The position numbers and the translations under genes were made by a program. The notes under the pieces were generated by a model that was not told the origin of the DNA, did no database searches, and saw only the letters and a program-made list of their open reading frames with translations. Positions 1 to 64,000 of a stretch of 64,000 nucleotides of DNA are shown here, piece after piece. The first letter of the stretch is position 1. Every line of letters starts with the position of its first letter. This stretch comes from Flexivirga endophytica (lineage in GTDB: Bacteria > Actinomycetota > Actinomycetes > Actinomycetales > Dermatophilaceae): positions 248,001 through 312,000 of the forward strand of contig NZ_BMHI01000003.1 of assembly GCF_014640635.1 (NCBI RefSeq). The letters are read 5' to 3'.

Positions 1-213
1 GTGCGCGGCTTCATCCAGAGCGAATTCGTCCCGACGCATCACGACGACTTCCTGCGGGACATGGCCGGCTGGATCGCCGACGGCTCGGTGCGCTACCGCG
101 AGGACGTCGTCGACGGTCTGGACAACACCCTGGAAACCTTCCGCGGGCTGCTCGCCGGCCGGAACTTCGGCAAGTCGCTGGTGCGGGTCGGCACGGATCC
201 GACGATCGCCTGA
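1..213 (+). CDS. NADP-dependent medium-chain oxidoreductase, C-terminal fragment
   Basis: Only the last 70 codons are in the window; the gene begins upstream. The residues read MRGFI, then YREDVVDGLDN and GLLAGRNFGKSLVRV, which is the C-terminal signature of the NADP-dependent MDR reductases (curcumin/alkenal reductase type): the substrate-loop end, the conserved Y-R-E-D segment and the N-F-G-K-x-x-V-x-V strand. The family reduces alpha,beta-unsaturated ketones or quinones in the cytoplasm using NADPH. The cofactor-binding fold is out of view, so substrate cannot be assigned. It converges on the response regulator gene, with 30 bases between the two stop codons and no obvious terminator hairpin. 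Confidence 0.75.
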   Translation: MRGFIQSEFVPTHHDDFLRDMAGWIADGSVRYREDVVDGLDNTLETFRGLLAGRNFGKSLVRVGTDPTIA

Positions 214-243
214 CGGATGCTGACCGGCGAATCCTGAGTCCAC

Positions 244-900
244 TCAGTCGAGTTCGTGCTCGATCGCGTAGCGCGTGAGCTCGATGCGGTTGGACAACTG
301 CAGCTTGCGCAGCGTGGCCTGCACGTGGTTCTCGACGGTGCGGTGGCTGACATCGAGCCGGCGCCCGATCTGCTTGGCGCTCAGGCCCTTCGCGACCAGT
401 CGCAGCACTTCGAGCTCCCGGGGCGTCAGGCTCGGGGTGGGCTCCGCGCCGACGGGGGTGGGCTCGCTCGCCATACGGCGGTATTCGCCGAGGACGAGCC
501 CCGCGAGGCCCGGCGTGAAGACCGCCTGCCCCTGCGCCGTGGCGTTGACCGCGTCGAGCAGTTCGGTAGCCGACGCGCTCTTGACGAGGTATCCACAGGC
601 ACCCGCCTTCACCGCTTGCAACACATCGTCCCGCTCGGAGGAGGCCGACAGCACCAGCACGTTCGCCTGCGGTGCCACCTCGAGCACCCGTGCCGTCGCA
701 TCCGCACCGTTGCCGTCCGGGAGCTGCATGTCCATCAGCACGACCTGCGGCTGAGTGGCCTGCGCCCGGGTCGCGGCGGCCGCCACGCTGTCGGCGGTCG
801 CGACGACCTGGAAACCGGCACTCTCGAGGTCGCGACTGACGCCGTCGCGCCACATCGGGTGGTCGTCCACGACCATGATCGTCGTTGCGTCGTCAGTCAC
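244..900 (-). CDS. NarL/LuxR-type response regulator
   Basis: A 218-residue two-domain response regulator. The receiver domain (about 5-120) shows the acidic pair D12-D13, the phospho-acceptor in LMDMQLPDG at D57 and the conserved lysine in GYLVKSA. The LuxR-type helix-turn-helix lies near 150-212 with LTPRELEVLRLVAKG and VSHRTVENHV. The GTG at 900 is chosen because it overlaps the end of the upstream histidine kinase gene by a few bases, as in a coupled operon, and places the first beta strand at the N terminus. It should bind DNA when phosphorylated by the neighbouring kinase. Its targets are not apparent from the local context. Confidence 0.93.
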   Translation of the reverse strand: MTDDATTIMVVDDHPMWRDGVSRDLESAGFQVVATADSVAAAATRAQATQPQVVLMDMQLPDGNGADATARVLEVAPQANVLVLSASSERDDVLQAVKAGACGYLVKSASATELLDAVNATAQGQAVFTPGLAGLVLGEYRRMASEPTPVGAEPTPSLTPRELEVLRLVAKGLSAKQIGRRLDVSHRTVENHVQATLRKLQLSNRIELTRYAIEHELD

Positions 901-2083
901 GGGCCCCATCCTGCCCGTCCCCTCGCGGCACGTGCAGCTCCCACTCCGTGCCGATGTCGGGCCCGGTATCCAGCAACGCCTCGCCGCCGATGTCGGCCAT
1001 CCGGCCACGGATCGACTTGCTGACTCCCATCCGCCCCTCGGCCTCGGCCTCGCCCAGCCGGCCGTCCGGTATGCCGACTCCGTCGTCGCGGACGGTCAGC
1101 ACGACCTCGTCGCCCAGGTCCTCCAGCAGCACGAAGGCGCGTGCGCCGTCCCCGGCATGGCGCGCGACGTTGTCCAGGATCGTGACGACCACGGCGACCA
1201 GCTCGGTGACCATGGCGTCCGGGAGGTGGATGGCGTCGGCCGGTCCGGAGAACGCGACGTCTGCGGGCAGCACCGCCTGCAGCCGACTGCGCAGCTCGGT
1301 GGTCTCGTCGATGCCCGGCATGGCAGCCTGCCGGCTGATCAGGGTGCGCAACGCCTGCTCCTGCTCCCCCGCGAGACGGCCGAGCTCAGCGGCGTCACCG
1401 TCGAGGTCCGCGCCCCGGCGACGCATCAGCGCCAGCACCTGCAGAGCGCCGTCGTGCACTTCGCGGGCCAGCCGCTCGCGCTCCTTGGTCGCGGCCTGCA
1501 TGCGCACCGCCGCCGACAACTCCTGCTGTGCGCGCGTCACGATCCGCGCGCCGATCCCGAGCGTCACGCCGACGGTCAGCAGGATCGGGGTGGTGGCGTC
1601 CGTGACGACGTTGTGGAACTGCTCCTCGACGCCGAGGCTCAGCAGCGAGAGGCCGACGCCCGTCACGCCGCCGGCGATCGGACCCCACAGCAGCGCGACC
1701 GACACGACCGCGTTGGTCACCCAGAAGGTCGACGGCAGACTCTGATGATGGTGGTAGTACTCCGGCCGTACCACCCACATGGTGGAGGCGATGAGCAGGA
1801 CGGTGATGACGAGCTCGGTGATCACCATCGGCGGCCGGGGCAGCAACTCGAAGGCGTAGACCAGCCCACTCACGCCGGACCAGATCACCAGCAGTGCGAT
1901 CAGCAGCCAGCTGATCAGCGGATGGCTGTATGCCGGGACCCCCGACCCGACCGGCACTTCGGCGTTGACCGACACGACCTGTGCACCGATCGCGTAGGCG
2001 ACCGATGCGAACCGGAAGACCTGCGCGCCACGCCAGAAGGGCAGCGTGGCGTCCGCATCGATCTGCACCACCACACGTTCCAT
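893..2083 (-). CDS. Membrane sensor histidine kinase, HisKA_3 (NarL/DesK type)
   Basis: 396 residues. The N-terminal half carries several hydrophobic helices (about 50-75, 85-105, 120-140, 155-180), consistent with an intramembrane or membrane-anchored sensor without a large extracytoplasmic domain. The dimerisation/phospho-acceptor segment EVHDGALQVLALM near residue 210 is the HisKA_3 H-box. A HATPase_c domain follows with an N-box-like ILDNVARHA and the G-box DDGVGIPDG. The ATG at 2083 is the first plausible start and leaves 48 bp to the divergent HTH gene. It overlaps the response regulator gene by 8 nt, so the two make one two-component system. The stimulus is unknown. Confidence 0.92.
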   Translation of the reverse strand: MERVVVQIDADATLPFWRGAQVFRFASVAYAIGAQVVSVNAEVPVGSGVPAYSHPLISWLLIALLVIWSGVSGLVYAFELLPRPPMVITELVITVLLIASTMWVVRPEYYHHHQSLPSTFWVTNAVVSVALLWGPIAGGVTGVGLSLLSLGVEEQFHNVVTDATTPILLTVGVTLGIGARIVTRAQQELSAAVRMQAATKERERLAREVHDGALQVLALMRRRGADLDGDAAELGRLAGEQEQALRTLISRQAAMPGIDETTELRSRLQAVLPADVAFSGPADAIHLPDAMVTELVAVVVTILDNVARHAGDGARAFVLLEDLGDEVVLTVRDDGVGIPDGRLGEAEAEGRMGVSKSIRGRMADIGGEALLDTGPDIGTEWELHVPRGDGQDGARD

Positions 2084-2131
2084 GTGCTCGACCGTAGAAC
2101 ACGCCGCATCGGGGTGCGGCACGATGGCGGT

Positions 2132-2683
2132 ATGACGGAGCGACGCACCCTCACGCTGACGGACCCGCGCGCGATACGGGTGCTCGCACACGAGGTCCGG
2201 CAGCAGTTGATGGACGAGCTCAGTGGCGGCGAGGTGCTGACCGCGACCGAGGCCGCGAAACGCTGTGGGATCACCCCGTCCGCGATGAGCTACCACCTGC
2301 GTGCCATGGAACGCTGGGGCATCGTCGAGCGGGTCGAGAGTGCCGACGGCCGGGAGCGCCCCTGGCGGATGGCCGCCGAGTCGATCCGGATCAGCGACGA
2401 GTCGAGCACGGGTATCCCTGCGAACGTGGCGAATTCGCTGCTGGGCAACTTCATCAAACGAGTCACCAGGACCGTGACCGAGATGGTCGAGCGCAACGAT
2501 CCCGACGACCACGCGACGATCAGTCAGACCAGCGGCATACACCTCACCGACGAGGAGGCGGAGCAGCTCGACACGCTCGTGTCCAAGGCGCTCGCACGCT
2601 TCGACGACCGCCACGACCCGCACACCGCGCCCCCGGGCTCGCACAAGCGGGCCATCTACTGGCTCAACCTGCCGCGGCCGTAG
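2132..2683 (+). CDS. ArsR-like helix-turn-helix transcriptional regulator
   Basis: 183 residues. Residues about 10-75 form a winged helix of the ArsR/HTH_20 class: an LTDPRAIRVLAHEVRQQLMDEL helix region, then ATEAAKRCGITPSAMSYHLR as the HTH with the typical SxxSYHL recognition helix, and a wing around VERVESADGRERPW. The C-terminal half is acidic and polar with no known metal-binding cysteines, so it is unlikely to be a metal sensor. It is transcribed divergently from the two-component operon across 48 bp, so the short spacer must hold control elements for both. Similar HTH proteins occur next to drug-efflux or sensor genes, but the target is not visible here. Confidence 0.85.
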   Translation: MTERRTLTLTDPRAIRVLAHEVRQQLMDELSGGEVLTATEAAKRCGITPSAMSYHLRAMERWGIVERVESADGRERPWRMAAESIRISDESSTGIPANVANSLLGNFIKRVTRTVTEMVERNDPDDHATISQTSGIHLTDEEAEQLDTLVSKALARFDDRHDPHTAPPGSHKRAIYWLNLPRP

Positions 2684-2822
2684 CGCGTCAGGAATGTTCC
2701 TGGTCATAACTTGGTAAAAGGCTGGGAATTGTTCGGTAAATGCCTGCAACCCTACTGGCGGGTCGATCTCACGATGAGCACGCGACCGCACACCCCGTCG
2801 CGGTCCGTCCGAGGGAGAAAAC

Positions 2823-4103
2823 GTGAAACTGACACGCGTCTGCGCATTCACCACCGTGATCGTCCTCACCGTGTCGCTGTCCGGAGCGGTTACCCCCAGT
2901 GCGTCGGCCAGCTCGGCGAACAGCCATCGGCTTGTCGCCAAACAGTCAAAAAAGGTTGACAGCAAAGCGATTTACGAGCGCATCGTGCAGAAGCTGCCAG
3001 CCGACTGGCAGGCGCGACGGGACGCTGCGCGTGCCCGGCTCGGGATCGAGCAGTCTCCGGTCGCGACCGTCGTCAAGACCAAGTTGTCCAAGGCCGTCGC
3101 CGCCGCGGGCAGCCGGTCGACGGCAGCGATCGACCCGTCGCAGTACGAATGCGGCCCGACCAAACTGGACGGGTACGTCGATCAACTCCTCGAGCCGGTC
3201 GACGCCTTCAACCTGTTCTTGATCCAGCTGCTCGGTGGGTTGGACGTCCCGACATACGACGCCATCCTGAACGGCACGCCGAAGGGTGCCGGCTTCCAGC
3301 TGCTGCCGGAGTACAAGACGCCCCTGACGTCGACCTTCGGCACCGCGCAACGCTTTTGGGACGTACGACTCAACAACGTGCAGCTGATGGCGATGCACGG
3401 TTCGATGCTCTCCGACGTCAACCGGGTCACCTCCGTCGTGCAGTTCATGTATGGCGTCGGACCCGCCGATGCCGCCGACATCGCCAAGGACCTCATCACG
3501 ATGATCCAGAGCGACCCGGCGCTGCACAACGGCGACAACGCGATCTTCACGCTCAACGCATTCGCGTTCTCCGGCGAGGGCGATCCCGACCCGGTGATCC
3601 GGAAGTTGAAGGACAAGATGGTCTTCGGCGATGGCATTCTGGCTGCGCTCAAGGCGATCGGGCTCAACAAGGTCGGACCGAAAGCCGTTCTCGGCCATGA
3701 GATGTCGCATCACGTGCAATATGAGGACAACCTCTTCGACAGCCCGCTGACCGGAGCGGAGGCGACCCGCCGGACCGAGCTGATGGCCGACGCGTTCGGC
3801 ACCTACTTCGCGACCCACAAGAAGGGTCTGGGCATGAAGCCGGTCCAGATCCTGCAGGTGGAGGAGTCGTTCTACGACGTCGGTGACTGCTCCTTCGATT
3901 CTCCCGGCCACCACGGCACCCCGAACCAGCGGCGCGCCGCGTCGTCCTGGGGCGCCGCAACGGTCGCCTTCTCGAACAACCCGAACAAGGTGATGCCGAG
4001 TCTTCGGCTGGCCAAGAAGTTCGACAACGTGTTGCCGGAACTGGTCAAGCCGGACGCGCCGACCTCGATCAACGCCTACCGGAACCTGATCGCCCAGCCG
4101 TAA
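2823..4103 (+). CDS. Secreted HExxH zinc metalloprotease-like protein
   Basis: 426 residues. The GTG at 2823 follows a good Shine-Dalgarno (gaggga). A Sec signal peptide is clear: MKLTR, a hydrophobic core (about 7-22) and an ASA-SS cleavage region near 30. The catalytic zinc motif G-HEMSH-H is near residue 292, and a downstream ELMADAFGTYF near 321 supplies the likely third ligand, as in gluzincin-type neutral metallopeptidases. CSFDSPGHHGTPNQR near 360 resembles the C-terminal segment of actinobacterial neutral zinc metallopeptidases. The protein should be exported and act outside the membrane; substrate is unknown. It is a single gene facing a hairpin terminator. Confidence 0.8.
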   Translation: MKLTRVCAFTTVIVLTVSLSGAVTPSASASSANSHRLVAKQSKKVDSKAIYERIVQKLPADWQARRDAARARLGIEQSPVATVVKTKLSKAVAAAGSRSTAAIDPSQYECGPTKLDGYVDQLLEPVDAFNLFLIQLLGGLDVPTYDAILNGTPKGAGFQLLPEYKTPLTSTFGTAQRFWDVRLNNVQLMAMHGSMLSDVNRVTSVVQFMYGVGPADAADIAKDLITMIQSDPALHNGDNAIFTLNAFAFSGEGDPDPVIRKLKDKMVFGDGILAALKAIGLNKVGPKAVLGHEMSHHVQYEDNLFDSPLTGAEATRRTELMADAFGTYFATHKKGLGMKPVQILQVEESFYDVGDCSFDSPGHHGTPNQRRAASSWGAATVAFSNNPNKVMPSLRLAKKFDNVLPELVKPDAPTSINAYRNLIAQP

Positions 4104-4123
4104 CGCGGAACAAGTGATCGTGC

Positions 4124-4161
4124 CGATGCCGATCGGGCGCCCTGGCACCCGGTCGGCATCG
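4124..4161. terminator. Hairpin between convergent genes
   Basis: A 9-bp perfect stem CGATGCCGA / TCGGCATCG is extended by TCGGG/CCCGG around a loop of about 10 nt. It sits between the stop codon of the metalloprotease gene and the stop of the chelatase gene on the other strand. No T tract follows, so it would be a GC-rich actinobacterial-style bidirectional terminator. Confidence 0.7.
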
Positions 4162-4169
4162 TCGTCTGC

Positions 4170-4877
4170 TCAGCCGTCGGTCGCGCCGACGTAGCGCAAA
4201 CGCACCAGCTCGGCGAGTCGCGGATCGGCACCGATCGGCTCGCTCACCACGGCGTCGTGACTGCGCAACCGGTCGTGAAAGACCCCGTGCCCCAACAGGT
4301 ATGCCGCGACGGCGGCCTTTCCCCCCTCGGCCCTGACGGCCACGAGCGAGTCCTCCACGGACGGCTGAGCCGCGGAGATGAAGGCGGCCGTGGCCGTCCC
4401 GGGCCGCAGCGCAGCCAGCATCTCGGCCTGTTGCCGGACCGCGGCGACACCGGTCGCGCGCGACGACCCGGCTGCGGCGAGCACCACCGCCTGCTCGGGC
4501 GGGACACCTGCCTCGTGCAACCGGTCGGCGAGGATCTCCGCGAGGATCGGGTGCGGCCCCAGCGGCGGGGTCGCCGTCACGAGCTCGGAACGTGCGACGG
4601 CACGCTCGATGTCGACCTCGACGTGGTAGCCGGTGGACAACAAGGCAGGCACGATCACTGTCGGAATCCGTTGCTGCACCAGCGAATCGACGACCTGTTG
4701 CAGACGTGGCTGTTGCACGTCGACATACGCGTCCACGACCTGCGCCTCCGGCACCAGCTCGGCCACGGCGTCTCGCAAGCTGGTGACCGTTGCCTGACCG
4801 GACGGGCTGTCCGTGCCATGGGCGACGAGCACCAGGGCGCGGTCAGGACGCTTCGAGGACGGTGAGTCGATAGCCAC
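4170..4877 (-). CDS. sirB: Sirohydrochlorin chelatase (CbiX/SirB family)
   Basis: 235 residues with the CbiX fold. The N-terminal VLVAHGTDSPSG carries the metal-binding histidine, and the second half repeats the fold around YLLGHGVFHDR; PALLSTGYHVEVD is the segment typical of ferro/cobaltochelatases of sirohydrochlorin. It inserts Fe2+ (or Co2+) into sirohydrochlorin in the last step of siroheme synthesis. The gene is last in the nitrate-assimilation operon and overlaps the preceding uroporphyrinogen-III synthase gene by 35 nt. NirB, which needs siroheme, is encoded in the same operon, so iron insertion is the expected role. Confidence 0.88.
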   Translation of the reverse strand: MAIDSPSSKRPDRALVLVAHGTDSPSGQATVTSLRDAVAELVPEAQVVDAYVDVQQPRLQQVVDSLVQQRIPTVIVPALLSTGYHVEVDIERAVARSELVTATPPLGPHPILAEILADRLHEAGVPPEQAVVLAAAGSSRATGVAAVRQQAEMLAALRPGTATAAFISAAQPSVEDSLVAVRAEGGKAAVAAYLLGHGVFHDRLRSHDAVVSEPIGADPRLAELVRLRYVGATDG

Positions 4878-5967
4878 GTTTGACGACCGTAGTCACCAGT
4901 TGCCTGCCGCGCGCCGCATCTCGCAGCCGAGAGATCGCGACCTCGGCCGCGTGCACATCGGTCGAGCTGCCCGGCAACGCGTCCAGGATGCCGGCTCGCG
5001 AGACGACCGCACCGTTGGCTTCGGCCAAGAGGCGGAGCACAGCCAGCCCGGAGGGTGACAGCGCGAGCACCTCACCGTCGAGCAGCGCCGCGCCGCGCAG
5101 CACGCGTAGCTCACCGGCCGCCGTCCGGACCCGCAGCCCGTGCCGGTCGGCCAGCTGCGCCACCAGGGTGCGCACTAGAGCACCCATGCGGAACCGGTCC
5201 GGAACCAGGGGCTCGATGCCCTCGGCGCGCAGCGGCGCTGCGGTGATGTCCCCCACCGCGGCCGCAAACACTCCGGCCGGGTCGCTCAGTGCGGCGACGA
5301 CATCGGTCAGCACACCTTCGTCGCGGGCCGCGGCCAGGAACGCGACCGCACCGGGCGCCGCGGTGAACGTCACCGCGTCGCACTCCCGACGGGCAACCGC
5401 ATGCACGGCATCGCGCACCGCGTCCGGGTCCGGCGAGGGGCCCCAACGGTAGACCACCAGCGCGCTGACGTCGGCGCCGCCGGCCCGCAGGTCGTCGTCG
5501 ATGCCGTCAGCGCCGGATCCGTGGTGCTGCACCGCGATCCGGCGTCCGGCGACACTCTCGGAGAGCAGGAAGTCCCGGATCTCCGCGCTCGTCTCCGATT
5601 CGGCGACCCAGTCGGCGGTCAACCCCGCAGCCTGTATGGCGCCTCGTGCCTTCGGGCCGCGCGCCACGAGGCGGGCACCGCGGAGCAGGTCCAGCAACGG
5701 GACGGCCAGACCGGCGGCATCGGCCGCCTCGATCCAACCGGTGAAACCGACGCCGGTCGTGATGACGACGTCGTCCGGAGGACTGCTGATGAGTTCCTTC
5801 GTCCGAGAGAGCAATTCGGCGTCATCGACGTGGGGCACGACCGAGAGGGTCGGTGCGTGGTCGACGATCGCACCGCGGCGTTCGAGAGCCGCCGCCAGCT
5901 CGGCGGAGCGGCGCTGCCCGGTCAGGATCACCCGGCAACCGAGCAACGTGTCGCTCGAGGGACTCAC
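4843..5967 (-). CDS. hemD: Uroporphyrinogen-III synthase fused to a winged-helix domain
   Basis: 374 residues. About 10-260 is a HemD domain (GCRVILTGQRRSAELAAAL at the start, DDVVITTGVGFTGW, CDAVTFTAAPGAVAFL and AVGDITAAPLRAEGI). It would cyclise hydroxymethylbilane to uroporphyrinogen III. Residues about 285-370 form an OmpR-like winged helix (GEVLALSPSGLAVLRLLAEANGAVVSRAG.., ending VVKRGYRLTVLE). This HemD-wHTH fusion is known from actinobacteria. Its placement between cobA and the chelatase gene, with a 4-nt ATGA overlap to cobA, assigns it to siroheme supply. Whether the winged helix binds DNA is not known; it could make this enzyme a regulator of the operon. Confidence 0.9.
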   Translation of the reverse strand: MSPSSDTLLGCRVILTGQRRSAELAAALERRGAIVDHAPTLSVVPHVDDAELLSRTKELISSPPDDVVITTGVGFTGWIEAADAAGLAVPLLDLLRGARLVARGPKARGAIQAAGLTADWVAESETSAEIRDFLLSESVAGRRIAVQHHGSGADGIDDDLRAGGADVSALVVYRWGPSPDPDAVRDAVHAVARRECDAVTFTAAPGAVAFLAAARDEGVLTDVVAALSDPAGVFAAAVGDITAAPLRAEGIEPLVPDRFRMGALVRTLVAQLADRHGLRVRTAAGELRVLRGAALLDGEVLALSPSGLAVLRLLAEANGAVVSRAGILDALPGSSTDVHAAEVAISRLRDAARGRQLVTTVVKRGYRLTVLEAS

Positions 5968-6722
5968 GGATTGTCCGGAGGTTCGGCGAGCACCGCGGTG
6001 ACGTCACCGATCACGATGACGGCCGGGTTGCCCAGGCCTTCGGTGTCGACGCGGTCCGCGATGTCCGCCAGCGACGCCGACACCTGCCGCTGCTCCTCGG
6101 TCCACGCGCTCTGCACGACGGTCACCGAGGTCTCGGCCGACTTGCCGCCACGGATCAGGCCGGCGGTGAGCTCGCGCAGCCGGCGCATGCCCATCAGCAC
6201 CACGATCGTGTGCTGCCACTCGACCAGGGACGGCACATCGAGTGCATCGTGTCCGGAGATCACCAGCACGCCGCGAGAGACGCCCCGGTGTGTCACGGGC
6301 ACCCCACCCGCCGCCGGTCCGGCGAATGCCGAAGTGACACCGGGCACGACCTCGACCGGCACCCCCGCAGCGCGGCAGGCGAGAACCTCTTCGCCGCCGC
6401 GACCGAGCACGAACGGGTCGCCGCCCTTGAGGCGGACGACATACTGCCCGCGCCGGGCACGCTCGACCAGCAGCTCGTTGATCGCGTCCTGCGGCACCGG
6501 GTGGTGGTGCGGGGTCTTCCCGACGTCGACGATCTCGACATCGGGCCCGAGATCGCGCAGCAGGCCTTGGGGTACCAGCCGGTCGGCCACGACCACGTCG
6601 GCCTTGGACAGCTCTCGCATCCCGCGCACCGTGATCAGGTCATCGGCTCCGGGTCCGCCGCCGACCAGTACGACTCGGCCGATCGGTGAGCCCTCCACCA
6701 CCGCGGGATCCTCGTCGTTCAT
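5964..6722 (-). CDS. cobA: Uroporphyrinogen-III C-methyltransferase (SUMT)
   Basis: 252 residues, the usual length for single-domain SUMT. The glycine-rich VVLVGGGPGADDLITVRG, the ADVVVADRLVP segment, the RLKGGDPFVLGRGGEEVLAC motif and VEVVPGVTSAFAGPAAGGVPVTHRG are all hallmark SUMT stretches. It makes precorrin-2 from uroporphyrinogen III with two SAM molecules. It overlaps nirD by 4 nt. No CysG-type precorrin-2 dehydrogenase domain is fused to it and none is found in this operon, so the oxidation to sirohydrochlorin must be encoded elsewhere. Confidence 0.95.
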   Translation of the reverse strand: MNDEDPAVVEGSPIGRVVLVGGGPGADDLITVRGMRELSKADVVVADRLVPQGLLRDLGPDVEIVDVGKTPHHHPVPQDAINELLVERARRGQYVVRLKGGDPFVLGRGGEEVLACRAAGVPVEVVPGVTSAFAGPAAGGVPVTHRGVSRGVLVISGHDALDVPSLVEWQHTIVVLMGMRRLRELTAGLIRGGKSAETSVTVVQSAWTEEQRQVSASLADIADRVDTEGLGNPAVIVIGDVTAVLAEPPDNP

Positions 6723-7114
6723 GTCGTCACCTCGGCGTCGATCGGGTCGTCTGCTGGTGCCGCCCGGACGGTCACGGCGAGTGCTGGACCGATCTGGACG
6801 TCACCACCATGTAATCGCACCTCCCAGGTGGCGAGCACGGCACGCCGGTCGGTGAGACACCGGCCGGAGCGCAGATCGTAGACCTGCTTGAACATCGGCG
6901 AGCTGATCGTCGGCACCTCGACACCGTCGACCGTGACGGATCCGACGATGCCGCGCGCCATGACGTTGGCACCGCTGACGGGGTCCCGGTGACTGATCGC
7001 GAACAGCGAGTCGTCGGCCAATCGGACGACGGCGACCTGTGCTCCGTCCACCAGCACCGCGACCGCGCCGTCCCGTGGCACGGCCGCGAGTTCGCACACC
7101 GTTGTCCAGTTCAT
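6719..7114 (-). CDS. nirD: Nitrite reductase small subunit
   Basis: 131 residues with the Rieske-like NirD fold: CELAAVPRDGAVAVLVDGAQVAVVRL, FAISHRDPVSGANVMARGIVG and ISSPMFKQVYDLRSGRCLTD. As is normal for NirD, the Rieske Cys/His cluster ligands are absent. It partners NirB in NADH-dependent reduction of nitrite to ammonium. ATGA overlaps link it to nirB upstream and to cobA downstream. The C-terminal 15 residues (APADDPIDAEVTT) are a variable tail. Confidence 0.93.
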   Translation of the reverse strand: MNWTTVCELAAVPRDGAVAVLVDGAQVAVVRLADDSLFAISHRDPVSGANVMARGIVGSVTVDGVEVPTISSPMFKQVYDLRSGRCLTDRRAVLATWEVRLHGGDVQIGPALAVTVRAAPADDPIDAEVTT

Positions 7115-9714
7115 CGGCGCACCTCGATCCGGTCACCGGAGATGAAACGGGGTCCCGGCGAAGTATCGGAGGAGCGAACCGGGGGAGAACTTCGTGGGGT
7201 GAGCACCGGACGGCGTTGACCGCGTTCGGTCTCGTACCGCAGGTCGGGGTCCGGCACGTCGGCCGCGTTGACGAACGAGGTGAAGCGCGCCAGCTTCACC
7301 GGGTCGTGCAGCACTTCGCTCCATTCGTCGCGGTATGACGCCACGTGCCCCTCCATCGCGGCGTCCAGATCCGTGGCGACTCCCAACCCGTCGTGCAGGA
7401 CGACGTCCCGCAGGTGCTCGATGCCGCCGGGCAGTTCCTCGAGCCAGGCGGCGGTGCGCTGGAGGCGATCGGCCGTGCGGATGTAGTAGATGAAGAACCG
7501 GTCGATCGCTCGGACCAGTCCTTCGTCGTCCAGGTCCTCGGCCAGCAGGGTCGCGTGCCGCGGGCTGAAGCCGCCGTTGCCGCCGACATACAGGTTCCAG
7601 CCCTTGTCGGTGGCGATCACGCCGGCGTCCTTGCTGCGCGCCTCCGCACACTCCCGCGCACAGCCGGAGACGCCGAGCTTCAGTTTGTGCGGCGCGCGCA
7701 GGCCGCGGTAGCGCAGCTCGAGCCGGATCGCCATGGCGACGGAGTCCTGCACGCCATACCGACACCAGGAGTCGCCGACGCACGACTTCACCGTCCGCAA
7801 CGACTTGCCGTAGGCGTGGCCGCACTCGAAACCGGCCTCGACCAGCCGCCGCCAGATGGTCGGCAGCTGCTCGACGCGAGCGCCGAACATGTCGATCCGC
7901 TGCCCGCCCGTGATCTTGGTGTAGAGGTCGAATTCCTTTGCGATCCGGCCGATCTCGATCAGACCGTCGGGCGTCACCTCGCCACCGGGGATGCGCGGCA
8001 CGATCGAGTAAGTGCCGTCCTTCTGCAGGTTGGCCAGCATGTGGTCGTTGGTGTCCTGCAGGGTGCCACGGTCGTCGTCGAGGATGTGGCCGGTCCCGAG
8101 GCTGGCCAGCACCGAGGCGATGACCGGCTTGCAGATCTCACAGCCGCGGCCGCGGCCGTGCCGGGCGATGATCTCGCTGAACGTGCGCAGTCCGGTGACC
8201 TGCACGGCGTTGAAGAGTTCGGCGCGGGTCAGCTCGAAGTGCTCGCACATCCCTTTGCCGACAGCGACGCCCGCCTCCTCCAGCGCGGTGTCGGTCAGCC
8301 GTTTGACCAGCGGCACGCAGGACCCGCAACTGGTGCCGGCACGCGTGCACGACTTCACGTCGGCGACCGAGCAGCATCCCTGCGCGGTGACCGCGTCGCG
8401 TATGTCGCCCGCCGTCACGTTGTTGCACGAGCAGACCGTGGCCCCGTCGGGCAGTTCCCCGCCACCGGGCGGGCCGTCCGTCGCCGGCACCAGCCAAGCA
8501 CTCGGATCGGTGCCGAGTGCCTGACCGACCATCGGCCGGAGCGCGGCGTATGACGACGCGTCCCCGACCAGGATCCCGCCGAGCAGTGTGCGGGCGTCGT
8601 CGGAGAGCACCAGCTTCTTGTAGACACCGGCGACGGCGTCCGCGAAGGACACCTCCAGCGAGCCGGGGGTGGCGCCGAAGGCATCCCCGAAGGATGCGAC
8701 ATCGACCCCGAGCAGCTTGAGCTTGGTGGAGGAATCGGCGCCGGGGAAGGTCGCAGCGCCGCCGAGCAGCCGGTCGACGGCCACCTCGGCCATCGCGTTC
8801 CCCGGAGCGATCAGCCCCCAGACCCGGCCGTCGACGCAGGCGACCTCGCCCACCGCGCTGATCGCCGGGTCGTCGGTCAGACAGGACGAGTCGACGACGA
8901 CACCGCCTCGTTCACCGATGGAAAGCCCTGCGTCCCGGGCCAATTCGTCTCGCGGCCGGACACCGGTCGCGAAGACCACCACGTCCGCCGGCAGCGAGCT
9001 GCCGTCGGCGAAGCGCATACCGTCGACCCGGCCGCGCCGCGCACCCAGGACCTTGGCCGTGGCGGTCGCGGTGCGCACGGTGACGCCGAGCTGCTCGATC
9101 AGCCGACGCAGCACGGCGCCGCCGCCGTCGTCGACCTGCAAGGGCATCAGTCGTGGTGCGAACTCCACCACGGTGCTCTCGACACCGAGCGCCTGCAACG
9201 CACCGGCGGCCTCCAGGCCCAGCAGTCCGCCACCGACCACCACACCGCGCAACGGCCGGTCATCGTGACCGACCCGAAGCGTTTCGACATACCCACGCAG
9301 GTCCGCGACGTCGTCGATCGTGCGGTAGACGAAACAGCCGCGCAGATCTGACCCGTCGACCGGAGGCCGGGCGGCATACGACCCGGTGGCGAGGATCAGG
9401 TGGTCGTAACCGACGTCGTCGCCGCGGTCGGTGCGCACCCGCCGGCCGCTGCGGTCGATTGCGGTGACGGCGGTGCCCTTGCGCAGCGTGACCTGCGGGT
9501 CCTGCCAGAGGCCGGCGCCGCCGAGGTGCAGGTCCTCCGGGTCACGCCCGGTGAAGTAGGTCGTCAGGGCCACCCGGTCGTACGGCGGTCGTGGCTCGTC
9601 ACCGATGACAGTGACCCGGAAGCGGCCGGCGTCGTCGCGGGACCGCAATGCCTCGACGAACCGATGGGCGACCATGCCCGCGCCGGCCACCACGACGTGC
9701 TGCTGAGTCATCAT
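7111..9714 (-). CDS. nirB: Assimilatory nitrite reductase [NAD(P)H] large subunit
   Basis: About 867 residues. Domains in order: FAD/NAD(P)H oxidoreductase (VVVAGAGMVAHRFVE at the start, about 1-400); BFD-like [2Fe-2S] domain with TVCSCNNVTAGDIRDAV and GTSCGSCVPLV (about 420-480); a second small Cys pair, CEICKPV; then two nitrite/sulfite reductase half-domains. The siroheme/[4Fe-4S] ligands are visible as CVGDSWC and GCAREC. Of the two adjacent ATGs, 9714 is chosen because AAGGAG lies 8 nt upstream; the start overlaps the stop of the preceding gene. The last roughly 20 codons are derived from a dispersed palindromic repeat (7151-7204), an acquired extension of the normal C terminus. Confidence 0.95.
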   Translation of the reverse strand: MMTQQHVVVAGAGMVAHRFVEALRSRDDAGRFRVTVIGDEPRPPYDRVALTTYFTGRDPEDLHLGGAGLWQDPQVTLRKGTAVTAIDRSGRRVRTDRGDDVGYDHLILATGSYAARPPVDGSDLRGCFVYRTIDDVADLRGYVETLRVGHDDRPLRGVVVGGGLLGLEAAGALQALGVESTVVEFAPRLMPLQVDDGGGAVLRRLIEQLGVTVRTATATAKVLGARRGRVDGMRFADGSSLPADVVVFATGVRPRDELARDAGLSIGERGGVVVDSSCLTDDPAISAVGEVACVDGRVWGLIAPGNAMAEVAVDRLLGGAATFPGADSSTKLKLLGVDVASFGDAFGATPGSLEVSFADAVAGVYKKLVLSDDARTLLGGILVGDASSYAALRPMVGQALGTDPSAWLVPATDGPPGGGELPDGATVCSCNNVTAGDIRDAVTAQGCCSVADVKSCTRAGTSCGSCVPLVKRLTDTALEEAGVAVGKGMCEHFELTRAELFNAVQVTGLRTFSEIIARHGRGRGCEICKPVIASVLASLGTGHILDDDRGTLQDTNDHMLANLQKDGTYSIVPRIPGGEVTPDGLIEIGRIAKEFDLYTKITGGQRIDMFGARVEQLPTIWRRLVEAGFECGHAYGKSLRTVKSCVGDSWCRYGVQDSVAMAIRLELRYRGLRAPHKLKLGVSGCARECAEARSKDAGVIATDKGWNLYVGGNGGFSPRHATLLAEDLDDEGLVRAIDRFFIYYIRTADRLQRTAAWLEELPGGIEHLRDVVLHDGLGVATDLDAAMEGHVASYRDEWSEVLHDPVKLARFTSFVNAADVPDPDLRYETERGQRRPVLTPRSSPPVRSSDTSPGPRFISGDRIEVRR
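7151..7204 (-). repeat. Palindromic repeat embedded in the 3' end of nirB
   Basis: Read on the minus strand, this stretch has CCCCACGAAGT, a C-rich centre with CGCTCCTCCGAT, then ACTTCGCCGGG, so its ends are inverted repeats. The same sequence with few changes occurs at 31009-31062, between two unrelated genes, where it is followed by further partial copies. Here it lies inside the nirB reading frame and is translated as a Pro/Ser/Arg-rich tail, ending 37 bp before the nirB stop codon. Confidence 0.8.
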
Positions 9715-11258
9715 CGAGAGATCTCCTTGTCGATCAGGGACGACGCTACGGAATGGATGTTTCCGGGGTCGTTTCGTGAATGTTTCGGCTGTGGAACGTC
9801 TTTCGTGGGATTGACGTCGTCCATCCACTCGAGGAGGCCGCAGACGACCTCGCGGCAACCGCCACATCCGGTGGTTGCGCGCGTCCGTGCTGACACCGCG
9901 ACCAGGTCGCGTGCGCCGGCCACGTGCGCGTCGACGATGTCCTTCTTGGTGACCCCGTTGCAGCGGCAGACGGTCGTGGCGGCCGGCATCGTGGTCGGAT
10001 CACCGGTGAGCGGGACGACGGAGTTCGGCAGTCCGTCCAGCAACAGGACCGCGGGATCGTCCGGCAGGGGCGTACGTCGTTCGTATGCCGCGGTCAGGTC
10101 CGCGGCCACCCGCTTCGCGCCCACACAGCACGCGGCGACCACTCGATCCCCGAGCACGGAGACCTGCACATGCCGTCGATGCGCGGGGTCGCTGAGCGTG
10201 ACGGTCCGTGCCTCCGCAGGCGGCTCGGGGCCGTCCCCGATCGCCACGACGTCGACACCGACCGCCTTCAGCTTCACGACCTGACCCGTCCCGGCCGACG
10301 AGGCAGGGACGTCGGACACGGCGCACCCCGCGAGCTGCCGCGCCAGCAGATCGGCCTGCGCCCAGCCCGGCGCGAGCAACCCGCTGCAGCCGGACTGCGG
10401 CTCGGCACAGTCACCGATCGCGGCGACCTGCGGATCGCCAGGGCTGCGCAGTTCGTCGGTCACCACGACCCCGGCGCGCACGGGCAAGCCTGCAGCGCGG
10501 GCCAACTCGGTGCGCGGTGCGACACCGACGCTCGCGACGACCACGTCCGTCGGGATCTCCCGACCGTCACGCAGCCGGACCGCCGTGATCCGGTCGCCGT
10601 CGTGTTGCAGGCGGTGCAGCTCGGCATCGGTCACCACCTGCACACCGGCTGCAGCCAGCGCCGCCCGCGCGATGTCCGCCGCCGATGCCGGGAGCTGCCG
10701 GTCCAGGACATGACCGCCGCGGTGCAGCACGTGCACGTCGGCGCCTCGGGAAGCCAGGCCGCACGCGATCTCGAGTCCGAGCAGCCCACCTCCGACGACG
10801 GTCACCCGCCGTGGGTAGGAGCACGCGGCCAGGAGTTCGCGGCAGTCGTCGATCGTGCGCAGCACGCGGACCTGACCGGCGCGTTCGTCGCTGTCGGTCA
10901 GCGGCCGGCGGGCGGCTGCGCCCGTCGCCAAGACCACCGTGTCGTAGGGGTGTTCGGAGCCGTCGTCGCATCGCACGACGCACCGGTCGCGGTCCACGTC
11001 CGTGGCGGTCACGCCACGGAGGACCCGCACCGTCATACCGCTGCTGTCGGTCGCGGTGGGCAGCGTGAGCCGTCCCAGATCGGCGCGGTCCGCGATCACC
11101 TCACTCAGCAGCAGCCGGTTGTAGGGACGGTGCGGCTCCTCCCCGATCACCGTGACGTCCAGCAACCGAGTGGACCGGTCCGCCGTCAGCCGTCCGAGCT
11201 CGTCCAGCAGTCGCACCGCGACCATGCCGTGGCCGACGACGACGATGCGGCTGCTCAT
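9711..11258 (-). CDS. nasB: Assimilatory nitrate reductase electron-transfer subunit (FAD, [2Fe-2S])
   Basis: 515 residues. The N-terminal 400 are a NADH:rubredoxin/nitrite-reductase-like flavoprotein: VVVGHGMVAVRLLDEL, the second dinucleotide fold VTVVGGGLLGLEIACGLASRGADV, and VAAIGDCAEPQSG. A BFD-like [2Fe-2S] domain ends the protein, with VCRCNGVTKKDIVDAH and TGCGGCREVVCGLL supplying CxC and CxxC ligands. It resembles the N-terminal half of NirB and is the expected NADH-to-nitrate-reductase electron conduit. The ATG at 11258 has a strong GGAGGGAGG upstream. A 67-bp gap with a CGCTCGCTTCGCTCGGTC palindrome separates it from the nitrate reductase gene. The symbol is by analogy. Confidence 0.88.
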   Translation of the reverse strand: MSSRIVVVGHGMVAVRLLDELGRLTADRSTRLLDVTVIGEEPHRPYNRLLLSEVIADRADLGRLTLPTATDSSGMTVRVLRGVTATDVDRDRCVVRCDDGSEHPYDTVVLATGAAARRPLTDSDERAGQVRVLRTIDDCRELLAACSYPRRVTVVGGGLLGLEIACGLASRGADVHVLHRGGHVLDRQLPASAADIARAALAAAGVQVVTDAELHRLQHDGDRITAVRLRDGREIPTDVVVASVGVAPRTELARAAGLPVRAGVVVTDELRSPGDPQVAAIGDCAEPQSGCSGLLAPGWAQADLLARQLAGCAVSDVPASSAGTGQVVKLKAVGVDVVAIGDGPEPPAEARTVTLSDPAHRRHVQVSVLGDRVVAACCVGAKRVAADLTAAYERRTPLPDDPAVLLLDGLPNSVVPLTGDPTTMPAATTVCRCNGVTKKDIVDAHVAGARDLVAVSARTRATTGCGGCREVVCGLLEWMDDVNPTKDVPQPKHSRNDPGNIHSVASSLIDKEISR

Positions 11259-11325
11259 GCTGCCTCCCTCCTCCGTCGGGAGCCGGCATTCGACCCGTGC
11301 TTGTTTGGTCGCTCGCTTCGCTCGG

Positions 11326-13428
11326 TCACGACACCCACTCCCGGCTGACCCTGACCGCGCACACCTTGAACTCCGGCATGCCGGAGACCGGATCGGTCGC
11401 CGGGTTGGTGACGGCGTTGGCGGCGCCCTGCCCCGGGAAGTGGAAGGGCATGAAGACGGTGTCGCGGCGGATGTCGGCCGACAGTCGCGCCATACCGCTC
11501 GCGCTGCCGCGAGTGGACGTGACGCGCACACAGTCGCCCTCCTCGATGCCGAGGCGAGCTGCCAGGACCGGGTGCAGTTGCACGAACGGGCCGGCCTCAC
11601 CGCGCAGCAGCTCGGGCACCCGGCGGGTCTGCGCCCCCGACTGGTAGTGCTGCAGGATCCGGCCGGTGATCAGGTAGATCGGGGCGTCCGGTCGTACGTC
11701 GTCGTCGACCGGGGAGGTGTCCACGCAGACCATCCGGGCGCGTCCGTCGGCGGTGTCGAAGCGATCGAGGAAGAGTCGCGGCGTGCCCGGATGACCCACC
11801 TGCGGGCACGGCCAGTGCAGCCCCTCCCCAGCGTCCAGCCGAGCCACATCGACACCGGTGTAGTCGGCGATGCCGCCGGTGCTGGCACGCGCCAGTTCCT
11901 CCAGCACCTCGACCGGAGTGGCCGCGAACTGCACTGGTATGTGGAGCAGTTGCGCGAGTTCGTGCCAGATGCGCAGCTCGTCCCGCACCCCCTCCGGCGG
12001 CTGTATGACGCGCCGGCGCCGCAACACCCGGCCCTCCAGCGAGGTCATCGTGCCTTCCTCCTCCGCCCACTGCGGCACCGGCAGCACGACGTCGGCCAGC
12101 CGGGCGGTCTCCGACGGCACGAAGTCGGCAACGACCAGCAGCTCCAGCTGCGCCAACTTTCGGGCCACTTTGTCCGAGTCGGGAGCGCTGACAACGGGAT
12201 TCGCACCATGGACGAAGAGCACCCGCGGCCCGTCCGGTTGGCCGATCGCGTCCAGCAGCTGAACCGCGGGCAGGCCCGGTCCGGGGATGCTCGACTCGGA
12301 CACGCCCCAGACTTCGGCGACGTGCGCCCGTGCGGCCGGGTCGGTGATCGACCGGTACCCCGGCAGTTGGTCCGCCTTCTGACCGTGCTCACGGCCGCCC
12401 TGGCCGTTGCCCTGCCCGGTGATGCAGCCGTAGCCGGAACCGACCCGGCCGGGCAGGCCGAGCGCCAGCGCCAGATTGATCGCGGCGGTCACGGTGTCGG
12501 TGCCGTGCGCGTGCTGCTCGGCGCCGCGCCCGGTAAGCACGTAGGCTCCGGCTCCACCAGCGCTGGGACTCGCACCCGCGAGCAACGTTGCTGCTGCTCG
12601 CAACTCGCCCACGGGGACCCCGGTCGCGCGTTCGACGCGCTCTGGCCACCACATGGTGACCGCAGCACGCACGGCGTCCCACCCACTAACCCGACGGGTC
12701 AGGTAGGCGTCGTCGGTGTCGCCGGCCAGCGTGACCAGATGCAGCAGCCCGAGCAGCACGGCGATGTCGGTGCCCGGCACCGGCTGCAGGTGTATGCCGC
12801 CGTCCGACTCGGTGAGGGCAGCGGTCGCCGTCCGCCGCGGGTCCACCACGATCAGTCCGCCACGGCTGCGCACCCCGGACAGGTGTTGCACCGCCGGTGG
12901 CATCGTCTCGCTGAGATTGCTGCCGACCAGCAGCACTGCGTCGGCGCCGGCCAGGTCGGTCAGCGGGAACGGCAACCCTCGGTCCAGGCCGAAGGCGCGG
13001 TTGACCGCGGCGGCGGCGGACGACATACAGAATCGGCCGTTGTAGTCGATGCGTGATGTCCCGAGCGCGACACGGGCGAATTTGCCCAGCGTGTAGGCCT
13101 TTTCGTTCGTCAAACCACCGCCGCCGAAGACAGCAACGGCATCGGGTCCGGCCGCGCCCTGGGCGCTGCGAACCGCCGCGACGATCCGCGCGTAGGCATC
13201 GTCCCAGCTCGCTTCGACCAGCTCACCGGTCGCGTCACGAACCAGTGGTGTCGTGATGCGGTCGGCTGCGGTGAGCAGCTCGGCAGCGGTCCAGCCCTTC
13301 TGGCAGAGTCCACCGCGATTGGTCGGGAAGTCTCGGGGCGCCAGCGTGATCCGGCCGGATCCCTTCTGTCCCAGGCGAATCCCGCACTGGAGAGCGCAGT
13401 AGGGGCAATGCGTGTCGACCGTCGTCAT
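11326..13428 (-). CDS. nasC: Assimilatory nitrate reductase catalytic subunit, Mo-bisPGD
   Basis: 700 residues. The N-terminal [4Fe-4S] site is C8-x2-C11-x3-C15 with C42 in GGLCQKGW. The molybdopterin oxidoreductase core follows (DRITTPLVR, SWDDAYARIV, AVFGGGGLTNEKAY, GSGYGCITGQGNGQGGREHGQKADQLPG in pieces), and a molydop-binding C-terminal domain (about 590-700) ends with AVTNPATDPVSGMPEFK. No C-terminal [2Fe-2S] domain is fused, which fits the separate electron-transfer subunit downstream. It reduces nitrate to nitrite in the cytoplasm. The ATG at 13428 overlaps the transporter stop codon by 4 nt. Confidence 0.95.
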   Translation of the reverse strand: MTTVDTHCPYCALQCGIRLGQKGSGRITLAPRDFPTNRGGLCQKGWTAAELLTAADRITTPLVRDATGELVEASWDDAYARIVAAVRSAQGAAGPDAVAVFGGGGLTNEKAYTLGKFARVALGTSRIDYNGRFCMSSAAAAVNRAFGLDRGLPFPLTDLAGADAVLLVGSNLSETMPPAVQHLSGVRSRGGLIVVDPRRTATAALTESDGGIHLQPVPGTDIAVLLGLLHLVTLAGDTDDAYLTRRVSGWDAVRAAVTMWWPERVERATGVPVGELRAAATLLAGASPSAGGAGAYVLTGRGAEQHAHGTDTVTAAINLALALGLPGRVGSGYGCITGQGNGQGGREHGQKADQLPGYRSITDPAARAHVAEVWGVSESSIPGPGLPAVQLLDAIGQPDGPRVLFVHGANPVVSAPDSDKVARKLAQLELLVVADFVPSETARLADVVLPVPQWAEEEGTMTSLEGRVLRRRRVIQPPEGVRDELRIWHELAQLLHIPVQFAATPVEVLEELARASTGGIADYTGVDVARLDAGEGLHWPCPQVGHPGTPRLFLDRFDTADGRARMVCVDTSPVDDDVRPDAPIYLITGRILQHYQSGAQTRRVPELLRGEAGPFVQLHPVLAARLGIEEGDCVRVTSTRGSASGMARLSADIRRDTVFMPFHFPGQGAANAVTNPATDPVSGMPEFKVCAVRVSREWVS

Positions 13429-14855
13429 ACGACGACACCACCCGGACGCTTGCGCCCGTAGGCCAGCCAGGTCACCAGACCCATCACCAGATAACAGGCG
13501 AGGATGCCCCACAGCGCCGGGACGATGGTGCCGGTCGGGTGGGCGGCGCCCTTGGTCATGGACTTCGACATCGCGAAGACCTGCGGGATCAGGAACCCGC
13601 CGTACGCGCCGGCTGCTCCGACGATCCCGATGGCTCCCGCGGCGACCTTGCGCGCGGTGGCCATCGATGCCGGGGTGTCGTCGCCGACGGTCGCCGCGAA
13701 GACTGCCGGGATCATCCGGTAGATCGAGCCGTTACCGATGCCGGTGAAGACGAACATCCACAGGAACGCGACCATGAACCAGCCGAAACTGCCTGCCTGC
13801 AAGGCGATCACGACGCCTGCGGCACCGAGTGCCATCGCCGCGAAGCTGACCACCGTGACCCGCCAACCGCCGACCCGGTCCGCGACGAGACCGCCCAAGG
13901 GACGGGACATCGAGCCGACGAAAGCTCCCAGGAACGCCAGCGTCATCCCGGCACCGAGCAGCACGTAGCTGCCGCGCCCGGGGAACGAATCCCGCATCAA
14001 TTTGGGGAAGACACCGGCGAAGCCGATGAACGACCCGAAGGTGCCGACGTAGACGAACGAGAGGAGCCAGGTGTGGCGTGAGCGGACCGCAGCGGCATAG
14101 GTGCCGGGTTCCGAACGCGCGTCGGTGAGATTGTCCATCCGCAGCCAGGCCCCGACCGCCGCAGCCAGCACCAGCGGCACGAAGACCCAGCCGACCACCG
14201 GCAGGTTCGGCCTACCGGTGGAGAAGCCGGCCCCGATCGTCACAAGGATCGGTGCGGCGAACTGCACCGCCGCGGTGCCCAGATTGCCGCCGGCAGCATT
14301 GATTCCGAGCGCTTTGCCCTTCTCCGCATGGCGGTAGAAGAACGAGATGTTGGTCATCGACGACGCGAAGTTGCCGCCCCCGAATCCGGCGAAAGCCGCC
14401 ATCGCGAGCAACACCGGGAATCCCGCGTGCTGTCCGATCGCGACGGCCAGACCGACCGTCGGCAGAAGCAGCAGCAACGCCGACAGGACGGTCCAGTTGC
14501 GGCCACCCAGCCGGGGAACCATGAGGGAGTATGGAATTCGCAGGGTGGCGCCGACCAGGGTCGGGATCGAGATGAGCCAGAACTGCTGGCTGTCGGAGAT
14601 CGCGGCAGCGCCGGTGTAGCCGTACGCCGGCAGCAGCGGCACGACGATGCTCCAGATCGCGAAGACACCGAACCCGAGGAACTCGGCATACACCGAGAGA
14701 CCGAGGTTGCGCCGTGCCGTCCGCCGGCCGAATCCTTCCCATTGCGAGGGGTTCTCAGGATCCCAACCGGAGATCCACCGGCCTTTGCCGATGGTCGGCC
14801 GGCTCGAGTCACCGGTCTTCCGATCGTCGACGCCGAGGTCTGTCGCGAGTGCCAT
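13425..14855 (-). CDS. narK: Nitrate/nitrite transporter (NNP family MFS)
   Basis: 476 residues with about 12 membrane helices. The NNP signatures are visible: GFGGGNFASSMTNISFFY and, in the second half, FTGIGNGSIYRMIPAVF. It carries nitrate in (or exchanges nitrite out) across the membrane. The ATG at 14855 is preceded by GGAGGTGGGT, a strong ribosome binding site, and is preferred to the longer open frame. It is the first gene of the nas-nir-siroheme operon, so the promoter should lie in the 183 bp up to the pyrE stop codon. A N-terminal soluble stretch (WISGWDPENPSQW) precedes the first helix, as in other actinobacterial members. Confidence 0.94.
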   Translation of the reverse strand: MALATDLGVDDRKTGDSSRPTIGKGRWISGWDPENPSQWEGFGRRTARRNLGLSVYAEFLGFGVFAIWSIVVPLLPAYGYTGAAAISDSQQFWLISIPTLVGATLRIPYSLMVPRLGGRNWTVLSALLLLLPTVGLAVAIGQHAGFPVLLAMAAFAGFGGGNFASSMTNISFFYRHAEKGKALGINAAGGNLGTAAVQFAAPILVTIGAGFSTGRPNLPVVGWVFVPLVLAAAVGAWLRMDNLTDARSEPGTYAAAVRSRHTWLLSFVYVGTFGSFIGFAGVFPKLMRDSFPGRGSYVLLGAGMTLAFLGAFVGSMSRPLGGLVADRVGGWRVTVVSFAAMALGAAGVVIALQAGSFGWFMVAFLWMFVFTGIGNGSIYRMIPAVFAATVGDDTPASMATARKVAAGAIGIVGAAGAYGGFLIPQVFAMSKSMTKGAAHPTGTIVPALWGILACYLVMGLVTWLAYGRKRPGGVVV

Positions 14856-14916
14856 ACCCACCTCCGTGTGCCAGAGCCCCGGAGTGGGGCCTGGCACCCG
14901 AACGTAGGAACGGGAT

Positions 14917-14943
14917 GTTTCGCGAGCAGCGTCGTCGTGTTAC
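14917..14943 (-). promoter_or_regulatory. Possible GlnR-like boxes upstream of the nitrate operon
   Basis: On the minus strand GTAAC (14943-14939) and GAAAC (14921-14917) occur 22 bp apart, two helical turns, about 60 bp before the narK start. GlnR sites in actinobacteria are built from GTNAC/GAAAC half-sites at 11-bp steps. The intermediate half-sites are not recognisable here, so this is only a weak candidate. Confidence 0.25.
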
Positions 14944-15038
14944 CTGCTCGTCACGGTGATCTCACCGGCAATGCCGTCGCAGTGAGAGATCGACGGTCGG
15001 CGTGCGGTCGATCCGCGTCATTGCGGGAGGTGGTGGGA

Positions 15039-15626
15039 TCAGGCGAGCCCGAGGTCCTCGAGCCCGTATGCCGTGAGATAGGCCACACCCGCCTCCTCGA
15101 TCCGCTCGCGGGCGCCCGTCGCCCGGTCGGCGATGACCGCGACCGCGACGACCTCGGCTCCGGCCTCCCGGACCGCGGCCACTGCCTCGAGGGCGGACGC
15201 ACCGGTCGTGGAGGTGTCCTCGACGACGACGACGCGACGACCCTTGATCGACGGGCCCTCGATCCGCTGCTGGAGGCCGTGCGCCTTGCCGGCCTTGCGC
15301 ACGACGAAGGCGTCGAGCGTGCGGCCTTCCGCGGCCGCGGCGTGCAGCATCGCTGTGGCCACCGGGTCGGCGCCCATGGTGAGGCCGCCGACGGCGTCAT
15401 ACGACAGTTCGGCGGTGAGGTCGAGCATGACCTTGCCGACCAGGGGTGCGGCGGCGCCGCTGAGCGTGATCCGGCGCAGGTCGACGTAGTAGTCGGCCTC
15501 CTTCCCGGACGACAAGGTGACCTTGCCGCGCACGATCGCCTCGGACGTGATGTGCTCCAACAACTCCTGCTTGGCCAAGGCCATCTCCTCGATGCTCGCG
15601 GTATCGGACGTCTTTCCGGAACTCAC
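15039..15626 (-). CDS. pyrE: Orotate phosphoribosyltransferase
   Basis: 195 residues with the type I PRTase PRPP-binding motif VVVVEDTSTTGAS (about 130-142) and the OPRT-typical VTLSSGKEADYYVDLRRITL near the N terminus and GGLTMGADPVATAM. It converts orotate plus PRPP to OMP in pyrimidine synthesis. The GTG start at 15626 overlaps the SDR stop codon by 4 nt (GTGA), so it is coupled to an unrelated short-chain dehydrogenase. No other pyr gene is adjacent; upp lies 40 kb away in the window. Confidence 0.95.
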   Translation of the reverse strand: MSSGKTSDTASIEEMALAKQELLEHITSEAIVRGKVTLSSGKEADYYVDLRRITLSGAAAPLVGKVMLDLTAELSYDAVGGLTMGADPVATAMLHAAAAEGRTLDAFVVRKAGKAHGLQQRIEGPSIKGRRVVVVEDTSTTGASALEAVAAVREAGAEVVAVAVIADRATGARERIEEAGVAYLTAYGLEDLGLA

Positions 15627-16393
15627 TGCGGTCGGTGCCTGCGGCTGAGCTTGCCCATCCGGACGATCGGACGGGGCAGCACGCGCAACGCGGTCGCCGC
15701 CACTTTGTACTGCGGACTCGGGATGGAGATGACCTTGCCCCGGTCGACGTCGTCAAGGCACTCCTTGACCAGCGAATCCGCCTGCAACCACATGAAACCG
15801 GGGAGACCGCCGTTGCCCTTGATGCCGGCGCGGTCGTGGAACTCGGTGTGGGTGAAGCCGGGGCACAGGGCGGTCACCGTCACCCCGCTGCCGCGCAGCT
15901 CACTCGCCAGGCCCTCGGAGAAGACGGTCACGTAGGACTTCGCGGCCGAGTAGGTGCCCGAGGCCATGAAGCCGGCGACGGACGACACGTTGATGATCGC
16001 ACCGTGGCCGCGTTCGCGCATCGCGAGCGCGGCGGCGTGCGAGAGCACCGTGACGGCCCGGACGAGGACGGTGAGCATCTCCTCCTCGTCGCGGATCTCG
16101 TTGCGCAGGAAGGGTTTCTTCAGGCCGAAACCTGCGTTGTTGACGAGGAGGTCGACCGGTCGGGTGACGTCGGCGAGCCGATCGGCGACCGACTGGATGT
16201 CGAGTCGGTCGCTGAGGTCGGCGGGCAGCACTTCGACGGAGACCGAGTAGCGGTCCTCCAGGTGAGCCTTGAGCTCTTCCAGCCGGCTCTGCGTGCGAGC
16301 CACGAGCACGAGGTCATGACCGCGTTGTGCCAGTTGGGTTGCGAAAGTCTTACCGATGCCGGCGCTCGCGCCGGTGACGAGTGCAGTGGCCAT
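15623..16393 (-). CDS. Short-chain dehydrogenase/reductase
   Basis: 256 residues, classical SDR. TGASAGIGKTFA is the NAD(P)-binding glycine motif, DLLVNNAGFG follows, and the catalytic residues are in NVSSVAGF and YSAAKSYV (Y-x3-K). The arginine in LVARTQSRLEEL favours NADP(H). Similar proteins of the DltE/YqjQ type act on unknown carbonyl or hydroxyl substrates. A TAGACT box lies 8 nt before the ATG without a Shine-Dalgarno, suggesting a leaderless transcript that continues into pyrE. Confidence 0.88.
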   Translation of the reverse strand: MATALVTGASAGIGKTFATQLAQRGHDLVLVARTQSRLEELKAHLEDRYSVSVEVLPADLSDRLDIQSVADRLADVTRPVDLLVNNAGFGLKKPFLRNEIRDEEEMLTVLVRAVTVLSHAAALAMRERGHGAIINVSSVAGFMASGTYSAAKSYVTVFSEGLASELRGSGVTVTALCPGFTHTEFHDRAGIKGNGGLPGFMWLQADSLVKECLDDVDRGKVISIPSPQYKVAATALRVLPRPIVRMGKLSRRHRPQ

Positions 16394-16404
16394 GGGGCGT
16401 GAGT

Positions 16405-16788
16405 CTATTCGGACGCTCCGTCGTCGAATTTGTCGCGGTGTGCGATGACGGCCGCGATGTGCTGCTCGGACCAGTCCCGGATGACGTCGAGCGGCCCCTG
16501 CAGCGACCTGCCGAGGTCGGTGAGCTCGTAGTCGACCCGCGGCGGGATCGTCGGGTATGCCGTGCGCGTGACCAGCCCGTCACGCGCCAGCGCTCGCAGG
16601 GTCGCGGTGAGGACCTTCCCGGAGACGCCCCCAACGCGATCGCGCAGGGCGGTGAAGCGCATCGGCCCGTCGGCGAGCACACCGATGACGAGCACGGTCC
16701 ATTTGTCGCCGACACGATCGAGCAGCACCCGGGTCGGGCACTCCGGGTCGTAACCGTCGCCCACCCAGGCAGCTGTTGCGGACGTCAT
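16405..16788 (-). CDS. HxlR-family transcriptional regulator
   Basis: 127 residues from the ATG at 16788; a TTG nine bases upstream would add three residues, but the AGGGAG box fits the ATG better. The HxlR fold is clear: ECPTRVLLDRVGDKWTVLVIGVLADGPMRF, then the recognition region VSGKVLTATLRALARDGLVTR and the wing TIPPRVDYELTDLGRSL. No cysteine lies in the usual HypR redox position except the one in DPECPT, which is the conserved N-terminal Cys of this family and may sense electrophiles. It is divergent from the NAD(P)-binding protein gene, its probable target. Confidence 0.9.
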   Translation of the reverse strand: MTSATAAWVGDGYDPECPTRVLLDRVGDKWTVLVIGVLADGPMRFTALRDRVGGVSGKVLTATLRALARDGLVTRTAYPTIPPRVDYELTDLGRSLQGPLDVIRDWSEQHIAAVIAHRDKFDDGASE

Positions 16789-16804
16789 ACTGCCCAACTC
16801 CCTT

Positions 16805-16840
16805 TAGTTACCTTGAGGTACCAGGGTACCAATAGTTACT
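16805..16840. promoter_or_regulatory. Putative HxlR operator in the divergent spacer
   Basis: The 86-bp spacer between the HxlR gene and the NAD(P)-binding gene contains TTAGTTACC and TAGTTACT as direct repeats about 28 bp apart, flanking GGTACC-AG-GGTACC, a near-perfect palindrome. AT-rich symmetry in an otherwise GC-rich stretch directly between the two starts suggests a dual-control operator. Confidence 0.5.
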
Positions 16841-16874
16841 GTTGCCGCAACATCAACGAATTGGAGGAGCAGAC

Positions 16875-17480
16875 ATGAAGATTGCAGTCATCGGTGCGAG
16901 CGGCATGGTCGGGTCCCGCGTGGTGCACGAGTTGTCGCAGCGCGGCCACGAGGTCACCGGCGTCACCCGATCCGGCACCGAGGTGCCGGAGGCGACCAGC
17001 GTCCGGGGCGACCTCGGCGACGCCGGCTTCGTCCGATCCCTGGCAGCCGACCACGATGTCGTCCTGTCCGCCACCGGACCGAGCCGCACCGGCGAGGACC
17101 ACCAGATCTGGCTTGACGCGCTGCAGACCGCGCAGGAGAACGCGACCGACACGCGCCTCTTCGTCATTGGTGGCGCGGGTTCGCTGCTGATCGAGGGCAC
17201 CCGCCTCGTCGACCTGCCCGGCTTCCCCGAGGGCTACAAGGCCGAAGCCCTGACCGCCACGCAGGCGCTCGACAACATCCGCCAGGCACCGGAGTCACTC
17301 GACTGGACGTTCCTGTCGCCCGCCCCTGAGATCGCCCCCGGCGAGCGGACCGGCACCTACCAGGTCGCGGACGACACTCCCGCAGGCGACAAGATCTCGG
17401 CGGAGGACTTCGCCGTCGCGATCGTCGACGAGCTCGAGCAGCCGAAGCACCGCCGCGCACGCTTCACTGTCGCGAACTGA
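16875..17480 (+). CDS. NAD(P)-binding epimerase-like protein (NmrA/YwnB type)
   Basis: 201 residues. The N-terminal MKIAVIGASGMVGSRVVHEL is an NAD(P)-binding Rossmann motif, DVVLSATGP replaces the second strand, and the C-terminal part has LDWTFLSPAPEIAPGERTG and ISAEDFAVAIVDELE, typical of the YwnB/NAD(P)H-binding (NmrA-like) proteins. There is no YxxxK catalytic pair, so a quinone reductase or redox-sensing role is more likely than dehydrogenation. A GGAGGAG ribosome binding site precedes the ATG. The divergent HxlR gene suggests induction by electrophilic or oxidative stress (inference from family habits). Confidence 0.85.
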   Translation: MKIAVIGASGMVGSRVVHELSQRGHEVTGVTRSGTEVPEATSVRGDLGDAGFVRSLAADHDVVLSATGPSRTGEDHQIWLDALQTAQENATDTRLFVIGGAGSLLIEGTRLVDLPGFPEGYKAEALTATQALDNIRQAPESLDWTFLSPAPEIAPGERTGTYQVADDTPAGDKISAEDFAVAIVDELEQPKHRRARFTVAN

Positions 17481-17522
17481 ATCTTCTGGCTCGACTCCGC
17501 GCAGCACCGAGGTCGCGGCCCC

Positions 17523-17620
17523 TCATCGAGAGGACAGGGGATGCATCGAGGGGACAGGCGATTCGGCCGATATCTGCTGAAATCGGCTATCCCCTCGGCG
17601 AACGGGTGTCCTCTCGGCGA
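17523..17620. repeat. 98-bp nested palindromic element, copy A
   Basis: Its ends are TCATCGAGAGGACA and TGTCCTCTCGGCGA, inverted to each other; inside lies a second, imperfect inverted pair (GGGGACAGGCGATT / AATCGGCTATCCCC, 12 of 14 paired). The same architecture and the same length occur at 25358-25455 and 26334-26431. This copy lies between the NAD(P)-binding gene and exonuclease III, ending 31 bp before the xth start. No reading frame is evident in it. Confidence 0.9.
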
Positions 17621-17651
17621 AGTGGCGCTGGCGGGTACGTAGATTGGTCGG

Positions 17652-18443
17652 GTGCGTATTGCCACCTGGAACGTCAACTCCATCCGCTCCCGCATCGACC
17701 GCGTCGTCGATGTCCTCGACCGCCACGACCTGGACGTGCTGCTGCTCCAGGAGACGAAGTGCCGCAACGACCAGTTCCCCGAGATGCCGTTGCAAGCAGC
17801 GGGATACGAGGTCGCGATGCACGGTCTCAATCAGTGGAATGGCGTCGCCATCGTCTCCCGCGTCGGGCTGGACGACGTCAGTGTCGGATTCTCCGGCATG
17901 CCCGGGTATGGCGAGCCGCCGGCCGCGGAAGCGCGGGCGATCGGCGCCACCTGCGGCGGCGTGCGGGTGTGGTCGCTCTACGTGCCCAACGGCCGCGAGG
18001 TCGGGCATGCGCACTACTCCTACAAACTCGACTGGCTCGCCCGGCTGCGCGACAACGCGGCCGGGTGGCTCGCCGAGGACACACACGCCCAGATCCTGCT
18101 GGCCGGCGACTGGAACATCGCACCGGTCGACGAGGACGTCTGGGACATCGGGTTCTTCGACGGCAAGACGCACGTGACCGACGCCGAGCGGGCGGCGTTC
18201 CGTTCCGTCGTGGACACCGGTTTCGCTGACGTGGTCCGGCCGTTTACCCCCGGGCCCGGGACCTACACCTACTGGGACTACACGCAACTGCGCTTCCCCA
18301 AGAAGCAGGGCATGCGGATCGACTTCGCGCTGGCGTCCCCGACCTTGGCGGCCCGCGTGGTCGATGCATCGATCGACCGCGAGGAGCGCAAGGGCAAGGG
18401 CGCGTCCGACCACGCGCCGGTCGTCGTCACGCTCGGTGACTGA
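17652..18443 (+). CDS. xth: Exodeoxyribonuclease III
   Basis: 263 residues, full length for ExoIII/AP endonuclease. MRIATWNVNSIRSR, LLLQETKC (catalytic Glu), LAGDWNIAP (Asp/Asn pair) and the terminal SDHAPVVV (catalytic His) are all present. It cleaves at abasic sites and has 3' exonuclease activity in base excision repair. The GTG start is preceded at 6 nt by TAGATT, so the message is probably leaderless. The 98-bp repeat copy A lies directly upstream, so the promoter -35 region sits at or within the repeat edge. Confidence 0.95.
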   Translation: MRIATWNVNSIRSRIDRVVDVLDRHDLDVLLLQETKCRNDQFPEMPLQAAGYEVAMHGLNQWNGVAIVSRVGLDDVSVGFSGMPGYGEPPAAEARAIGATCGGVRVWSLYVPNGREVGHAHYSYKLDWLARLRDNAAGWLAEDTHAQILLAGDWNIAPVDEDVWDIGFFDGKTHVTDAERAAFRSVVDTGFADVVRPFTPGPGTYTYWDYTQLRFPKKQGMRIDFALASPTLAARVVDASIDREERKGKGASDHAPVVVTLGD

Positions 18444-18515
18444 CGTCATACCCTCGCGCCCTGTGCGCCCGCGGCCATACAGTGGCCGCAGGTAGTTCAT
18501 CAGCAGGGGGCGCGC

Positions 18516-19070
18516 ATGACTGATCACGCAGGTTCATCCGACGACACGACCCGGCCGGTCCGGCTGCACAAGGACGACCGGCGCAGCGACACCGAGCGCA
18601 TCCCGACGACGCCCGAGACGCAGCGCTTCCAACAGCCGCCGGCTCCGAGCACCTACTCCACGCCCCCGCAGCATTACGGATCGCCACCGCCGAGCGCCTC
18701 ACCGGCCCACCCGCAAATCCTGCCGCCCCAGGGGCCGTCGCCGCAGTACCCGATGCAGTCCTACGCCCCACGGCCCGTGGGGCCGCCCCCGGCATACAAC
18801 TCCGTCGTGATGACCGGTCGACCCGGCCCGTCCGGCGCAGTGGTCGCGATCGCCTGGATCCTCGCGGTCTGTACGTTCTTCTACCTGTTGCCGTGGGCTA
18901 TCGCCGCGACTCGCAACAAGTCCAACCAGGGCGGCATCTTCGCGCTCAACTTCCTGCTCGGCTGGTCCTTCATCGGCTGGGTCATCGCGCTCGTCATGGC
19001 CTGCGGGACAGATCAGCAGACCAATGTCGTGGTCGTCAATCAGGCGCCACAGCAGCACTATTACCGCTGA
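18516..19070 (+). CDS. Proline-rich membrane protein with T4-Imm-like (superinfection immunity) domain
   Basis: 184 residues. About 1-105 is a low-complexity Pro/Ser/Gln/Tyr-rich cytoplasmic region. Two membrane helices follow, SGAVVAIAWILAVCTFFYLLPW and the FALNFLLGWSFIGWVIALVMAC segment, separated by the ATRNKSNQGGI loop. This two-helix pattern matches the superinfection immunity protein family named after phage T4 Imm, which blocks DNA entry of superinfecting phage; in bacterial chromosomes the family is common and its role is unknown. The ATG has an AGGGGG box. It stands alone between xth and the monooxygenase. Confidence 0.75.
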   Translation: MTDHAGSSDDTTRPVRLHKDDRRSDTERIPTTPETQRFQQPPAPSTYSTPPQHYGSPPPSASPAHPQILPPQGPSPQYPMQSYAPRPVGPPPAYNSVVMTGRPGPSGAVVAIAWILAVCTFFYLLPWAIAATRNKSNQGGIFALNFLLGWSFIGWVIALVMACGTDQQTNVVVVNQAPQQHYYR

Positions 19071-19129
19071 TCCGGACGCGCGCGGCGTTGCCGGTCGGCC
19101 GGGCCGACACGCCGACGTAACCTGACGCC

Positions 19130-20626
19130 ATGGGCACCCGCATGAACGCGCGCGTCGATCACGACCTGGTCATCGTCGGCTCCGGCTTCTCCGGCATCGG
19201 CATGGCGATCGCGGCCAAGAACCGCAGGCGCGACTTCGTCGTACTCGAGAAGGCCGACGAGATCGGCGGCACCTGGCGGGACAACCGCTACCCCGGCTGC
19301 GAGTGCGACGTGCCCAGCCACCTCTACTCCTTCTCGTTCGAGCTCAATCCCTACTGGTCCAAGGCCTATGCGACCGCCGATGAGATCCAGGACTACCTGC
19401 TCTACTGCGTCGAGAAGTTCGACCTGCGCCAGCACATGCGGTTCGGCAGCGTCGTCGAGCGGATGACGTATGACGAGGGCCTTGCCGCCTGGCACCTGAC
19501 CGTCACGACCGGCAACGGCGAGACGCACCAACTCGTCGCCGGCGCCGTCGCGCTCGGTGTCGGCGCGCTGCACGAGCCGGTGATCCCCGAGATCCCCGGC
19601 ATCGAGTCGTTCCGTGGCGAGCTGCTGCACACCGCCGCGTGGGATCCCGGCACGACCGTCGTCGGCAAGCGGGTCGGCGTCATCGGCACCGGCTGCAGCG
19701 GGGTGCAGGTGATCCCGCCGCTGGCCGAGGACGCCCACTCACTCACGGTCTTCCAGCGCACACCGACGTGGGTGCTGCCCAAGGTCGACCCGGCATACCC
19801 CGACTGGCTGATCGACCAGTACGAGAAGCGACCGTGGCTGATGAAGGCGCACCGCGCCAAGTTGCGCGCCGCCGGTGAGGTGCGCGTCGGTGGCTTCACC
19901 AAACAGCCCGCCGCACTGAAGGCAGCCTCGAAAGCTGCTCTCGCACACCTGCGTTCGTCGATCAAGGACCCGAAGCTGCGTGCGAAGCTGACGCCCGACT
20001 ACACGATGGGCTGCAAGCGGGTGACGATGTCCAACACCTACTACCCCGCGCTCGCGTCGGACCATGTCACCGTGGAGACGTCACCGATCCAGGACGCCGA
20101 CGTGACGTCGTTGGCGACCGAGGACGGCACCACGCACGAGCTCGACGTGCTGGTCTTCGCCACCGGGTTCGACGTCACCGGGTCCTACCGCCACCTGAAC
20201 ATCACCGGACTCGGCGGGCGCACGCTGGACACCGACTGGGCCGAGGACATCCAGACCTACTACGGCGTGACAGCGCCCGGCTACCCGAACCTCTTCTTCC
20301 TGCTCGGCCCCAACACCGTGCTGGGGCACACCTCGGTCGTGCTGATGATCGAAGCGCAGATCGGGCTGATCAGCAGGTTGCTCGACGAGCGCGACGAGCG
20401 AGGCGCCACAGCGGTGCAGGTGCGTCCGCAGGTCGTGCCCGCGCACATGCAGCGGCTCGACGAGCGCAGCGCCTCGTCGGTCTGGCAGGCGGGCGGTTGC
20501 AGCAGCTGGTATCTCGACGACGAGGGTCGCAATCGCGTGCTGTGGCCGGGCGGCGTCGGCGAATACGAGCGCAAGCTCGCCCGGCCGGAGCTGGTGGACT
20601 ACGAATTCACCGGCTCGGCGTCATAG
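19130..20626 (+). CDS. Flavin-containing monooxygenase, Baeyer-Villiger type
   Basis: 498 residues; ATG at 19130 or, five codons later, 19142. VIVGSGFSGIGMAIAA is the FAD-binding GxGxxG, EIGGTWRDNRYPGCECDVPSHLYS is the diagnostic BVMO stretch (G-G-T-W, then D-x-x-Y-P-G), and VGVIGTGCSGVQVIPPLAE is the NADPH-binding GxGxxG. VLVFATGFDVTGSYRH is the ATG motif of class B flavin monooxygenases. It would insert oxygen into ketones or oxidise heteroatoms using NADPH; substrate is unknown. Its 3' end overlaps the convergent MFS gene by 28 bp. Confidence 0.9.
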   Translation: MGTRMNARVDHDLVIVGSGFSGIGMAIAAKNRRRDFVVLEKADEIGGTWRDNRYPGCECDVPSHLYSFSFELNPYWSKAYATADEIQDYLLYCVEKFDLRQHMRFGSVVERMTYDEGLAAWHLTVTTGNGETHQLVAGAVALGVGALHEPVIPEIPGIESFRGELLHTAAWDPGTTVVGKRVGVIGTGCSGVQVIPPLAEDAHSLTVFQRTPTWVLPKVDPAYPDWLIDQYEKRPWLMKAHRAKLRAAGEVRVGGFTKQPAALKAASKAALAHLRSSIKDPKLRAKLTPDYTMGCKRVTMSNTYYPALASDHVTVETSPIQDADVTSLATEDGTTHELDVLVFATGFDVTGSYRHLNITGLGGRTLDTDWAEDIQTYYGVTAPGYPNLFFLLGPNTVLGHTSVVLMIEAQIGLISRLLDERDERGATAVQVRPQVVPAHMQRLDERSASSVWQAGGCSSWYLDDEGRNRVLWPGGVGEYERKLARPELVDYEFTGSAS

Positions 20627-22422
20627 CCGCCGGCCGACCCGTCGGTGTCGTCGTCGGATTCGGCGTCGGTGCCGTCTTCCTCGTCCGCGTCGGCCACGCC
20701 GACCACGCGCATGCCGAGCAGCAGCGCCACCGCTGCGGCGACCAGCGCCACCAATGCCGCGCCCAGGAACACCGTTTGTACCTGCAACACACCGGCCTCG
20801 GTCACCTGCGCCTCGGTCGGGTGCGGCAGCGACTGCACCTTGCCGTAGAAGCGGTGCAGCCCGATCGCGGTCAGCAATGCCAGACCGACGACCATGCCGA
20901 CCATCCGGGCGACGACCAGCAGCGACGACACGACACCGTGCGCGGTCTGCGGTGCGTCGTGCAAGGCGGCATCGTTGACCGGAGCGATCGCCAGACCGAC
21001 GCCGAGACCGGCCAGCACCAGCATCGTGGTCGGCAGCAGCCAGGAATCGAGCGCGTCGGTGCCCCAAGTGGACATCTGAAACAGCGCGAGCGACGTGATC
21101 AGCAGGCCGGGCGCCGCGATCACCGCTGCACCGAACCGTCGCAGCATCCAACCGCCGGCCAGCGCTCCGACCGGCACCGCGACGAGGAAACGCAGCAGCA
21201 CCAGCGCCGCCTCGGTCTGTGAGTCGGTGACCGTCAGCCGCGCGAGCACGGGTATGTCGACGACGACCGCGACGATGGCGGTGCCGACGCACAACGAGAC
21301 CACGAGGGCCGGTCGCACCCGGCCAACGACAACACCCTTGGCGATCAACGGATTTCGGGCGGCGCGGTGGCGCCATACATAAAGGGCGGCGGCGAGCGCT
21401 GCGACCGGGAGCAGCCACCACCCCATCGGTCCGACGACCTGCTTCTCCGGGTTGGAGGCGGCGAAGGTCAGCACCAGCGCACCGAGCGCGACGGCGATCA
21501 GCAACGCACCAACCACGTCGACGCTGCGGGCGATCGGCCACCAGAAGCGCACCGAGAGGGCCAACAGCCCGGCGAGTGCGAAGAGGCCCCACACCCCGAT
21601 CGGTGTCATCAGGTGGGCGGTGTGGTCGCCATACGGGACGAACGGTCCGCCCCACCGGATGGAAGTGGTGAGTGAATCGGGGGCCCACAGGGCGAGGCCG
21701 AGCAGCACGACCGCGACGAGCACCGCCAGCCAGGTGAGCGCACGCCACCACTGCGGCACCGGAGCGCCGACCCGGTCCCGACCCCGACGACCACCGCAGG
21801 CGACGATGCCGAGGGCCAGCACGATCCCGGCCAATCCGTTGAGCCAGAAGATCATTCGCCAGTCGGAGACGGCGAGGACCAGGGCGCCGAGCAATGGCCC
21901 GACGACGCTACCGATCTCCTGCACCGCGCCGACGACCCCCAACGGGGTGCCGCGCTTGCCCGGTGGCCAGAGGTCGGCGACCAGGGCCAGCGTCGCGGGC
22001 ACCAACCCGCCGCCACCCACACCCTGCAGGAAGCGGCCGGCGACCATGACCGGGAGTTCGGCGGAGATCGCGGTGACGGCGGAGCCGATGACGAACAGCC
22101 CGAGACAGCCGATCAGGATGCGCTGGCGGTCGATCAGGTCCGCTAACCGGCCGATCAGTGGCAGCACCGCGATGTAGCCCAGCAGGAAGCCGGAGATGAT
22201 CGGCGTGGCCTTCTGCAGGGCGTCGACGCCGAGGCCGACGCCATTCATCATGTCCTGCAGCGCCAGCACCACGACGTAGGTGTCGGCTGCGGCGAGCGCG
22301 ACGGCCACCGAAGCCGTTGCCAGCAGGGCCTTCGCGTGGCGCCCGGGTGCGGCGACCTCAGGGTTTGGTGACTGCAACCTTCTGTCCGTACTTGGTGAAC
22401 TCGACGGTGTATGACGTGTCAT
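20599..22422 (-). CDS. MFS exporter, DHA2/P55-like, partner of LprG-type lipoprotein
   Basis: 607 residues with about 14 membrane helices. Motif A-like GRLADLIDRQRILIG follows the second helix, and motif C-like GAVQEIGSVVGPLLGALVLA in helix 5 marks an antiporter of the DHA2 class. The C-terminal tail (DADEEDGTDAESDDDTDG) is strongly acidic. The gene follows and overlaps by 65 nt an LprG/LppX-family lipoprotein gene, the same arrangement as lprG-Rv1410c (P55) in mycobacteria, where the pair moves triacylglycerides and related lipids across the envelope. The ATG at 22422 lies inside the lipoprotein gene; no alternative start is evident closer to the first helix. Confidence 0.88.
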   Translation of the reverse strand: MTRHTPSSSPSTDRRLQSPNPEVAAPGRHAKALLATASVAVALAAADTYVVVLALQDMMNGVGLGVDALQKATPIISGFLLGYIAVLPLIGRLADLIDRQRILIGCLGLFVIGSAVTAISAELPVMVAGRFLQGVGGGGLVPATLALVADLWPPGKRGTPLGVVGAVQEIGSVVGPLLGALVLAVSDWRMIFWLNGLAGIVLALGIVACGGRRGRDRVGAPVPQWWRALTWLAVLVAVVLLGLALWAPDSLTTSIRWGGPFVPYGDHTAHLMTPIGVWGLFALAGLLALSVRFWWPIARSVDVVGALLIAVALGALVLTFAASNPEKQVVGPMGWWLLPVAALAAALYVWRHRAARNPLIAKGVVVGRVRPALVVSLCVGTAIVAVVVDIPVLARLTVTDSQTEAALVLLRFLVAVPVGALAGGWMLRRFGAAVIAAPGLLITSLALFQMSTWGTDALDSWLLPTTMLVLAGLGVGLAIAPVNDAALHDAPQTAHGVVSSLLVVARMVGMVVGLALLTAIGLHRFYGKVQSLPHPTEAQVTEAGVLQVQTVFLGAALVALVAAAVALLLGMRVVGVADADEEDGTDAESDDDTDGSAGGYDAEPVNS

Positions 22423-23086
22423 TGGAACCCTTGTAGAACGCGCCGGTCAGCTCGGCCGAGCGCAGCTCTCCCTTGTCGGTGATCTGGTAGACCGCGTCAT
22501 ACGTCTCGTTCGCGTTGCCGAAGTTGAGCGTCTGCTTGATCGTCTTGCCCGGCAGCGTGCCGGTGACGGTCTGCACGATGTCCTTGCCGTCGCGCTTCTT
22601 GTCGCCGAACTTCGGCGACTTGGTGGCGACCAGCAGAGTGGAGAAGCCGCCGTCCCGGGCGAAGATCTGGGCCGGGTCGGGTGCGCCGAACTGCTTGGGG
22701 TCGATCTCGGCCATCTTGGGGTTCAGCGGGGTCTTGGCCCACACCTTGCCGCCCACCGCGACCACCGGGACGCTGATGGTGCCCGCGGCCGGGATGCGCA
22801 CCGCGATCTTGCCCTTGAAAGCCGGCGCGTGCGAGCCGTCGCCCTCACCGCTGATCAGGCCGTTCTCCTTCGGCGGGATCTTGTCCGAGGTCAGCTTCAG
22901 GTGCACGCCCGACGTGTCGTCGAGGGTCTTCTTCGCCTTGGCGAGCATCGCCTTGGGGGTCACAGCGCCCTGCGAGCCGCCGGAGGCGCCCGTGGCGGGC
23001 GCATCCTTGCTGCCGCTGCTGCAACCGGTGAGCGCAAGGGCCGCCGCGATCGCGAGCGAGCTGGAGACGGTCAGGGTACGTCGCAT
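22358..23086 (-). CDS. lprG: LprG/LppX-family lipoprotein
   Basis: 242 residues. A lipoprotein signal is clear: MRRTLTVSSSLAIAAALALTG-C, with the lipobox LTGC near residue 23. The mature part has the LppX_LprAFG family features: AMLAKAKKTLDDTSGVHLKL near the start, VVAVGGKVWAKTPL and DPAQIFARDGGFSTLLV. In mycobacteria these beta-sandwich lipoproteins hold di- or tri-acylated lipids in a hydrophobic cavity and deliver them with the MFS P55. The downstream overlapping MFS gene supports the same job here. The ATG is preceded by an ATAGGTTG stretch, a weak ribosome binding site. Confidence 0.85.
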   Translation of the reverse strand: MRRTLTVSSSLAIAAALALTGCSSGSKDAPATGASGGSQGAVTPKAMLAKAKKTLDDTSGVHLKLTSDKIPPKENGLISGEGDGSHAPAFKGKIAVRIPAAGTISVPVVAVGGKVWAKTPLNPKMAEIDPKQFGAPDPAQIFARDGGFSTLLVATKSPKFGDKKRDGKDIVQTVTGTLPGKTIKQTLNFGNANETYDAVYQITDKGELRSAELTGAFYKGSNDTSYTVEFTKYGQKVAVTKP

Positions 23087-23295
23087 ATAGAGCAACCTAT
23101 CTTTCCCGGGAGACTTATTCTGCGTCGGACGTTGCGAGTCGTAAGCTCCCTGCAACGCCAACGCATCCCAAGCCTCCTGTGCTTGCTCGGAATCAGCTTC
23201 CGAGGCAATGACGGTGGACTGTCCTTCTTGACGTCCGTGTGGGTCGCGCGGTTCCCTGGCCGCCGCAGGCCGGGCGGGTCGGGGAGAATGACGGC

Positions 23296-24147
23296 ATGTC
23301 CGGACTCCATGTGCATCGCGTGACCACCGACGACGGCGCACTGCTGTCGGCATACATCCGCGAGCCGGTCGGTGCGCCGACCGGCACGGTGGTGCTCGGG
23401 CACGGCTGGATCCTGGACCACCGCTCCTGGTTGCCGGTGCTGCGCACGCTCGACCCGTCGTTGCGGGTGGTGTTGTGGGACCAGCGCGGCCACGGCAGCT
23501 CGACACTGGCCGGCGGCTCGCGCAAGGTGGGACACCAGTCGATCAAGCGATTGGGCGCCGACCTGCGGTCAGTGATCTCCGAGCTGACGCCGGCGGACGA
23601 GCAGCTGGTGCTCGGCGGGCACTCGATGGGCGGTATGACGATCCTGGCCTATGCCGGCATCGCCCCGGAAGAGTTCGCCGCACGCGTGCGCGGCGTCGTG
23701 CTGGTGTCGACGGCCGCCGGCGGTCTGCGTGGCACCGGTCGGCCCGGCGAGCGGCGGGTGATGTCCGCGCTGCGGCACGTCGGTGTGCCCCTCGGAAGAG
23801 GTATGACGGAGAAGGCGCACCGAGCCGCGGCGTTCGGCCGCGGGGCCGATCCGGCCGACGTGCACGACGCCACCGTCATCACACGCGGCACCCGGCTGAG
23901 CGTCGTCGGCGGTTTCTACGACGCGCTGATGCAGCACGACGAAGTGGCGGCATTGGCCGGGATGCAGAACGTCCCGACGAGGGTCCTGGTCGGACGACGC
24001 GACCGGCTCACGCCGCCCACGCTCGCGCAGCGGATCGCGGCCGGGCTGCCCGCCGCGGAGCTGACCACCTTCGACGACCTCGGTCACATGCTCCCGTGGG
24101 AGGCACCCGATCAGGTGGCCAAGGCGATCGAGGACCTCGCACGATGA
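23296..24147 (+). CDS. Alpha/beta hydrolase
   Basis: 283 residues. GHGWILDHRSWLPVL holds the oxyanion HG motif, LGGHSMGGMTIL is the nucleophile elbow (Ser near 112), RVLVGRRDRLTPPTLA carries the acidic residue and DLGHMLPWEAPDQ the catalytic histidine. It is a serine hydrolase of the cytoplasm (no signal peptide); the substrate class cannot be told apart between esters, lactones and peptides. It overlaps the AGE-family gene by 4 nt, so the two are co-translated; a joint role in sugar-ester processing is conceivable but only inferred. Confidence 0.88.
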   Translation: MSGLHVHRVTTDDGALLSAYIREPVGAPTGTVVLGHGWILDHRSWLPVLRTLDPSLRVVLWDQRGHGSSTLAGGSRKVGHQSIKRLGADLRSVISELTPADEQLVLGGHSMGGMTILAYAGIAPEEFAARVRGVVLVSTAAGGLRGTGRPGERRVMSALRHVGVPLGRGMTEKAHRAAAFGRGADPADVHDATVITRGTRLSVVGGFYDALMQHDEVAALAGMQNVPTRVLVGRRDRLTPPTLAQRIAAGLPAAELTTFDDLGHMLPWEAPDQVAKAIEDLAR

Positions 24148-25379
24148 GCGTCGCTGCAGACACGGCCCGTCAGTTGCGTGACGAGGCGGACCGAGTGCTC
24201 GACTTCGCGCTGGCTTCTCGGACCGAGCACGGCTTCGGCTGGCTCGACGACGACGGCCGGCCCACCGACCGCCCGCTGGAGCTATGGCTCACCTGCCGGA
24301 TGACGCACGTCGCGGCGCTCGGATTACTTTGCGGCCGTTCCGAATTCGCGGCACTTGTCGACCACGGCGTGCAAACGCTGTCCTCGTCGTTCCGCGACCC
24401 GGTCAACGACGGTTGGTTCACGACGATCGACGCCGACACGGGTGCGGGCGTCGACGACCGCAAACTGGGCTACCCGCACGCGTTCGTGCTGTTGGCCGCG
24501 AGCAGCGCGGTCGTGGCCGGTCGGCCGGGCGCCGATCAACTGCTGGCCGCAGCACGGAAGGTCCACGACGAGCACTTCTGGATCCCCTCGAAAAGCCTGG
24601 TGCACGAGAGTTTTTCGGCTGATTGGAGCACGTCCGAGCCGTACCTCGGAGTCAACGCGACGATGCACACCGTCGAGGCGTTCCTCGCGCTGCACGACGT
24701 GACCGGCGAGGTCTCCTACCTGGACCGTGCCGAGGCCATGACCTTGCAGGTCGCCGGCTGGGCGCGGGATCGGGACTGGCGGATCCCCGAGCACTTCGAC
24801 TCCGATGGCCGGATCCTGCCCGACTACAACCGCGACCGGCCCGCGGACGCGTTCCGGCCGTTCGGAGCGACTGTCGGGCACGGGCTGGAGTGGTCGCGCT
24901 TGGCCCTGTCGGTACGCGCGAGCCGGTTGCGCCTGGAGGCGTCATACAACGGGGATGAGCTGGTCACTGCCGCAACGGAACTGGCCACTCGTGCGGTTGC
25001 CGACGGTTGGGCGGCCGACGGCGCCGACGGTTTCGTCTACACGACCGACTGGGACGGTGTGCCGGTCGTCCGGGCGCGGATGCACTGGGTGGTGTGCGAA
25101 GCGATCGGCGCGGCATACGCACTCGGGCAGGTGACCGGCGAAAAGCATTGGGATGACTCGCTGCTCATCTGGTGGCACTATGCCCAGGACCACCTGATCG
25201 ACACCGACCGCGGCTCGTGGCACCACGAGCTCGATGAACACAACCAGGTCTCGCACGGCACGTGGGCGGGCAAGCCGGACGTCTACCACGCCCTGCAGAT
25301 CTGTCTGCTCGTCGGCGATGGACTCCCACTCGCTCCGTCGTTCGCGACGGCGCTTTCTCGCCGAGAGGACACCGAATAA
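24144..25379 (+). CDS. AGE-family sugar isomerase/epimerase
   Basis: 411 residues, typical for the N-acylglucosamine 2-epimerase superfamily with an (alpha/alpha)6 barrel. LELWLTCRMTHVAALG, LGYPHAFVLLAASSAV, EPYLGVNATMHTVEAFLALHD, FGATVGHGLEWSRLAL and the final WHHELDEHN hold the histidines and arginine of the active-site funnel. The set RxTH / H / NxxMH / GHxxEW fits the mannose isomerase/YihS-type aldose-ketose isomerases more than true N-acylglucosamine epimerases. The last six codons and the TAA stop are contributed by copy B of the 98-bp repeat, which begins at 25358. Confidence 0.85.
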   Translation: MSVAADTARQLRDEADRVLDFALASRTEHGFGWLDDDGRPTDRPLELWLTCRMTHVAALGLLCGRSEFAALVDHGVQTLSSSFRDPVNDGWFTTIDADTGAGVDDRKLGYPHAFVLLAASSAVVAGRPGADQLLAAARKVHDEHFWIPSKSLVHESFSADWSTSEPYLGVNATMHTVEAFLALHDVTGEVSYLDRAEAMTLQVAGWARDRDWRIPEHFDSDGRILPDYNRDRPADAFRPFGATVGHGLEWSRLALSVRASRLRLEASYNGDELVTAATELATRAVADGWAADGADGFVYTTDWDGVPVVRARMHWVVCEAIGAAYALGQVTGEKHWDDSLLIWWHYAQDHLIDTDRGSWHHELDEHNQVSHGTWAGKPDVYHALQICLLVGDGLPLAPSFATALSRREDTE

Positions 25380-25455
25380 CCGAAAGGACAGGCGATTTGC
25401 CGTTTCTAAGGCCGAATCGCCTGTCCTCTCGATGTGTTGCCTGTCCTCTCGGCGA
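25358..25455. repeat. 98-bp nested palindromic element, copy B
   Basis: Outer arms TCGCCGAGAGGACA and TGTCCTCTCGGCGA are perfect inverted repeats of 14 bp. Inner arms AGGACAGGCGATT and AATCGCCTGTCCT are perfect over 13 bp, with about 16 nt of loop. It lies between the convergent AGE-family and phosphoesterase genes, encodes the last codons of the former and ends 11 bp before the stop codon of the latter. As RNA it would form a strong nested stem from either strand. Confidence 0.95.
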
Positions 25456-25466
25456 AGGGGCCCTGA

Positions 25467-26258
25467 TCAGACCGGGCGCTCGTGGTAGCCGGTGAGCTTC
25501 TCGCCGGCCTGCCACTCCTGCAGGTTGCCGCGGTAGATGCCGTGCCGTAGCTCGACCTCGTAGCCGTCGTAGTGAGGCATGCCGGCCGAGCGCGCGTGGG
25601 CGAGTTCGGCATCGACGTCATACGGCACGCGCGCGTAGGCGACCGACCACGGCGCGGGCTCCCGCGAGCCCCACTCGCCCTCGAGGATGCAGTACATCGG
25701 TGTCGGGTCGCCCATCGAGTTGCCCACCGCACCGGTGTTGAAGACGGTGCGCGCCTCGAGCTGGACCTCGTAGTGCGGGTCGTGGGTGTCGGCATACCCG
25801 ATGAGATCCGGCAACGGGCCATCTCCGGTCGCCGGGGTGTTGGTGAACAGCGCCTCGAACTCGGCCTGGGTGCGGACGTAGCGCACTCGCCGGTGGACGG
25901 TCTCCTCACTGGCGTGGAAGACGCGCAGCCGGCGGCCACTCACCCATTCGTCGTGGCTGAACGGCAGCGCCCGCAGCCACTCCCCCTGGCCGGGGCCCAG
26001 CTGCGACCGCCACCAGGTCAGTGCCTCGTCGTCGAACTCGCGATCGGCATCGGGCAGGAAATCGTCCCAGTTGCCCAGGATGTTGACCTCACAACGCTCG
26101 TGGCAGATATCGACGACCTCGCGGCCGCGCGGGCCTTTGCCGACGAAGTCGCCAAGATTCCAGATGCGGGTGATGCCCCGCCGGTCAATATCGGCGAGCA
26201 CCGCCTCGAGTGCGGTCAGGTTGCCATGGACATCGGAGATCAGCGCGACTCGTTCCAC
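25467..26258 (-). CDS. YfcE/DUF-type calcineurin-like metallophosphoesterase
   Basis: 263 residues. Metal-binding motifs are in order: ISDVHGNLTAL (D-x-H), IWNLGDFVGKGPRG (GD), NILGNWDDF (GNxD in place of GNHE), then a late His in FHAS and GYADTHDPHYEV, and FNTGAVGNS. Replacement of GNHE by GNWD is seen in several bacterial families of this fold and suggests a changed substrate. The GTG start at 26258 gives MERVALISD. The gene is bracketed by two copies of the 98-bp element: copy C upstream, copy B downstream. It has no partner gene in its own direction. Confidence 0.85.
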   Translation of the reverse strand: MERVALISDVHGNLTALEAVLADIDRRGITRIWNLGDFVGKGPRGREVVDICHERCEVNILGNWDDFLPDADREFDDEALTWWRSQLGPGQGEWLRALPFSHDEWVSGRRLRVFHASEETVHRRVRYVRTQAEFEALFTNTPATGDGPLPDLIGYADTHDPHYEVQLEARTVFNTGAVGNSMGDPTPMYCILEGEWGSREPAPWSVAYARVPYDVDAELAHARSAGMPHYDGYEVELRHGIYRGNLQEWQAGEKLTGYHERPV

Positions 26259-26333
26259 GCGTCAGATCCTGCCATCCCGGTTCGACCGCGATCACCGAGC
26301 CTGCGCACCCTTCGCCGACCACGCGCACCCCCC

Positions 26334-26431
26334 TCGCCGACAGGACACCCGATGACTGAGAGGACAGGCGATTTGGCCCTTTCAAGGGTCAAATCGCCTG
26401 TCCTCTCGATGTTTCGCTGTCCTCTCGGCGA
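26334..26431. repeat. 98-bp nested palindromic element, copy C
   Basis: Outer arms TCGCCGACAGGACA / TGTCCTCTCGGCGA (one mismatch), inner arms GAGAGGACAGGCGATTTG / CAAATCGCCTGTCCTCTC (18 bp, perfect), with a short inner stem GGCCCTTTCAAGGGTC. The last base touches the clpB stop codon (TGA, 26434-26432), so it is placed exactly where a clpB terminator would be, and 75 bp upstream of the phosphoesterase start. Confidence 0.95.
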
Positions 26432-29005
<2,574 letters not shown>

Positions 29006-29131
29006 GTTGGTTGGTCCTCCCTGGTCGGGTATGTCGTCAGTTCCAGCGGTATGCCGCACTGCTCCGGTCCACCCTTTCGCGACAGAGGTGACCGGGCAAG
29101 CACGGCATGCGTCTCCCTTCGTCCAACGAGA

Positions 29132-29162
29132 GCAAAGTTGAGTGTATTCCGCTCAACTTTGC
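29132..29162. promoter_or_regulatory. HAIR operator (HspR site) upstream of clpB
   Basis: GCAAAGTTGAG and CTCAACTTTGC form a perfect 11-bp inverted repeat around 9 nt. It matches the HspR-associated inverted repeat CTTGAGT-N7-ACTCAAG as GTTGAGT-N7-GCTCAAC. It stands about 130 bp upstream of clpB and also 97 bp before the divergent phosphoesterase gene, which might share the control. Confidence 0.88.
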
Positions 29163-29258
29163 TTTCGGTGTCGATTTCGCCGATTTGTCAGCCTGAAGTC
29201 ACCCATCGACCACTCGCCGCCGCCATGATGGACGAACGTCCAAGTAACTAGGAGTGAG

Positions 29259-30980
29259 ATGACTTCCATTCGACGGCGGACCCTGCTCGGCGGCGGCATC
29301 GGCGCGGCCGCCGCGATGACGCTCGGCACCCGTCCGGCCCGAGCGGCAGATTCCGACCTCACCTCGTGGAGCCGGCGCGCCATACTCGGCGAGGGCACGG
29401 CGCTCGAAGCCGCCGCAGCACCCGTGGGCTCGAGCGGTTACACGCGGCTGACCTCGGGTCCCGGTTACCCGCTGACCGTGCGCACCGACCTGTGTCCGGC
29501 GCAGGCGAAGCGGGACGACACCCGGACGGCCCGGGCGTCGATCGTTCAGTTCACCGATGTCCACGTCGTCGACGCCCAGTCACCGGTGCGCTTCGAGTGG
29601 CTGCACCAGATCACCGGATCCGCCTTCCGGCCGCACGAGGCGCTCGGCACCCAGGGCGGCGCGCAGCTCGTGCGCCGGGTCAACGAGTTGGGCAAGGGGC
29701 CGTTCAGCGGCCGGGCGTTCGACTGCGTGGTGACCACCGGCGACAGCTCCGACAATCACGAGCGCGTCGAGCTCGACTGGTTCCTGGCGATGATGAGCGG
29801 CGGCGCCATCACCGCGAACACCGGCTCGCCCACGGAATGGGAGGGCGTCCAGAACGCCGGCGACAGCCTCTACTACCTGCCCGAATCCACCGCCTCCGAC
29901 ACCTACAAGAAGGTCGGATTCCCAACCCTCCCAGGCTTCTTCGAGCGCGCGACCACGCCGCACACCAGCGAAGGGTTGAAGACGGAATGGTTCAGCGTCT
30001 TCGGCAACCACGACGACTCCATCGAGGGCACGCTCCCGTCGGGGACACCCATCCTGGCCGACATGTACACCGGCGGTTTCAAGTTCACCGGGTTCGACGA
30101 CACCAGCGCCAATCTCGCCCTGCGCCGCTCGTCGATCGGCGGGCAGTCCGCCATACCGAAGTCGTCCTCGCTTGCGAAGTCTCGTTGGGAGATCACCCCT
30201 GACGAACGGCGGGCGACCTTCACTCCGCGCGAGTTCATGGCTGCGCACCTGGACCCGAAGGTCGACGGGCCCGGACCGCACGGACACGGCTTCACCGCCG
30301 ACGCAGTGGCGGACGGGGTCGGCTACTACAGCTTCCAGATCGCACAGGGTGTCGTTGGTATCTCGATGGATTCGACGAACCGGGCCGGCTTCACCGACGG
30401 CTCGATCGGGGACGAGCAGTTCCGCTGGATCAAGCGCACGATCGAGGCATCCTCCAGTCGCTACTACGACGGATGGGGTATCGAACACCGCACGGATCGC
30501 TCCGACCAACTCTTCGTGCTCTTCAGCCACCACACCAGTGACAGCATGAACAATCTGCTGCTGGCACCCGACAAGCTCGAGATCCGGCACAGTGGCTCGG
30601 AGCTGGTGAGCTCGCTGCAGCGCTACCCGAACGTCGTGGCCTGGGTGAACGGCCACACGCACGACAACAAGATCACGCCGCACCACCACAACGACCCGAC
30701 ACGTTCCTTCTGGGAGATCAACACCGCGTCGCACGTCGACTTCCCGCAGCATACCCGCATCATCGATGTCTGTGACAACGCCGACGGCACGCTGTCGCTC
30801 TTCACGACGCTGATCGAGTCGGCCGCGCCGTACCAGGCAGCGTATGACGACGGGTCGCCGTCGGCCCTGGCGTCCCTCTACCGCGAGCTGTCCTACAACG
30901 ACATCCACCGCGACCCCAACCGGATCGGCACCGCAGCCGACCGCAACACCGAACTGCTGCTGAAGAACCCGATGGCCTAG
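29259..30980 (+). CDS. Tat-exported metallophosphoesterase, PPA1498 family (paralogue 1)
   Basis: 573 residues. The N terminus has a Tat signal, TSIRRRTLLGGGIGAAAAM, with cleavage near RARAAD. Metallophosphoesterase motifs: QFTDVHVVDAQ (D-x-H), VVTTGDSSDNHERVE (GDxxDN), SVFGNHDDS (GNHD), FSHHTS and NGHTHDN (GHxH). The arrangement matches the family of about 560-residue twin-arginine secreted phosphoesterases found in Cutibacterium and relatives. Substrate is unknown. A GGAG box precedes the ATG. A second copy follows at 31258; the two share nearly all motif segments, so this is a tandem duplication. They are separated by a repeat array and a hairpin. Confidence 0.87.
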   Translation: MTSIRRRTLLGGGIGAAAAMTLGTRPARAADSDLTSWSRRAILGEGTALEAAAAPVGSSGYTRLTSGPGYPLTVRTDLCPAQAKRDDTRTARASIVQFTDVHVVDAQSPVRFEWLHQITGSAFRPHEALGTQGGAQLVRRVNELGKGPFSGRAFDCVVTTGDSSDNHERVELDWFLAMMSGGAITANTGSPTEWEGVQNAGDSLYYLPESTASDTYKKVGFPTLPGFFERATTPHTSEGLKTEWFSVFGNHDDSIEGTLPSGTPILADMYTGGFKFTGFDDTSANLALRRSSIGGQSAIPKSSSLAKSRWEITPDERRATFTPREFMAAHLDPKVDGPGPHGHGFTADAVADGVGYYSFQIAQGVVGISMDSTNRAGFTDGSIGDEQFRWIKRTIEASSSRYYDGWGIEHRTDRSDQLFVLFSHHTSDSMNNLLLAPDKLEIRHSGSELVSSLQRYPNVVAWVNGHTHDNKITPHHHNDPTRSFWEINTASHVDFPQHTRIIDVCDNADGTLSLFTTLIESAAPYQAAYDDGSPSALASLYRELSYNDIHRDPNRIGTAADRNTELLLKNPMA

Positions 30981-31124
30981 TTCCCCACGAAGTTCTCCCC
31001 CGCTCCGTCACCCCACGAAGTTTCTCCCCCGCTCCGCTCCTCCGAATACTTCGCGGGGACCCCGACACGCTCCTCCGATACTTCGCGGGGACTCCGACAC
31101 GCTCCTCCGGTACTTCGCAGAGCC
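30981..31124. repeat. Palindromic repeat array between duplicated phosphoesterase genes
   Basis: Two units beginning CCCCACGAAGT and C-rich tracts are followed by three tandem units of 33, 32 and about 24 bp that begin GCTCCTCC and contain TACTTCGCGGGGAC (31036, 31069, 31101). CCCCACGAAGT and ACTTCGCGGGG are inverted, so hairpins can form. The same element forms the 3' end of nirB (7151-7204, opposite strand). The array fills most of the 277-bp gap. Confidence 0.85.
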
Positions 31125-31132
31125 ATGACGAG

Positions 31133-31160
31133 CGTCCCCTGACCCGATGGGCAGGGGACG
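31133..31160 (+). terminator. Hairpin after the repeat array
   Basis: CGTCCCCTGACCC and GGGCAGGGGACG pair around GAT (one bulge), about 150 bp downstream of the first phosphoesterase stop codon and 98 bp before the next start. Its core, GTCCCCTGACC, recurs in the terminator after the second paralogue, so the hairpin appears to have been duplicated with the gene. Confidence 0.6.
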
Positions 31161-31257
31161 TTCCGACTTCACCGGCTCCTCGCCCTGCGGACACTCGGAC
31201 GCCGCCACACCTCGGAACGCTGGACGCACGTGCACGTCCACGATCTCGAGGAGTGAC

Positions 31258-32976
31258 ATGACCTTCATCCGACGCCGGACCCTGCTCGGCGGAAGCATCG
31301 GCGGCCTGGCCGTGACGACGCTTGCGAGTGCCCGGGCACGGACCGACGCCAGTCCCCCGCCGAAGGAATACATCGCAGCAGGAACAGGCACGACGCTGGA
31401 GCGGGCCGCCCGGCCGGTCTCCAGGAACGGGTACACCAGGCTGACCGCCGGCAAGGGATATCCGTTGATCGTGCGTACCGACCTCAGCGCCGCGAGGTCG
31501 GGGCGCGAGGACAGGCGCACCGGCCGAGCCTCGGTCGTCCAGCTCACCGATCTGCACGTCCTCGATGCCCAATCGCCGGTGCGTTTCGAGTGGCTGCACC
31601 CGCTCACCGGCAGCGCATTCCGGCCGCAGGAGGCGCTCGGGACCCATGGCGCCACGCAGCTGGTGGATCGGGTCAACGCGTTGCGCACCGGGTCCTTCAG
31701 TGACCGCGCGTTCGACTGCGTGGTCACGACCGGAGACAGCTCCGACAACCACGAGAAGATCGAGCTCGATTGGTTCCTCGCGGTGATGAGTGGCGGCGCG
31801 ATCACCGCGAACACCGGCGCGCGGAACAGTTGGGAGGGCGTCCAGAGCGCCGGCGACAGGCTCTATTACCTGCCGGAGACGACCGCGCAGGACGCATACA
31901 AGGAGGCCGGATTCCCGCAGATACCAGGGTTTTTCGATCGTGCGATGCAACCGCACCGCAGCGCCGGGCTGGCGACGAAGTGGTACAGCGTCTTCGGGAA
32001 CCATGATGATTCCATCGGCGGGATGATGCCTTCGGACTCGTCCGTCCTCGCCGATCTCTACACCGGTCGGTTCAAGTTCACCGGCTTCGCCAACGCGAGC
32101 GGCAATACGGCCCTGCGCAGCGCGGTGGCCGGCGCGACATCCGCTATACCGGAGCACTCGAGGTTGCCGAAGTCGCGCTGGGAGGTCACGGCCGACGACC
32201 GACGCGCGCCCTTCACGCCCCGTGAGTTCATGGCCGCGCACCTCGACCCGACCGCCGACGGTCCCGGGCCACACGGCCACGGCTTCACGCTGGACGCGCT
32301 GGCACAGGGCATCGGCTACTACGCCTTCTCGATCGCGCCCGGCGTGACCGGCATCGCAATGGACTCGACCAACCGCGCCGGCTTCGTCCAGGGTTCGATC
32401 GGCGACGCGCAATTCCGTTGGATACAGCGCACACTCGAGGCATCGTCGAGCCGCTACTACGACAGCCGGGGCGCGGAGCACCGCCGCGACGTCACGGACA
32501 GCCTCTTCGTGCTCTTCAGCCATCACACCAGCGAGTCGATGAACAACCTGCTGCCCGCACCCGACCTGCTCGAGACCCGGCACAGCGGGACCGAACTGGT
32601 CAGCATGCTGCAGCGCTACCCGAACGTCATCGGCTGGGCCAACGGCCACTCGCACAAGAACAAGATCACGCCGCACCGGCACAGCGATCCGACCCGCAGC
32701 TTCTGGGAGATCAACACCGCGTCACACATCGACTTCCCGCAGCACGCCCGCATCCTCGACATCTGCGACAACGCCGACGGCACGCTGTCTCTCTTCACGA
32801 CGCTCATCGAGTCGGCCGCTCCCTATCAGGCCGCGTATGACGACGCGTCACCTGCCGCGCTGGCATCGCTCTATCGAGAGCTCTCCTACAACGACATCCA
32901 CCACCACGTCCCCACGAGGATGGGCTCGACCGCTGACCGCAACACCGAACTCCTGTTGACGAATCCGCTTGCCTGA
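31258..32976 (+). CDS. Tat-exported metallophosphoesterase, PPA1498 family (paralogue 2)
   Basis: 572 residues. Tat signal TFIRRRTLLGGSIGGLAVT; motifs QLTDLHVLDAQ, VVTTGDSSDNHEKIE, SVFGNHDDS, FSHHTSESMNN and NGHSHKN, colinear with the first copy. The metal-binding set is complete, but NGHTH of copy 1 is NGHSH here. The proteins differ most in the first 60 mature residues. The ATG has a GAGGAG box. Being in tandem with separate terminators, the two copies can be expressed independently. Substrate is unknown. Confidence 0.87.
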   Translation: MTFIRRRTLLGGSIGGLAVTTLASARARTDASPPPKEYIAAGTGTTLERAARPVSRNGYTRLTAGKGYPLIVRTDLSAARSGREDRRTGRASVVQLTDLHVLDAQSPVRFEWLHPLTGSAFRPQEALGTHGATQLVDRVNALRTGSFSDRAFDCVVTTGDSSDNHEKIELDWFLAVMSGGAITANTGARNSWEGVQSAGDRLYYLPETTAQDAYKEAGFPQIPGFFDRAMQPHRSAGLATKWYSVFGNHDDSIGGMMPSDSSVLADLYTGRFKFTGFANASGNTALRSAVAGATSAIPEHSRLPKSRWEVTADDRRAPFTPREFMAAHLDPTADGPGPHGHGFTLDALAQGIGYYAFSIAPGVTGIAMDSTNRAGFVQGSIGDAQFRWIQRTLEASSSRYYDSRGAEHRRDVTDSLFVLFSHHTSESMNNLLPAPDLLETRHSGTELVSMLQRYPNVIGWANGHSHKNKITPHRHSDPTRSFWEINTASHIDFPQHARILDICDNADGTLSLFTTLIESAAPYQAAYDDASPAALASLYRELSYNDIHHHVPTRMGSTADRNTELLLTNPLA

Positions 32977-32995
32977 CAACGGCACCCACACACAA

Positions 32996-33027
32996 GAGCG
33001 TCCCCTGACCTCGGTCAGGGGACGCTC
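32996..33027. terminator. Strong hairpin terminator
   Basis: GAGCGTCCCCTGACC and GGTCAGGGGACGCTC form a perfect 15-bp stem with a 2-nt centre, 19 bp after the second phosphoesterase stop codon. It lies between this gene and the opposing 53-codon gene, so it can serve both strands. Confidence 0.85.
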
Positions 33028-33052
33028 GCCGGACAGTGGACGGGTATGGCGC

Positions 33053-33214
33053 TCAACGGCGACGCAACCAGGGCGCCTGCTTCTCGAGCAGCAACTGCTG
33101 CGCGTCTTCCTGGTTGCGCCACAGGGCGCGGACCCTTCCGGAGAAGCCGAGCGGGGCCCGGTCGTGGTCGTGGTGCTGGTGGCGGCTGGCGTTCAGTGAC
33201 TGTGTCGTTTTCAT
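33053..33214 (-). CDS. Small His-rich protein divergent from the LysR regulator
   Basis: A 53-codon frame from ATG at 33214 to TGA at 33053, reading MKTTQSLNASRHQHHDHDR and ending QQLLLEKQAPWLRRR. Third positions are almost all G or C, as in its neighbours, which supports real coding. The N-terminal third holds a histidine cluster (H-Q-H-H-D-H-D) and the rest is a basic, probably helical segment with WRNQEDAQQLLLEKQ. It starts 82 bp from the LysR gene in the opposite direction, the usual arrangement for a LysR target. No Shine-Dalgarno is evident. Function is unknown; a metal-binding or regulatory small protein is possible. Confidence 0.6.
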   Translation of the reverse strand: MKTTQSLNASRHQHHDHDRAPLGFSGRVRALWRNQEDAQQLLLEKQAPWLRRR

Positions 33215-33262
33215 GTGTTCTATTCTGACCGACTTAACTGTTCAGCACAAGCTCCGTTTTCT

Positions 33263-33279
33263 TCACAATGCTTAAGTGA
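33263..33279. promoter_or_regulatory. Possible LysR-type operator in the divergent spacer
   Basis: TCAC-N9-GTGA is an inverted repeat containing CTTAAG at its right centre, lying in the AT-rich 82-bp spacer between the 53-codon gene and the LysR gene. It fits the size of a LysR recognition site and covers the likely -35 area of the LysR promoter (TAGTTT box at 33285-33290). Confidence 0.4.
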
Positions 33280-33296
33280 TGCTGTAGTTTTGATCC

Positions 33297-34196
33297 ATGC
33301 TCGACATACACCGCTTGAGGGTCTTCCGGTCCGTCGTCGCCAGTGGTTCGGTGCAGGCGGCCGCGACACATCTGGGCTACACACCGTCCGCCGTCAGCCA
33401 GCACATCAACCAGCTGCAACGAGAGACCGGCCTGACGCTGTTCGAGAAGGCCGGACGCGGCATCTCACCCACTCCGACCGGGCGGCTGCTGGCCCAGCAG
33501 AGCGAAGACGCGATGGGTGCGCTGGCCCGCCTGGACAACGTCGTGACCGACCTGCGCCACGGGCGCACCGGGAGTCTGTCGATCGCCTGCTTCGCGTCCG
33601 CCGGCGAGGAATGGGTGCCGCAACTGGTGGCGAAGCTGCAGCGTGAGTTCAAGGATGTGCTCATCACCGTCGACCTCAATGAGCACAACGAAGCCGCGCG
33701 GCCGGACTGCGATCTGGACATCCGGACCGAGGATCTGACCGAAACGCCAGTGGTCCCAAAGGGATACACCAGACACGAGCTGATCACGGAGCCATATGTC
33801 GCGGTGCTTCCGGCCAAGCATCCGCTGGTCGACAAGGACGAGGTCTCGATGAGTGACCTCGCCGACGAACCGTGGATCGATGACAGCAACGAGGACCAGA
33901 CCTGTGGGCGGATCCTGCGTCGCGCGATCAACAAGTCCGGCCTGGCGCCCCGCATGGTCGCCGAGTGCCAGGACCACCACACCAGCTTCGCCCTGGTGGC
34001 GGCGGGCATCGGCGTGACCCTCGCACCGCGCCTGACACTCGGCTCGCTCCCCAGGCGGGCCCGAGCGGTCCCACTGACCGATCCGCTGGTGCAGCGCGGC
34101 ATCTCGGTGCACGTACGCGATGCGGCAGCCGGCAACCCGGTCACCCGTCGAGCACTCGAGCTGTTGCACGAGATCGCGTCCGACGACGAGCGCTGA
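33297..34196 (+). CDS. LysR-family transcriptional regulator
   Basis: 299 residues. The N-terminal winged helix is MLDIHRLRVFRSVVASGSVQAAATHLGYTPSAVSQHINQLQ (in full view over residues 1-41), followed by the linker helix and a periplasmic-binding-like effector domain from about 90 (GSLSIACFASAGEEWVPQL). The effector pocket has DLDIRTEDL and FALVAAGIGVTLAPRL. Effector and target are unknown; the divergent small His-rich gene is the natural candidate. A TAGTTT box ends 6 nt before the ATG, with no ribosome binding site, so the mRNA is probably leaderless. Confidence 0.92.
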   Translation: MLDIHRLRVFRSVVASGSVQAAATHLGYTPSAVSQHINQLQRETGLTLFEKAGRGISPTPTGRLLAQQSEDAMGALARLDNVVTDLRHGRTGSLSIACFASAGEEWVPQLVAKLQREFKDVLITVDLNEHNEAARPDCDLDIRTEDLTETPVVPKGYTRHELITEPYVAVLPAKHPLVDKDEVSMSDLADEPWIDDSNEDQTCGRILRRAINKSGLAPRMVAECQDHHTSFALVAAGIGVTLAPRLTLGSLPRRARAVPLTDPLVQRGISVHVRDAAAGNPVTRRALELLHEIASDDER

Positions 34197-34201
34197 GCCG
34201 A

Positions 34202-35242
34202 CTAGCGAGTCGTCGGATCCATGACCCACTCGGTCGATGTCTCGACGATCTCGAATCCGAGGTCGACGTTGACCGAGACCATGTGCACATTCGTCTCTGC
34301 GTTCATCGTGCGGACGAATGCCGGTCCCGGGTGATCCCGCTGGAGCTGCTGCAGATTGGCCACCTTGACCGCCATACCGAGGCGATGACCGCGGTGCTCA
34401 CGATGCACGTAGGTGCCGAGCTGGACCGCGAAATCGATCGGCGGTTCCATGGTCAGGTCACTCTGCGCGACAACGGCACCCGACTCGTCATGGACTGCCA
34501 GCGCTGACAGGTGGATTCGTCCCTGCTCTTCCTCACGGTCGTACATCCGCCGGAGCCGATCCGGGCTGACAGCCTCCGCGTCGAAGTCGATGTCGCCCGA
34601 CGGTGAGTCGACGGCCAGCAGGCGCATCAGCTCGGCCAGGCCGGGCAGGTGCACCTCCGGGACCCGGCCGGCGAACGTTTCGATCCGGTAGTCACCGACG
34701 TATCTCACCGCGGCTGACTGCGCGAGCCGGCTCAGCCGCTCCTGCGGGACCGGTAGAGCGAGATGCCGAGCGATGTCGTCCCACCCCTGCGAGAAGCCCG
34801 ACGACCGCGCGAAACGTACGAAGCCGTGCTGCTCGTCGAAGGCTCCGGGCACCAACGTCTCGGCGAAGACCTTCGTGCGACCCAGCGCCCGCGCCCGAGC
34901 GAGCCCGTGCTCGACCAGAGCACTGCCAACGCCCTTCCGGCGATGTTCCGGAGCGACATCCACGAGCGAATAGACCTTGTCGGTGTTGTCCTCCAACGGG
35001 ATGAACAACAGATTGGTGCCCAGACAGGTGCCGTCGGCGTCGAAGTAGGCATAGAGCTCCTGCGCGTCCTCGGGGTCCGGAGTGCGCATCTGAATGAGCC
35101 ACGAGGAGAAGTTGATCGGCGAGAACCACGGTAGGTCAAAGGTTTTCGCCGCAATGCCGACATCGAAGACTGCACGCATGTCACGGTCGTCGGCGGGGTC
35201 GATGAGTCGGATCACCCCAGGAACGCTAGGCATCGATGACAT
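34202..35242 (-). CDS. Tandem GNAT N-acetyltransferase
   Basis: 346 residues with two GNAT domains. The first has the acetyl-CoA pyrophosphate-binding segment VDVAPEHRRKGVGSALVEHGL near 95-115. The second has LGTYVHREHRGHRLGMAVKVANLQQL near 275-300 (R/Q-x-x-G-x-G/A type). This double-GNAT layout is common in actinobacteria, including mycothiol synthase (MshD); no MshD-specific features were recognised, so the acceptor is left open. The gene is convergent with the LysR gene (5 bp apart). Either ATG at 35242 or 35233 could be used. Confidence 0.85.
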   Translation of the reverse strand: MSSMPSVPGVIRLIDPADDRDMRAVFDVGIAAKTFDLPWFSPINFSSWLIQMRTPDPEDAQELYAYFDADGTCLGTNLLFIPLEDNTDKVYSLVDVAPEHRRKGVGSALVEHGLARARALGRTKVFAETLVPGAFDEQHGFVRFARSSGFSQGWDDIARHLALPVPQERLSRLAQSAAVRYVGDYRIETFAGRVPEVHLPGLAELMRLLAVDSPSGDIDFDAEAVSPDRLRRMYDREEEQGRIHLSALAVHDESGAVVAQSDLTMEPPIDFAVQLGTYVHREHRGHRLGMAVKVANLQQLQRDHPGPAFVRTMNAETNVHMVSVNVDLGFEIVETSTEWVMDPTTR

Positions 35243-35286
35243 GGCAGGCCACCGAATATTCAGTGGCGAAACGCCACCCCCGCGTA

Positions 35287-35302
35287 CTTACCCGTCGGTA
35301 AG
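35287..35302. promoter_or_regulatory. TetR-type palindrome upstream of the lipase gene
   Basis: CTTACC-CGTC-GGTAAG, a perfect 6+6 inverted repeat, 54 bp before the lipase start. Operators with TTACC/GGTAA arms around 4 nt are common for TetR-family regulators of lipid metabolism. No TetR gene is adjacent, so the regulator would act in trans. Confidence 0.55.
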
Positions 35303-35333
35303 GTGAGTTGGGTCACATCGTGAGCCAGATCAC
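35303..35333. promoter_or_regulatory. Two tandem Crp-like sites upstream of the lipase gene
   Basis: GTGA-N6-TCAC occurs at 35303-35316 (with A after it) and again at 35320-35333 (with A after it), 17 bp centre to centre. Both match the TGTGA-N6-TCACA core used by actinobacterial Crp/GlxR regulators. They sit between the TetR-type palindrome and the lipase ATG, close to where the promoter must lie. Confidence 0.65.
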
Positions 35334-35355
35334 ACTTCGATGAAAGCGAGCGGCA

Positions 35356-36315
35356 ATGCCCCTCCTCCGACGCATCACTCTCTCCACCGCGGCCCTCACC
35401 TGTGCGGGCCTGGCACTCTCGGGCACGGCGTCTGCAGCCACACCCGACCCCGTCGGTCCGCAACAGTCCAGCTTCTACCCAGCACTCGCGTATGGCGCCT
35501 TCCACCCGACGGCGCTCCCGTCGGGGATGAACGACTGGACGTGCAAGCCGTCCGCCGCGCACCCGAACCCGGTCGTGCTCGTGGAGGGCACCTGGGCGAA
35601 CCGCTACAACAGCTTCGCCGCACTCGCCCCCGCTCTGAAGAAACAGGGTTACTGCGTCTATGGCGAGAACCTCGGTGCCAGCGGTGCCATCATCAGCAAG
35701 TTCCCCGGTGTTTATCTGACCGGCCCGGTGAAGGACTCGGCGCAGCAGTTGGGCCAGGAGGTCGACAAGGTGCTCGCGGCGACCGGCGCGAAGAAGGTTG
35801 ACCTGGTCGGGTGGTCACAGGGCGGCATCGTCGCGCGCGGTTACCTGAAGTTCTACGGCGGCGCCAACGCCGCGAATCCGGCCGCCAACAAGGTCGACAA
35901 CGTCATCACGTATGGCGCAACGAACCACGGCACCACTCTGTCCGGACTCGCCACACTGGCAAAGGTTTTCGGGCTCAACCCGATCGTTCCCAGCACCCTG
36001 GGTCAGGCTGCCGTGGACCAGGAGATCGGGTCGGCATACCTGACCGAGCTCAATGCCGGCGGCGACACCATGCCCGGCATCGACTACACGATCATCGGCA
36101 GCAAGTATGACGAGGTGTCCACGCCATACACGCGGACGTTCCTCAGCGCCGGACCCGGCGCGACCGTGCACAACATCACCTTGCAGGACGGCTGCGGCAT
36201 CGACTTCAGCGACCACCTGCAGCTGGCGTACTCACCGCGCATCATCGGCCTGACGGAGCGCGCACTGGGCTCGAACGTCTCCGTGCCATGCACCTTCCGC
36301 ACAGCCCTCGGCTGA
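35356..36315 (+). CDS. Secreted triacylglycerol lipase/esterase (EstA/Lipase_2 type)
   Basis: 319 residues with a Sec signal (MPLLRRITLSTAALTCAGLALSG in pieces; cleavage near TASAA). The catalytic core has NPVVLVEGTWANRYNSFAAL (oxyanion strand), VDLVGWSQGGIVARGYL (nucleophile Ser in GWSQG), YTIIGSKYDEVSTPY (acid) and CGIDFSDHLQLAYSP (His). Cysteines in DWTCKPS, GYCVYG, DGCGI and PCTF suggest disulphides, typical for secreted lipases of this family. It would hydrolyse lipid esters outside the cell. Upstream sequence carries Crp-like sites and a TetR-type palindrome, suggesting carbon-source and fatty-acid control. Confidence 0.88.
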   Translation: MPLLRRITLSTAALTCAGLALSGTASAATPDPVGPQQSSFYPALAYGAFHPTALPSGMNDWTCKPSAAHPNPVVLVEGTWANRYNSFAALAPALKKQGYCVYGENLGASGAIISKFPGVYLTGPVKDSAQQLGQEVDKVLAATGAKKVDLVGWSQGGIVARGYLKFYGGANAANPAANKVDNVITYGATNHGTTLSGLATLAKVFGLNPIVPSTLGQAAVDQEIGSAYLTELNAGGDTMPGIDYTIIGSKYDEVSTPYTRTFLSAGPGATVHNITLQDGCGIDFSDHLQLAYSPRIIGLTERALGSNVSVPCTFRTALG

Positions 36316-36332
36316 CCTCCGGAGCACATCGA

Positions 36333-36363
36333 AACGCCCACGACCGCAATGGTCGTGGGCGTT
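36333..36363. terminator. Hairpin terminator after the lipase gene
   Basis: AACGCCCACGACC and GGTCGTGGGCGTT form a perfect 13-bp stem around a 5-nt loop, followed by CTGTGT. It lies between the lipase gene and the opposing small acidic gene and can act on both. Confidence 0.85.
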
Positions 36364-36368
36364 CTGTG

Positions 36369-36644
36369 TCATTCGCCGCTCGAGCGGAGCTCGTCCAGCC
36401 ACCCCTCGTGATCCTTCGCGAGGGCGGTGAACCGCTTCGCCAGCGCACGTGCGACGGCTCCGGTCTGGTCGTCGATCGTGTCCACCGTCACGTGCACCAG
36501 CCAGTCCACGTCCTCGGCATCGTCCTCGCCGGCAAGCGCCTCGGAAAGGACTCGCACTGAGGCGAATTCGTCGTTTTCGGAGAGTTGGTCCGCGACCTCC
36601 TCCGCGCTGTCGCGCTCCTGAAAGACCATGAGGTACTCGATCAC
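36369..36644 (-). CDS. Small acidic protein, possibly RraB-like
   Basis: 91 residues from the GTG at 36644 (MIEYLMVFQERDSAEEVADQ...). It is acidic, with no signal or membrane segment, and has a predicted alpha/beta pattern: a first strand, a helix with DSAEEVADQLSEN, two strands (FASVRVLS, WLVHVTVDT), a helix, and a final DHEGWLDEL. The order of elements and the closing Y/H-x-GW segment recall the RraB (RNase E inhibitor) fold, but similarity is faint. It lies 20 bp downstream of hspR, so it may be read as the last cistron of the dnaK operon. Confidence 0.55.
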   Translation of the reverse strand: MIEYLMVFQERDSAEEVADQLSENDEFASVRVLSEALAGEDDAEDVDWLVHVTVDTIDDQTGAVARALAKRFTALAKDHEGWLDELRSSGE

Positions 36645-36664
36645 GGGCACCACTGTGCCAGAGG

Positions 36665-37117
36665 TCAGCGCTTGCGCCATACGACCAGGGCGCGCTCGGC
36701 ACGCACCGGTGTGACCCGCTCGCCAGGGCGCAACGGGGTGATCTGCCCGTCCGGCGCCGCAGCGAAGACCCGGCCCATACCCTTACTCCGCTCCCGGGAG
36801 AGCTCGTCGGACAGCTCACGGACACGGGACCGCAGCGCGTCCAGCTGGTCCTCCAACTCCAGGATCCGGCGGATGCCGGCGAGCGATACGCCCTCGTCCT
36901 GGGAGAGCCGCTGCACCTCGCGCAGCATGTCGAGGTCGCGCATCGAGTAGCGACGCCCGCCGCCCCGCGTGCGGGACGGCGTGACGATGCCCAATCGGTC
37001 GTACTGGCGCAGCGTTTGCGCGTGTATGCCAGCCAGCTGCGCCGCCGCGGAGATCGCGTAGATCGGCGCATCCTCCGGCGGCGGCGAGGCACCACGCCAG
37101 GACGACCGGACCATCAC
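36665..37117 (-). CDS. hspR: Heat-shock repressor HspR (MerR family)
   Basis: 150 residues. A MerR-type HTH (APIYAISAAAQLAGIHAQTLRQYDRLGIVTPSRTRGGGRRYS, spread over residues about 18-58) is followed by a coiled-coil (LSQDEGVSLAGIRRILELEDQLDALRSRVRELSDEL, in pieces). The GIHAQTLRQYDRLG and GGGRRYS segments are diagnostic for HspR. It represses dnaK and clpB by binding HAIR sites with DnaK as co-repressor in Streptomyces and mycobacteria. It is the fourth gene of the dnaK operon and overlaps dnaJ by 4 nt, closing an autoregulatory loop. Confidence 0.95.
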   Translation of the reverse strand: MMVRSSWRGASPPPEDAPIYAISAAAQLAGIHAQTLRQYDRLGIVTPSRTRGGGRRYSMRDLDMLREVQRLSQDEGVSLAGIRRILELEDQLDALRSRVRELSDELSRERSKGMGRVFAAAPDGQITPLRPGERVTPVRAERALVVWRKR

Positions 37118-38127
37118 TGAGCGGCTTTCGCGTTCAGCTCGGCACGGGGGTCGTGGCCGTCGGCATGATCCTGCTCCGCGATGGTCTCGACGGCCTGCTT
37201 GGCCTCCTTGCTCAGCTTCTCCGGGACGACCACCTGCACCGTGGCGATGAGGTCTCCGACACCGCTCTTGGCCTGGATGCCCTGGCCCTTGACGCGCAGC
37301 TTGCGTCCGGACGGCGTGCCAGGCTTGATCTTGACCTTCACGCTCTTGCCGCTGAGGGTCGGCACCGCCACGGTGGCGCCCAGCGCGGCTTCGGCGAAAG
37401 TGACCGGAAGGTCGAGCGTCAGGTTGTTGCCATCACGGTGGAAGACCGGGTGCGGCTGGACGGTGATGTGCAGCAGCAGATCGCCCGGCTGTCCGCCGTT
37501 GGCGCTGGGGCGGCCCTTGCCGCGCAGCCGGATCGTCTGACCGTCCTTGACCCCGGCAGGGATTCGCGTCTTGATCGTCTGGCCGTCGGCCGCCTGCAGC
37601 GAGACGGTCTCACCGGCCGCGGCGTCGCGGAAGCTCAGCGAGGTGCGTGCCTCGAGGTCGGCGCCCTTACGAGGGCCGGACTGGTAGCCGCCGTATGGCG
37701 ACCCGTAGCCGCCACCTCCACCACCGAAGTGGCCGAGGATGTCGTCCAGGTTGATCTGCTCACCGCCGCCACCGGTGGAGAAGCGGACGTTCTGGCCGCC
37801 GCCACCGCCGAACATCGAACCGAACAGGTCCTCGAAGCCGCCGGCGCCGCCACCGCCGCCCGGGCCGCCCGCGGTGAAGCGAGCGCCACCGCCGACCATC
37901 TGACGCAGTTGGTCGTACTCCTGACGCTTCGCCGGGTCAGCAAGGACGGAGTTGGCCTCACCGATGTCCTTGAACTTCTGCTCCGCCGCGGCGTCCCCGG
38001 GGTTCTGGTCCGGGTGCCACTTGCGGGCGAGCTTTCGGTAGGCCTTCTTGATCTCGTCGTCGGTCGCCTCCTGGGAGACGCCGAGGATCTTGTAGAAGTC
38101 CTTCTCGAGCCAATCCTGACTAGCCAT
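37114..38127 (-). CDS. dnaJ: DnaJ-type co-chaperone lacking the zinc-finger domain
   Basis: 337 residues. The J domain (about 8-75) has the essential HPD in KWHPDQNPGD. A very glycine-rich linker (about 85-150, several GGGGG runs) and the two C-terminal substrate-binding beta domains follow (ETVSLQAADGQTIKTRIPAGVKDGQ; PVTFAEAALGATVAVPTL). No CxxCxGxG repeats and no cysteine at all are present, so it is a class B (CbpA/DnaJB-like) J protein although it sits in the dnaK operon. The ATG at 38127 has GGAG in front. It is separated from grpE by an 81-bp gap with a strong hairpin. Confidence 0.93.
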   Translation of the reverse strand: MASQDWLEKDFYKILGVSQEATDDEIKKAYRKLARKWHPDQNPGDAAAEQKFKDIGEANSVLADPAKRQEYDQLRQMVGGGARFTAGGPGGGGGAGGFEDLFGSMFGGGGGQNVRFSTGGGGEQINLDDILGHFGGGGGGYGSPYGGYQSGPRKGADLEARTSLSFRDAAAGETVSLQAADGQTIKTRIPAGVKDGQTIRLRGKGRPSANGGQPGDLLLHITVQPHPVFHRDGNNLTLDLPVTFAEAALGATVAVPTLSGKSVKVKIKPGTPSGRKLRVKGQGIQAKSGVGDLIATVQVVVPEKLSKEAKQAVETIAEQDHADGHDPRAELNAKAAQ

Positions 38128-38155
38128 CAATCACTCCAGTACGTCGAATGCTGCT

Positions 38156-38192
38156 CACCGAGCGGGGATTCGTGATGAATCCCCGCTCGGTG
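38156..38192 (-). promoter_or_regulatory. Strong hairpin inside the dnaK operon (grpE-dnaJ gap)
   Basis: CACCGAGCGGGGATT and AATCCCCGCTCGGTG are perfect 15-bp inverted arms around a 7-nt loop. It lies in the only sizeable gap of the operon and no T tract follows. It may reduce read-through into dnaJ-hspR, or protect the 3' end of a dnaK-grpE mRNA after processing. Confidence 0.7.
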
Positions 38193-38208
38193 GGCGACAT
38201 GGGCTTCA

Positions 38209-38883
38209 TCAGGACGGGTCGGCGACCGCGACGCGGGCGGGGCGAACCATGCGGTCGCCCAGCCGGTAACCCGGCTGCATGACCTGCACGATGGTGGTGC
38301 CTTCCGCGTCCTCCGGCACCTCGGCCTCGATGTGCATCAGGGCCTCGTGGTGCGTCGGGTCGAACGGCTCTCCGACAGCGCCGAAAGCGGCCAACCCCAG
38401 CTTGGTGAGCGTCGCTTCGAGCTTGTCGGCGATCTTCTCGAAGGGCGAACCTTCGAGATCGCCGTGCTCCCTCGCCAGGTAGATGTCGTCGAGCACCGGA
38501 AGCAGCGACTCCAGCACACGTGCCGTGGTCGCGTCCTTCTGCGCCTCTCGGTCACGCTCGACGCGCTTCTTGTAGTTGAAGTACTCCGCCTGGGTGCGCT
38601 GCAGAGCGTCGAGGCGCTCCGCCGCGAGCACGGTGTCGGGGTGCTCACCGGCCTCGCCCGCCACGTCGTCGGCAGTTGCCGACTCCCCGGTCGCCTGACC
38701 GTCGGCATTCTCAGCGGCGGTCTCGTCCGTCACCTTGTCCTCCGATGTCGCTCGCACGTCACCGTTCTCGTCGATCCGACGTTTGTCACGGATCACCGGC
38801 CCGGTCTGGTCCTCTTCCTCCGGCCGCCGGCCGGACTCCGCCGAAGCGGCGTCCGACCGCGCACCCTTGGTCGGATCTGTCAC
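38209..38883 (-). CDS. grpE: Nucleotide exchange factor GrpE
   Basis: 224 residues. The first 85 are a long disordered, acidic stretch rich in E, D, A and T. The coiled coil ([25 protein letters not shown]) and the beta-wing domain ([60 protein letters not shown] in pieces) are standard GrpE. It releases ADP from DnaK. The GTG start overlaps the dnaK stop by 4 nt (GTGA). Confidence 0.96.
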
Positions 38884-40781
38884 TTCTGGTCACCCTCGTC
38901 ATCGACGACCTCGGCGTCGACCACGTCGTCATCGCTGCTCGCCTGCGACGAGTCGGCGCCGTCACCGGCACCGGCTCCAGCACCTGCGGCGTCACCCGTC
39001 GGGGCTTCGCCACCGGACTGCTGCTCGGCGGCATACAGGGCCGCGCCCATCTTCTGCGAGGTCTCGTTGACCTTGGTGGTCTTGGCGGAGATGTCCTCGG
39101 CAGAGGAGTTTTCGTCCTTGAGCGCGTCCTTCAGCTCGGTCAGCGCAGACTCGACCTCGGACTTGGAGTCGGCCGGGACCTTGTCGCCGTTGTCGGCCAG
39201 GAACTTCTCGGTCGAGTAGACCAGCTGCTCCGCGGTGTTGCGGGCCTCGGTCTCCTCGCGCCGCTTCTTGTCCTCGGCTGCGTGCTCCTCGGCGTCCTTG
39301 ACCATCCGGTCGATGTCTTCCTTCGGCAGCGCGGAGCCACCGGAGATCGTCATCGACTGCTCCTTGTTGGTGCCGCGGTCCTTGGCGGACACGTGCACGA
39401 TGCCGTTGGCGTCGATGTCGAAGGTAACCTCGATCTGCGGCACGCCGCGCGGCGCCGGCGCGATGCCGGACAGCTCGAAGTTGCCGAGCGGCTTGTTGTC
39501 CTTGGCCAGCTCACGCTCACCCTGGAACACCTGGATCTCGACCGACGGCTGGTTGTCCTCGGCAGTGGAGAACACCTCCGAGCGCTTGGTCGGGATCGCG
39601 GTGTTGCGCTCGATCAGCTTGGTGAACAGCCCACCCTTGGTCTCGATGCCGAGCGACAGGGGCGTGACGTCGATGAGCAGCACGTCCTTGCGCTCGCCCT
39701 TCAGCACACCGGCCTGCAGCGCGGCACCGACGGCGACGACCTCGTCCGGGTTGACGCCTTTGTTGGGCTCCTTGCCGGTGAGATCCTTCACGACCTGGGT
39801 GACGGCCGGCATACGGGTCGAACCACCAACGAGGACAACGTGATCGATGTCGCTCACGGTGACGCCGGCGTCCTTCATGACCTGCTCGAACGGAGCCTTC
39901 GTGCGCTGCAGGAGGTCCTTGGTGAGGTCCTCGAACATCGCACGGGTAATGGATTCGTCCAGGTGGATCGGACCGTTCTCCCCCATCGAGAGATACTGCA
40001 GGCTGACGTTGGTCGACGTCGCGCCGGACAGCTCCTTCTTGGCCTGCTCAGCGGCGTCCTGCAGACGCTGCATGGCGATCTTGTCCTTGGACAGGTCGAC
40101 ACCGGTCTGGTTCTTGACCTGCTGCACGAGGTGGTTGACCACGCGCTGATCCCAGTCGTCACCACCGAGCTTGTTGTCACCGCTGGTCGCGCGGACCTGG
40201 ATGGTGGAGAAGCCGTCCTCCGGGTCCTTGCCGACCTCGAGGAGGGACACGTCGAAGGTGCCGCCACCAAGGTCGAAGACCAGGATGAGCTCGTCCTCCT
40301 TGCCCTTGTCCAGGCCGTAGGCGAGCGCCGCGGCGGTCGGCTCGTTGATGATGCGCAGCACGTTGAGGCCCGCGATCTCGCCGGCCTCCTTGGTGGCCTG
40401 ACGCTCGGCGTCGTCGAAGTATGCCGGCACGGTGATGACCGCGTCGGTCACGTCCTCACCGAGGTAGGACTCGGCGTCGCGCTTCAGCTTCTGCAGAATG
40501 CGGGCCGAGATCTCCTGCGGGGTGTATTTCTTGCCGTCGACCTCGGTGCTCCAGTCGGTGCCCATGTGGCGCTTGACCGAGCGAACCGTGCGGTCGACGT
40601 TGGTGACGGCCTGGCGCTTGGCGATGTCGCCGGCAAGCACGTCACCGTTCTTGGCGAACGCCACGACCGACGGCGTGGTGCGACCACCCTCGGCGTTGGC
40701 GATGATCTCCGGGTCGTTGCCCTCCAGGACCGCGACCGCGGAGTTGGTGGTGCCGAGGTCGATACCTACCGCACGTCCCAT
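38880..40781 (-). CDS. dnaK: Chaperone DnaK (Hsp70)
   Basis: 633 residues. The ATPase domain starts [20 protein letters not shown] and contains [14 protein letters not shown] and [16 protein letters not shown]; the substrate-binding domain has [23 protein letters not shown] and a lid helix region, then an acidic tail with [13 protein letters not shown]. It is the first gene of the operon dnaK-grpE-dnaJ-hspR. Two HAIR repeats lie 84 and 143 bp upstream of the ATG, so transcription is under HspR control with DnaK itself as the co-repressor (known in relatives). Confidence 0.98.
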
Positions 40782-40864
40782 GTCTGTGTTCTCCCTTGAC
40801 TATCGATGTTGGTCTGTCATGTCTCGTCGCCGGACGCAGAGAAGCCCCGCGTCATACGTGCGAA

Positions 40865-40885
40865 GTTGACTGTGTCCGACTCAAC
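40865..40885. promoter_or_regulatory. HAIR operator 1 upstream of dnaK
   Basis: GTTGACT-N7-ACTCAAC, one mismatch between the arms, matching the HspR consensus CTTGAGT-N7-ACTCAAG closely. It lies 84 bp upstream of the dnaK start. Confidence 0.88.
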
Positions 40886-40923
40886 TCCGGCGGGCCTGGT
40901 CGTGTCAAACCGAAGGCTCCAAA

Positions 40924-40944
40924 GTTGCGCTCATCAGACTCAAC
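40924..40944. promoter_or_regulatory. HAIR operator 2 upstream of dnaK
   Basis: GTTGCGC-N7-ACTCAAC, within the longer symmetry AAAGTTG / CAACTTT. The left arm deviates at two positions from the HAIR consensus. Centres of the two sites are 59 bp apart, so looping or cooperative HspR binding is possible. Confidence 0.8.
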
Positions 40945-41000
40945 TTTCGACCTGCTCGAATGATTCCCAGGTCCGGCGACTTTCTTCGTGCCCACCGACT

Positions 41001-41579
41001 TCAGGCCTCGGCGAGCCGGTCGACCAGGAGGTCGACCCTGCGCCCGGCATCCTCCACCGGCAGACGTGCCGCGCGGGTCAGGGTGGCCAGCCCGTGCAGC
41101 GCCGCCCAGAACGTCTCGGTGAACAGCCCCGGAGCAACGCCCTTGCCGGCGACCTCCCCGAGGGTCTCCAGCAACGCGGCGAAGGCGTCCTTCAACGGCG
41201 CCGGGGTCCCCTCGTCCGCGAAGGCCAGCCCGCCGTCGAGTTGGAACATCGCGTCGTAGACCGCCGGGTTGCGCTGCGCGAAGTCGAGGTAGGCGCGGGC
41301 GAGTGCGGCGACCCGCTCGCGAGGTTTCGTCACGCCGGACGTCGCGGCACGCACTGCCGCGGCGACCTCGCTCGCGCCCTCGAGCGCGACGGCGCCGATG
41401 ATCTCGCGCTTGCCGCGGAAGTGGCTGTAGAGGACGGGCTGGCTGTATTCGATGCGTTCGGCCAGACGGCGCGTGGTCACCGCATCCCAGCCCTGCTGCT
41501 CGGCCAACTCGCGCGCCGTCGCCACGATGAGCGATTCGCGCGCGGCTCGCTCGCGTTCCTTCCGACTCCGTACCGACAT
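41001..41579 (-). CDS. TetR-family repressor
   Basis: 192 residues. The HTH (about 12-58) reads LIVATARELAEQQGWDAVTTRRLAERIEYSQPVLYSHFRGKREII, a textbook TetR domain. The ligand domain has a TetR_C_13/WHG-like region (VYDAMFQLDGGLAF, FWAALHGLATLTRAARLP). It is divergent from the DUF1772 gene. The 99-bp spacer holds three CTAGCNNNGCTAG-type palindromes, which it presumably binds to repress both genes. Ligand is unknown. Confidence 0.93.
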   Translation of the reverse strand: MSVRSRKERERAARESLIVATARELAEQQGWDAVTTRRLAERIEYSQPVLYSHFRGKREIIGAVALEGASEVAAAVRAATSGVTKPRERVAALARAYLDFAQRNPAVYDAMFQLDGGLAFADEGTPAPLKDAFAALLETLGEVAGKGVAPGLFTETFWAALHGLATLTRAARLPVEDAGRRVDLLVDRLAEA

Positions 41580-41588
41580 GGCTGAATT

Positions 41589-41653
41589 CTAGCATCGCTA
41601 GACAAGCGAGCGATAGCACTGCTAGCGTCTTATACAAGATCTAGCACCGCTAG
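41589..41653. promoter_or_regulatory. Three TetR operator palindromes
   Basis: CTAGCATCGCTAG (41589-41601), ATAGCACTGCTAG (41612-41624) and CTAGCACCGCTAG (41641-41653) share the form CTAGCNNNGCTAG. Centres are 23 and 29 bp apart. They fill the spacer between the divergent TetR and DUF1772 genes and overlap the likely promoters of both. Confidence 0.85.
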
Positions 41654-41678
41654 ACCACCGCATCCGAAAGGCTCTTCC

Positions 41679-42125
41679 ATGCTCAACGCGCTCAAGGTCT
41701 TCACCACTGTGGAAGTCGGCATCATGGTGGGAGTCGAGTTCGCCGTCGCCGTGATCCTGAACCGGATCTTCAAGGCCCTGCCCGGCGACAGTGGCCAACT
41801 CGGACGCGCTCACGGAGGGCGGATGCTCGGCGCGGTGATGCCGTTCTGGTACATCGGCTCGGTGGTCCTCGCCACCGCGTGGGCCATCACCGGGTGGGGC
41901 GACCACGGCGCCGGGCTCGTGGTCGCCGGCATCGCGCTCCTCGTCGTCAGCGTGCTCATGTCGATCCTGCTGCTCGTGCCGATCAACAACCGGAGCAAGA
42001 CATGGACTCCGGAGAACCGGCCCGAGGACTGGCAGGACCAGTCCGACCGATGGGACCGCTACCACTACGTCCGTGTCGCCGTCATCGTCGCCGCCTTCGC
42101 CCTGCTGGTCACTGCCCTCGTCTGA
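41679..42125 (+). CDS. DUF1772-family membrane protein
   Basis: 148 residues with four predicted helices (about 12-32, 48-70, 76-98, 128-147). The polar loop VPINNRSKTWTPENRPEDWQDQSDRWDRYHYVR is the family signature (N-N-x-x-x-x-W then RWDRxHxxR, in pieces). The family includes fungal anthrone oxygenase-like proteins; in bacteria it usually sits beside TetR regulators. The divergent TetR gene and three shared operators suggest induction by a small molecule. Function is unproven. Confidence 0.85.
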   Translation: MLNALKVFTTVEVGIMVGVEFAVAVILNRIFKALPGDSGQLGRAHGGRMLGAVMPFWYIGSVVLATAWAITGWGDHGAGLVVAGIALLVVSVLMSILLLVPINNRSKTWTPENRPEDWQDQSDRWDRYHYVRVAVIVAAFALLVTALV

Positions 42126-42153
42126 ATTCGGACGGGACACACCAGGGCAGACG

Positions 42154-42747
42154 TCAGTACACCTTGGCCAGTCGTCTCCGCACCACTCGCCGCCGCAGGG
42201 TGGGTGAGGCCACCACTTCGTAACCGGCTTCGAGGAAGACCTGCAGCAGGCCCACCGACGCCTCGTCCCAGATCACGGTCTTACCCGGCGGCGGCTCGAT
42301 CGGGTAGCCCTCCAGGACCCGGGCGCCGACCTGCTCGCCGTACTCGACGGTCGCGGCAGCGAGTTCGTAGGTCAGCCCCGAACGACGTGCGCCCTTGCAC
42401 ACCACGAAACACGTGACCGCCCAGACGCCTTCGAGTTCCGGGTCCATCCGCATCCACGGCTGCTTGCGGCTCCAGATCCGGGGATAGTTCTCGCGCGGCT
42501 CGACCGCGACCCACCCGGAGGGTTCACCGTCGACATACCCGATCAGTCCGGACGTCGGTCCGTCGGTGCCGCAGGCTGTCTGCTCCAGCAGCGCGGCGTC
42601 CCGCTGGTTCTGGGTCGAGTCGCGCCAGATCCAGCCGGGGACCTTCAGCGCCTGGCATCGGCATTTGCGGGCGCCGCCCGCGGCGAACACCGCCTCGACA
42701 TCCTCGGCCGTTGCCTCGTTCGCCGGTAGCCAGGTGAAGTCGGGCAT
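42154..42747 (-). CDS. GNAT-family N-acetyltransferase
   Basis: 197 residues. The acetyl-CoA binding region is CFVVCKGARRSGLTYELAAATVEY, followed by the acceptor strand RVLEGYPIEPPPGKTV and the C-terminal GLLQVFLEAGYEVVASPT. An unusual N-terminal CRCQ cluster (GGARKCRCQALKVPG) precedes the core and recurs in related actinobacterial GNATs of this subfamily. Substrate is unknown. A TAGCAT box lies 6 nt before the ATG without a ribosome binding site, suggesting a leaderless message. Confidence 0.82.
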   Translation of the reverse strand: MPDFTWLPANEATAEDVEAVFAAGGARKCRCQALKVPGWIWRDSTQNQRDAALLEQTACGTDGPTSGLIGYVDGEPSGWVAVEPRENYPRIWSRKQPWMRMDPELEGVWAVTCFVVCKGARRSGLTYELAAATVEYGEQVGARVLEGYPIEPPPGKTVIWDEASVGLLQVFLEAGYEVVASPTLRRRVVRRRLAKVY

Positions 42748-42845
42748 CCGGTGATGCTAGTCGCCAGGTCGAGCCGGCGCAGTGCACTCTGCGCAATGTC
42801 GAAGGTGCGCCATGGCGCACTTTCGGCATACTCGAAGACCTCGTA

Positions 42846-42875
42846 TGTCGTATCCGTCGCCTCCCGTTCGTGGAC
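42846..42875 (+). promoter_or_regulatory. ECF42-type promoter for DGPF gene 1
   Basis: TGTCGT (42846-42851), 17 nt, then CGTGGA (42869-42874). The same hexamers at the same spacing precede the DGPF gene at 44629; a close relative precedes that at 50535. The form agrees with the TGTCGA...CG(A/T)C motif reported for ECF42 sigma factors. A small GC hairpin (42883-42901, CGCGGG/CCCGCG) lies in the presumed 5' leader. Confidence 0.65.
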
Positions 42876-42919
42876 AAGGTGACGCGGGCAACGGGCCCGC
42901 GACAGGAAGAGGAGCAGAC

Positions 42920-43261
42920 ATGACGCAATACATCATCTACTTCAACCAGCAGTGGGTCGGTGACCACAGCGAGGAGTGGTTCACAGCGCGCGGCCCCCTC
43001 GCCAGGGCGGTCGTGGAGGAGGCGAAGGACGCAGGAGTCTATGTGTTCGCCGGTGGACTGGACGAGGACATCGACACGGCGTTCAGCGCCGACGCCACCA
43101 GCGGCACGCTCGAATTCACCGATGGGCCATTCGTCGAGACCAAGGAGTTCCTGGGCGGCTTGACCGTCGTGGACGTCCCCGACGTCGACACCGCGAAGTT
43201 GTGGGCCGGCAAACTCGCCGAGGCGTGCGGCTGGCCGCAGGAGGTCCGACGGGTCGGCTGA
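42920..43261 (+). CDS. DGPF/YCII-domain protein 1
   Basis: 113 residues with the ferredoxin-like YCII fold. YIIYFNQQWVGDH at the start, an AGGLDEDIDTAF turn, and the signature FTDGPFVETKEFLGGLTVV near 73. DGPF proteins are the constant genomic partners of ECF42 sigma factors; their activity is unknown, though YCII relatives bind small ligands or dechlorinate. A GGAGCAG box precedes the ATG. It is upstream of and in the same direction as a second DGPF pair and the sigma factor gene at 45391, but separated by two other genes. Confidence 0.9.
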   Translation: MTQYIIYFNQQWVGDHSEEWFTARGPLARAVVEEAKDAGVYVFAGGLDEDIDTAFSADATSGTLEFTDGPFVETKEFLGGLTVVDVPDVDTAKLWAGKLAEACGWPQEVRRVG

Positions 43262-43301
43262 AACCCTCCGCCCCGGGCGCCACTCGCCATCGCGTATGGC
43301 G

Positions 43302-43763
43302 TCAGTGCTCGCCCTTGATGACGAAGTAGGACCCGCGGATGGTGCCGGCGAGTTTCGACTTCTGCCGGGCGAACTTGAAGGCTCCGAGTTCCTCGGGCAC
43401 CTCCATGCCGTCGGACAGTTTGAAGCCCACGGCACGCTTGCCGCCCTCGGCGAGCGTGTACATGGCGTTGATCGACAGCCCGCTCTGGTAAAAGACGTAG
43501 GCCATCCGGATGCCGGCGACCTCGAACTCGGTCGCTTCCAGCGCCGGCGAGGCGATGACGATGTCGCGCTCGTCCTGCAGGATCCCGGTCACCCAGGCGA
43601 CCGCGGCATCGGCATCGGCGGCCGGCTCGACGGTGAAGACGTGGTCGTACTTGTTCTTGAAGTAGCGCGCTTCGTTCGCTCGCAGGCCCGCGAGCGCCTC
43701 CGCGACCGGGGATGACTCCACTCCGACGGTCGACACGGTCTTGAAGTCAACTACGTAGGACAT
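43302..43763 (-). CDS. Conserved hypothetical protein, unknown function
   Basis: 153 residues from the ATG at 43763, preceded by GGAGGG. The sequence begins MSYVVDFKTVSTVGVESSP and contains DIVIASPALEATEFEVAGIRMAYV and LAEGGKRAVGFKLSDGMEVPEE (in pieces). It has a mixed alpha/beta pattern, no signal peptide, no membrane segment and no cysteine. I do not recognise a family. It is placed between two genes of the opposite strand in the ECF42 neighbourhood; codon use is like its neighbours. Confidence 0.75.
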   Translation of the reverse strand: MSYVVDFKTVSTVGVESSPVAEALAGLRANEARYFKNKYDHVFTVEPAADADAAVAWVTGILQDERDIVIASPALEATEFEVAGIRMAYVFYQSGLSINAMYTLAEGGKRAVGFKLSDGMEVPEELGAFKFARQKSKLAGTIRGSYFVIKGEH

Positions 43764-43876
43764 GGACCCTCCGGAGGTTCGCGATGCCGCAACCGTCATA
43801 CGGCTGCGACAGCCTATCGATCGCGCGCCGCCCAAAAGGCATGGACGGTATGACGCCACGCTGCAACTGTTGCTGC

Positions 43877-44497
43877 ATGAGCATGACGCAGACCACTGCG
43901 CAGCCCGCCGACGCCGGCGCCATTTGTGTCGCGGCGCTGCGCCCGTATGTCGATCGCGATTGGAAGGCGACCAACGCGCGCGACCTGGACTGGTCGGTGT
44001 GGGACACGCGCGTGCACCTCAACGACTGCGTCTACTTCTATGCCGCGCAGATTCTGCTCGCCGATCCGCACGAATACATCTGTACGGCGCTCACCCCGGA
44101 CGACCACAGCACTCCGGCCCGGCTCGTCGACGCGCTGGGGGTGCACACCCGACTTCTCGCTCAGACCGTCGATGCCGCGGATCCGGAATCGCGCGGCCAC
44201 CATGTTTACGGAGCGTCCGATCCGGAGGGCTTCGCAGCGATGGGCGTCCTCGAGTCGCTGGTGCACACGTATGACGCCACACACGGCCTCGACCCGGAGT
44301 CGACCTGGCGGCCACCGGACGACCTGGCCGTGCCGGCGCTTACCCGGTTGTTCCCTCACGCACCCGACGTCGCGGCCTCGCCGAGCGACCTGTTCCTCTA
44401 CATGTGCGGCCGGATCGCGCTCGGAGATCTGCCGCGTCAGACCGACTGGCGCTGGTACGGCGCACCCGGCGGCGCGCCGGACACCCAGCGGTCTTGA
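43877..44497 (+). CDS. DinB-like/maleylpyruvate isomerase-family protein (mycothiol-dependent type)
   Basis: 206 residues. The pattern of a DinB-like four-helix bundle is present, with metal-ligand candidates at VWDTRVHLNDCVYFYA (His) and ESLVHTYDATHGLDP (H-x6-H near the end of helix 3). LFPHAPDVAASPSDLFLYMCGRIAL matches the C-terminal region of the TIGR03083 type. In actinobacteria these enzymes often use mycothiol. The ATG at 43877 is taken as start; 43883 is nearly as good. Substrate is unknown. Confidence 0.8.
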   Translation: MSMTQTTAQPADAGAICVAALRPYVDRDWKATNARDLDWSVWDTRVHLNDCVYFYAAQILLADPHEYICTALTPDDHSTPARLVDALGVHTRLLAQTVDAADPESRGHHVYGASDPEGFAAMGVLESLVHTYDATHGLDPESTWRPPDDLAVPALTRLFPHAPDVAASPSDLFLYMCGRIALGDLPRQTDWRWYGAPGGAPDTQRS

Positions 44498-44525
44498 AAA
44501 AGCTCGCCGGCAGGTGTCGTATCGG

Positions 44526-44554
44526 TGTCGTATTAGGGCAATCGTGTTCGTGGA
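44526..44554 (+). promoter_or_regulatory. ECF42-type promoter for the DGPF-sigma operon
   Basis: TGTCGT (44526-44531), 17 nt, then CGTGGA (44549-44554). It shares TGTCGTAT at the left and GTTCGTGGA at the right with the promoter of the DGPF gene at 42920. It lies 75 bp before the GTG of the first DGPF gene of the operon that ends with the sigma factor, so the sigma factor probably drives its own operon. Confidence 0.65.
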
Positions 44555-44584
44555 GTTGGTATGACGGCCACCCGGGCCGTCCGT

Positions 44585-44607
44585 GTCGAGGGACCCGAAC
44601 CCTCGAC
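44585..44607 (+). promoter_or_regulatory. Leader hairpin before the DGPF-sigma operon
   Basis: GTCGAGGG and CCCTCGAC form a perfect 8-bp stem with a 7-nt loop, between the presumed ECF promoter and the GAGAGG ribosome binding site. In RNA it would sit about 8 nt upstream of that site. A role in translation control is conceivable. Confidence 0.5.
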
Positions 44608-44628
44608 CCGACCCGAGAGGAAACGACA

Positions 44629-45006
44629 GTGCCGCAGTATCTGATCGCATTCAACGACGAGTGGGTCGGCCACCACACGATCGAGCAGCTACGAGCGAAG
44701 AGCAAAGCTTCGCTGCGCGTGATCGATGACATGAAGCGCGACGGTGTCTTCGTCTTCACCGACGGTGGCATCGGCGCGGACACCGCGCTGTGCAGCGTGG
44801 AGTCGAAGGACGGCGAGGCCGTCTTCACCGACGGGCCGTATGTCGAAACGAAAGAACACCTCGGCGGGTTCTGTGTCGTGAGCGTTGCCGATGACGACGC
44901 CGCGCGGACGTGGGCGGGGCGGCTTGCGGTCGCGCTCGACTGGCCGCAAGAGGTGCACCGTTTCCCCACGCGGGAAGAAATCCTCCAACTGAAAGATGGT
45001 GAGTGA
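44629..45006 (+). CDS. DGPF/YCII-domain protein 2
   Basis: 125 residues. YLIAFNDEWVGHH, FVFTDGGIGADTALCSV and FTDGPYVETKEHLGGFCVV carry the YCII fold and the DGPF signature (here DGPY). The closing LAVALDWPQEVHRFP resembles DGPF protein 1, so those two are closer to each other than to DGPF protein 3. GTG start with GAGAGG upstream. Its stop lies one base before the next ATG, so it is the first gene of a three-gene unit ending in the sigma factor. Confidence 0.9.
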   Translation: MPQYLIAFNDEWVGHHTIEQLRAKSKASLRVIDDMKRDGVFVFTDGGIGADTALCSVESKDGEAVFTDGPYVETKEHLGGFCVVSVADDDAARTWAGRLAVALDWPQEVHRFPTREEILQLKDGE

Positions 45007-45007
45007 C

Positions 45008-45394
45008 ATGCCTCGATACTTGATGTCGGTCTACGGAGCGGCCGAGCCCGGTGAATTCGGCAGCTATCCGAGCAAGGAAGCCATGCTCCAGTCGTTCGCC
45101 GACACCGGGGCGTTCAACGAAAGGCTCGAGAAGGAAGGGCATTTCGTCTTCGCCGACGGGTTGGCGGAGGCCACCACGGCGACCACCGTCGATGGTCAGG
45201 GTGACAAGCCGATCGTCACGGACGGCCCTTACCTGGAGGCGAAGGAGTATCTCGGTGGCTTCTGGGTGATCGAGGCCGCCGACCTCGACGAAGCCCTCGC
45301 ACTCGCAGCAGACGCGTCGAAGGCGTGCCGCGGCAAGGTCGAGGTGCGCCCGTTCCAGACCGAGGAGTCGTTCAAGGCACTGCTGGAGTCGTGA
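45008..45394 (+). CDS. DGPF/YCII-domain protein 3
   Basis: 128 residues. Begins PRYLMSVYGAAEPGEFGSYPS, with FVFADGLAEATTATTVD and VTDGPYLEAKEYLGGFWVIEAADLDEALALA (in pieces), and ends VEVRPFQTEESFKALLE. The DGPY-x-E-x-KE-x-LGG signature marks the ECF42-associated class. It overlaps the sigma factor gene by 4 nt (GTGA), so stoichiometric co-expression is likely. Confidence 0.92.
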   Translation: MPRYLMSVYGAAEPGEFGSYPSKEAMLQSFADTGAFNERLEKEGHFVFADGLAEATTATTVDGQGDKPIVTDGPYLEAKEYLGGFWVIEAADLDEALALAADASKACRGKVEVRPFQTEESFKALLES

Positions 45395-46632
45395 CCGACC
45401 CCTCGACCGAATCCGCGATCACCCGGGCACACCACGAGGAGTGGGCACGGGTGGTCGCCGGTCTAGCGCGCCGCTTCGGTGATCTGGACATCGCCGAGGA
45501 CGCGGCCGCCGAGGCCTTCGTGGCGGCCGTCGAACGATGGCCGCTCGACGGCATACCGCCGAATCCCGGCGGGTGGCTCACCACCACCGCCACGCGCAAG
45601 GCGATCGACCGATTGCGGCGGGAGGCGAGACGGGGCACCAAGCATGAGGAGGCTGCGCTGATGAACGACGAAACCCCTTCCGCGCCAACCGGTCCGGTTA
45701 CTGATGATCGTCTCGGCCTGGTCTTCACCTGCTGCCACCCCGCACTGGCGATGGAGGCCCGGGTGGCGCTCACCCTCCGGCTGCTCGGTGGGCTGACCGT
45801 CGCCGAGATCGCCCATGCGTTCCTCGTGCAGGAGACCACGATGGCGCAGCGGATCACCCGCGCGAAGGCGAAGATCAAGGCCGCGCACATCCCCTATCGT
45901 GTGCCGTCCGAGTCCGACCTGCGGGAGCGGCTGGCGGGTGTGCTCGCCGTGATCTACCTCGTCTTCAACGAGGGCTACCTCGCAAGCGCCGGCGAAGACC
46001 CGCTGCGCGGGGAGCTGACGGCCGAGGCGATCCGCCTGGGTCGGTTACTGCGAGATCTGCAGCCCGACGACGGCGAGGTGACCGGGCTGCTCGCGCTGAT
46101 GCTCCTCACCGACGCGCGCCGGTCCGCGCGCGTCTCGCGCACCGGCGAACTCGTGACGCTGGACGAGCAGGACCGTGGCGGGTGGGATCAAGCGCTGATC
46201 GCGGAAGGACATGCCCTGGTTCGCGAGCGGCTGGCGGCGGTCGCGGCTGGGGATCGACCGCCGGGCCGCTACCAATTGCTCGCCGCGATCAACGCCGTGC
46301 ACACCTACGCACCGTCCGCACGTGACACGGACTGGTCCCAGATCGTCACCCTCTACAGCCGGATGGCGACGATCGACCCCTCTCCGATCGTGCGGTTGAA
46401 CCGCGCGGTGGCGGTCGCCGAACTCGACGGCCCACAGGTCGCGCTGGCCGAGATCGACCGGCTCGCAGGCGAACTCGACGGATACCACGCCTTCCATGTC
46501 GCGCGCGCGGATCTGCTCCGCCGGCTCGCGCGCAGTGGCGAGTCGCGGGCGGCATACGACCGGGCGATCGAGCTGGCCGGCAACCCCGCCGAACGCACCT
46601 ATCTCATGCGTCGTCGCGATCAGCTGAGCTGA
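45391..46632 (+). CDS. ECF42-type RNA polymerase sigma factor with C-terminal extension
   Basis: 413 residues, more than twice a minimal ECF sigma factor. Region 2 (about 15-80) has LARRFGDLDIAEDAAAEAFVAAVERWP and PGGWLTTTATRKAIDRLRR; region 4 (about 120-175) has LGGLTVAEIAHAFLVQETTMAQRITRAKAKI. The C-terminal half carries the DUF6596 segment (VIYLVFNEGYLAS) and a TPR-like helical domain (LNRAVAVAELDGP, YHAFHVARADLLRRL), the hallmark of ECF42. No anti-sigma gene is adjacent; in Streptomyces the extension itself is needed for activity. It is cotranscribed with two DGPF genes. Confidence 0.94.
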   Translation: MTDPSTESAITRAHHEEWARVVAGLARRFGDLDIAEDAAAEAFVAAVERWPLDGIPPNPGGWLTTTATRKAIDRLRREARRGTKHEEAALMNDETPSAPTGPVTDDRLGLVFTCCHPALAMEARVALTLRLLGGLTVAEIAHAFLVQETTMAQRITRAKAKIKAAHIPYRVPSESDLRERLAGVLAVIYLVFNEGYLASAGEDPLRGELTAEAIRLGRLLRDLQPDDGEVTGLLALMLLTDARRSARVSRTGELVTLDEQDRGGWDQALIAEGHALVRERLAAVAAGDRPPGRYQLLAAINAVHTYAPSARDTDWSQIVTLYSRMATIDPSPIVRLNRAVAVAELDGPQVALAEIDRLAGELDGYHAFHVARADLLRRLARSGESRAAYDRAIELAGNPAERTYLMRRRDQLS

Positions 46633-47444
46633 CCACGAATCCTGTGGTGCCACAGACCGATCCGTGACGGTCGTGCACCGACCCGCGTGAGCCGTTGAGC
46701 ACGCAGCAGGGGTGCCGGGTCTCCCGTCATACCGGCAAGTGTCCGCAAAGCGGAGGCGGTGTCGCCGACGCCGCAGGCAGCCGCAGCCCGGTCGTCGGCG
46801 GCGAGCTCGGTCAGCAGATGCACGGTGTGCGCGAAGTCCTTGCCGCAACGAGCATTCGGTGCGATCGTCCCGGCCACCAGAGACACCGTCCGCATCAACG
46901 AGTGTCCGCCTCTCAGGTGGCCGAGCTCGTGGTGCACGACCGCCCGGAGCTCGGCCGGTGGCAACGCGGCGGCCAGCGACCGTGACACCACGATGTCGGC
47001 GTCGCAACCGCGACCCGCGACCGCGAACGCCGCAGGCACATCGACCACGGAGACTTCCGCGCCGGCGACCGTCATACGACGCACCTCGTCACGAGCCACC
47101 AGCAACAGCAACGACAGGCCTCCCGATCGACGGCCTTCGACAACCGGCCCCGCGTGATGACTGACCACCCCGATGGACATGCCCAGCACACCCAGCAGCG
47201 CCCAGCCGCACAGCACAGCCGTCGTCCCCGCCACCCCGCCGGAACGCTCGGTAGCGGCCGTTGCGTGCGCGATGGCGAACGCGACACTGCCGAGCAGCGC
47301 CGCGACGCCGAGGAGGAAGGCAGTGAACCAGATGCGCAGGGCCAACGCCGGCCGGGCGACCTGCCAGCCCATCCCGCGCAACATCCACGGCCCGGCCGTC
47401 GCGCAGAGGGCGCCGGCCGCCATACAGGCCAGGATGGCGATCAT
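46620..47444 (-). CDS. M56-family (BlaR1/MecR1-like) membrane metalloprotease
   Basis: 274 residues. Three or four membrane helices occupy the first 120 residues and another lies near 190-215. The zinc motif VVHHELGHLRGGH (HExxH) is near 165, with the third ligand likely in LTELAADDRAA. There is no C-terminal penicillin-binding sensor domain, so it is the short actinobacterial form. It is the partner of the upstream BlaI-type repressor; the two start/stop codons overlap by one base. In BlaR/BlaI systems the protease triggers loss of the repressor. Its 3' end overlaps the convergent sigma factor gene by 13 bp. Confidence 0.88.
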   Translation of the reverse strand: MIAILACMAAGALCATAGPWMLRGMGWQVARPALALRIWFTAFLLGVAALLGSVAFAIAHATAATERSGGVAGTTAVLCGWALLGVLGMSIGVVSHHAGPVVEGRRSGGLSLLLLVARDEVRRMTVAGAEVSVVDVPAAFAVAGRGCDADIVVSRSLAAALPPAELRAVVHHELGHLRGGHSLMRTVSLVAGTIAPNARCGKDFAHTVHLLTELAADDRAAAACGVGDTASALRTLAGMTGDPAPLLRAQRLTRVGARPSRIGLWHHRIRGQLS

Positions 47445-47797
47445 CAGTCGCGGATCGCGGCCCGCAGGACCTGTAGGTCGTGCTCCGAGAGGCCACCGGC
47501 GAACTGTTGCAACACCGCACTGCGGTCGGCGGCGGCGCCGAGGACGTCGGACATCTGCCCGGCGAAGTGCTCGGCCTGGGGTTGTGTGGCCGAGAACACC
47601 GACCCGCGCCCCTGCTGCTCCCGCTGCACCAGCCCTTCGGCTTCAAGGCGACTGAGGACGGTCAACAGCGTTGTGAGAGCAGGGCGTTCGGTTTCCGGGA
47701 AGGCATCGCGCAAAGCATTGGCCGTGACCGGGTCGGCGCCGGCCCAGAGCCGACGCAGCACATCGGCCCGCAGTGCGCCACGCTCACGTTTGGTCAT
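47444..47797 (-). CDS. BlaI/MecI/CopY-family repressor
   Basis: 117 residues. The winged helix reads LRADVLRRLWAGADPVTANALRDAF, then ALTTLLTVLSRLEAEGLVQREQQGRGSVFSATQ, typical of BlaI/CopY (the T-x-x-T-V-L-x-R-L recognition helix). The C-terminal dimerisation helix region carries the site that M56 proteases cleave in relatives. It is coupled to the M56 protease gene. Targets may be envelope or beta-lactam response genes; none is adjacent. Confidence 0.9.
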   Translation of the reverse strand: MTKRERGALRADVLRRLWAGADPVTANALRDAFPETERPALTTLLTVLSRLEAEGLVQREQQGRGSVFSATQPQAEHFAGQMSDVLGAAADRSAVLQQFAGGLSEHDLQVLRAAIRD

Positions 47798-47838
47798 CTG
47801 CCGAATTCTACGTCGTGTCGAGCTCGCGACAGGTATCG

Positions 47839-49173
47839 CTACGTGCCGAGGACGCGATCGAGGAACGGGTTGGCGAAAATCCGATCGGGGTCGTATTCGT
47901 GCCGAGCGGCGACGAAGTCGTCGAAACGCGGGTAGAGCGGCCGCAGCTCGTCTGCGGTGTGGTGCAACTCCTTGCCCCAGTGCGGGCGGCCGCCGAGCTC
48001 GCGCATGTGCGCCCAGAACCCGTCGAAGTAGCGGTCGCGATGACCGAGGACCGCTGTGTAAGCGCCCAATTGCACGACGTCACCGCCATACGCCGGACTC
48101 AGCCAGCCGTTGTCACCTTTGACGAACCGCAGCTCGGTGATGAAGTTGACGTGGACCGCGGCCTCGTCGATGACGCGCACCGCGGCATCCCACGCGGCAC
48201 CGCCGCTGGCCAGCGGCACGGACGCCTCGGTCTCGGTATGGCGCACCGGCATCGGCGTGGAGAAGATCACCGGGCTGGCACCGACGCGGCTGGCCTTGCG
48301 CAGAGTCCGGCCGGCGACGCGGTTCCAGGTCGGCACCCAACCCGATCGCCACCGCTGGGCCGCGAACACCCCTGGTAACACAGCGCGGTGGAAGATCGTC
48401 TCGTCGACGAAACGGTCGATGACCACAGGCAACGCGGTGCGCGGGGTGGGCACCCGCTCGCAGCGGAAGACCAGGGCCTTGGGGGTGTGCGGCATCCACC
48501 AGACCTTGGTGAACTCCGCGCCCGCACCGATCTCCGGCAGCGCCTCCGCAACCTCCCCGACCGGCATCCACTCGATGCGTTCGCGCAGGCTGAACGCCGG
48601 CACCACCCGCAGGCGGACCCGCGTAACGATGCCCAGCGCGCCGAGGTGAACCCTTGCCGCGTCGAGGAATTCGTCGTCCTCGCCCACGTCGCGCACAGCA
48701 CCCGTGCCGACGACCAGTCGCATGCCGGTGACCAGGCCGGACAGGTTGCGGTGCGCCAGGCTCGACCCGTGCGTGCCGGTCGCGATCGCGCCCGCGACCG
48801 ACTGGTCCGCGATGGATCCGAGGATCGGCAGCGCCAGGCCCCGAACGGCGAGCGCCGCACAGAGATCGCGGAGCCGGGTGCCTGCGAGGACGGTGACGGT
48901 CGAGTCGTCATACGCAACGATGCCGCGGAGGCTGTCGAGCGAGACGGCGATGTCCGCCGGCGCGGCGATGGCGTTGAAGGAGTGGCCGGCACCGACGCAC
49001 CGCACCCGCCGTCCTTGCTGGCGGGCCTGCCGCACGACGGCGACGACGTCGTCCTCGGTCGTCGGCAGCACCCAGCGCCCTGGTGACGAAGTCTCGGTGC
49101 GTGCCCAGTTGGCGAATCGGCCGTCGCGGGCCTGGGGCGGCCGACGCCAATGGGGAGCGGTCGATCGGGTCAT
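47839..49173 (-). CDS. FAD-linked aldonolactone oxidase (D-arabinono-1,4-lactone/gulonolactone type)
   Basis: 444 residues. A VAO-type FAD domain (about 15-185) has VRCVGAGHSFNAIAAPADIAVSL and GAIATGTHGSSLAHRNLSGLV, where THGSS marks the FAD pyrophosphate site. The ALO domain follows and ends with HWGKELHHTADELRPLYPRFDDF and DPDRIFANPFLDRVLG, the substrate-site signature HWGK. It oxidises aldono-1,4-lactones with O2 or another acceptor. No signal peptide. A TAGGGT box 6 nt before the ATG indicates a leaderless message. Confidence 0.92.
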   Translation of the reverse strand: MTRSTAPHWRRPPQARDGRFANWARTETSSPGRWVLPTTEDDVVAVVRQARQQGRRVRCVGAGHSFNAIAAPADIAVSLDSLRGIVAYDDSTVTVLAGTRLRDLCAALAVRGLALPILGSIADQSVAGAIATGTHGSSLAHRNLSGLVTGMRLVVGTGAVRDVGEDDEFLDAARVHLGALGIVTRVRLRVVPAFSLRERIEWMPVGEVAEALPEIGAGAEFTKVWWMPHTPKALVFRCERVPTPRTALPVVIDRFVDETIFHRAVLPGVFAAQRWRSGWVPTWNRVAGRTLRKASRVGASPVIFSTPMPVRHTETEASVPLASGGAAWDAAVRVIDEAAVHVNFITELRFVKGDNGWLSPAYGGDVVQLGAYTAVLGHRDRYFDGFWAHMRELGGRPHWGKELHHTADELRPLYPRFDDFVAARHEYDPDRIFANPFLDRVLGT

Positions 49174-49279
49174 ATGCGGACCCTACCGAAGAGTAACAAC
49201 GACGCGTGGCGAGTTGGCGTGCGTTGTTCGTATGGCGATCAACGTGGCGTGCCGAGCCTCGTCGCATACGGTGTGCGTC

Positions 49280-49672
49280 ATGCGTGAGTTCCGTGCGGCG
49301 GTCGAAGCGGGCAACCACCAGGCGATCGAGGCCCTTTTGGCCGACGACGTGCGGTTCACCAGTCCCGTCGCGTTCAAGCCGTATGCCGGGAAGCCCATCA
49401 CCGCAGCAGTTCTGCGGGCGGCGAGCCGGGTGTTCGAGGACTTCCACTATGTGCGCGAGATCCATTCGCCGGACGAGCGGGATCATGCCCTCGTCTTCGA
49501 GGCGACCGTCGGCGGCACGACGGTGAACGGCTGCGACTTCCTGCACGTCGACGACGAGGGGCTGATCGACGACTTCGTGGTGATGGTCCGGCCGCTCTCG
49601 GGTGCCATGGCGCTGGCCGAGGCGATGGGTGCGCAGTTCGATCGAATCGTGGCCGAGGCAGCCGAGGGCTGA
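49280..49672 (+). CDS. SnoaL/NTF2-like protein
   Basis: 130 residues with the NTF2-like cone fold: EFRAAVEAGNHQAIEALLADDVRFTSPVAFKPYAG, then a helix with FEDFHYVREIHSPDERDHALVFEATVGGTTVNGCDFLHVDDEGLIDDFVVMVRP in pieces. Such proteins serve as small-molecule isomerases, cyclases or ligand pockets; nothing in the pocket reveals the substrate. The ATG at 49280 is preferred. It is followed within 5 bp by the truncated P-loop gene. Confidence 0.85.
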   Translation: MREFRAAVEAGNHQAIEALLADDVRFTSPVAFKPYAGKPITAAVLRAASRVFEDFHYVREIHSPDERDHALVFEATVGGTTVNGCDFLHVDDEGLIDDFVVMVRPLSGAMALAEAMGAQFDRIVAEAAEG

Positions 49673-49676
49673 TCGC

Positions 49677-49805
49677 ATGGCACGCGTGCTGATCACCGGC
49701 ATGTCCGGAGCCGGCAAAACCACGCTGCTGGACGCATTGGCGCGACGCGGATTCGCCACTGTCGACACGGATTACGGCGACTGGGAACTACCCGGGGCAC
49801 TGTGA
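49677..49805 (+). pseudogene. Truncated P-loop kinase-like gene (N-terminal remnant)
   Basis: A 42-codon frame, MARVLITGMSGAGKTTLLDA followed by LARRGFATVDTDYGDW and ELPGAL then TGA. The Walker A loop GMSGAGKTT and the helix after it are intact and match the start of P-loop kinase/AAA-like proteins of about 180-190 residues (which continue with D-T-D-x-x-x-W and a substrate-binding domain). Everything after the first 40 residues is missing, and the next 75 bp show no continuation in any frame. It is therefore most likely a deletion remnant; a functional micropeptide is less likely. Confidence 0.7.
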
Positions 49806-49880
49806 GACGTGCCTCGTATGACGGAACTCCTCGCGCAACACGACACCCCGGCGACTGACCACGCTTGCTAGCGTCCCGTC

Positions 49881-50417
49881 ATGGGGATTCCGCCTGGCTT
49901 CGAGTCGCTGTTCGACGAGACCTACGTCGACTACGCGAACGCCGACACCGTCGGCACCTTCGACGAGCCACCTCCCGAGCTGGTCCACCGGATACACCTG
50001 GTGGCCACCCCTGAGCCAGGCACCGTGACCGCGTGCGAGTCGATCGAAGGCTGGCGATTCCTGCCCGGTGGCAGACTCGAGCCGGGCGAGACCCTCGAAT
50101 CTGCCGCGGCCCGAGAGCTTTACGAGGAAGCAGGTTCGAAGCCCACCGGCCCCCTGCGTGTGTTCTTCAGCCACATCGCGCACAGCCGTAATGCAGCGCC
50201 ATACCTCCCGCACGTGCCGCACCCGACGATGTGGTGGATCTACGCCGTCATACCGACCGAGGTGGTCGGGGAACCACCAACAGGTGTCGACGGTGCCGAG
50301 CAAATCACCGCGGTCCGGCACCTGCCGGTGTCCGAAGCGATCGACTGGATGGCCGACTCCATCGACGACACCGGCGCGGACGTGCTGCGGCTGGCCGCGC
50401 GCCTGGGCCTCGTATGA
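49881..50417 (+). CDS. NUDIX hydrolase
   Basis: 178 residues. The Nudix box is GGRLEPGETLESAAARELYEEAGSKP (G-x5-E-x7-REL-x-EE-x-G), near residue 63. Before it lies RIHLVATPEPGTVTACESIEGWRFLPGG and after it PTMWWIYAVIPTEVVGEPP. The substrate cannot be told; the family hydrolyses nucleoside diphosphate derivatives. A TAGCGT box ends 6 nt before the ATG with no Shine-Dalgarno, so the message is probably leaderless. Confidence 0.9.
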   Translation: MGIPPGFESLFDETYVDYANADTVGTFDEPPPELVHRIHLVATPEPGTVTACESIEGWRFLPGGRLEPGETLESAAARELYEEAGSKPTGPLRVFFSHIAHSRNAAPYLPHVPHPTMWWIYAVIPTEVVGEPPTGVDGAEQITAVRHLPVSEAIDWMADSIDDTGADVLRLAARLGLV

Positions 50418-50458
50418 CGAGAGTCGCAGAGAATTCTTCGAAGAATTTTCCGGAGCGA

Positions 50459-50485
50459 TGTCGAGAACGCGTCGACAGCTTCGTC
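50459..50485 (+). promoter_or_regulatory. ECF42-type promoter for the second DGPF-sigma module
   Basis: TGTCGA (50459-50464), 17 nt, then CGTC (50482-50485), 50 bp before the DGPF start. Spacing is the same as for the promoters at 42846 and 44526, while the hexamer is TGTCGA rather than TGTCGT, so the two sigma factors may favour slightly different promoters. Confidence 0.65.
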
Positions 50486-50534
50486 CCCTGCATATCCGCG
50501 GCCACAATGAGTCGCAACGACGAAGGGAACGATC

Positions 50535-50945
50535 ATGACCAAGTACCTGCTGCTGAAGCACTACCGCGGCGCGCCCAAGGGAGCGCACGACGTTCCGATG
50601 GACAAGTGGACCCGGGAGGAGTTCGACGCCCACGTGAAGTACATGAGCGACTTCGCGGACCGGCTGGAGGCCGCCGGACAGTTGGTCGAAGACCACGCCC
50701 TGGCACCGAGCGGAATGTGGGTCCGGTATGACGGTGAGGGCAAGCCGCCCGTGACCGACGGCCCCTTCGCCGAGACGAAGGACCTCATCGCCGGCTGGAT
50801 GATCATCGACGTCGAGTCCGAGGAACGTGCGGTCGCGTTGGCGGGCGAGCTGTCCGCCGCTCCCGGTGCAGGCGGCAAGCCGATCGGCGAGTGGCTGGAG
50901 CTGCGGCCGCTGATGACCGACGAGACAGCGCCGACGTTCGAGTAG
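50535..50945 (+). CDS. DGPF/YCII-domain protein 4
   Basis: 136 residues. Begins TKYLLLKHYRGAPKGAHDVPMDKW and holds VTDGPFAETKDLIAGWMIIDVE with the canonical DGPF. The C-terminal ends IGEWLELRPLMTDETAPTFE. It differs from DGPF proteins 1-3 by a longer N-terminal insertion (MDKWTREEFDAHVKYMSDFADRLEA, in pieces), the layout of the large YCII subgroup. It is followed after 3 bp by the second ECF42 sigma factor gene. Confidence 0.92.
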   Translation: MTKYLLLKHYRGAPKGAHDVPMDKWTREEFDAHVKYMSDFADRLEAAGQLVEDHALAPSGMWVRYDGEGKPPVTDGPFAETKDLIAGWMIIDVESEERAVALAGELSAAPGAGGKPIGEWLELRPLMTDETAPTFE

Positions 50946-50948
50946 CCC

Positions 50949-52088
50949 ATGGACGACGACCTGGTGCGCGACCTGGTCCCGGCCGCAATCAGCGTCCTCT
51001 GCCGACGCGGTGCCGACTTCGCGTCGGCAGAGGACGCTGTGCAGGAAGGGCTGCTGAAAGCCCTTGACAGTTGGTCTGATTCACCACCTGGCAGCCCACT
51101 CGGCTGGCTCATCACCGTCTCGTGGCGCCAGTTCCTCGATCAGACGAAGTCCGCCGGCGCCCGGCGCGCCCGAGAGCTGCGCGTCACCGAAGAACCGGCG
51201 CCGAGCACTCCGGCCGGCCAGGACGACAGCCTGCACCTCTACTTCCTGTGCGCGCACCCGACGCTCACGAGCTCCTCGGCCGTCGCGCTGACCCTGCGGG
51301 CGGTCGGCGGCCTCACGACGAAACAGATCGCGGACGCCTACCTGGTGCCCGAAGCCACCATGGCCCAACGCATCAGCCGCGCGAAGCGACAACTCCGCGG
51401 CAACCGGCTCGACGCTCCCGGCGACCTCGCAACGGTGCTGCGGGTCCTCTATCTCGTCTTCAACGAAGGGTATGGCGGATCGATCGACCTCACCGCCGAG
51501 GCGATCCGCCTGACCCGCCAACTCGCTTCTCTCACTGCAGAACCCGAGGTGCACGGCCTGCTCGCGCTGATGCTGCTGCACGACGCCCGACGAGTGTCGC
51601 GCACTGGACCGGACGGACAACTCGTGCCGCTGCGCGCGCAGGACCGCACTCGGTGGGACACCACCCGGATCGCGGAGGCGATCGACATCCTCCAAAGCGC
51701 ACTCGCGGTCGACCGGCTCGGCGAATATCAGGCGCAGGCAGCCATCGCCGCGCTGCACGCGGACGCGCAGCACGTCGCCGAGACCGACTGGGTGCAGATC
51801 GTCAGCTGGTATGACGAACTCCTCGCGCTCACCAATTCACCTGTAGTGCAACTAAATCGAGCAGTGGCGATCGGAGAGGCCGACGGCCCGCAGGTCGGCC
51901 TCGCAGCTCTCGCGGACGTGGATCCGGCGGTGCCTCGCCATACAGCCGCAGCGGCATACCTGCACGAGAAGGCCGGGGATGTCGCCGAAGCGGCTGCGCT
52001 CTACACAGAGGCAGCGGACAAGGCCACGAACACGAAGGAGCGCAATCACCTGCTGCGCGAAGCAGCGCGGCTGCGCGAAACACCGTGA
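50949..52088 (+). CDS. ECF42-type RNA polymerase sigma factor 2
   Basis: 379 residues. Region 2: FASAEDAVQEGLLKALDSWSDS and PLGWLITVSWRQFLDQTKS. Region 4: RAVGGLTTKQIADAYLVPEATMAQRISRAKRQL. DUF6596/TPR-like extension: VLYLVFNEGYGGS, LLHDARRVSRTGPDGQLVPL, VQLNRAVAIGEADGP and a closing YTEAADKATNTKERNHLL. It has the same plan as the sigma factor at 45391 but is clearly diverged, so it is an older paralogue with its own DGPF partner. No anti-sigma gene is present. Confidence 0.94.
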   Translation: MDDDLVRDLVPAAISVLCRRGADFASAEDAVQEGLLKALDSWSDSPPGSPLGWLITVSWRQFLDQTKSAGARRARELRVTEEPAPSTPAGQDDSLHLYFLCAHPTLTSSSAVALTLRAVGGLTTKQIADAYLVPEATMAQRISRAKRQLRGNRLDAPGDLATVLRVLYLVFNEGYGGSIDLTAEAIRLTRQLASLTAEPEVHGLLALMLLHDARRVSRTGPDGQLVPLRAQDRTRWDTTRIAEAIDILQSALAVDRLGEYQAQAAIAALHADAQHVAETDWVQIVSWYDELLALTNSPVVQLNRAVAIGEADGPQVGLAALADVDPAVPRHTAAAAYLHEKAGDVAEAAALYTEAADKATNTKERNHLLREAARLRETP

Positions 52089-52094
52089 GGCGGC

Positions 52095-53777
52095 CTACTT
52101 CTCGCGGTCGGTCACGACCTGGCCGTGGTTCGTCGTGATCCGGTGCCAATAGGGACGGCCGCTGTCGTCGGTGCCGGTGTAGCTGGTCGTCGAGTGACCG
52201 TCCGACTCACTGGTCGTGCCGTCCTTGCGCGCCAGCACGCCGTATGACGTGACGTTCCAGTCCCATCCACGTCGCTCGATCTGCTGACCGTCACGCACCA
52301 GACGCGACACGCGCTGTGTCATGTCGACGGTGCCGTTGAGCGAGAAGTTCTGGTCGTCGACGTAGTCGGCGGCGGAGAAACCGACCGTGATCGGATAGGA
52401 CTCCCACAGCGACGAGTCACGCACGACGCGGTGGCCGATGCGCGACACCGACCTTGTGTTCATCGCGTCGGTCTGCGTGATGTGCTGCACCATTCCGCCA
52501 TCTCCGATGCTGCCCGAATTCGACCAGTTCCGAGAGGTGTTCACGGTCGTGACGATCCGGCCGGCCGACGTGTCGACATACCCGCTGAGCGTATCGGAAC
52601 GTCGCACTGTCTCGGAGTATTCGACGGTGCCGTCGACCGGATCCCCGGCCGTGGTGGATGTCGTCGGCGACGCCTCCACCGAGTTCGTGGTCAGCGCGCC
52701 GGAGGTCTGTGTCCGGTCGTGGTCCGTCCACAGGAAGAGGGCGGCGCGCACGTTCCAGGTGTCCCCGATAGGGTTGATACCGAACGAGATCGAGTGCTGC
52801 TTGCCATCCACGAGTTGCCCGGCGAACGGTGTCAGATCGAGCGACTCGGTGCGCATGTCGAGGGTGTCGATCGCGACGACCGGACGCCACAGCGTCGGCA
52901 CGATGCCGCCGGAATAGATGTGTGGGAAAGTCCCGACGGCACCCGCGGGAGTGCCGTCGACGGAGACCTTCGCTTCGCGGTAGGCGCCGGCGGCGCACAA
53001 TCCGGCGCCCGGGAACTTGGCAGCCACCTCGTCCGGCACCGCCGTGAACCACTGCTCGTCGCAGCCATTCCCCTTCAGTGTCGTCTCGAGCCGGGCCCGG
53101 GTGATGTTGCGCGGCAGGTCGCTCAGGGTCGCCGACGCGGTGCGGCTGTCCGGAGTCAGGTCCGCGACCGGGACGCCCACCACTTTGTCGGGAACGTTCG
53201 GCGCCGGGTGGTTCCGGTCCGCCAGGTAGAAGGTGATCGTCACCGTCTGGTCGTAGTTGCCGGTGTAGACGTCCGACATGTAGTTGGTGTAGCCGCCGGA
53301 GAACGGCTGCGGCGTCTTGAACAGGGAGCTGAACTCGGTGATGTCCTTCGCGAACGAGAACGTCGTCGGCTTGGCGCCGTTCGGCTCCTGCGTGGTGCCG
53401 AACCACACTGGCACGCCACCGATCTCGAGCTCGCCGGAGCGGTCGTACTGCCGCCCGGTGACCGAGGTCGTCGAGTCGAGCACGACCTTCGACCACTTGC
53501 CCTTGCACTTGTCGGGCACCCGGACCGTCCCCGAGTAGAGCTGCGGCGAGAGGTCGGGCGCGTTGGACATGAAATGGTCCGCGAGCGTCACCGTGCAGTG
53601 CGCCGTGTCCGGCCGCGTCACCCCCGGTTGAGCCGAGACGGTCTGTCCGCCCGACGACTCGATGACTCCACTGGCAGCTGCGTCGCCGGTCGCAGCGCCG
53701 GCAGCGGCGGACCCGCTCAGCGCCATACCGACGGACAGGACCGACACTCCGACAACGCTCACCAGACGACGCACCAT
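52095..53777 (-). CDS. Secreted PNGase A-like protein (peptide N-glycosidase A family)
   Basis: 560 residues. A Sec signal peptide is clear (MVRRLVSVVGVSVLSVGMAL, cleavage near AGAATG). The mature part starts with HCTVTLADHFMSNAPDLSPQ and KWSKVVLDSTTSVTGRQYDRSGELEIGGVPVWFGTTQEPNG (in pieces), matching the N-terminal domain of peptide-N4-(N-acetylglucosaminyl)asparagine amidase A; FSGGYTNYMSDVYTGNYDQTVTITFYLADR and LTPFAGQLVDGKQHSISFGI follow. The family cleaves N-glycans from glycopeptides in plants and fungi. The role in a bacterium is unknown; catabolism of eukaryotic glycoproteins is plausible. A GGAGGAG site precedes the ATG. Confidence 0.82.
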   Translation of the reverse strand: MVRRLVSVVGVSVLSVGMALSGSAAAGAATGDAAASGVIESSGGQTVSAQPGVTRPDTAHCTVTLADHFMSNAPDLSPQLYSGTVRVPDKCKGKWSKVVLDSTTSVTGRQYDRSGELEIGGVPVWFGTTQEPNGAKPTTFSFAKDITEFSSLFKTPQPFSGGYTNYMSDVYTGNYDQTVTITFYLADRNHPAPNVPDKVVGVPVADLTPDSRTASATLSDLPRNITRARLETTLKGNGCDEQWFTAVPDEVAAKFPGAGLCAAGAYREAKVSVDGTPAGAVGTFPHIYSGGIVPTLWRPVVAIDTLDMRTESLDLTPFAGQLVDGKQHSISFGINPIGDTWNVRAALFLWTDHDRTQTSGALTTNSVEASPTTSTTAGDPVDGTVEYSETVRRSDTLSGYVDTSAGRIVTTVNTSRNWSNSGSIGDGGMVQHITQTDAMNTRSVSRIGHRVVRDSSLWESYPITVGFSAADYVDDQNFSLNGTVDMTQRVSRLVRDGQQIERRGWDWNVTSYGVLARKDGTTSESDGHSTTSYTGTDDSGRPYWHRITTNHGQVVTDREK

Positions 53778-53926
53778 GACTCCTCCGCTGCCCGAAACCA
53801 CTTCGGCCAACGAATGACGCTAGTCCGCTCCGCGCACCACCGGGGCGTTCGCGAGCGCCGGCTGTCGTCGGCGGCTGACGGGGTGGGGCGGCGCAGCGCG
53901 TCCGATGTACCTGGAGTCGACGCAAC

Positions 53927-53974
53927 CTGGTCTCGATACACCTCCGCCGCTGCGCTCCCCCGGCACCCGACCAG
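53927..53974. repeat. Dispersed-type palindrome CTGGTC...GACCAG
   Basis: CTGGTCTCGATACACC at the left and GACCAG at the right bracket a GCTGCGCTCC core. This composition is that of intergenic repeats scattered in many actinobacterial genomes. Only this copy is in the window. It lies between the PNGase A-like gene and the methyltransferase, 25 bp before the latter's start, so its right end abuts the promoter. Confidence 0.5.
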
Positions 53975-53999
53975 CGTGCCACCACATAGATTGAGGGGT

Positions 54000-54701
54000 A
54001 TGACGAGCGAGTACCCGTCCGACGCCCAGGTCGCCACGGCATACAGCGACAGCCAGGTGGCGGCGGCATACAACGCAGTGGCCCCGGACTACGCCGAGGC
54101 GATGCGTGACGAGCTGGACGGCAAGCCACTGGACCGCGCGCTGCTCGCGGCGGTGGTCGAGATGTGCGGTGACGGCCGGATCGCCGACATCGGCTGCGGT
54201 CCGGGACATGTCGCCCGGCATCTGGCCTCGCTCGGGGCGACGCCGCTGGGCATCGACATCTCCCCCGCCATGATCGAGATAGCGCGCGCCGACAACCCCG
54301 GCGTCGACTTCCGGGTGGAGTCGATGACCGATCTGAGCGAGCCCGACCAGAGCCTGGCGGGCGTGGTGATGTTCTACGCGATCATCAACCTCAGCCCGAC
54401 CGAGCGTGCGCGCGCCTTCGCGCAGGTCTGCCGCGCGCTGCAGCCGGGCGGGATCGCCTTGGTGTCGTTCCACATTCGCAGTGAGGAGTTCGCCGCCGGC
54501 CAGACGCAGCACCTCGACACGTGGTTCGGACACAGCGTCGACATCTCCGGCCATTTCCTCGAACCCGACCAGGTGATCGACGAGATCGCCGAGGCCGGCC
54601 TCGACATCGTGTCGGTCACCACGCGGTTGCCCCACCCCGGTGTGGAGATCCCGACCGAGCGCGCCTACGTGCTGGCGCAGCGACCGGCGCAGCAGGACTG
54701 A
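54000..54701 (+). CDS. Class I SAM-dependent methyltransferase
   Basis: 233 residues. Motif I is RIADIGCGPGHVARHLA (about 63-79), motif II LGIDISPAMIEIARADNPG, post-I VESMTDLSEPD, and motif III LQPGGIALVSFHIRSEE. It resembles the Methyltransf_25/11 group acting on small molecules. The N terminus contains two near-copies of AxAYxxSQVAxAY (VATAYSDSQVAAAYNAVA), an apparent internal repeat. A TAGATT box ends 7 nt before the ATG, so the message is likely leaderless. Substrate is unknown. Confidence 0.9.
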   Translation: MTSEYPSDAQVATAYSDSQVAAAYNAVAPDYAEAMRDELDGKPLDRALLAAVVEMCGDGRIADIGCGPGHVARHLASLGATPLGIDISPAMIEIARADNPGVDFRVESMTDLSEPDQSLAGVVMFYAIINLSPTERARAFAQVCRALQPGGIALVSFHIRSEEFAAGQTQHLDTWFGHSVDISGHFLEPDQVIDEIAEAGLDIVSVTTRLPHPGVEIPTERAYVLAQRPAQQD

Positions 54702-54745
54702 CTCTCCGCCGATCGCGTGTCCGACCCGGATGACACCATGCGAGC

Positions 54746-55123
54746 GTGGACATCGCCGAATGGACCGACCGCCTCGACAACGTCTCCGCCGGATACGCCG
54801 AGGTCTATGCCGTCGACCGCACACCCGACTGGTTACTGCTGAAGCTCATGGAGGAGTTGGGTGAGCTCAGCCAGGCCTGGCTGGTCGCCGACGGCCGGGG
54901 TCGTGACCGCAACCTGTCCGCCGAGGCGCAACAGGCTGCAGTCGCAGCCGAGTGCGCGGACGTCGTGGCCATGGCGCTGCTCGTCGCACGCCGAATGGGA
55001 GTCGACGTCGAGCAGGCGTTGCGCGACAAGTGGCTGCCGTGGGAGGAGTTCCACGCGCAACGTCGCGCACGGTCGACTGCGACGCCGCCGATTGCGTTGG
55101 ACAGCAACGCTTTCCAGGAGTAG
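54746..55123 (+). CDS. MazG-like nucleotide pyrophosphohydrolase
   Basis: 125 residues, all-alpha. The metal-binding EExxE and ExxD motifs occur in LLKLMEELGELSQAWL and AAVAAECADVVAMALLV. The C-terminal region DKWLPWEEFH is in place. Enzymes of this size hydrolyse canonical or damaged NTPs to NMPs. GTG start. It is followed by a small membrane protein gene 62 bp downstream. Reaction direction and substrate are not determined by the sequence. Confidence 0.85.
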   Translation: MDIAEWTDRLDNVSAGYAEVYAVDRTPDWLLLKLMEELGELSQAWLVADGRGRDRNLSAEAQQAAVAAECADVVAMALLVARRMGVDVEQALRDKWLPWEEFHAQRRARSTATPPIALDSNAFQE

Positions 55124-55184
55124 CCGATACCCATCCGGGTCCTGTGCGAGACTTGCCGTAACCACTGATCAAGGAGCACCCACC

Positions 55185-55343
55185 ATGAGCGACTGGCCAA
55201 CCTCGGCGAAGGTCATCGTCGTCCTGCTCGTCCTCCTGATCGTGGTGCCCGCGATCTTCAAGCTGCTCTGGCTCGCCATCACCGCGGCCGTCGTGCTCGG
55301 CATCGGCTATGTGGCGATGCAGGCGATCAATCGGAAGCGCTGA
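55185..55343 (+). CDS. Small two-helix membrane protein
   Basis: 52 residues: MSDWPTSAKVIVVLLVLLIV at the start, a P-A-I-F break and a second helix LLWLAITAAVVLGIGYVAM, ending AINRKR. AAGGAG lies 8 nt before the ATG, and codon use is like the neighbours. It has no recognised family; similar short hydrophobic proteins are often missed in actinobacteria. The 3' end overlaps tadA on the other strand by 17 bp. Confidence 0.75.
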   Translation: MSDWPTSAKVIVVLLVLLIVVPAIFKLLWLAITAAVVLGIGYVAMQAINRKR

Positions 55344-55809
55344 GCTTCTTCCGACGGGCGCGGAAGAAGTCGGTGAGCAACTGCGCGCACTCCTGCTCCC
55401 GTATGCCGCCGACGGCGTCGACCTTGTGCGGACTCGTGTTGTCCGCGATGACGTCCCACGCGCTACCACACGCGCCGGCCTTCGGGTCCCACGCGCCGAA
55501 GACGACGTGCGAGATGCGTGACTGCATGATCGCGCCCGCACACATCAGGCACGGTTCCAACGTCACGACCATCGTGCAGCCGTCCAGGCGGTAGTGCCCG
55601 AAGGTCTCAGCTGCGGACCGGATCGCCACGATCTCGGCGTGCGCAAGTGGGTCGCTGTCCGCGACACGCCGGTTCGGCGCCGCGCCCACGAGCGCCCCGT
55701 CGACGTCCAGGACGACCGCGCCCACCGGCACGTCGTCCGTGGCGAGCGCCATACCTGCTTGGCGCAACGCGAGGGACATCCATTCGGAATGAGGATCTGA
55801 CGTGGACAC
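55327..55809 (-). CDS. tadA: tRNA-specific adenosine deaminase
   Basis: 160 residues from the GTG at 55809 ([19 protein letters not shown]). The zinc and catalytic motifs are LAHAEIVAI (HAE) and [15 protein letters not shown] (PCxxC). It converts adenosine 34 to inosine in tRNA-Arg(ACG), and a tRNA-Arg with ACG anticodon is in this window at 62328. A longer start (ATG 55827, inside the GCATGC shared with the divergent upp start) is possible; the GTG leaves room for the upp promoter. Confidence 0.93.
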
Positions 55810-55825
55810 GACTAGAGTTTGCGGC

Positions 55826-56464
55826 ATGCGTGTCGAGCTGGCCAAGCACCCCCTCATCGCCCACAAGCTGACCTACCTGCGTGACAAGCGCACGGACAGC
55901 CCGACGTTCCGGCGCCTCGCCGAGGAGCTGGTGACGTTGCTGGCCTACGAGGCGACGCGTGACGTCCGGGTGGAGCCGTTCGACATCGAGACCCCGGTGG
56001 GTCCGACCACCGGTATCAAGCTGTCCTCCCCCAAGCCGCTCGTGGTGCCGATCCTGCGTGCCGGCCTCGGCATGCTGGAGGGCATGGTGCGCCTCCTGCC
56101 GAGCGCCGAGGTCGGCTTCCTGGGCATGCAACGCAACGAGGAGACCCTCGAGGCGATCACCTACGCCAACCGATTGCCCGACGACCTCTCCGGCCGGCAG
56201 TGCTACGTGCTCGACCCGATGCTCGCGACCGGCGGCACCCTGGCGATGGCGATCCGCTACCTGGCCGAGCGCGGCGCCGACGACATCACGGCCGTCACTC
56301 TTCTCTCGGCGCCCGAAGGCATCGCGGCGATCGAGAAGGAGATCGCCGATCTGGACATCCCGGTCCGGCTCGTGACCGGCGCCATCGACGAGCGGCTCAA
56401 CGACCAGGGCTACATCGTGCCGGGCCTCGGTGACGCCGGCGACCGCCTCTACGGCGTCGTCTGA
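55826..56464 (+). CDS. upp: Uracil phosphoribosyltransferase
   Basis: 212 residues. [59 protein letters not shown] (PRPP loop) and [15 protein letters not shown] are diagnostic for Upp. It salvages uracil to UMP. A TAGAGT box ends 7 nt before the ATG with no ribosome binding site, so the message is leaderless. It is divergent from tadA, a very common actinobacterial arrangement. Confidence 0.97.
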
Positions 56465-56465
56465 G

Positions 56466-57716
56466 CTAGGCCGCCTTGACGACGGTCGGCTCGTCGTCAT
56501 CGACCCTGCCGAGCCGGCGGATCGACGGGACCATCAACGTGGCCAGCACGATCGCGATGTAGGTGCAGCCGGCCCCGATCAGCAGTTTCTCGACATCGAT
56601 GGTGCTCGCGAGCCATCCGAAGGTCAGGCTGCCGACCGGTATGGCGACGAACGATCCCAACATGTCGTAGCTCGAGACCCTGGACAGCACGTCGCTCGGG
56701 ATGCGCTCCATCATCGCGACCGTCCAGCCCGTGCTGAAGACCTGCGTGCCCATGCCGCTCACGAATGCGACCGCCATCATCGGCACCGTCGCCGGATGAA
56801 TCCCTAACAGCAGCACGGGTATGGCGAAACAGAACATGCCCAGCATCCCGGCGCGGAGCGGTCGTCGGAGCCGCCAGCGCAGCAGGATCGTGGACATGAC
56901 GAGCATGCCGACAGCCTCGGCGCCGACGACGAAACCCCAGCCCCGGATGCCCAGTGCGTCGTTGTTCTTCGCGATGACCGGACCGACGACGACCCACGCT
57001 CCGATGTGTATGGCGTTCAGCACGCCGAACGCCGCGACGACGACCCAGAGCCAGGTCCGCGAGGTGAATTCGCCCCATCCGTCACGTAATTCGGTGAGCA
57101 TCGATGTCCGCGCGCCGGTCTTGCGCGGCGGCAGCGCGACCTTGGTCAGCATGGCCGCCGCGACCAGGAAGGTCAGGCCGTCGATCGCCAGCGCCAGCGC
57201 GGGACCGGTGACGACCACCAGTGTCGTGCCGATGATCGGGCCGATGAACGTCGCGCCGTTGCGGACGAAGGACATCAGCGAATCCGCCTGCTGCAGCTGT
57301 GATTTCGGCACCAATTGGGGGATCAGTCCCTGCTGTGCAGGCATCGAGAATGCACTGACCCCACCGGACAGCGCGGCGAGCACGATCATCGAGCCGATCG
57401 TTGCCCACTCCCACTCCAGCGACACGGCCATCATCAGCTGGATCACGGCCATCGCCAGATAGCAGGTCTGCATGACCGCGCGGCGTGGCAGCCGGTCGGC
57501 GATGACGCCACCGAAGAGCAAGCAGAGCACGTTGGCGGTCAACTGTGCGGCCAGCACGATGCCGAGCGACTCCGACGAGTTGTCGATGTGCAGCACCGCG
57601 AAGGCGATGGTCACCGGCGTCATCATGCTGCCGACGATGTTGACCGACCGGGACAGGAAGAACCAGCGGAAGTCCTTGCCGCGCAACACTTCCAGCGTGA
57701 GCGTCCGGTCGCTCAT
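56466..57716 (-). CDS. MFS transporter (DHA3/MFS_3 type exporter)
   Basis: 416 residues with about 12 helices. It opens RGKDFRWFFLSRSVNIVGSMMTPVTIAF, has a motif A-like LLFGGVIADRLPRRAVMQ and VTGPALALAIDGLTFLVAAAML before the central loop; the layout is that of the enterobactin/macrolide exporter group. It overlaps the ArsR regulator gene by 4 nt, so the repressor and pump form one operon. Substrate is unknown; efflux of an antibiotic or siderophore is likely by family. Confidence 0.88.
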   Translation of the reverse strand: MSDRTLTLEVLRGKDFRWFFLSRSVNIVGSMMTPVTIAFAVLHIDNSSESLGIVLAAQLTANVLCLLFGGVIADRLPRRAVMQTCYLAMAVIQLMMAVSLEWEWATIGSMIVLAALSGGVSAFSMPAQQGLIPQLVPKSQLQQADSLMSFVRNGATFIGPIIGTTLVVVTGPALALAIDGLTFLVAAAMLTKVALPPRKTGARTSMLTELRDGWGEFTSRTWLWVVVAAFGVLNAIHIGAWVVVGPVIAKNNDALGIRGWGFVVGAEAVGMLVMSTILLRWRLRRPLRAGMLGMFCFAIPVLLLGIHPATVPMMAVAFVSGMGTQVFSTGWTVAMMERIPSDVLSRVSSYDMLGSFVAIPVGSLTFGWLASTIDVEKLLIGAGCTYIAIVLATLMVPSIRRLGRVDDDEPTVVKAA

Positions 57717-58279
57717 CGCGCAGCGTCCGACTCGTCGCGGTCGTCATGCATCCGGAAGAGCTCGGCCTGGAAGTTCACATGGACTGATCCGGGGGCATGC
57801 GGCCGCAGCGCCTCTTCGTGCACCAGCCGAGACGCTTCTTTCACGAGTTGCATCGTTTTGCGCCAGGTTTCCGGCGTGAGCCAGACTTCGGCATCCGCAC
57901 TGAGGGCTTGGCCGTCGATCCGTTGCGCCGACCTGCGGACGAGCTCCTGATGGAGCACGTCGATATACGGGCGCCACTCGTCGGGATCTGCTGATCTCGC
58001 CGGCCGCGACTCCTCGGTGCTCCTGCCGGTCCCCTCCGAATAGCGATACCGGTACTTCTTCGCCTGGCCGCCACGCACCGACTCCGTCGCTGCCACTTCG
58101 ACCTGGCCGGCCTTGGCCAATGTTCGCAGGTGGTAGCTCGCGTTCGCCTGGGTGATGTCCAACTCGCGAGCCAGTTCGGCCGCACTCATCGGCGCACCGG
58201 TGAGCATCGACATCATCCGCAGGCGGACGGGGTGCGCCGATGCCCGCAGTTCGCTGAGCGCCTCATCCTCCAAAGACAT
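57713..58279 (-). CDS. ArsR-family regulator of the MFS pump
   Basis: 188 residues. The HTH reads SELRASAHPVRLRMMSMLTGAPMSAAELARELDITQANASYHLRTLAKAGQVE in pieces (about 8-60), a HTH_20/ArsR domain with the ASYHLRxL recognition helix. The C-terminal part is helical and lacks metal ligands, as in regulators of MFS_3 pumps. The ATG at 58279 is chosen over upstream in-frame GTGs. It is the first gene of a two-gene operon and overlaps the pump gene. Confidence 0.9.
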   Translation of the reverse strand: MSLEDEALSELRASAHPVRLRMMSMLTGAPMSAAELARELDITQANASYHLRTLAKAGQVEVAATESVRGGQAKKYRYRYSEGTGRSTEESRPARSADPDEWRPYIDVLHQELVRRSAQRIDGQALSADAEVWLTPETWRKTMQLVKEASRLVHEEALRPHAPGSVHVNFQAELFRMHDDRDESDAAR

Positions 58280-58349
58280 GTTTGGAAGTATGCCGCGCGC
58301 GACCACGGACTGTCAAAGAGTTATTTGGGGGTGGTTGGCGGAGCCACGG

Positions 58350-59330
58350 CTACCAGGCGTCCCCCCAGCGCACGTCCCGTGCATCCTTGTATGCCGCCCC
58401 TTGCCGCTTCGTCACCACTTCGCGACTCGCGGTCCCATCGGGCCGACACAACTGCAGCTCGACCAGGCCCTTGCGCTTGCCCGGATGGCGAAGCACGCGC
58501 GCCGGACGGTCCGAAACCTCCGGTGCGCCGACCCCGCCCGGCACCGCCACGACATACGAGAACTTCTCGTCCTCGTGCCCGAGCTCTCCGCCCTTGAGCT
58601 GCCGGTGCATCGAGGACCGCTCGACCCGGGCGCTGAAATGACACCAATCCGGCTGCCGCACAGGGCAATCCAGCTGGTGCGGGCACGGCGCGACGAGCTG
58701 CCATCCCGCGTCCAGCAGCGCCTGCCGCGCCATCAGGATCCGCCCGTGACCGCTCGGCGTGCCCGGCTCGATGATGGCGACTGCCCGATGCGCGGCGCCG
58801 AGAGCGGCCTTCACAAGCTCCGACTGCGCAGCCTGGTCGAGCTCGGACAACACGTAGGAGATCGTCACCAGATCGGCCGCCGGTATCGCCGAACCCGCTT
58901 GCCAGCGGGTGAAATCGACGCCTCCCGGTTCTGCGGCGTGCAGCGCCCGGCCGAGTTGCAGCGCCGCCACCACCTGGTCGAGCACGGTGACGCTCGCGTC
59001 CGGCCACTGATCCCGAGCTGCCCACGCGGCGGCACCGGTGCCGCCACCGATATCGGTCACGGTCGTAATGTCCGGAAGATGAAAAGCGCTCCGCCGCAAC
59101 ATGTTCGAGCAGGCAGCGAGGGTGGCAGGCATGCGGTAGAGCGCGTAGGCGAGCACGTCGGTGGCGCCCGCCAGGATCGGCGTCTTCGCCGCGCCACCCT
59201 CGCGATAGCGGCCGATCAGCCGCTCGACGGAGGCAGCGAGCGGGCCACGCGGCACGCCCGCTGCCGCAGCATCCAGCGCGTCGCGCAGCCGGAGGTCGAC
59301 GGGTCGTGCGGGTCGTGCAGAGGCGGAAAT
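58350..59330 (-). CDS. Rsm22-type small ribosomal subunit methyltransferase family protein
   Basis: About 326 residues with start at 59330, 301 from the GTG at 59255. A SAM-binding fold is visible (VTDIGGGTGAAAWAARDQWP, VTVLDQVVAALQLGRAL, VTISYVLSELDQAAQ), followed by the Rsm22 cysteine cluster in APCPHQLDCPVRQPDWCHFSARVER, likely an Fe-S site. In mitochondria Rsm22 acts in small-subunit assembly. The conserved N-terminal helix LRDALDAAAAGVPRGPLAASVERL begins upstream of the GTG, but the only in-frame codon after the stop with a ribosome binding site (GAGGT, 6 nt before) is ATT at 59330, so an ATT start is proposed. Confidence 0.82.
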   Translation of the reverse strand: MSASARPARPVDLRLRDALDAAAAGVPRGPLAASVERLIGRYREGGAAKTPILAGATDVLAYALYRMPATLAACSNMLRRSAFHLPDITTVTDIGGGTGAAAWAARDQWPDASVTVLDQVVAALQLGRALHAAEPGGVDFTRWQAGSAIPAADLVTISYVLSELDQAAQSELVKAALGAAHRAVAIIEPGTPSGHGRILMARQALLDAGWQLVAPCPHQLDCPVRQPDWCHFSARVERSSMHRQLKGGELGHEDEKFSYVVAVPGGVGAPEVSDRPARVLRHPGKRKGLVELQLCRPDGTASREVVTKRQGAAYKDARDVRWGDAW

Positions 59331-59479
59331 GGTGTGACCTCACGAGGGCGTTGGTTCGGAAGAAGCACACGCGGGCGGCGCGGAACGGCTCACATCGTAG
59401 CCACCGCGCGGCCTTCGGACGCAGTAACGTGGATCGCCGCGGGCGTCATACGACACACCCGATGCAACGAAAAGTCCCA

Positions 59480-59506
59480 GTCACAATCGTCACATCTGTC
59501 ACAATC
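59480..59506. repeat. Three 9-bp iterons upstream of the PH-domain operon
   Basis: GTCACAATC, GTCACATCT and GTCACAATC follow each other without a gap in the same direction. They lie 56 bp before the start of the small membrane protein gene, in the region where its promoter must be. Direct repeats at 9 bp suggest a multimeric DNA-binding site. No regulator gene is adjacent. Confidence 0.55.
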
Positions 59507-59561
59507 AGAGTCAGACACGTGCGCCCACCGCGCGCTGAGCCCCACGAATGCCGGAGGAATG

Positions 59562-59735
59562 ATGGCCCTGGACAAGGTCCGCAAGGTCGTTATCTGGCTG
59601 GTCGTCGCCTTCATCGCCTACGCGATCTTCACGTCGCCGGACCGCTCTGCCGACATCGTGCACAACATCTGGTCGATCCTGAGCAACGGTGTGGACCAGA
59701 TCGGCAAGTTCTTCGACAAGATCCTGAACAGCTAG
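59562..59735 (+). CDS. Small membrane protein next to PH-domain protein
   Basis: 57 residues: MALDKVRKVVIWLVVAFIAY, then AIFTSPDRSADIVHNIWSIL and a tail SNGVDQIGKFFDKILNS. One membrane helix (about 9-26) and an amphipathic C-terminal helix. GGAGG is 5 nt before this ATG; an ATG three bases earlier is too close to it. It lies 11 bp before the PH-domain gene, so they are cotranscribed. No family recognised with certainty. Confidence 0.75.
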   Translation: MALDKVRKVVIWLVVAFIAYAIFTSPDRSADIVHNIWSILSNGVDQIGKFFDKILNS

Positions 59736-59746
59736 GCCGGCGGGCG

Positions 59747-60568
59747 ATGGATCGGGTCGATCCACGCGCCGAGTCGGCGATGGCGCGATTCCTGCTGGAC
59801 GACGAGACGCTCGTCATCGCGCAGCGGCAGCACTGGGCCGCGGTGGCACAGCCCGTGGCGATGGCGGTCAGCGGATTCTTCCTTGCCCTGCTCGCCGGAT
59901 TCAGCGCACCTGCCAGCTACGGCGTGCTGACCGATCTCGCCTGGAAGCTGTGGTTCGTGCTGCTGGCGTATGCCGCCATACGACTGCTGATGTGGCGGTT
60001 CGACTGGTTCGTCGCGACCGACAAGCGACTGCTGATGATGTATGGCGTCATCAAGCGACGCGTGGCCATGATGCCGCTGGCCAAGGTCACCGACATGTCC
60101 TTCAACCGGACCCTGGTCGGCCAGGCGCTCGGCTACGGGCAGTTCGTCCTGGAGAGCGCCGGCCGTGAGCAGGCGCTGCGCCGGATCGACTTCATCCGCG
60201 ACGCGAAGGGGACCTACCTGGCGATCGTCGGGGAGATCTTCGGTGAGGACGACCCCGACGCCGAATCGCCGGACGGCGAGCGTGACTCCGGGCACGAGGA
60301 CGACACCGACCCGTTCCTGCACCTGCAGCTCGCCGGCAGCCGCACGGCCGCCCAGTTCGAGGACGACCCGACGAACCTGCCGGTCCGGCCCATCGGCAAC
60401 TTCCTGCCACGCCCGGAACGTCAGCGTCGCAGCGGCCTGCGCGAGCGCGTCCTGCGCAAGGCGAAGGACGAGCCACCACCCGCGCCCTTCGGCCACGAGG
60501 GTGACGTCGGTTGGGAACGCGAGGAACCACCCCCGCGCCGCAGACCACGCGACCTCAGCGACGACTGA
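59747..60568 (+). CDS. Bacterial PH-domain membrane protein (bPH2/YdbS-like)
   Basis: 273 residues. Two hydrophobic helices (about 33-55 and 64-82, PVAMAVSGFFLALLAGF and WKLWFVLLAYAAIRLLMW) precede a bPH2 domain with WFVATDKRLLMMYGVIKRRVAMMPLAKVTDMSFNRTLVGQALGYGQFVLESAG in pieces. The last 100 residues are charged and low in complexity (EDDPDAESPDGERDSGHEDD, RKAKDEPPPAPFG, RRRPRDLSDD). These proteins occur in membrane stress contexts but have no assigned activity. It is the second gene of a pair. Confidence 0.85.
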   Translation: MDRVDPRAESAMARFLLDDETLVIAQRQHWAAVAQPVAMAVSGFFLALLAGFSAPASYGVLTDLAWKLWFVLLAYAAIRLLMWRFDWFVATDKRLLMMYGVIKRRVAMMPLAKVTDMSFNRTLVGQALGYGQFVLESAGREQALRRIDFIRDAKGTYLAIVGEIFGEDDPDAESPDGERDSGHEDDTDPFLHLQLAGSRTAAQFEDDPTNLPVRPIGNFLPRPERQRRSGLRERVLRKAKDEPPPAPFGHEGDVGWEREEPPPRRRPRDLSDD

Positions 60569-60666
60569 CCTCTCACCGACTCCGGTGCAGTGCCCGACCC
60601 TGTCCTCCGGATAACCTTCGGGGTCGAGTCAGTGCGTCATATCGCCCGCCGCAGGAGTTGAGGAAC

Positions 60667-61242
60667 ATGGCAGTCCGTCCGATTACCGTCATCGGGCACA
60701 AGGCGTTGCACCAGCCGACCAAGCGGGTCAAGGAGATCACCCCGGAGGTCCGCACGCTGGTGCAGGACATGTTCGACACCCTCGACGCCGCCAAGGGCGC
60801 CGGCCTGGCCGCCAACCAGGTCGGAGTGCGGCTGCGCATCTTCGTCTACGACTGCGCCGACGAGTCCGGTGTCGACCAGCGCGGCGTAGTCATCAATCCC
60901 AAGCTGGAGAAGGGCTCCGTGCCGCCCGGTGACCCGTCGCCGGACGAAGGTGCCGAAGGCTGCCTGTCCGTGCCGGGCGAATGGTTCCCGACGCCCCGCT
61001 CGTCCTGGGCCCGCGTCACCGGACTCGACCTGGACGGCAACGAGGTCGTCGTCGAAGCCACCGGCGGCACGCTGGCCCGCTGCCTGCAGCACGAGACCGA
61101 TCACCTGGACGGGAAGCTGTATGTCGAGCGGCTGACTCCGACATACCGCGGCAAGGCCCGTGAGGCGATGAAGGCCCGCGGCTGGGAGGCGGCGCACATC
61201 ACCAAGTGGGACCCGCTGACGCAAGAGGCCGAGAAGGTCTGA
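60667..61242 (+). CDS. def: Peptide deformylase
   Basis: 191 residues. The three deformylase motifs are present: GAGLAANQVGV, EGCLSVPGE and QHETDHLDG (HExxH-like with Fe/Zn ligands C, H, H). Residues ITPEVRTLVQDMFDTLDAA lead into motif 1. It removes the formyl group from nascent proteins. The ATG follows a gttgAGGAac box. A hairpin terminator is found 41 bp after the stop codon. Confidence 0.97.
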   Translation: MAVRPITVIGHKALHQPTKRVKEITPEVRTLVQDMFDTLDAAKGAGLAANQVGVRLRIFVYDCADESGVDQRGVVINPKLEKGSVPPGDPSPDEGAEGCLSVPGEWFPTPRSSWARVTGLDLDGNEVVVEATGGTLARCLQHETDHLDGKLYVERLTPTYRGKAREAMKARGWEAAHITKWDPLTQEAEKV

Positions 61243-61282
61243 TCCTTCAGCCCGGCGCGCAAGGCTGACGGTCCGATTCGCC

Positions 61283-61308
61283 GCTGACGGTCCGATGCGA
61301 CCGTCAGC
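61283..61308. terminator. Hairpin after def
   Basis: GCTGACGGTC and GACCGTCAGC form a perfect 10-bp stem with a 6-nt loop. A further direct copy of GCTGACGGTCCGAT lies at 61264, so an alternative, larger pairing is possible. Confidence 0.75.
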
Positions 61309-61372
61309 CGTCAATCCGGCCGTCAGGGTCACCGTTCGACGCCACACCGCAGACCACCCATAGGCTGGCCCC

Positions 61373-62242
61373 ATGCGAGCCGAACCCATCGCCAAGCCCC
61401 ACGCATTCCACGCCGAAGGACCCGTCTGGTGGCCCGAGTGGTCCCTCGAGGGTCCCGGCGAGCTGCGCTACGTCGACATGATGGCCGGCGACGTGCTGAT
61501 CGCCCGTGGTGACGATGTCGAGCGGATCCATGTCGGCAAGGTGGCCGCCGCCATGCGCCCCCGCGGCCCGGGCGGTGCGGTCATCGCGCTGGAGCGGGGC
61601 TTCGCGCTGGCCGCGAGCAACGACCTGTCCGATCTGCAGGTCATGCAACCGGTCTGGGACGACCCGTCGGTCCGCTTCAACGACGGCGGCTGCGACCCGA
61701 TGGGCAACTTCTACTGCGGCACGATGGCCTACGACCAGCACGAGGGCGCCGGCTCGCTCTACCTGCTCACTGCCGAAGGTATGGCGTCACCGGTGCTGCA
61801 CGACCTGACGATCTCCAACGGCATCGGCTGGTCCCCCGATGGCACGACGGCATACCTGAACGACACCCCGACGCGCACGATCTGGGCATTCGACTGGGAG
61901 CCGGAGACCGGCCTGACCGAGCGTCGCCCGTGGGTCACGCTGCCCGACGATCTGGACGGCAGCCCCGACGGCCTCTGGGTCGACCAGGAGGGCGGCGTCT
62001 GGGTGGCGCTGTATGGCGGCTCGGCCGTGCACCGCTACGTCAAGCGCGCGCTCACCGAGGTCGTCGAGGTGCCCGGTGTCACCAACGTCACGGCGTGCAC
62101 CTTCGGTGGGGACCAACTGCAGACGCTCTACATCACCACCACGAAGGAGAATGTCCCGAAGGGCGAACAACCGCTCGCCGGAGCGGTTTTCGCCGTCGAG
62201 CCCGGCGTCGGCGGACTGCCGGTGCTGCCCTTCGGCGCGTGA
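61373..62242 (+). CDS. SMP-30/gluconolactonase-family protein
   Basis: 289 residues, a six-bladed beta propeller. HAEGPVWWPEW holds the metal Glu; RFNDGGCDPMGNFYCGTM (N and D ligands), TISNGIGWSPDGTTAYLNDT and DLDGSPDGLWVDQEGGVWVALYGG follow in register. These motifs fit a Ca2+ (or Zn2+) lactonase. Substrate is probably a sugar lactone. A TAGGCT box ends 6 nt before the ATG, so the message is leaderless. Confidence 0.92.
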   Translation: MRAEPIAKPHAFHAEGPVWWPEWSLEGPGELRYVDMMAGDVLIARGDDVERIHVGKVAAAMRPRGPGGAVIALERGFALAASNDLSDLQVMQPVWDDPSVRFNDGGCDPMGNFYCGTMAYDQHEGAGSLYLLTAEGMASPVLHDLTISNGIGWSPDGTTAYLNDTPTRTIWAFDWEPETGLTERRPWVTLPDDLDGSPDGLWVDQEGGVWVALYGGSAVHRYVKRALTEVVEVPGVTNVTACTFGGDQLQTLYITTTKENVPKGEQPLAGAVFAVEPGVGGLPVLPFGA

Positions 62243-62327
62243 CAGCGGGCCGATCCGATACCGATTTCACACCTGGGCACCCGCTCGGGTAGAGTGTCTC
62301 AGCGTTGCGCAGGAGACTGCGCCGCAC

Positions 62328-62400
62328 GCACCCGTAGCTCAACGGATAGAGCATCTGACTACGGATCAGAAGGTTTGGGGTTCGAATCCCTACGGGTGCA
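62328..62400 (+). tRNA. tRNA-Arg(ACG)
   Basis: 73 nt, full cloverleaf: acceptor GCACCCG/CGGGTGC, D-arm GCTC-AACGGATA-GAGC, anticodon stem TCTGA/TCAGA with loop CTACGGA (anticodon ACG), T-arm TGGGG-TTCGAAT-CCCTA, discriminator A. CCA is not encoded. A TAGAGT box at 62290-62295 is a plausible -10 element. TadA (encoded at 55327) would edit A34 to inosine. Its 3' end is a typical attachment site for integrases, and accessory genes follow. Confidence 0.98.
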
Positions 62401-62425
62401 CGTACTGAGTTGAGACGGTGCAGGA

Positions 62426-62457
62426 CCCCGGTCGACGGATGCGTCGGCCGGGGTTTT
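62426..62457 (+). terminator. Intrinsic terminator of the tRNA-Arg gene
   Basis: CCCCGGTCGAC and GTCGGCCGGGG form an 11-bp stem (one G-T pair) with a 6-nt loop, followed by TTTTCTCT. It is the only classic rho-independent terminator with a T run among those noted in the window. Confidence 0.92.
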
Positions 62458-62504
62458 CTCTGCCCTAAACTGCCGACACAGCACCGCTTCAGGGGAAGGC
62501 AGCC

Positions 62505-62900
62505 ATGGCCAGGCAGATCGACGTCGTCGGGGCCGTGCTGACGCGCGACACCACCGTGCTGGCGGCGCAGCGCGGACCGTCGATGGCGCTCGCCGGCCAC
62601 TGGGAGTTCCCGGGCGGCAAGATCGAACCCGGCGAGTCGCCGCAAGAAGCCCTGGTCCGAGAGCTCCGGGAAGAACTGCTGTGCGACATCGTCGTCGGCG
62701 AACACGTCGAGACGACGTCGCACGAATACGACTTCGGCGTCGTCACGCTCACAACGTTCTTCGCGACGCTGGAGTCGGGCGAGCCGCGTGCGACCGAGCA
62801 CTCCGAGCTCCGCTGGATTCCGGTCCAGGACCTGCAAGGCGTCGAGTGGGCGCCCGCCGATGTCCCCGCGGTCAAGCACGTCATACGAGCGCTGCAGTAG
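62505..62900 (+). CDS. MutT-type NUDIX hydrolase (8-oxo-dGTP diphosphatase-like)
   Basis: 131 residues, MutT size. VVGAVLTRDTTVLAAQRGPSMALAGHWEFPGGKIEPGESPQEALVRELREELLC (in pieces) has the R-x-x-x-x-x-x-x-x-WEFPGGK substrate segment and the Nudix box G-x5-E-x7-RELREE. It should hydrolyse oxidised dGTP or CTP-type nucleotides. It stands 7 bp before a PLD-helicase gene in the same direction, and NUDIX genes are frequent partners of such helicases, so the two probably form one functional unit. Confidence 0.9.
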   Translation: MARQIDVVGAVLTRDTTVLAAQRGPSMALAGHWEFPGGKIEPGESPQEALVRELREELLCDIVVGEHVETTSHEYDFGVVTLTTFFATLESGEPRATEHSELRWIPVQDLQGVEWAPADVPAVKHVIRALQ

Positions 62901-62907
62901 GCGCACG

Positions 62908-64000
62908 ATGGATCCAGCCGTCGGACAGATCCGGCTCGACAACACGTTCGGTTTCCTCGACCGGACGGCCGGCACCGACCAGCTCTTCCACCCGCTGCTG
63001 GTGTCCAACCGCGACGACAACACCATGGCTCGCGCCATTCGTGCGGAGTTGCGGCGGTCCCGCAGCTTCACCTTCTCGGTCGCGTTCGTGACGCCCAACG
63101 CGGTCGCACTGCTGAAGCAGGCGCTGCTCGACTTCCCGGGACAGGGCACGATCATCACGTCGACCTACCAGGGCTTCAACTCACCGGCCGCGTTCCGTGA
63201 ACTGCTCAATCTGCCGGGCGTGCGCGTGCTGGTCCATCCGTCGGGGCAGGCAGGGTTCCACGCCAAGGGCTACGTCTTCGACCAGGACGCGAGCACCACT
63301 GCCATCGTTGGCAGCTCGAATCTCACGAGCCAGGCGCTGCTGAAGAACCACGAGTGGAACCTGCGCTTCTCCGCGCTGCCGGACGGCGACATCGTCGAGC
63401 AACTCGATCGCGCGGTCGCAGCGCAGGTTGCCGAGTCGACCCCGCTCACCCACCGGTGGATCGACGCGTATACAGAGACCTGGCACCCGCCGGCAACACG
63501 TCACTTCCTGGAGCCGGACCCCGAGCCACTCGCCTCGACAACGGGCGTCGTCCCGAACCGCATGCAGGCTGATGCGCTCGCCGAGATCGAGCAGTTGCGC
63601 CGCCGCGGGGAGCGACGCGGCATCGTGGTGTCGGCCACCGGCACCGGCAAGACGATCCTCGCGGCGCTCGATGTGCGCGCGGCGGCCCCGGAGCGGATGC
63701 TCTTCGTGGTGCACCGGGAGCAGATCCTTGACCGCGCCATACAGGACTTCCAGCGGGTGCTCGGCGCTCCGGCAGCGGACTTCGGCAAGCTGGCCGGTCC
63801 CTCTCGTGAACCTGATCGCAAGTACGTGTTCGCGACAGTGCAATCACTCACCCGGCCGGCCACGCTCGCGCAGATCGCGTCCGACGCGTTCGACTACGTG
63901 CTGGTCGATGAGGTCCACCGGGCCGGGGCCGATTCCTACCGGCGACTGATCGACCATTTGAGCCCGTCTTTCTTGTTGGGCGTGACCGCAACCCCCGAAC
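62908..64000 (+). CDS. PLD-nuclease/DEAD-like helicase fusion (partial, 3' end beyond the window)
   Basis: 364 codons are visible; no stop is met. Residues about 30-175 form a phospholipase D-like nuclease domain: FTFSVAFVTPNAVALLKQAL, then the HKD motif FHAKGYVF (H118, K120) and GSSNLTSQALLKNHEWN. A superfamily 2 helicase follows: MQADALAEIEQL (Q-motif region), Walker A SATGTGKTILA with K248, the motif II box DEVH near 334, and VTATPE at the window edge. The layout is that of the roughly 1000-residue PLD-helicase-DUF3427 proteins. Such proteins occur in defence and repair neighbourhoods; that role is inference. Confidence 0.87.
   Translation, partial: MDPAVGQIRLDNTFGFLDRTAGTDQLFHPLLVSNRDDNTMARAIRAELRRSRSFTFSVAFVTPNAVALLKQALLDFPGQGTIITSTYQGFNSPAAFRELLNLPGVRVLVHPSGQAGFHAKGYVFDQDASTTAIVGSSNLTSQALLKNHEWNLRFSALPDGDIVEQLDRAVAAQVAESTPLTHRWIDAYTETWHPPATRHFLEPDPEPLASTTGVVPNRMQADALAEIEQLRRRGERRGIVVSATGTGKTILAALDVRAAAPERMLFVVHREQILDRAIQDFQRVLGAPAADFGKLAGPSREPDRKYVFATVQSLTRPATLAQIASDAFDYVLVDEVHRAGADSYRRLIDHLSPSFLLGVTATPE

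What the first reader, a model, noticed from the sequence alone, without database searches (positions are those of the whole stretch)
62328..64000. NUDIX plus PLD-nuclease/helicase pair directly downstream of tRNA-Arg
The MutT-like gene and the PLD-helicase fusion are 7 bp apart and follow a tRNA gene, a classic integration site. A nucleotide-cleaning NUDIX linked to a nuclease-helicase is a plausible anti-phage or DNA-damage system: the helicase/PLD would process DNA and the NUDIX would act on nucleotides. I cannot see the 3' end, other genes, or an integrase.
Basis: partly seen in the sequence, partly recalled or inferred. Interest (0 to 1): 0.65.

Follow-up and report, generated by a model that had tools for sequence, protein, structure and literature searches.

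The report
Restriction enzyme with nucleotide-cleaning partner
This gene pair is an enzyme of the kind that cuts DNA carrying methylated cytosine, next to an enzyme that probably destroys methylated-cytosine building blocks before they reach the cell's own DNA; across many bacteria the two change in step at the very residues predicted to recognise the base.

Summary
A tRNA-Arg is followed by a NUDIX gene and, 7 bp later, a PLD-helicase that runs past the window and ends in DUF3427. The helicase is a full-length homologue of SauUSI, the Type IV enzyme that cuts 5mC/5hmC DNA; five of six modelled 5mC-pocket residues match. A tRNA integration site is not supported: no exact tRNA-end repeat, no tyrosine integrase on the contig. 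The NUDIX-nuclease link is real: 66 of 80 named SauUSI loci in two orientations, 7 of 7 in the own phylum, 32 of 32 Asp-type lactobacillar reading frames. Enzymes with Asp at the base-reading position of the SRA pocket have a NUDIX with Asp at its base-reading position; enzymes with Asn there mostly have none, or one with Asn or Ser. Each position best predicts the other protein (rank 1 of 905 and 1 of 129 columns), with 5-7 concordant and 0 opposed independent changes. Both therefore probably read the same base. Best explanation: the NUDIX removes 5-methyl/5-hydroxymethyl-dCTP, so polymerases cannot write the nuclease's target into the chromosome. Parts and covariation are shown; substrate and protective role are inferred. 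In the library searched, the pairing appears only as an unexplained co-localisation in Streptococcus suis.

The parts
62328..62401 (+). tRNA-Arg (ACG); a conserved neighbour, not a demonstrated attachment site
   Evidence: syntenic in 5 of 5 genus members with the upstream SMP30 gene
62422..62457 (+). hairpin with T-rich tail between tRNA and pair, terminator-like
   Evidence: sequence; fold -30.3 kcal/mol, z -5.6; not listed by the consensus scan
62505..62900 (+). NUDIX hydrolase (131 aa), PDC-S07 type, base-reading Asp119; inferred 5-methyl/5-hydroxymethyl-dCTP pyrophosphohydrolase
   Evidence: Pfam NUDIX 3.4e-20; PDC-S07 1.8e-51; PDB 5x1x 2.9e-41, MutT2 1.3e-27, NudG 1.7e-22, 3gwy 5.7e-18; Asp119 aligns to NudG Asp118, MutT2 Asp116 and MutT Asn119
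62908..64000 (+). SauUSI-type Type IV restriction enzyme, 5' part (PLD nuclease HxK at 118/120, start of SF2 ATPase); the CDS continues outside the window to C3:313808 with the C-terminal DUF3427/SRA reader
   Evidence: 966 aa; PDB 7clg 3.5e-221 over 15-956; mREase_IV 735.8 bits; catalytic and pocket residues

Best explanation
The nuclease is a SauUSI-type Type IV restriction enzyme. Its C-terminal SRA domain flips out and reads 5-methyl- or 5-hydroxymethylcytosine in incoming DNA, its ATPase translocates, and its PLD dimer cuts. Such an enzyme cannot protect the host by methylating it; the host DNA must stay free of the mark. [quoted passage not shown] The danger would be greatest after the nuclease has destroyed modified foreign DNA and released 5-methyl-dCMP for salvage. 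Shown here: the architecture, the linkage, and the covariation of the two base-reading residues. Taken over from SauUSI by homology: the mode of reading and cutting. Inferred: the NUDIX substrate (about 0.75) and the self-protective purpose (about 0.5).
For: Nuclease identity: full-length match to 7clg; HxK, Walker A, DE box and pocket residues Tyr831, Phe841, Ile842, Asp858, Trp868 present at P0002 834/846/847/863/873. Linkage: NUDIX adjacent in 66 of 80 named loci, 55 upstream co-directional and 11 downstream convergent; in 7 of 7 full-length SauUSI among 396 genomes of the own phylum; in 0 of 30 divergent DUF3427 PLD-helicases of the same sample (contig-limited). Covariation: in 179 non-redundant enzymes, Asp/Glu-type have NUDIX-Asp 99 and none 4; Asn-type have none 58, NUDIX-Asn 7, NUDIX-Ser 6, NUDIX-Asp 5. 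The SRA position is rank 1 of 905 nuclease columns for predicting a NUDIX-Asp partner (phi 0.85, next 0.67). NUDIX 119 is rank 1 of 129 columns for predicting the partner's SRA residue (phi 0.83, next 0.68). Independent changes 6-0-2 and 7-0-2 (p 0.031 and 0.016). Bacillota sample: of 12 enzymes not seen before, 10 of 10 Asp-type have NUDIX-Asp and 0 of 2 Asn-type have a NUDIX. PDC-S07 NUDIX in 0 of 61 genomes of the Lactobacillus family without SauUSI. Substrate: the NUDIX paired with SauUSI on a Hymenobacter plasmid is nearest in the PDB to 3gwy (3e-41), which is Q5LBB1 of B. fragilis, kcat/Km 4.8e6 for 5-Me-dCTP and 4.4e6 for 5-hydroxymethyl-dCTP (PMC5158307 passages). Asp reads cytosine and Asn uracil in thymidylate-synthase-type enzymes (PMC5175136, PMC8670742 passages).
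Against: No biochemistry on this pair. Almost all Asn-type enzymes found are lactobacillar, so the independent changes are few; with the whole recognition region left out and without the extra sample the result was 5-0-2, p 0.0625. Five of 76 Asn-type enzymes keep a NUDIX-Asp, and 4 of 103 Asp-type lack a neighbouring NUDIX; three of those four genomes carry PDC-S07 elsewhere, the fourth does not. The host genome has two C5-methyltransferase genes of unknown sites, which must avoid the nuclease's site. C5-methyltransferases were not significantly rarer in Asp-type than in Asn-type genomes (4 of 29 against 14 of 51, p 0.26). NUDIX orthologues persist without the nuclease in two genus members. 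MutT2, one of the relatives, also digests ordinary dCTP (PMC10742078 passage). That Asp118/Asp116/Asn119 contact the base in NudG/MutT2/MutT is recalled, not read here.
Confidence: 0.6

Rival explanations
1. Two-layer attack: the NUDIX does not mainly protect the host but starves phages that build modified DNA, by hydrolysing their 5-methyl- or 5-hydroxymethyl-dCTP pool, while the nuclease cuts whatever modified DNA is made.
For: Same linkage and covariation; the B. fragilis relative hydrolyses 5-hydroxymethyl-dCTP about as fast as 5-Me-dCTP; both genes match PADLOC defence models.
Against: Asp-type nuclease is almost never without NUDIX-Asp (4 of 103; 3 of these 4 genomes have it elsewhere), which looks like a requirement rather than an optional second weapon. 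In the Lactobacillus family the NUDIX was not found alone (0 of 61), whereas an independent weapon should sometimes travel alone; but two genus members of the window genome do have it alone.
Confidence: 0.25
2. General nucleotide housekeeping: the NUDIX is an ordinary MutT/MutT2-type pool sanitiser that happens to sit in defence neighbourhoods.
For: Relatives include MutT2 and NudG; orphan copies in two genus members; the three genus members with PDC-S07 lack the MutT2-like gene that the other two carry, as if it could stand in for it.
Against: Adjacent to SauUSI on either side (55 upstream, 11 downstream); absent from 61 of 61 genomes of the Lactobacillus family without SauUSI; position 119 tracks the partner's base-reading residue.
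Confidence: 0.1
3. One reading: a mobile anti-phage or DNA-damage island integrated at tRNA-Arg.
For: The pair does travel: complete pairs on the three plasmids looked at, all typed mobilizable (13 plasmid records had a match). A full-length nuclease was not found in 35 other genomes of the family (a few of them incomplete).
Against: No exact repeat of the tRNA 3' end in 35.6 kb; no PF00589 integrase on this contig; the NUDIX orthologue is near the same tRNA in two relatives without the nuclease. Serine recombinases were not searched for.
Confidence: 0.05

Closest known systems
SauUSI (Staphylococcus aureus Type IV restriction enzyme, PDB 7clg; PMC7913695)
   Same: Full-length homology (3.5e-221), PLD HxK nuclease, SF2 ATPase, coupler and SRA reader; modelled pocket residues Tyr831, Phe841, Ile842, Asp858, Trp868 conserved
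   Different: The wedge residue Met829 is Tyr832 here; the paper does not mention a NUDIX partner (nudix 0, mutT 0 occurrences)
PDC-S07 (PADLOC phage-defence candidate)
   Same: The NUDIX matches at 1.8e-51; PDC-S07 and RM type IV co-localised in 23 of 23 S. suis occurrences (PMC12813430 passage)
   Different: Catalogued as a single-gene candidate; the passages seen give neither a nucleotide role nor a link to base recognition. In S. thermophilus it is listed but not among the systems cloned and tested (PMC11514479 passages)
B. fragilis Q5LBB1 (PDB 3gwy), E. coli NudG, mycobacterial MutT2
   Same: NUDIX hydrolases active on 5-methyl-(d)CTP (PMC5158307, PMC10742078 passages), with Asp at the position of P0001 Asp119
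   Different: Treated as stand-alone sanitisers in the passages seen; NCBIfam PRK10546 (104.9 bits, cut-off 156) is not reached
PDB 5x1x 'Mutator mutT protein'
   Same: 97% identical to the NUDIX beside SauUSI in a record whose host is given as Staphylococcus aureus; Asp118
   Different: Deposited as a MutT; no paper on 5x1x itself was searched for, so whether its depositors noted the neighbour is unknown

Membership tests
SauUSI-type Type IV restriction enzyme | N-terminal PLD nuclease with HxK | tested here: met
   H118/K120, conserved in 87 of 87 homologues aligned
SauUSI-type Type IV restriction enzyme | SF2 helicase-like ATPase motifs | tested here: met
   ResIII and Helicase_C; K248, D334/E335, R538 in 87 of 87
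SauUSI-type Type IV restriction enzyme | C-terminal SRA/DUF3427 reader with 5mC pocket | tested here: met
   DUF3427 6.3e-85; Tyr831, Phe841, Ile842, Asp858, Trp868 matched, Met829 not
SauUSI-type Type IV restriction enzyme | Cleavage dependent on 5mC or 5hmC | not testable with these tools
   needs purified protein
NUDIX hydrolase | Nudix box GX5EX7REUXEEXGU | tested here: met
   G38-x5-E44-x7-RE-xx-EE present, these residues in 73 of 73 partners; the box's final Gly-hydrophobic is Leu-Cys here, so met only for the catalytic part
5-methyl-dCTP pyrophosphohydrolase (NudG/MutT2/Q5LBB1 type) | Asp at the base-reading position (MutT Asn119 column; role recalled) | tested here: met
   Asp119; 70 of 73 partners
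5-methyl-dCTP pyrophosphohydrolase (NudG/MutT2/Q5LBB1 type) | Orthologue of NudG (NCBIfam PRK10546 cut-off) | tested here: not met
   104.9 bits against cut-off 156
5-methyl-dCTP pyrophosphohydrolase (NudG/MutT2/Q5LBB1 type) | Hydrolysis of 5-methyl-dCTP | not testable with these tools
   needs enzyme assay
tRNA-integrated mobile island | Direct repeat of tRNA 3' end downstream | tested here: not met
   no exact repeat of 15 bp or more in 35.6 kb
tRNA-integrated mobile island | Integrase nearby | tested here: not met
   7 PF00589 hits in the genome, none on contig C3; serine recombinases not tested

The most novel reading that the evidence does not exclude
A two-letter recognition code links a restriction enzyme to a nucleotide-pool enzyme: Asp in both pockets means a modified cytosine, Asn in both means a modified uracil or thymine such as 5-hydroxymethyluracil. 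Asn-type SauUSI enzymes would then be an undescribed class of restriction enzyme against phages with modified thymine or uracil. 'Clean the precursor pool' would be a new kind of restriction self-immunity, standing where a methyltransferase stands in classical systems.
Probability: 0.3. Interest if true: 0.88.

Novelty: new variant of a known kind. Interest (0 to 1): 0.75.

Why it matters
How a host with a modification-dependent nuclease keeps its own DNA unmarked is rarely asked, because lacking the methyltransferase is assumed to be enough (my view, not searched). The covariation suggests that precursor-pool hygiene is part of the system, gives a function to a catalogued defence candidate (PDC-S07), and connects two solved structures (7clg, 5x1x). 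It makes single-residue predictions about which base each enzyme reads, testable with standard assays, and points to Asn-type SauUSI enzymes as candidate readers of a different modified base.

Tried and rejected
Tried and not supported, or led nowhere. (1) tRNA attachment site and integrase: not found. (2) Replacement of the NUDIX by a MazG-type pyrophosphatase in NUDIX-less loci: a MazG next to a GIY-YIG/Schlafen-group-3 helicase does occur near some pairs (L219, L127 and L148), but one search found no MazG of this kind in the NUDIX-less loci, so rejected. (3) C5-methyltransferase depletion in Asp-type genomes: 4 of 29 against 14 of 51, p 0.26, inconclusive. (4) C5-methyltransferase next to the nuclease: 2 loci (L266, L299), both Asn-type, of 196 loci scanned with 4 query methyltransferases; suggestive only. 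(5) Viral carriage: the viral-contig scan returned one distant partial relative. (6) Papers: MutT Asn119 (0 hits); Orf135/Asp118 (nothing relevant in the 12 listed of 267); the original SauUSI paper and the MutT2 enzymology paper are not held. Base-contact residues of MutT, NudG and MutT2 are therefore recalled. (7) Fold prediction was not run, since both proteins have solved homologues.

Rows dropped before counts, and slips. In one search one badly broken copy (G717) was not fetched; the other rows were read from 102 loci (30 given, 72 fetched). One search counted 116 reading frames: 110 lactobacillar, fragments included, and 6 from plasmid or phage records; a NUDIX counted as adjacent within 1500 bp. 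One search kept 193 of 203 with a readable SRA residue and over 700 aa, then 184 distinct, then 179 after thinning at 95% identity with the same state. The Bacillota sample was not wholly new: of 16 full-length enzymes L334, L336 and L339 are identical to earlier ones and L333 is 97.7% identical to one. L334 was left out, the other three were not; 15 rows were added there. Five further matches were partial or divergent and had no NUDIX. The two-copy test (13 of 14 genomes with one Asp and one Asn copy, tallied by eye; p 1.4e-4 by binomial with an assumed Asp share of 0.31) ignores relatedness; three of the 14 are similar tandem loci. The C5-methyltransferase count used 80 of 87 genomes with intact enzymes. 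Searches were translated out of frame and repeated; one query (a downstream secreted protein) was out of frame and was repeated.

Full report
What is there. tRNA-Arg(ACG) 62328-62401 is followed by a strong hairpin with a T-rich tail, a NUDIX gene 62505-62900 and, after 7 bp, a 966-aa PLD-helicase-DUF3427 gene from 62908 to C3:313808. Downstream come a GNAT-like gene, a probable secreted protein and, on the other strand, a sugar-catabolism cluster; these three are named by eye from the translations.

The nuclease. It matches the S. aureus enzyme SauUSI over its whole length (7clg, 3.5e-221) and PADLOC's Type IV model (735.8 bits). The SauUSI paper (PMC7913695; I read one section and search passages) models the 5mC pocket with Met829, Tyr831, Phe841, Ile842, Asp858 and Trp868, and places Asp858 to make the base-specific hydrogen bonds. 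In the alignment the last five are Tyr834, Phe846, Ile847, Asp863 and Trp873 here; Met829 is Tyr832. HxK and the ATPase residues checked are invariant in 87 of 87 aligned homologues. By the sequence features tested this is a SauUSI-type enzyme.

The NUDIX. Its best solved relatives are 5x1x ('Mutator mutT'), mycobacterial MutT2, 3ees (probable pyrophosphohydrolase) and E. coli NudG, with B. fragilis 3gwy further down. It matches PADLOC's candidate PDC-S07 (1.8e-51). 5x1x is 97% identical to the NUDIX beside SauUSI in an S. aureus-associated record. Asp119 aligns with NudG Asp118, MutT2 Asp116 and MutT Asn119. NudG, MutT2 and 3gwy/Q5LBB1 hydrolyse 5-methyl-(d)CTP, MutT2 less selectively. Q5LBB1 acts on 5-methyl-dCTP at 4.8e6 per M per s and on 5-hydroxymethyl-dCTP at 4.4e6 (PMC5158307 passages; PMC10742078 passages; PMC3744803 passages). 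A NUDIX paired with SauUSI on a Hymenobacter plasmid is nearest in the PDB to 3gwy, that is Q5LBB1 itself (3e-41).

Linkage. In 80 named full-length SauUSI loci (the best of 578) a NUDIX of this type lies in 66: 55 upstream co-directional, 11 downstream convergent, all but four within 200 bp of the nuclease match. These include Actinomycetota, Bacillota, a Flavobacteriales bin, Methanobrevibacter and a Bathyarchaeota bin. Among 396 genomes of the own phylum, 7 carry a full-length enzyme (over 560 bits) and 7 of 7 have the NUDIX beside it, in two arrangements. Thirty divergent PLD-helicases of the same sample have none within 10 kb (only 11 have any listed NUDIX on the same contig, and many genomes are fragmented). 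Seven divergent proteins, chosen because complete, carry a weaker DUF3427, and in 13 divergent proteins aligned the pocket Tyr831 is Val (12) or Ala (1). One divergent enzyme, in G046, does have a NUDIX beside it.

Covariation. Of the 14 NUDIX-less loci among the 80, ten have Asn instead of Asp at SauUSI position 858. I then sampled the family of one of these, an uncultured Lactobacillus: 93 of 301 genomes have the enzyme. In the reading frames, Asp-type enzymes have an adjacent NUDIX with Asp119 in 38 of 38 (32 lactobacillar, 6 from plasmid or phage records). Of 73 Asn-type, 56 have none within 1500 bp, 7 have Asn119, 5 Ser119 and 5 Asp119. In some searches no Asn119 or Ser119 NUDIX stands beside an Asp-type enzyme. 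Scanning columns, position 863 is the best of 905 nuclease columns for predicting a NUDIX-Asp partner (phi 0.854, next 0.670). Position 119 is the best of 129 NUDIX columns for predicting the partner's SRA residue (phi 0.829, next 0.677). Because most Asn enzymes are related, I counted independent changes. With the recognition residue left out: 6 same, 0 opposite, 2 unchanged (p 0.031). With the whole recognition region left out: 5, 0, 2 (p 0.0625). With 15 rows added: 6, 0, 2 (nuclease-helicase part only, p 0.031) and 7, 0, 2 (p 0.016). All these trees are quick or FastTree trees. A sample of 398 genomes from another centre, in Bacillota, gave 16 full-length enzymes: 14 Asp-type, 13 with NUDIX-Asp, and 2 Asn-type with none. 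Four of the 16 had been seen before; of the 12 new ones 10 of 10 Asp-type have NUDIX-Asp and the 2 Asn-type, at most 51% identical to any earlier enzyme, have none. In 61 genomes of the Lactobacillus family without SauUSI the PDC-S07 NUDIX is absent from 61; of 18 Asn-type genomes without a neighbouring NUDIX, 2 have it elsewhere. Thirteen of 14 genomes with two SauUSI copies carry one of each type, as expected if the types have different targets.

Reading. Asp against Asn is a known cytosine/uracil switch in thymidylate-synthase-type enzymes (PMC5175136 passages; PMC8670742 passages). That the same pair of letters changes in step in the DNA-reading pocket of the nuclease and the nucleotide-reading pocket of the NUDIX is best explained if both read the same base, one in DNA and one as a triphosphate. 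The near-requirement of NUDIX-Asp for Asp-type enzymes (102 of the 106 counted before thinning, with 3 of the 4 exceptions carrying one elsewhere in the genome) resembles a protective partner. I therefore favour precursor-pool hygiene as self-protection over starving phages of precursors, but only at about two to one.

History at this locus. tRNA-Arg and the SMP30 gene are in 5 of 5 genus members. G001 and G002 have orthologous NUDIX genes near that tRNA (71% and 81% identical, one clade, SH-aLRT 93, nested among SauUSI-linked NUDIX) but no full-length nuclease. G003 and G004 have neither there. The simplest history is that the pair was present in the ancestor of three species and the nuclease was lost from two; direct gain in the window genome is not excluded. 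No full-length nuclease was found in the 35 other genomes of the family searched. Complete pairs occur on the three plasmids looked at, typed mobilizable, from Lactiplantibacillus, Latilactobacillus and Hymenobacter (13 plasmid records had a match).

Novelty. The library searches 'nudix' with 'SauUSI' (1 paper, an unrelated use by the passage seen), 'nudix' with 'type IV restriction' (2 papers, judged by title and start of abstract), 'DUF3427' (2 papers, passages read) and 'PDC-S07' (6 papers; passages read in two) show one prior report of co-localisation (S. suis, 23 of 23), without a role in the passage seen. This covers only the open-licence library. SauUSI and PDC-S07 are each known. The pairing across phyla and the covariation of base-reading residues are, as far as these searches reach, new.

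Noticed in passing
L273, L274, L281 (G652, G586, G702): Tandem SauUSI paralogues in one locus, one Asp-type next to NUDIX-Asp and one Asn-type; 13 of 14 two-copy genomes carry one of each type.
   Followed up: partly
L219:8862-10942; L127:10751-12972; L148:5073-7188: A MazG-type nucleotide pyrophosphohydrolase followed by a GIY-YIG/Schlafen-group-3-like helicase gene sits near some NUDIX-SauUSI pairs; a second pyrophosphohydrolase linked to a nuclease-helicase.
   Followed up: partly
L103:5868-11254 (G046): A divergent DUF3427 PLD-helicase with an adjacent 45%-identical NUDIX and a GIY-YIG/Schlafen-group-3 helicase gene; the one divergent enzyme seen with a NUDIX neighbour.
   Followed up: partly
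G000-G004: Within the genus, the three genomes with PDC-S07 NUDIX lack the roughly 95-bit MutT2-like NUDIX that the other two carry, a possible functional displacement.
   Followed up: no
L266:5207-6199 and L299:4901-6139: C5-cytosine methyltransferase genes directly next to Asn-type SauUSI, hard to reconcile with a 5mC-cutting enzyme unless the Asn type does not read 5mC at that site.
   Followed up: partly
G000:C1:657309 and C10:3686: The host genome has two C5-methyltransferase genes of unknown specificity despite carrying a 5mC-type nuclease.
   Followed up: partly
L246, L249, L252, L253, L258: Five Asn-type enzymes are paired with a NUDIX of lower similarity (108-119 bits) that has Asn119, perhaps a separately recruited lineage.
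   Followed up: no
L096:14526-15347 (G001): The secreted-protein gene two genes downstream of the window's nuclease has a 48%-identical relative about 6 kb beyond the NUDIX in G001, with other genes by eye in between, so the interval behind the NUDIX differs between species.
   Followed up: no
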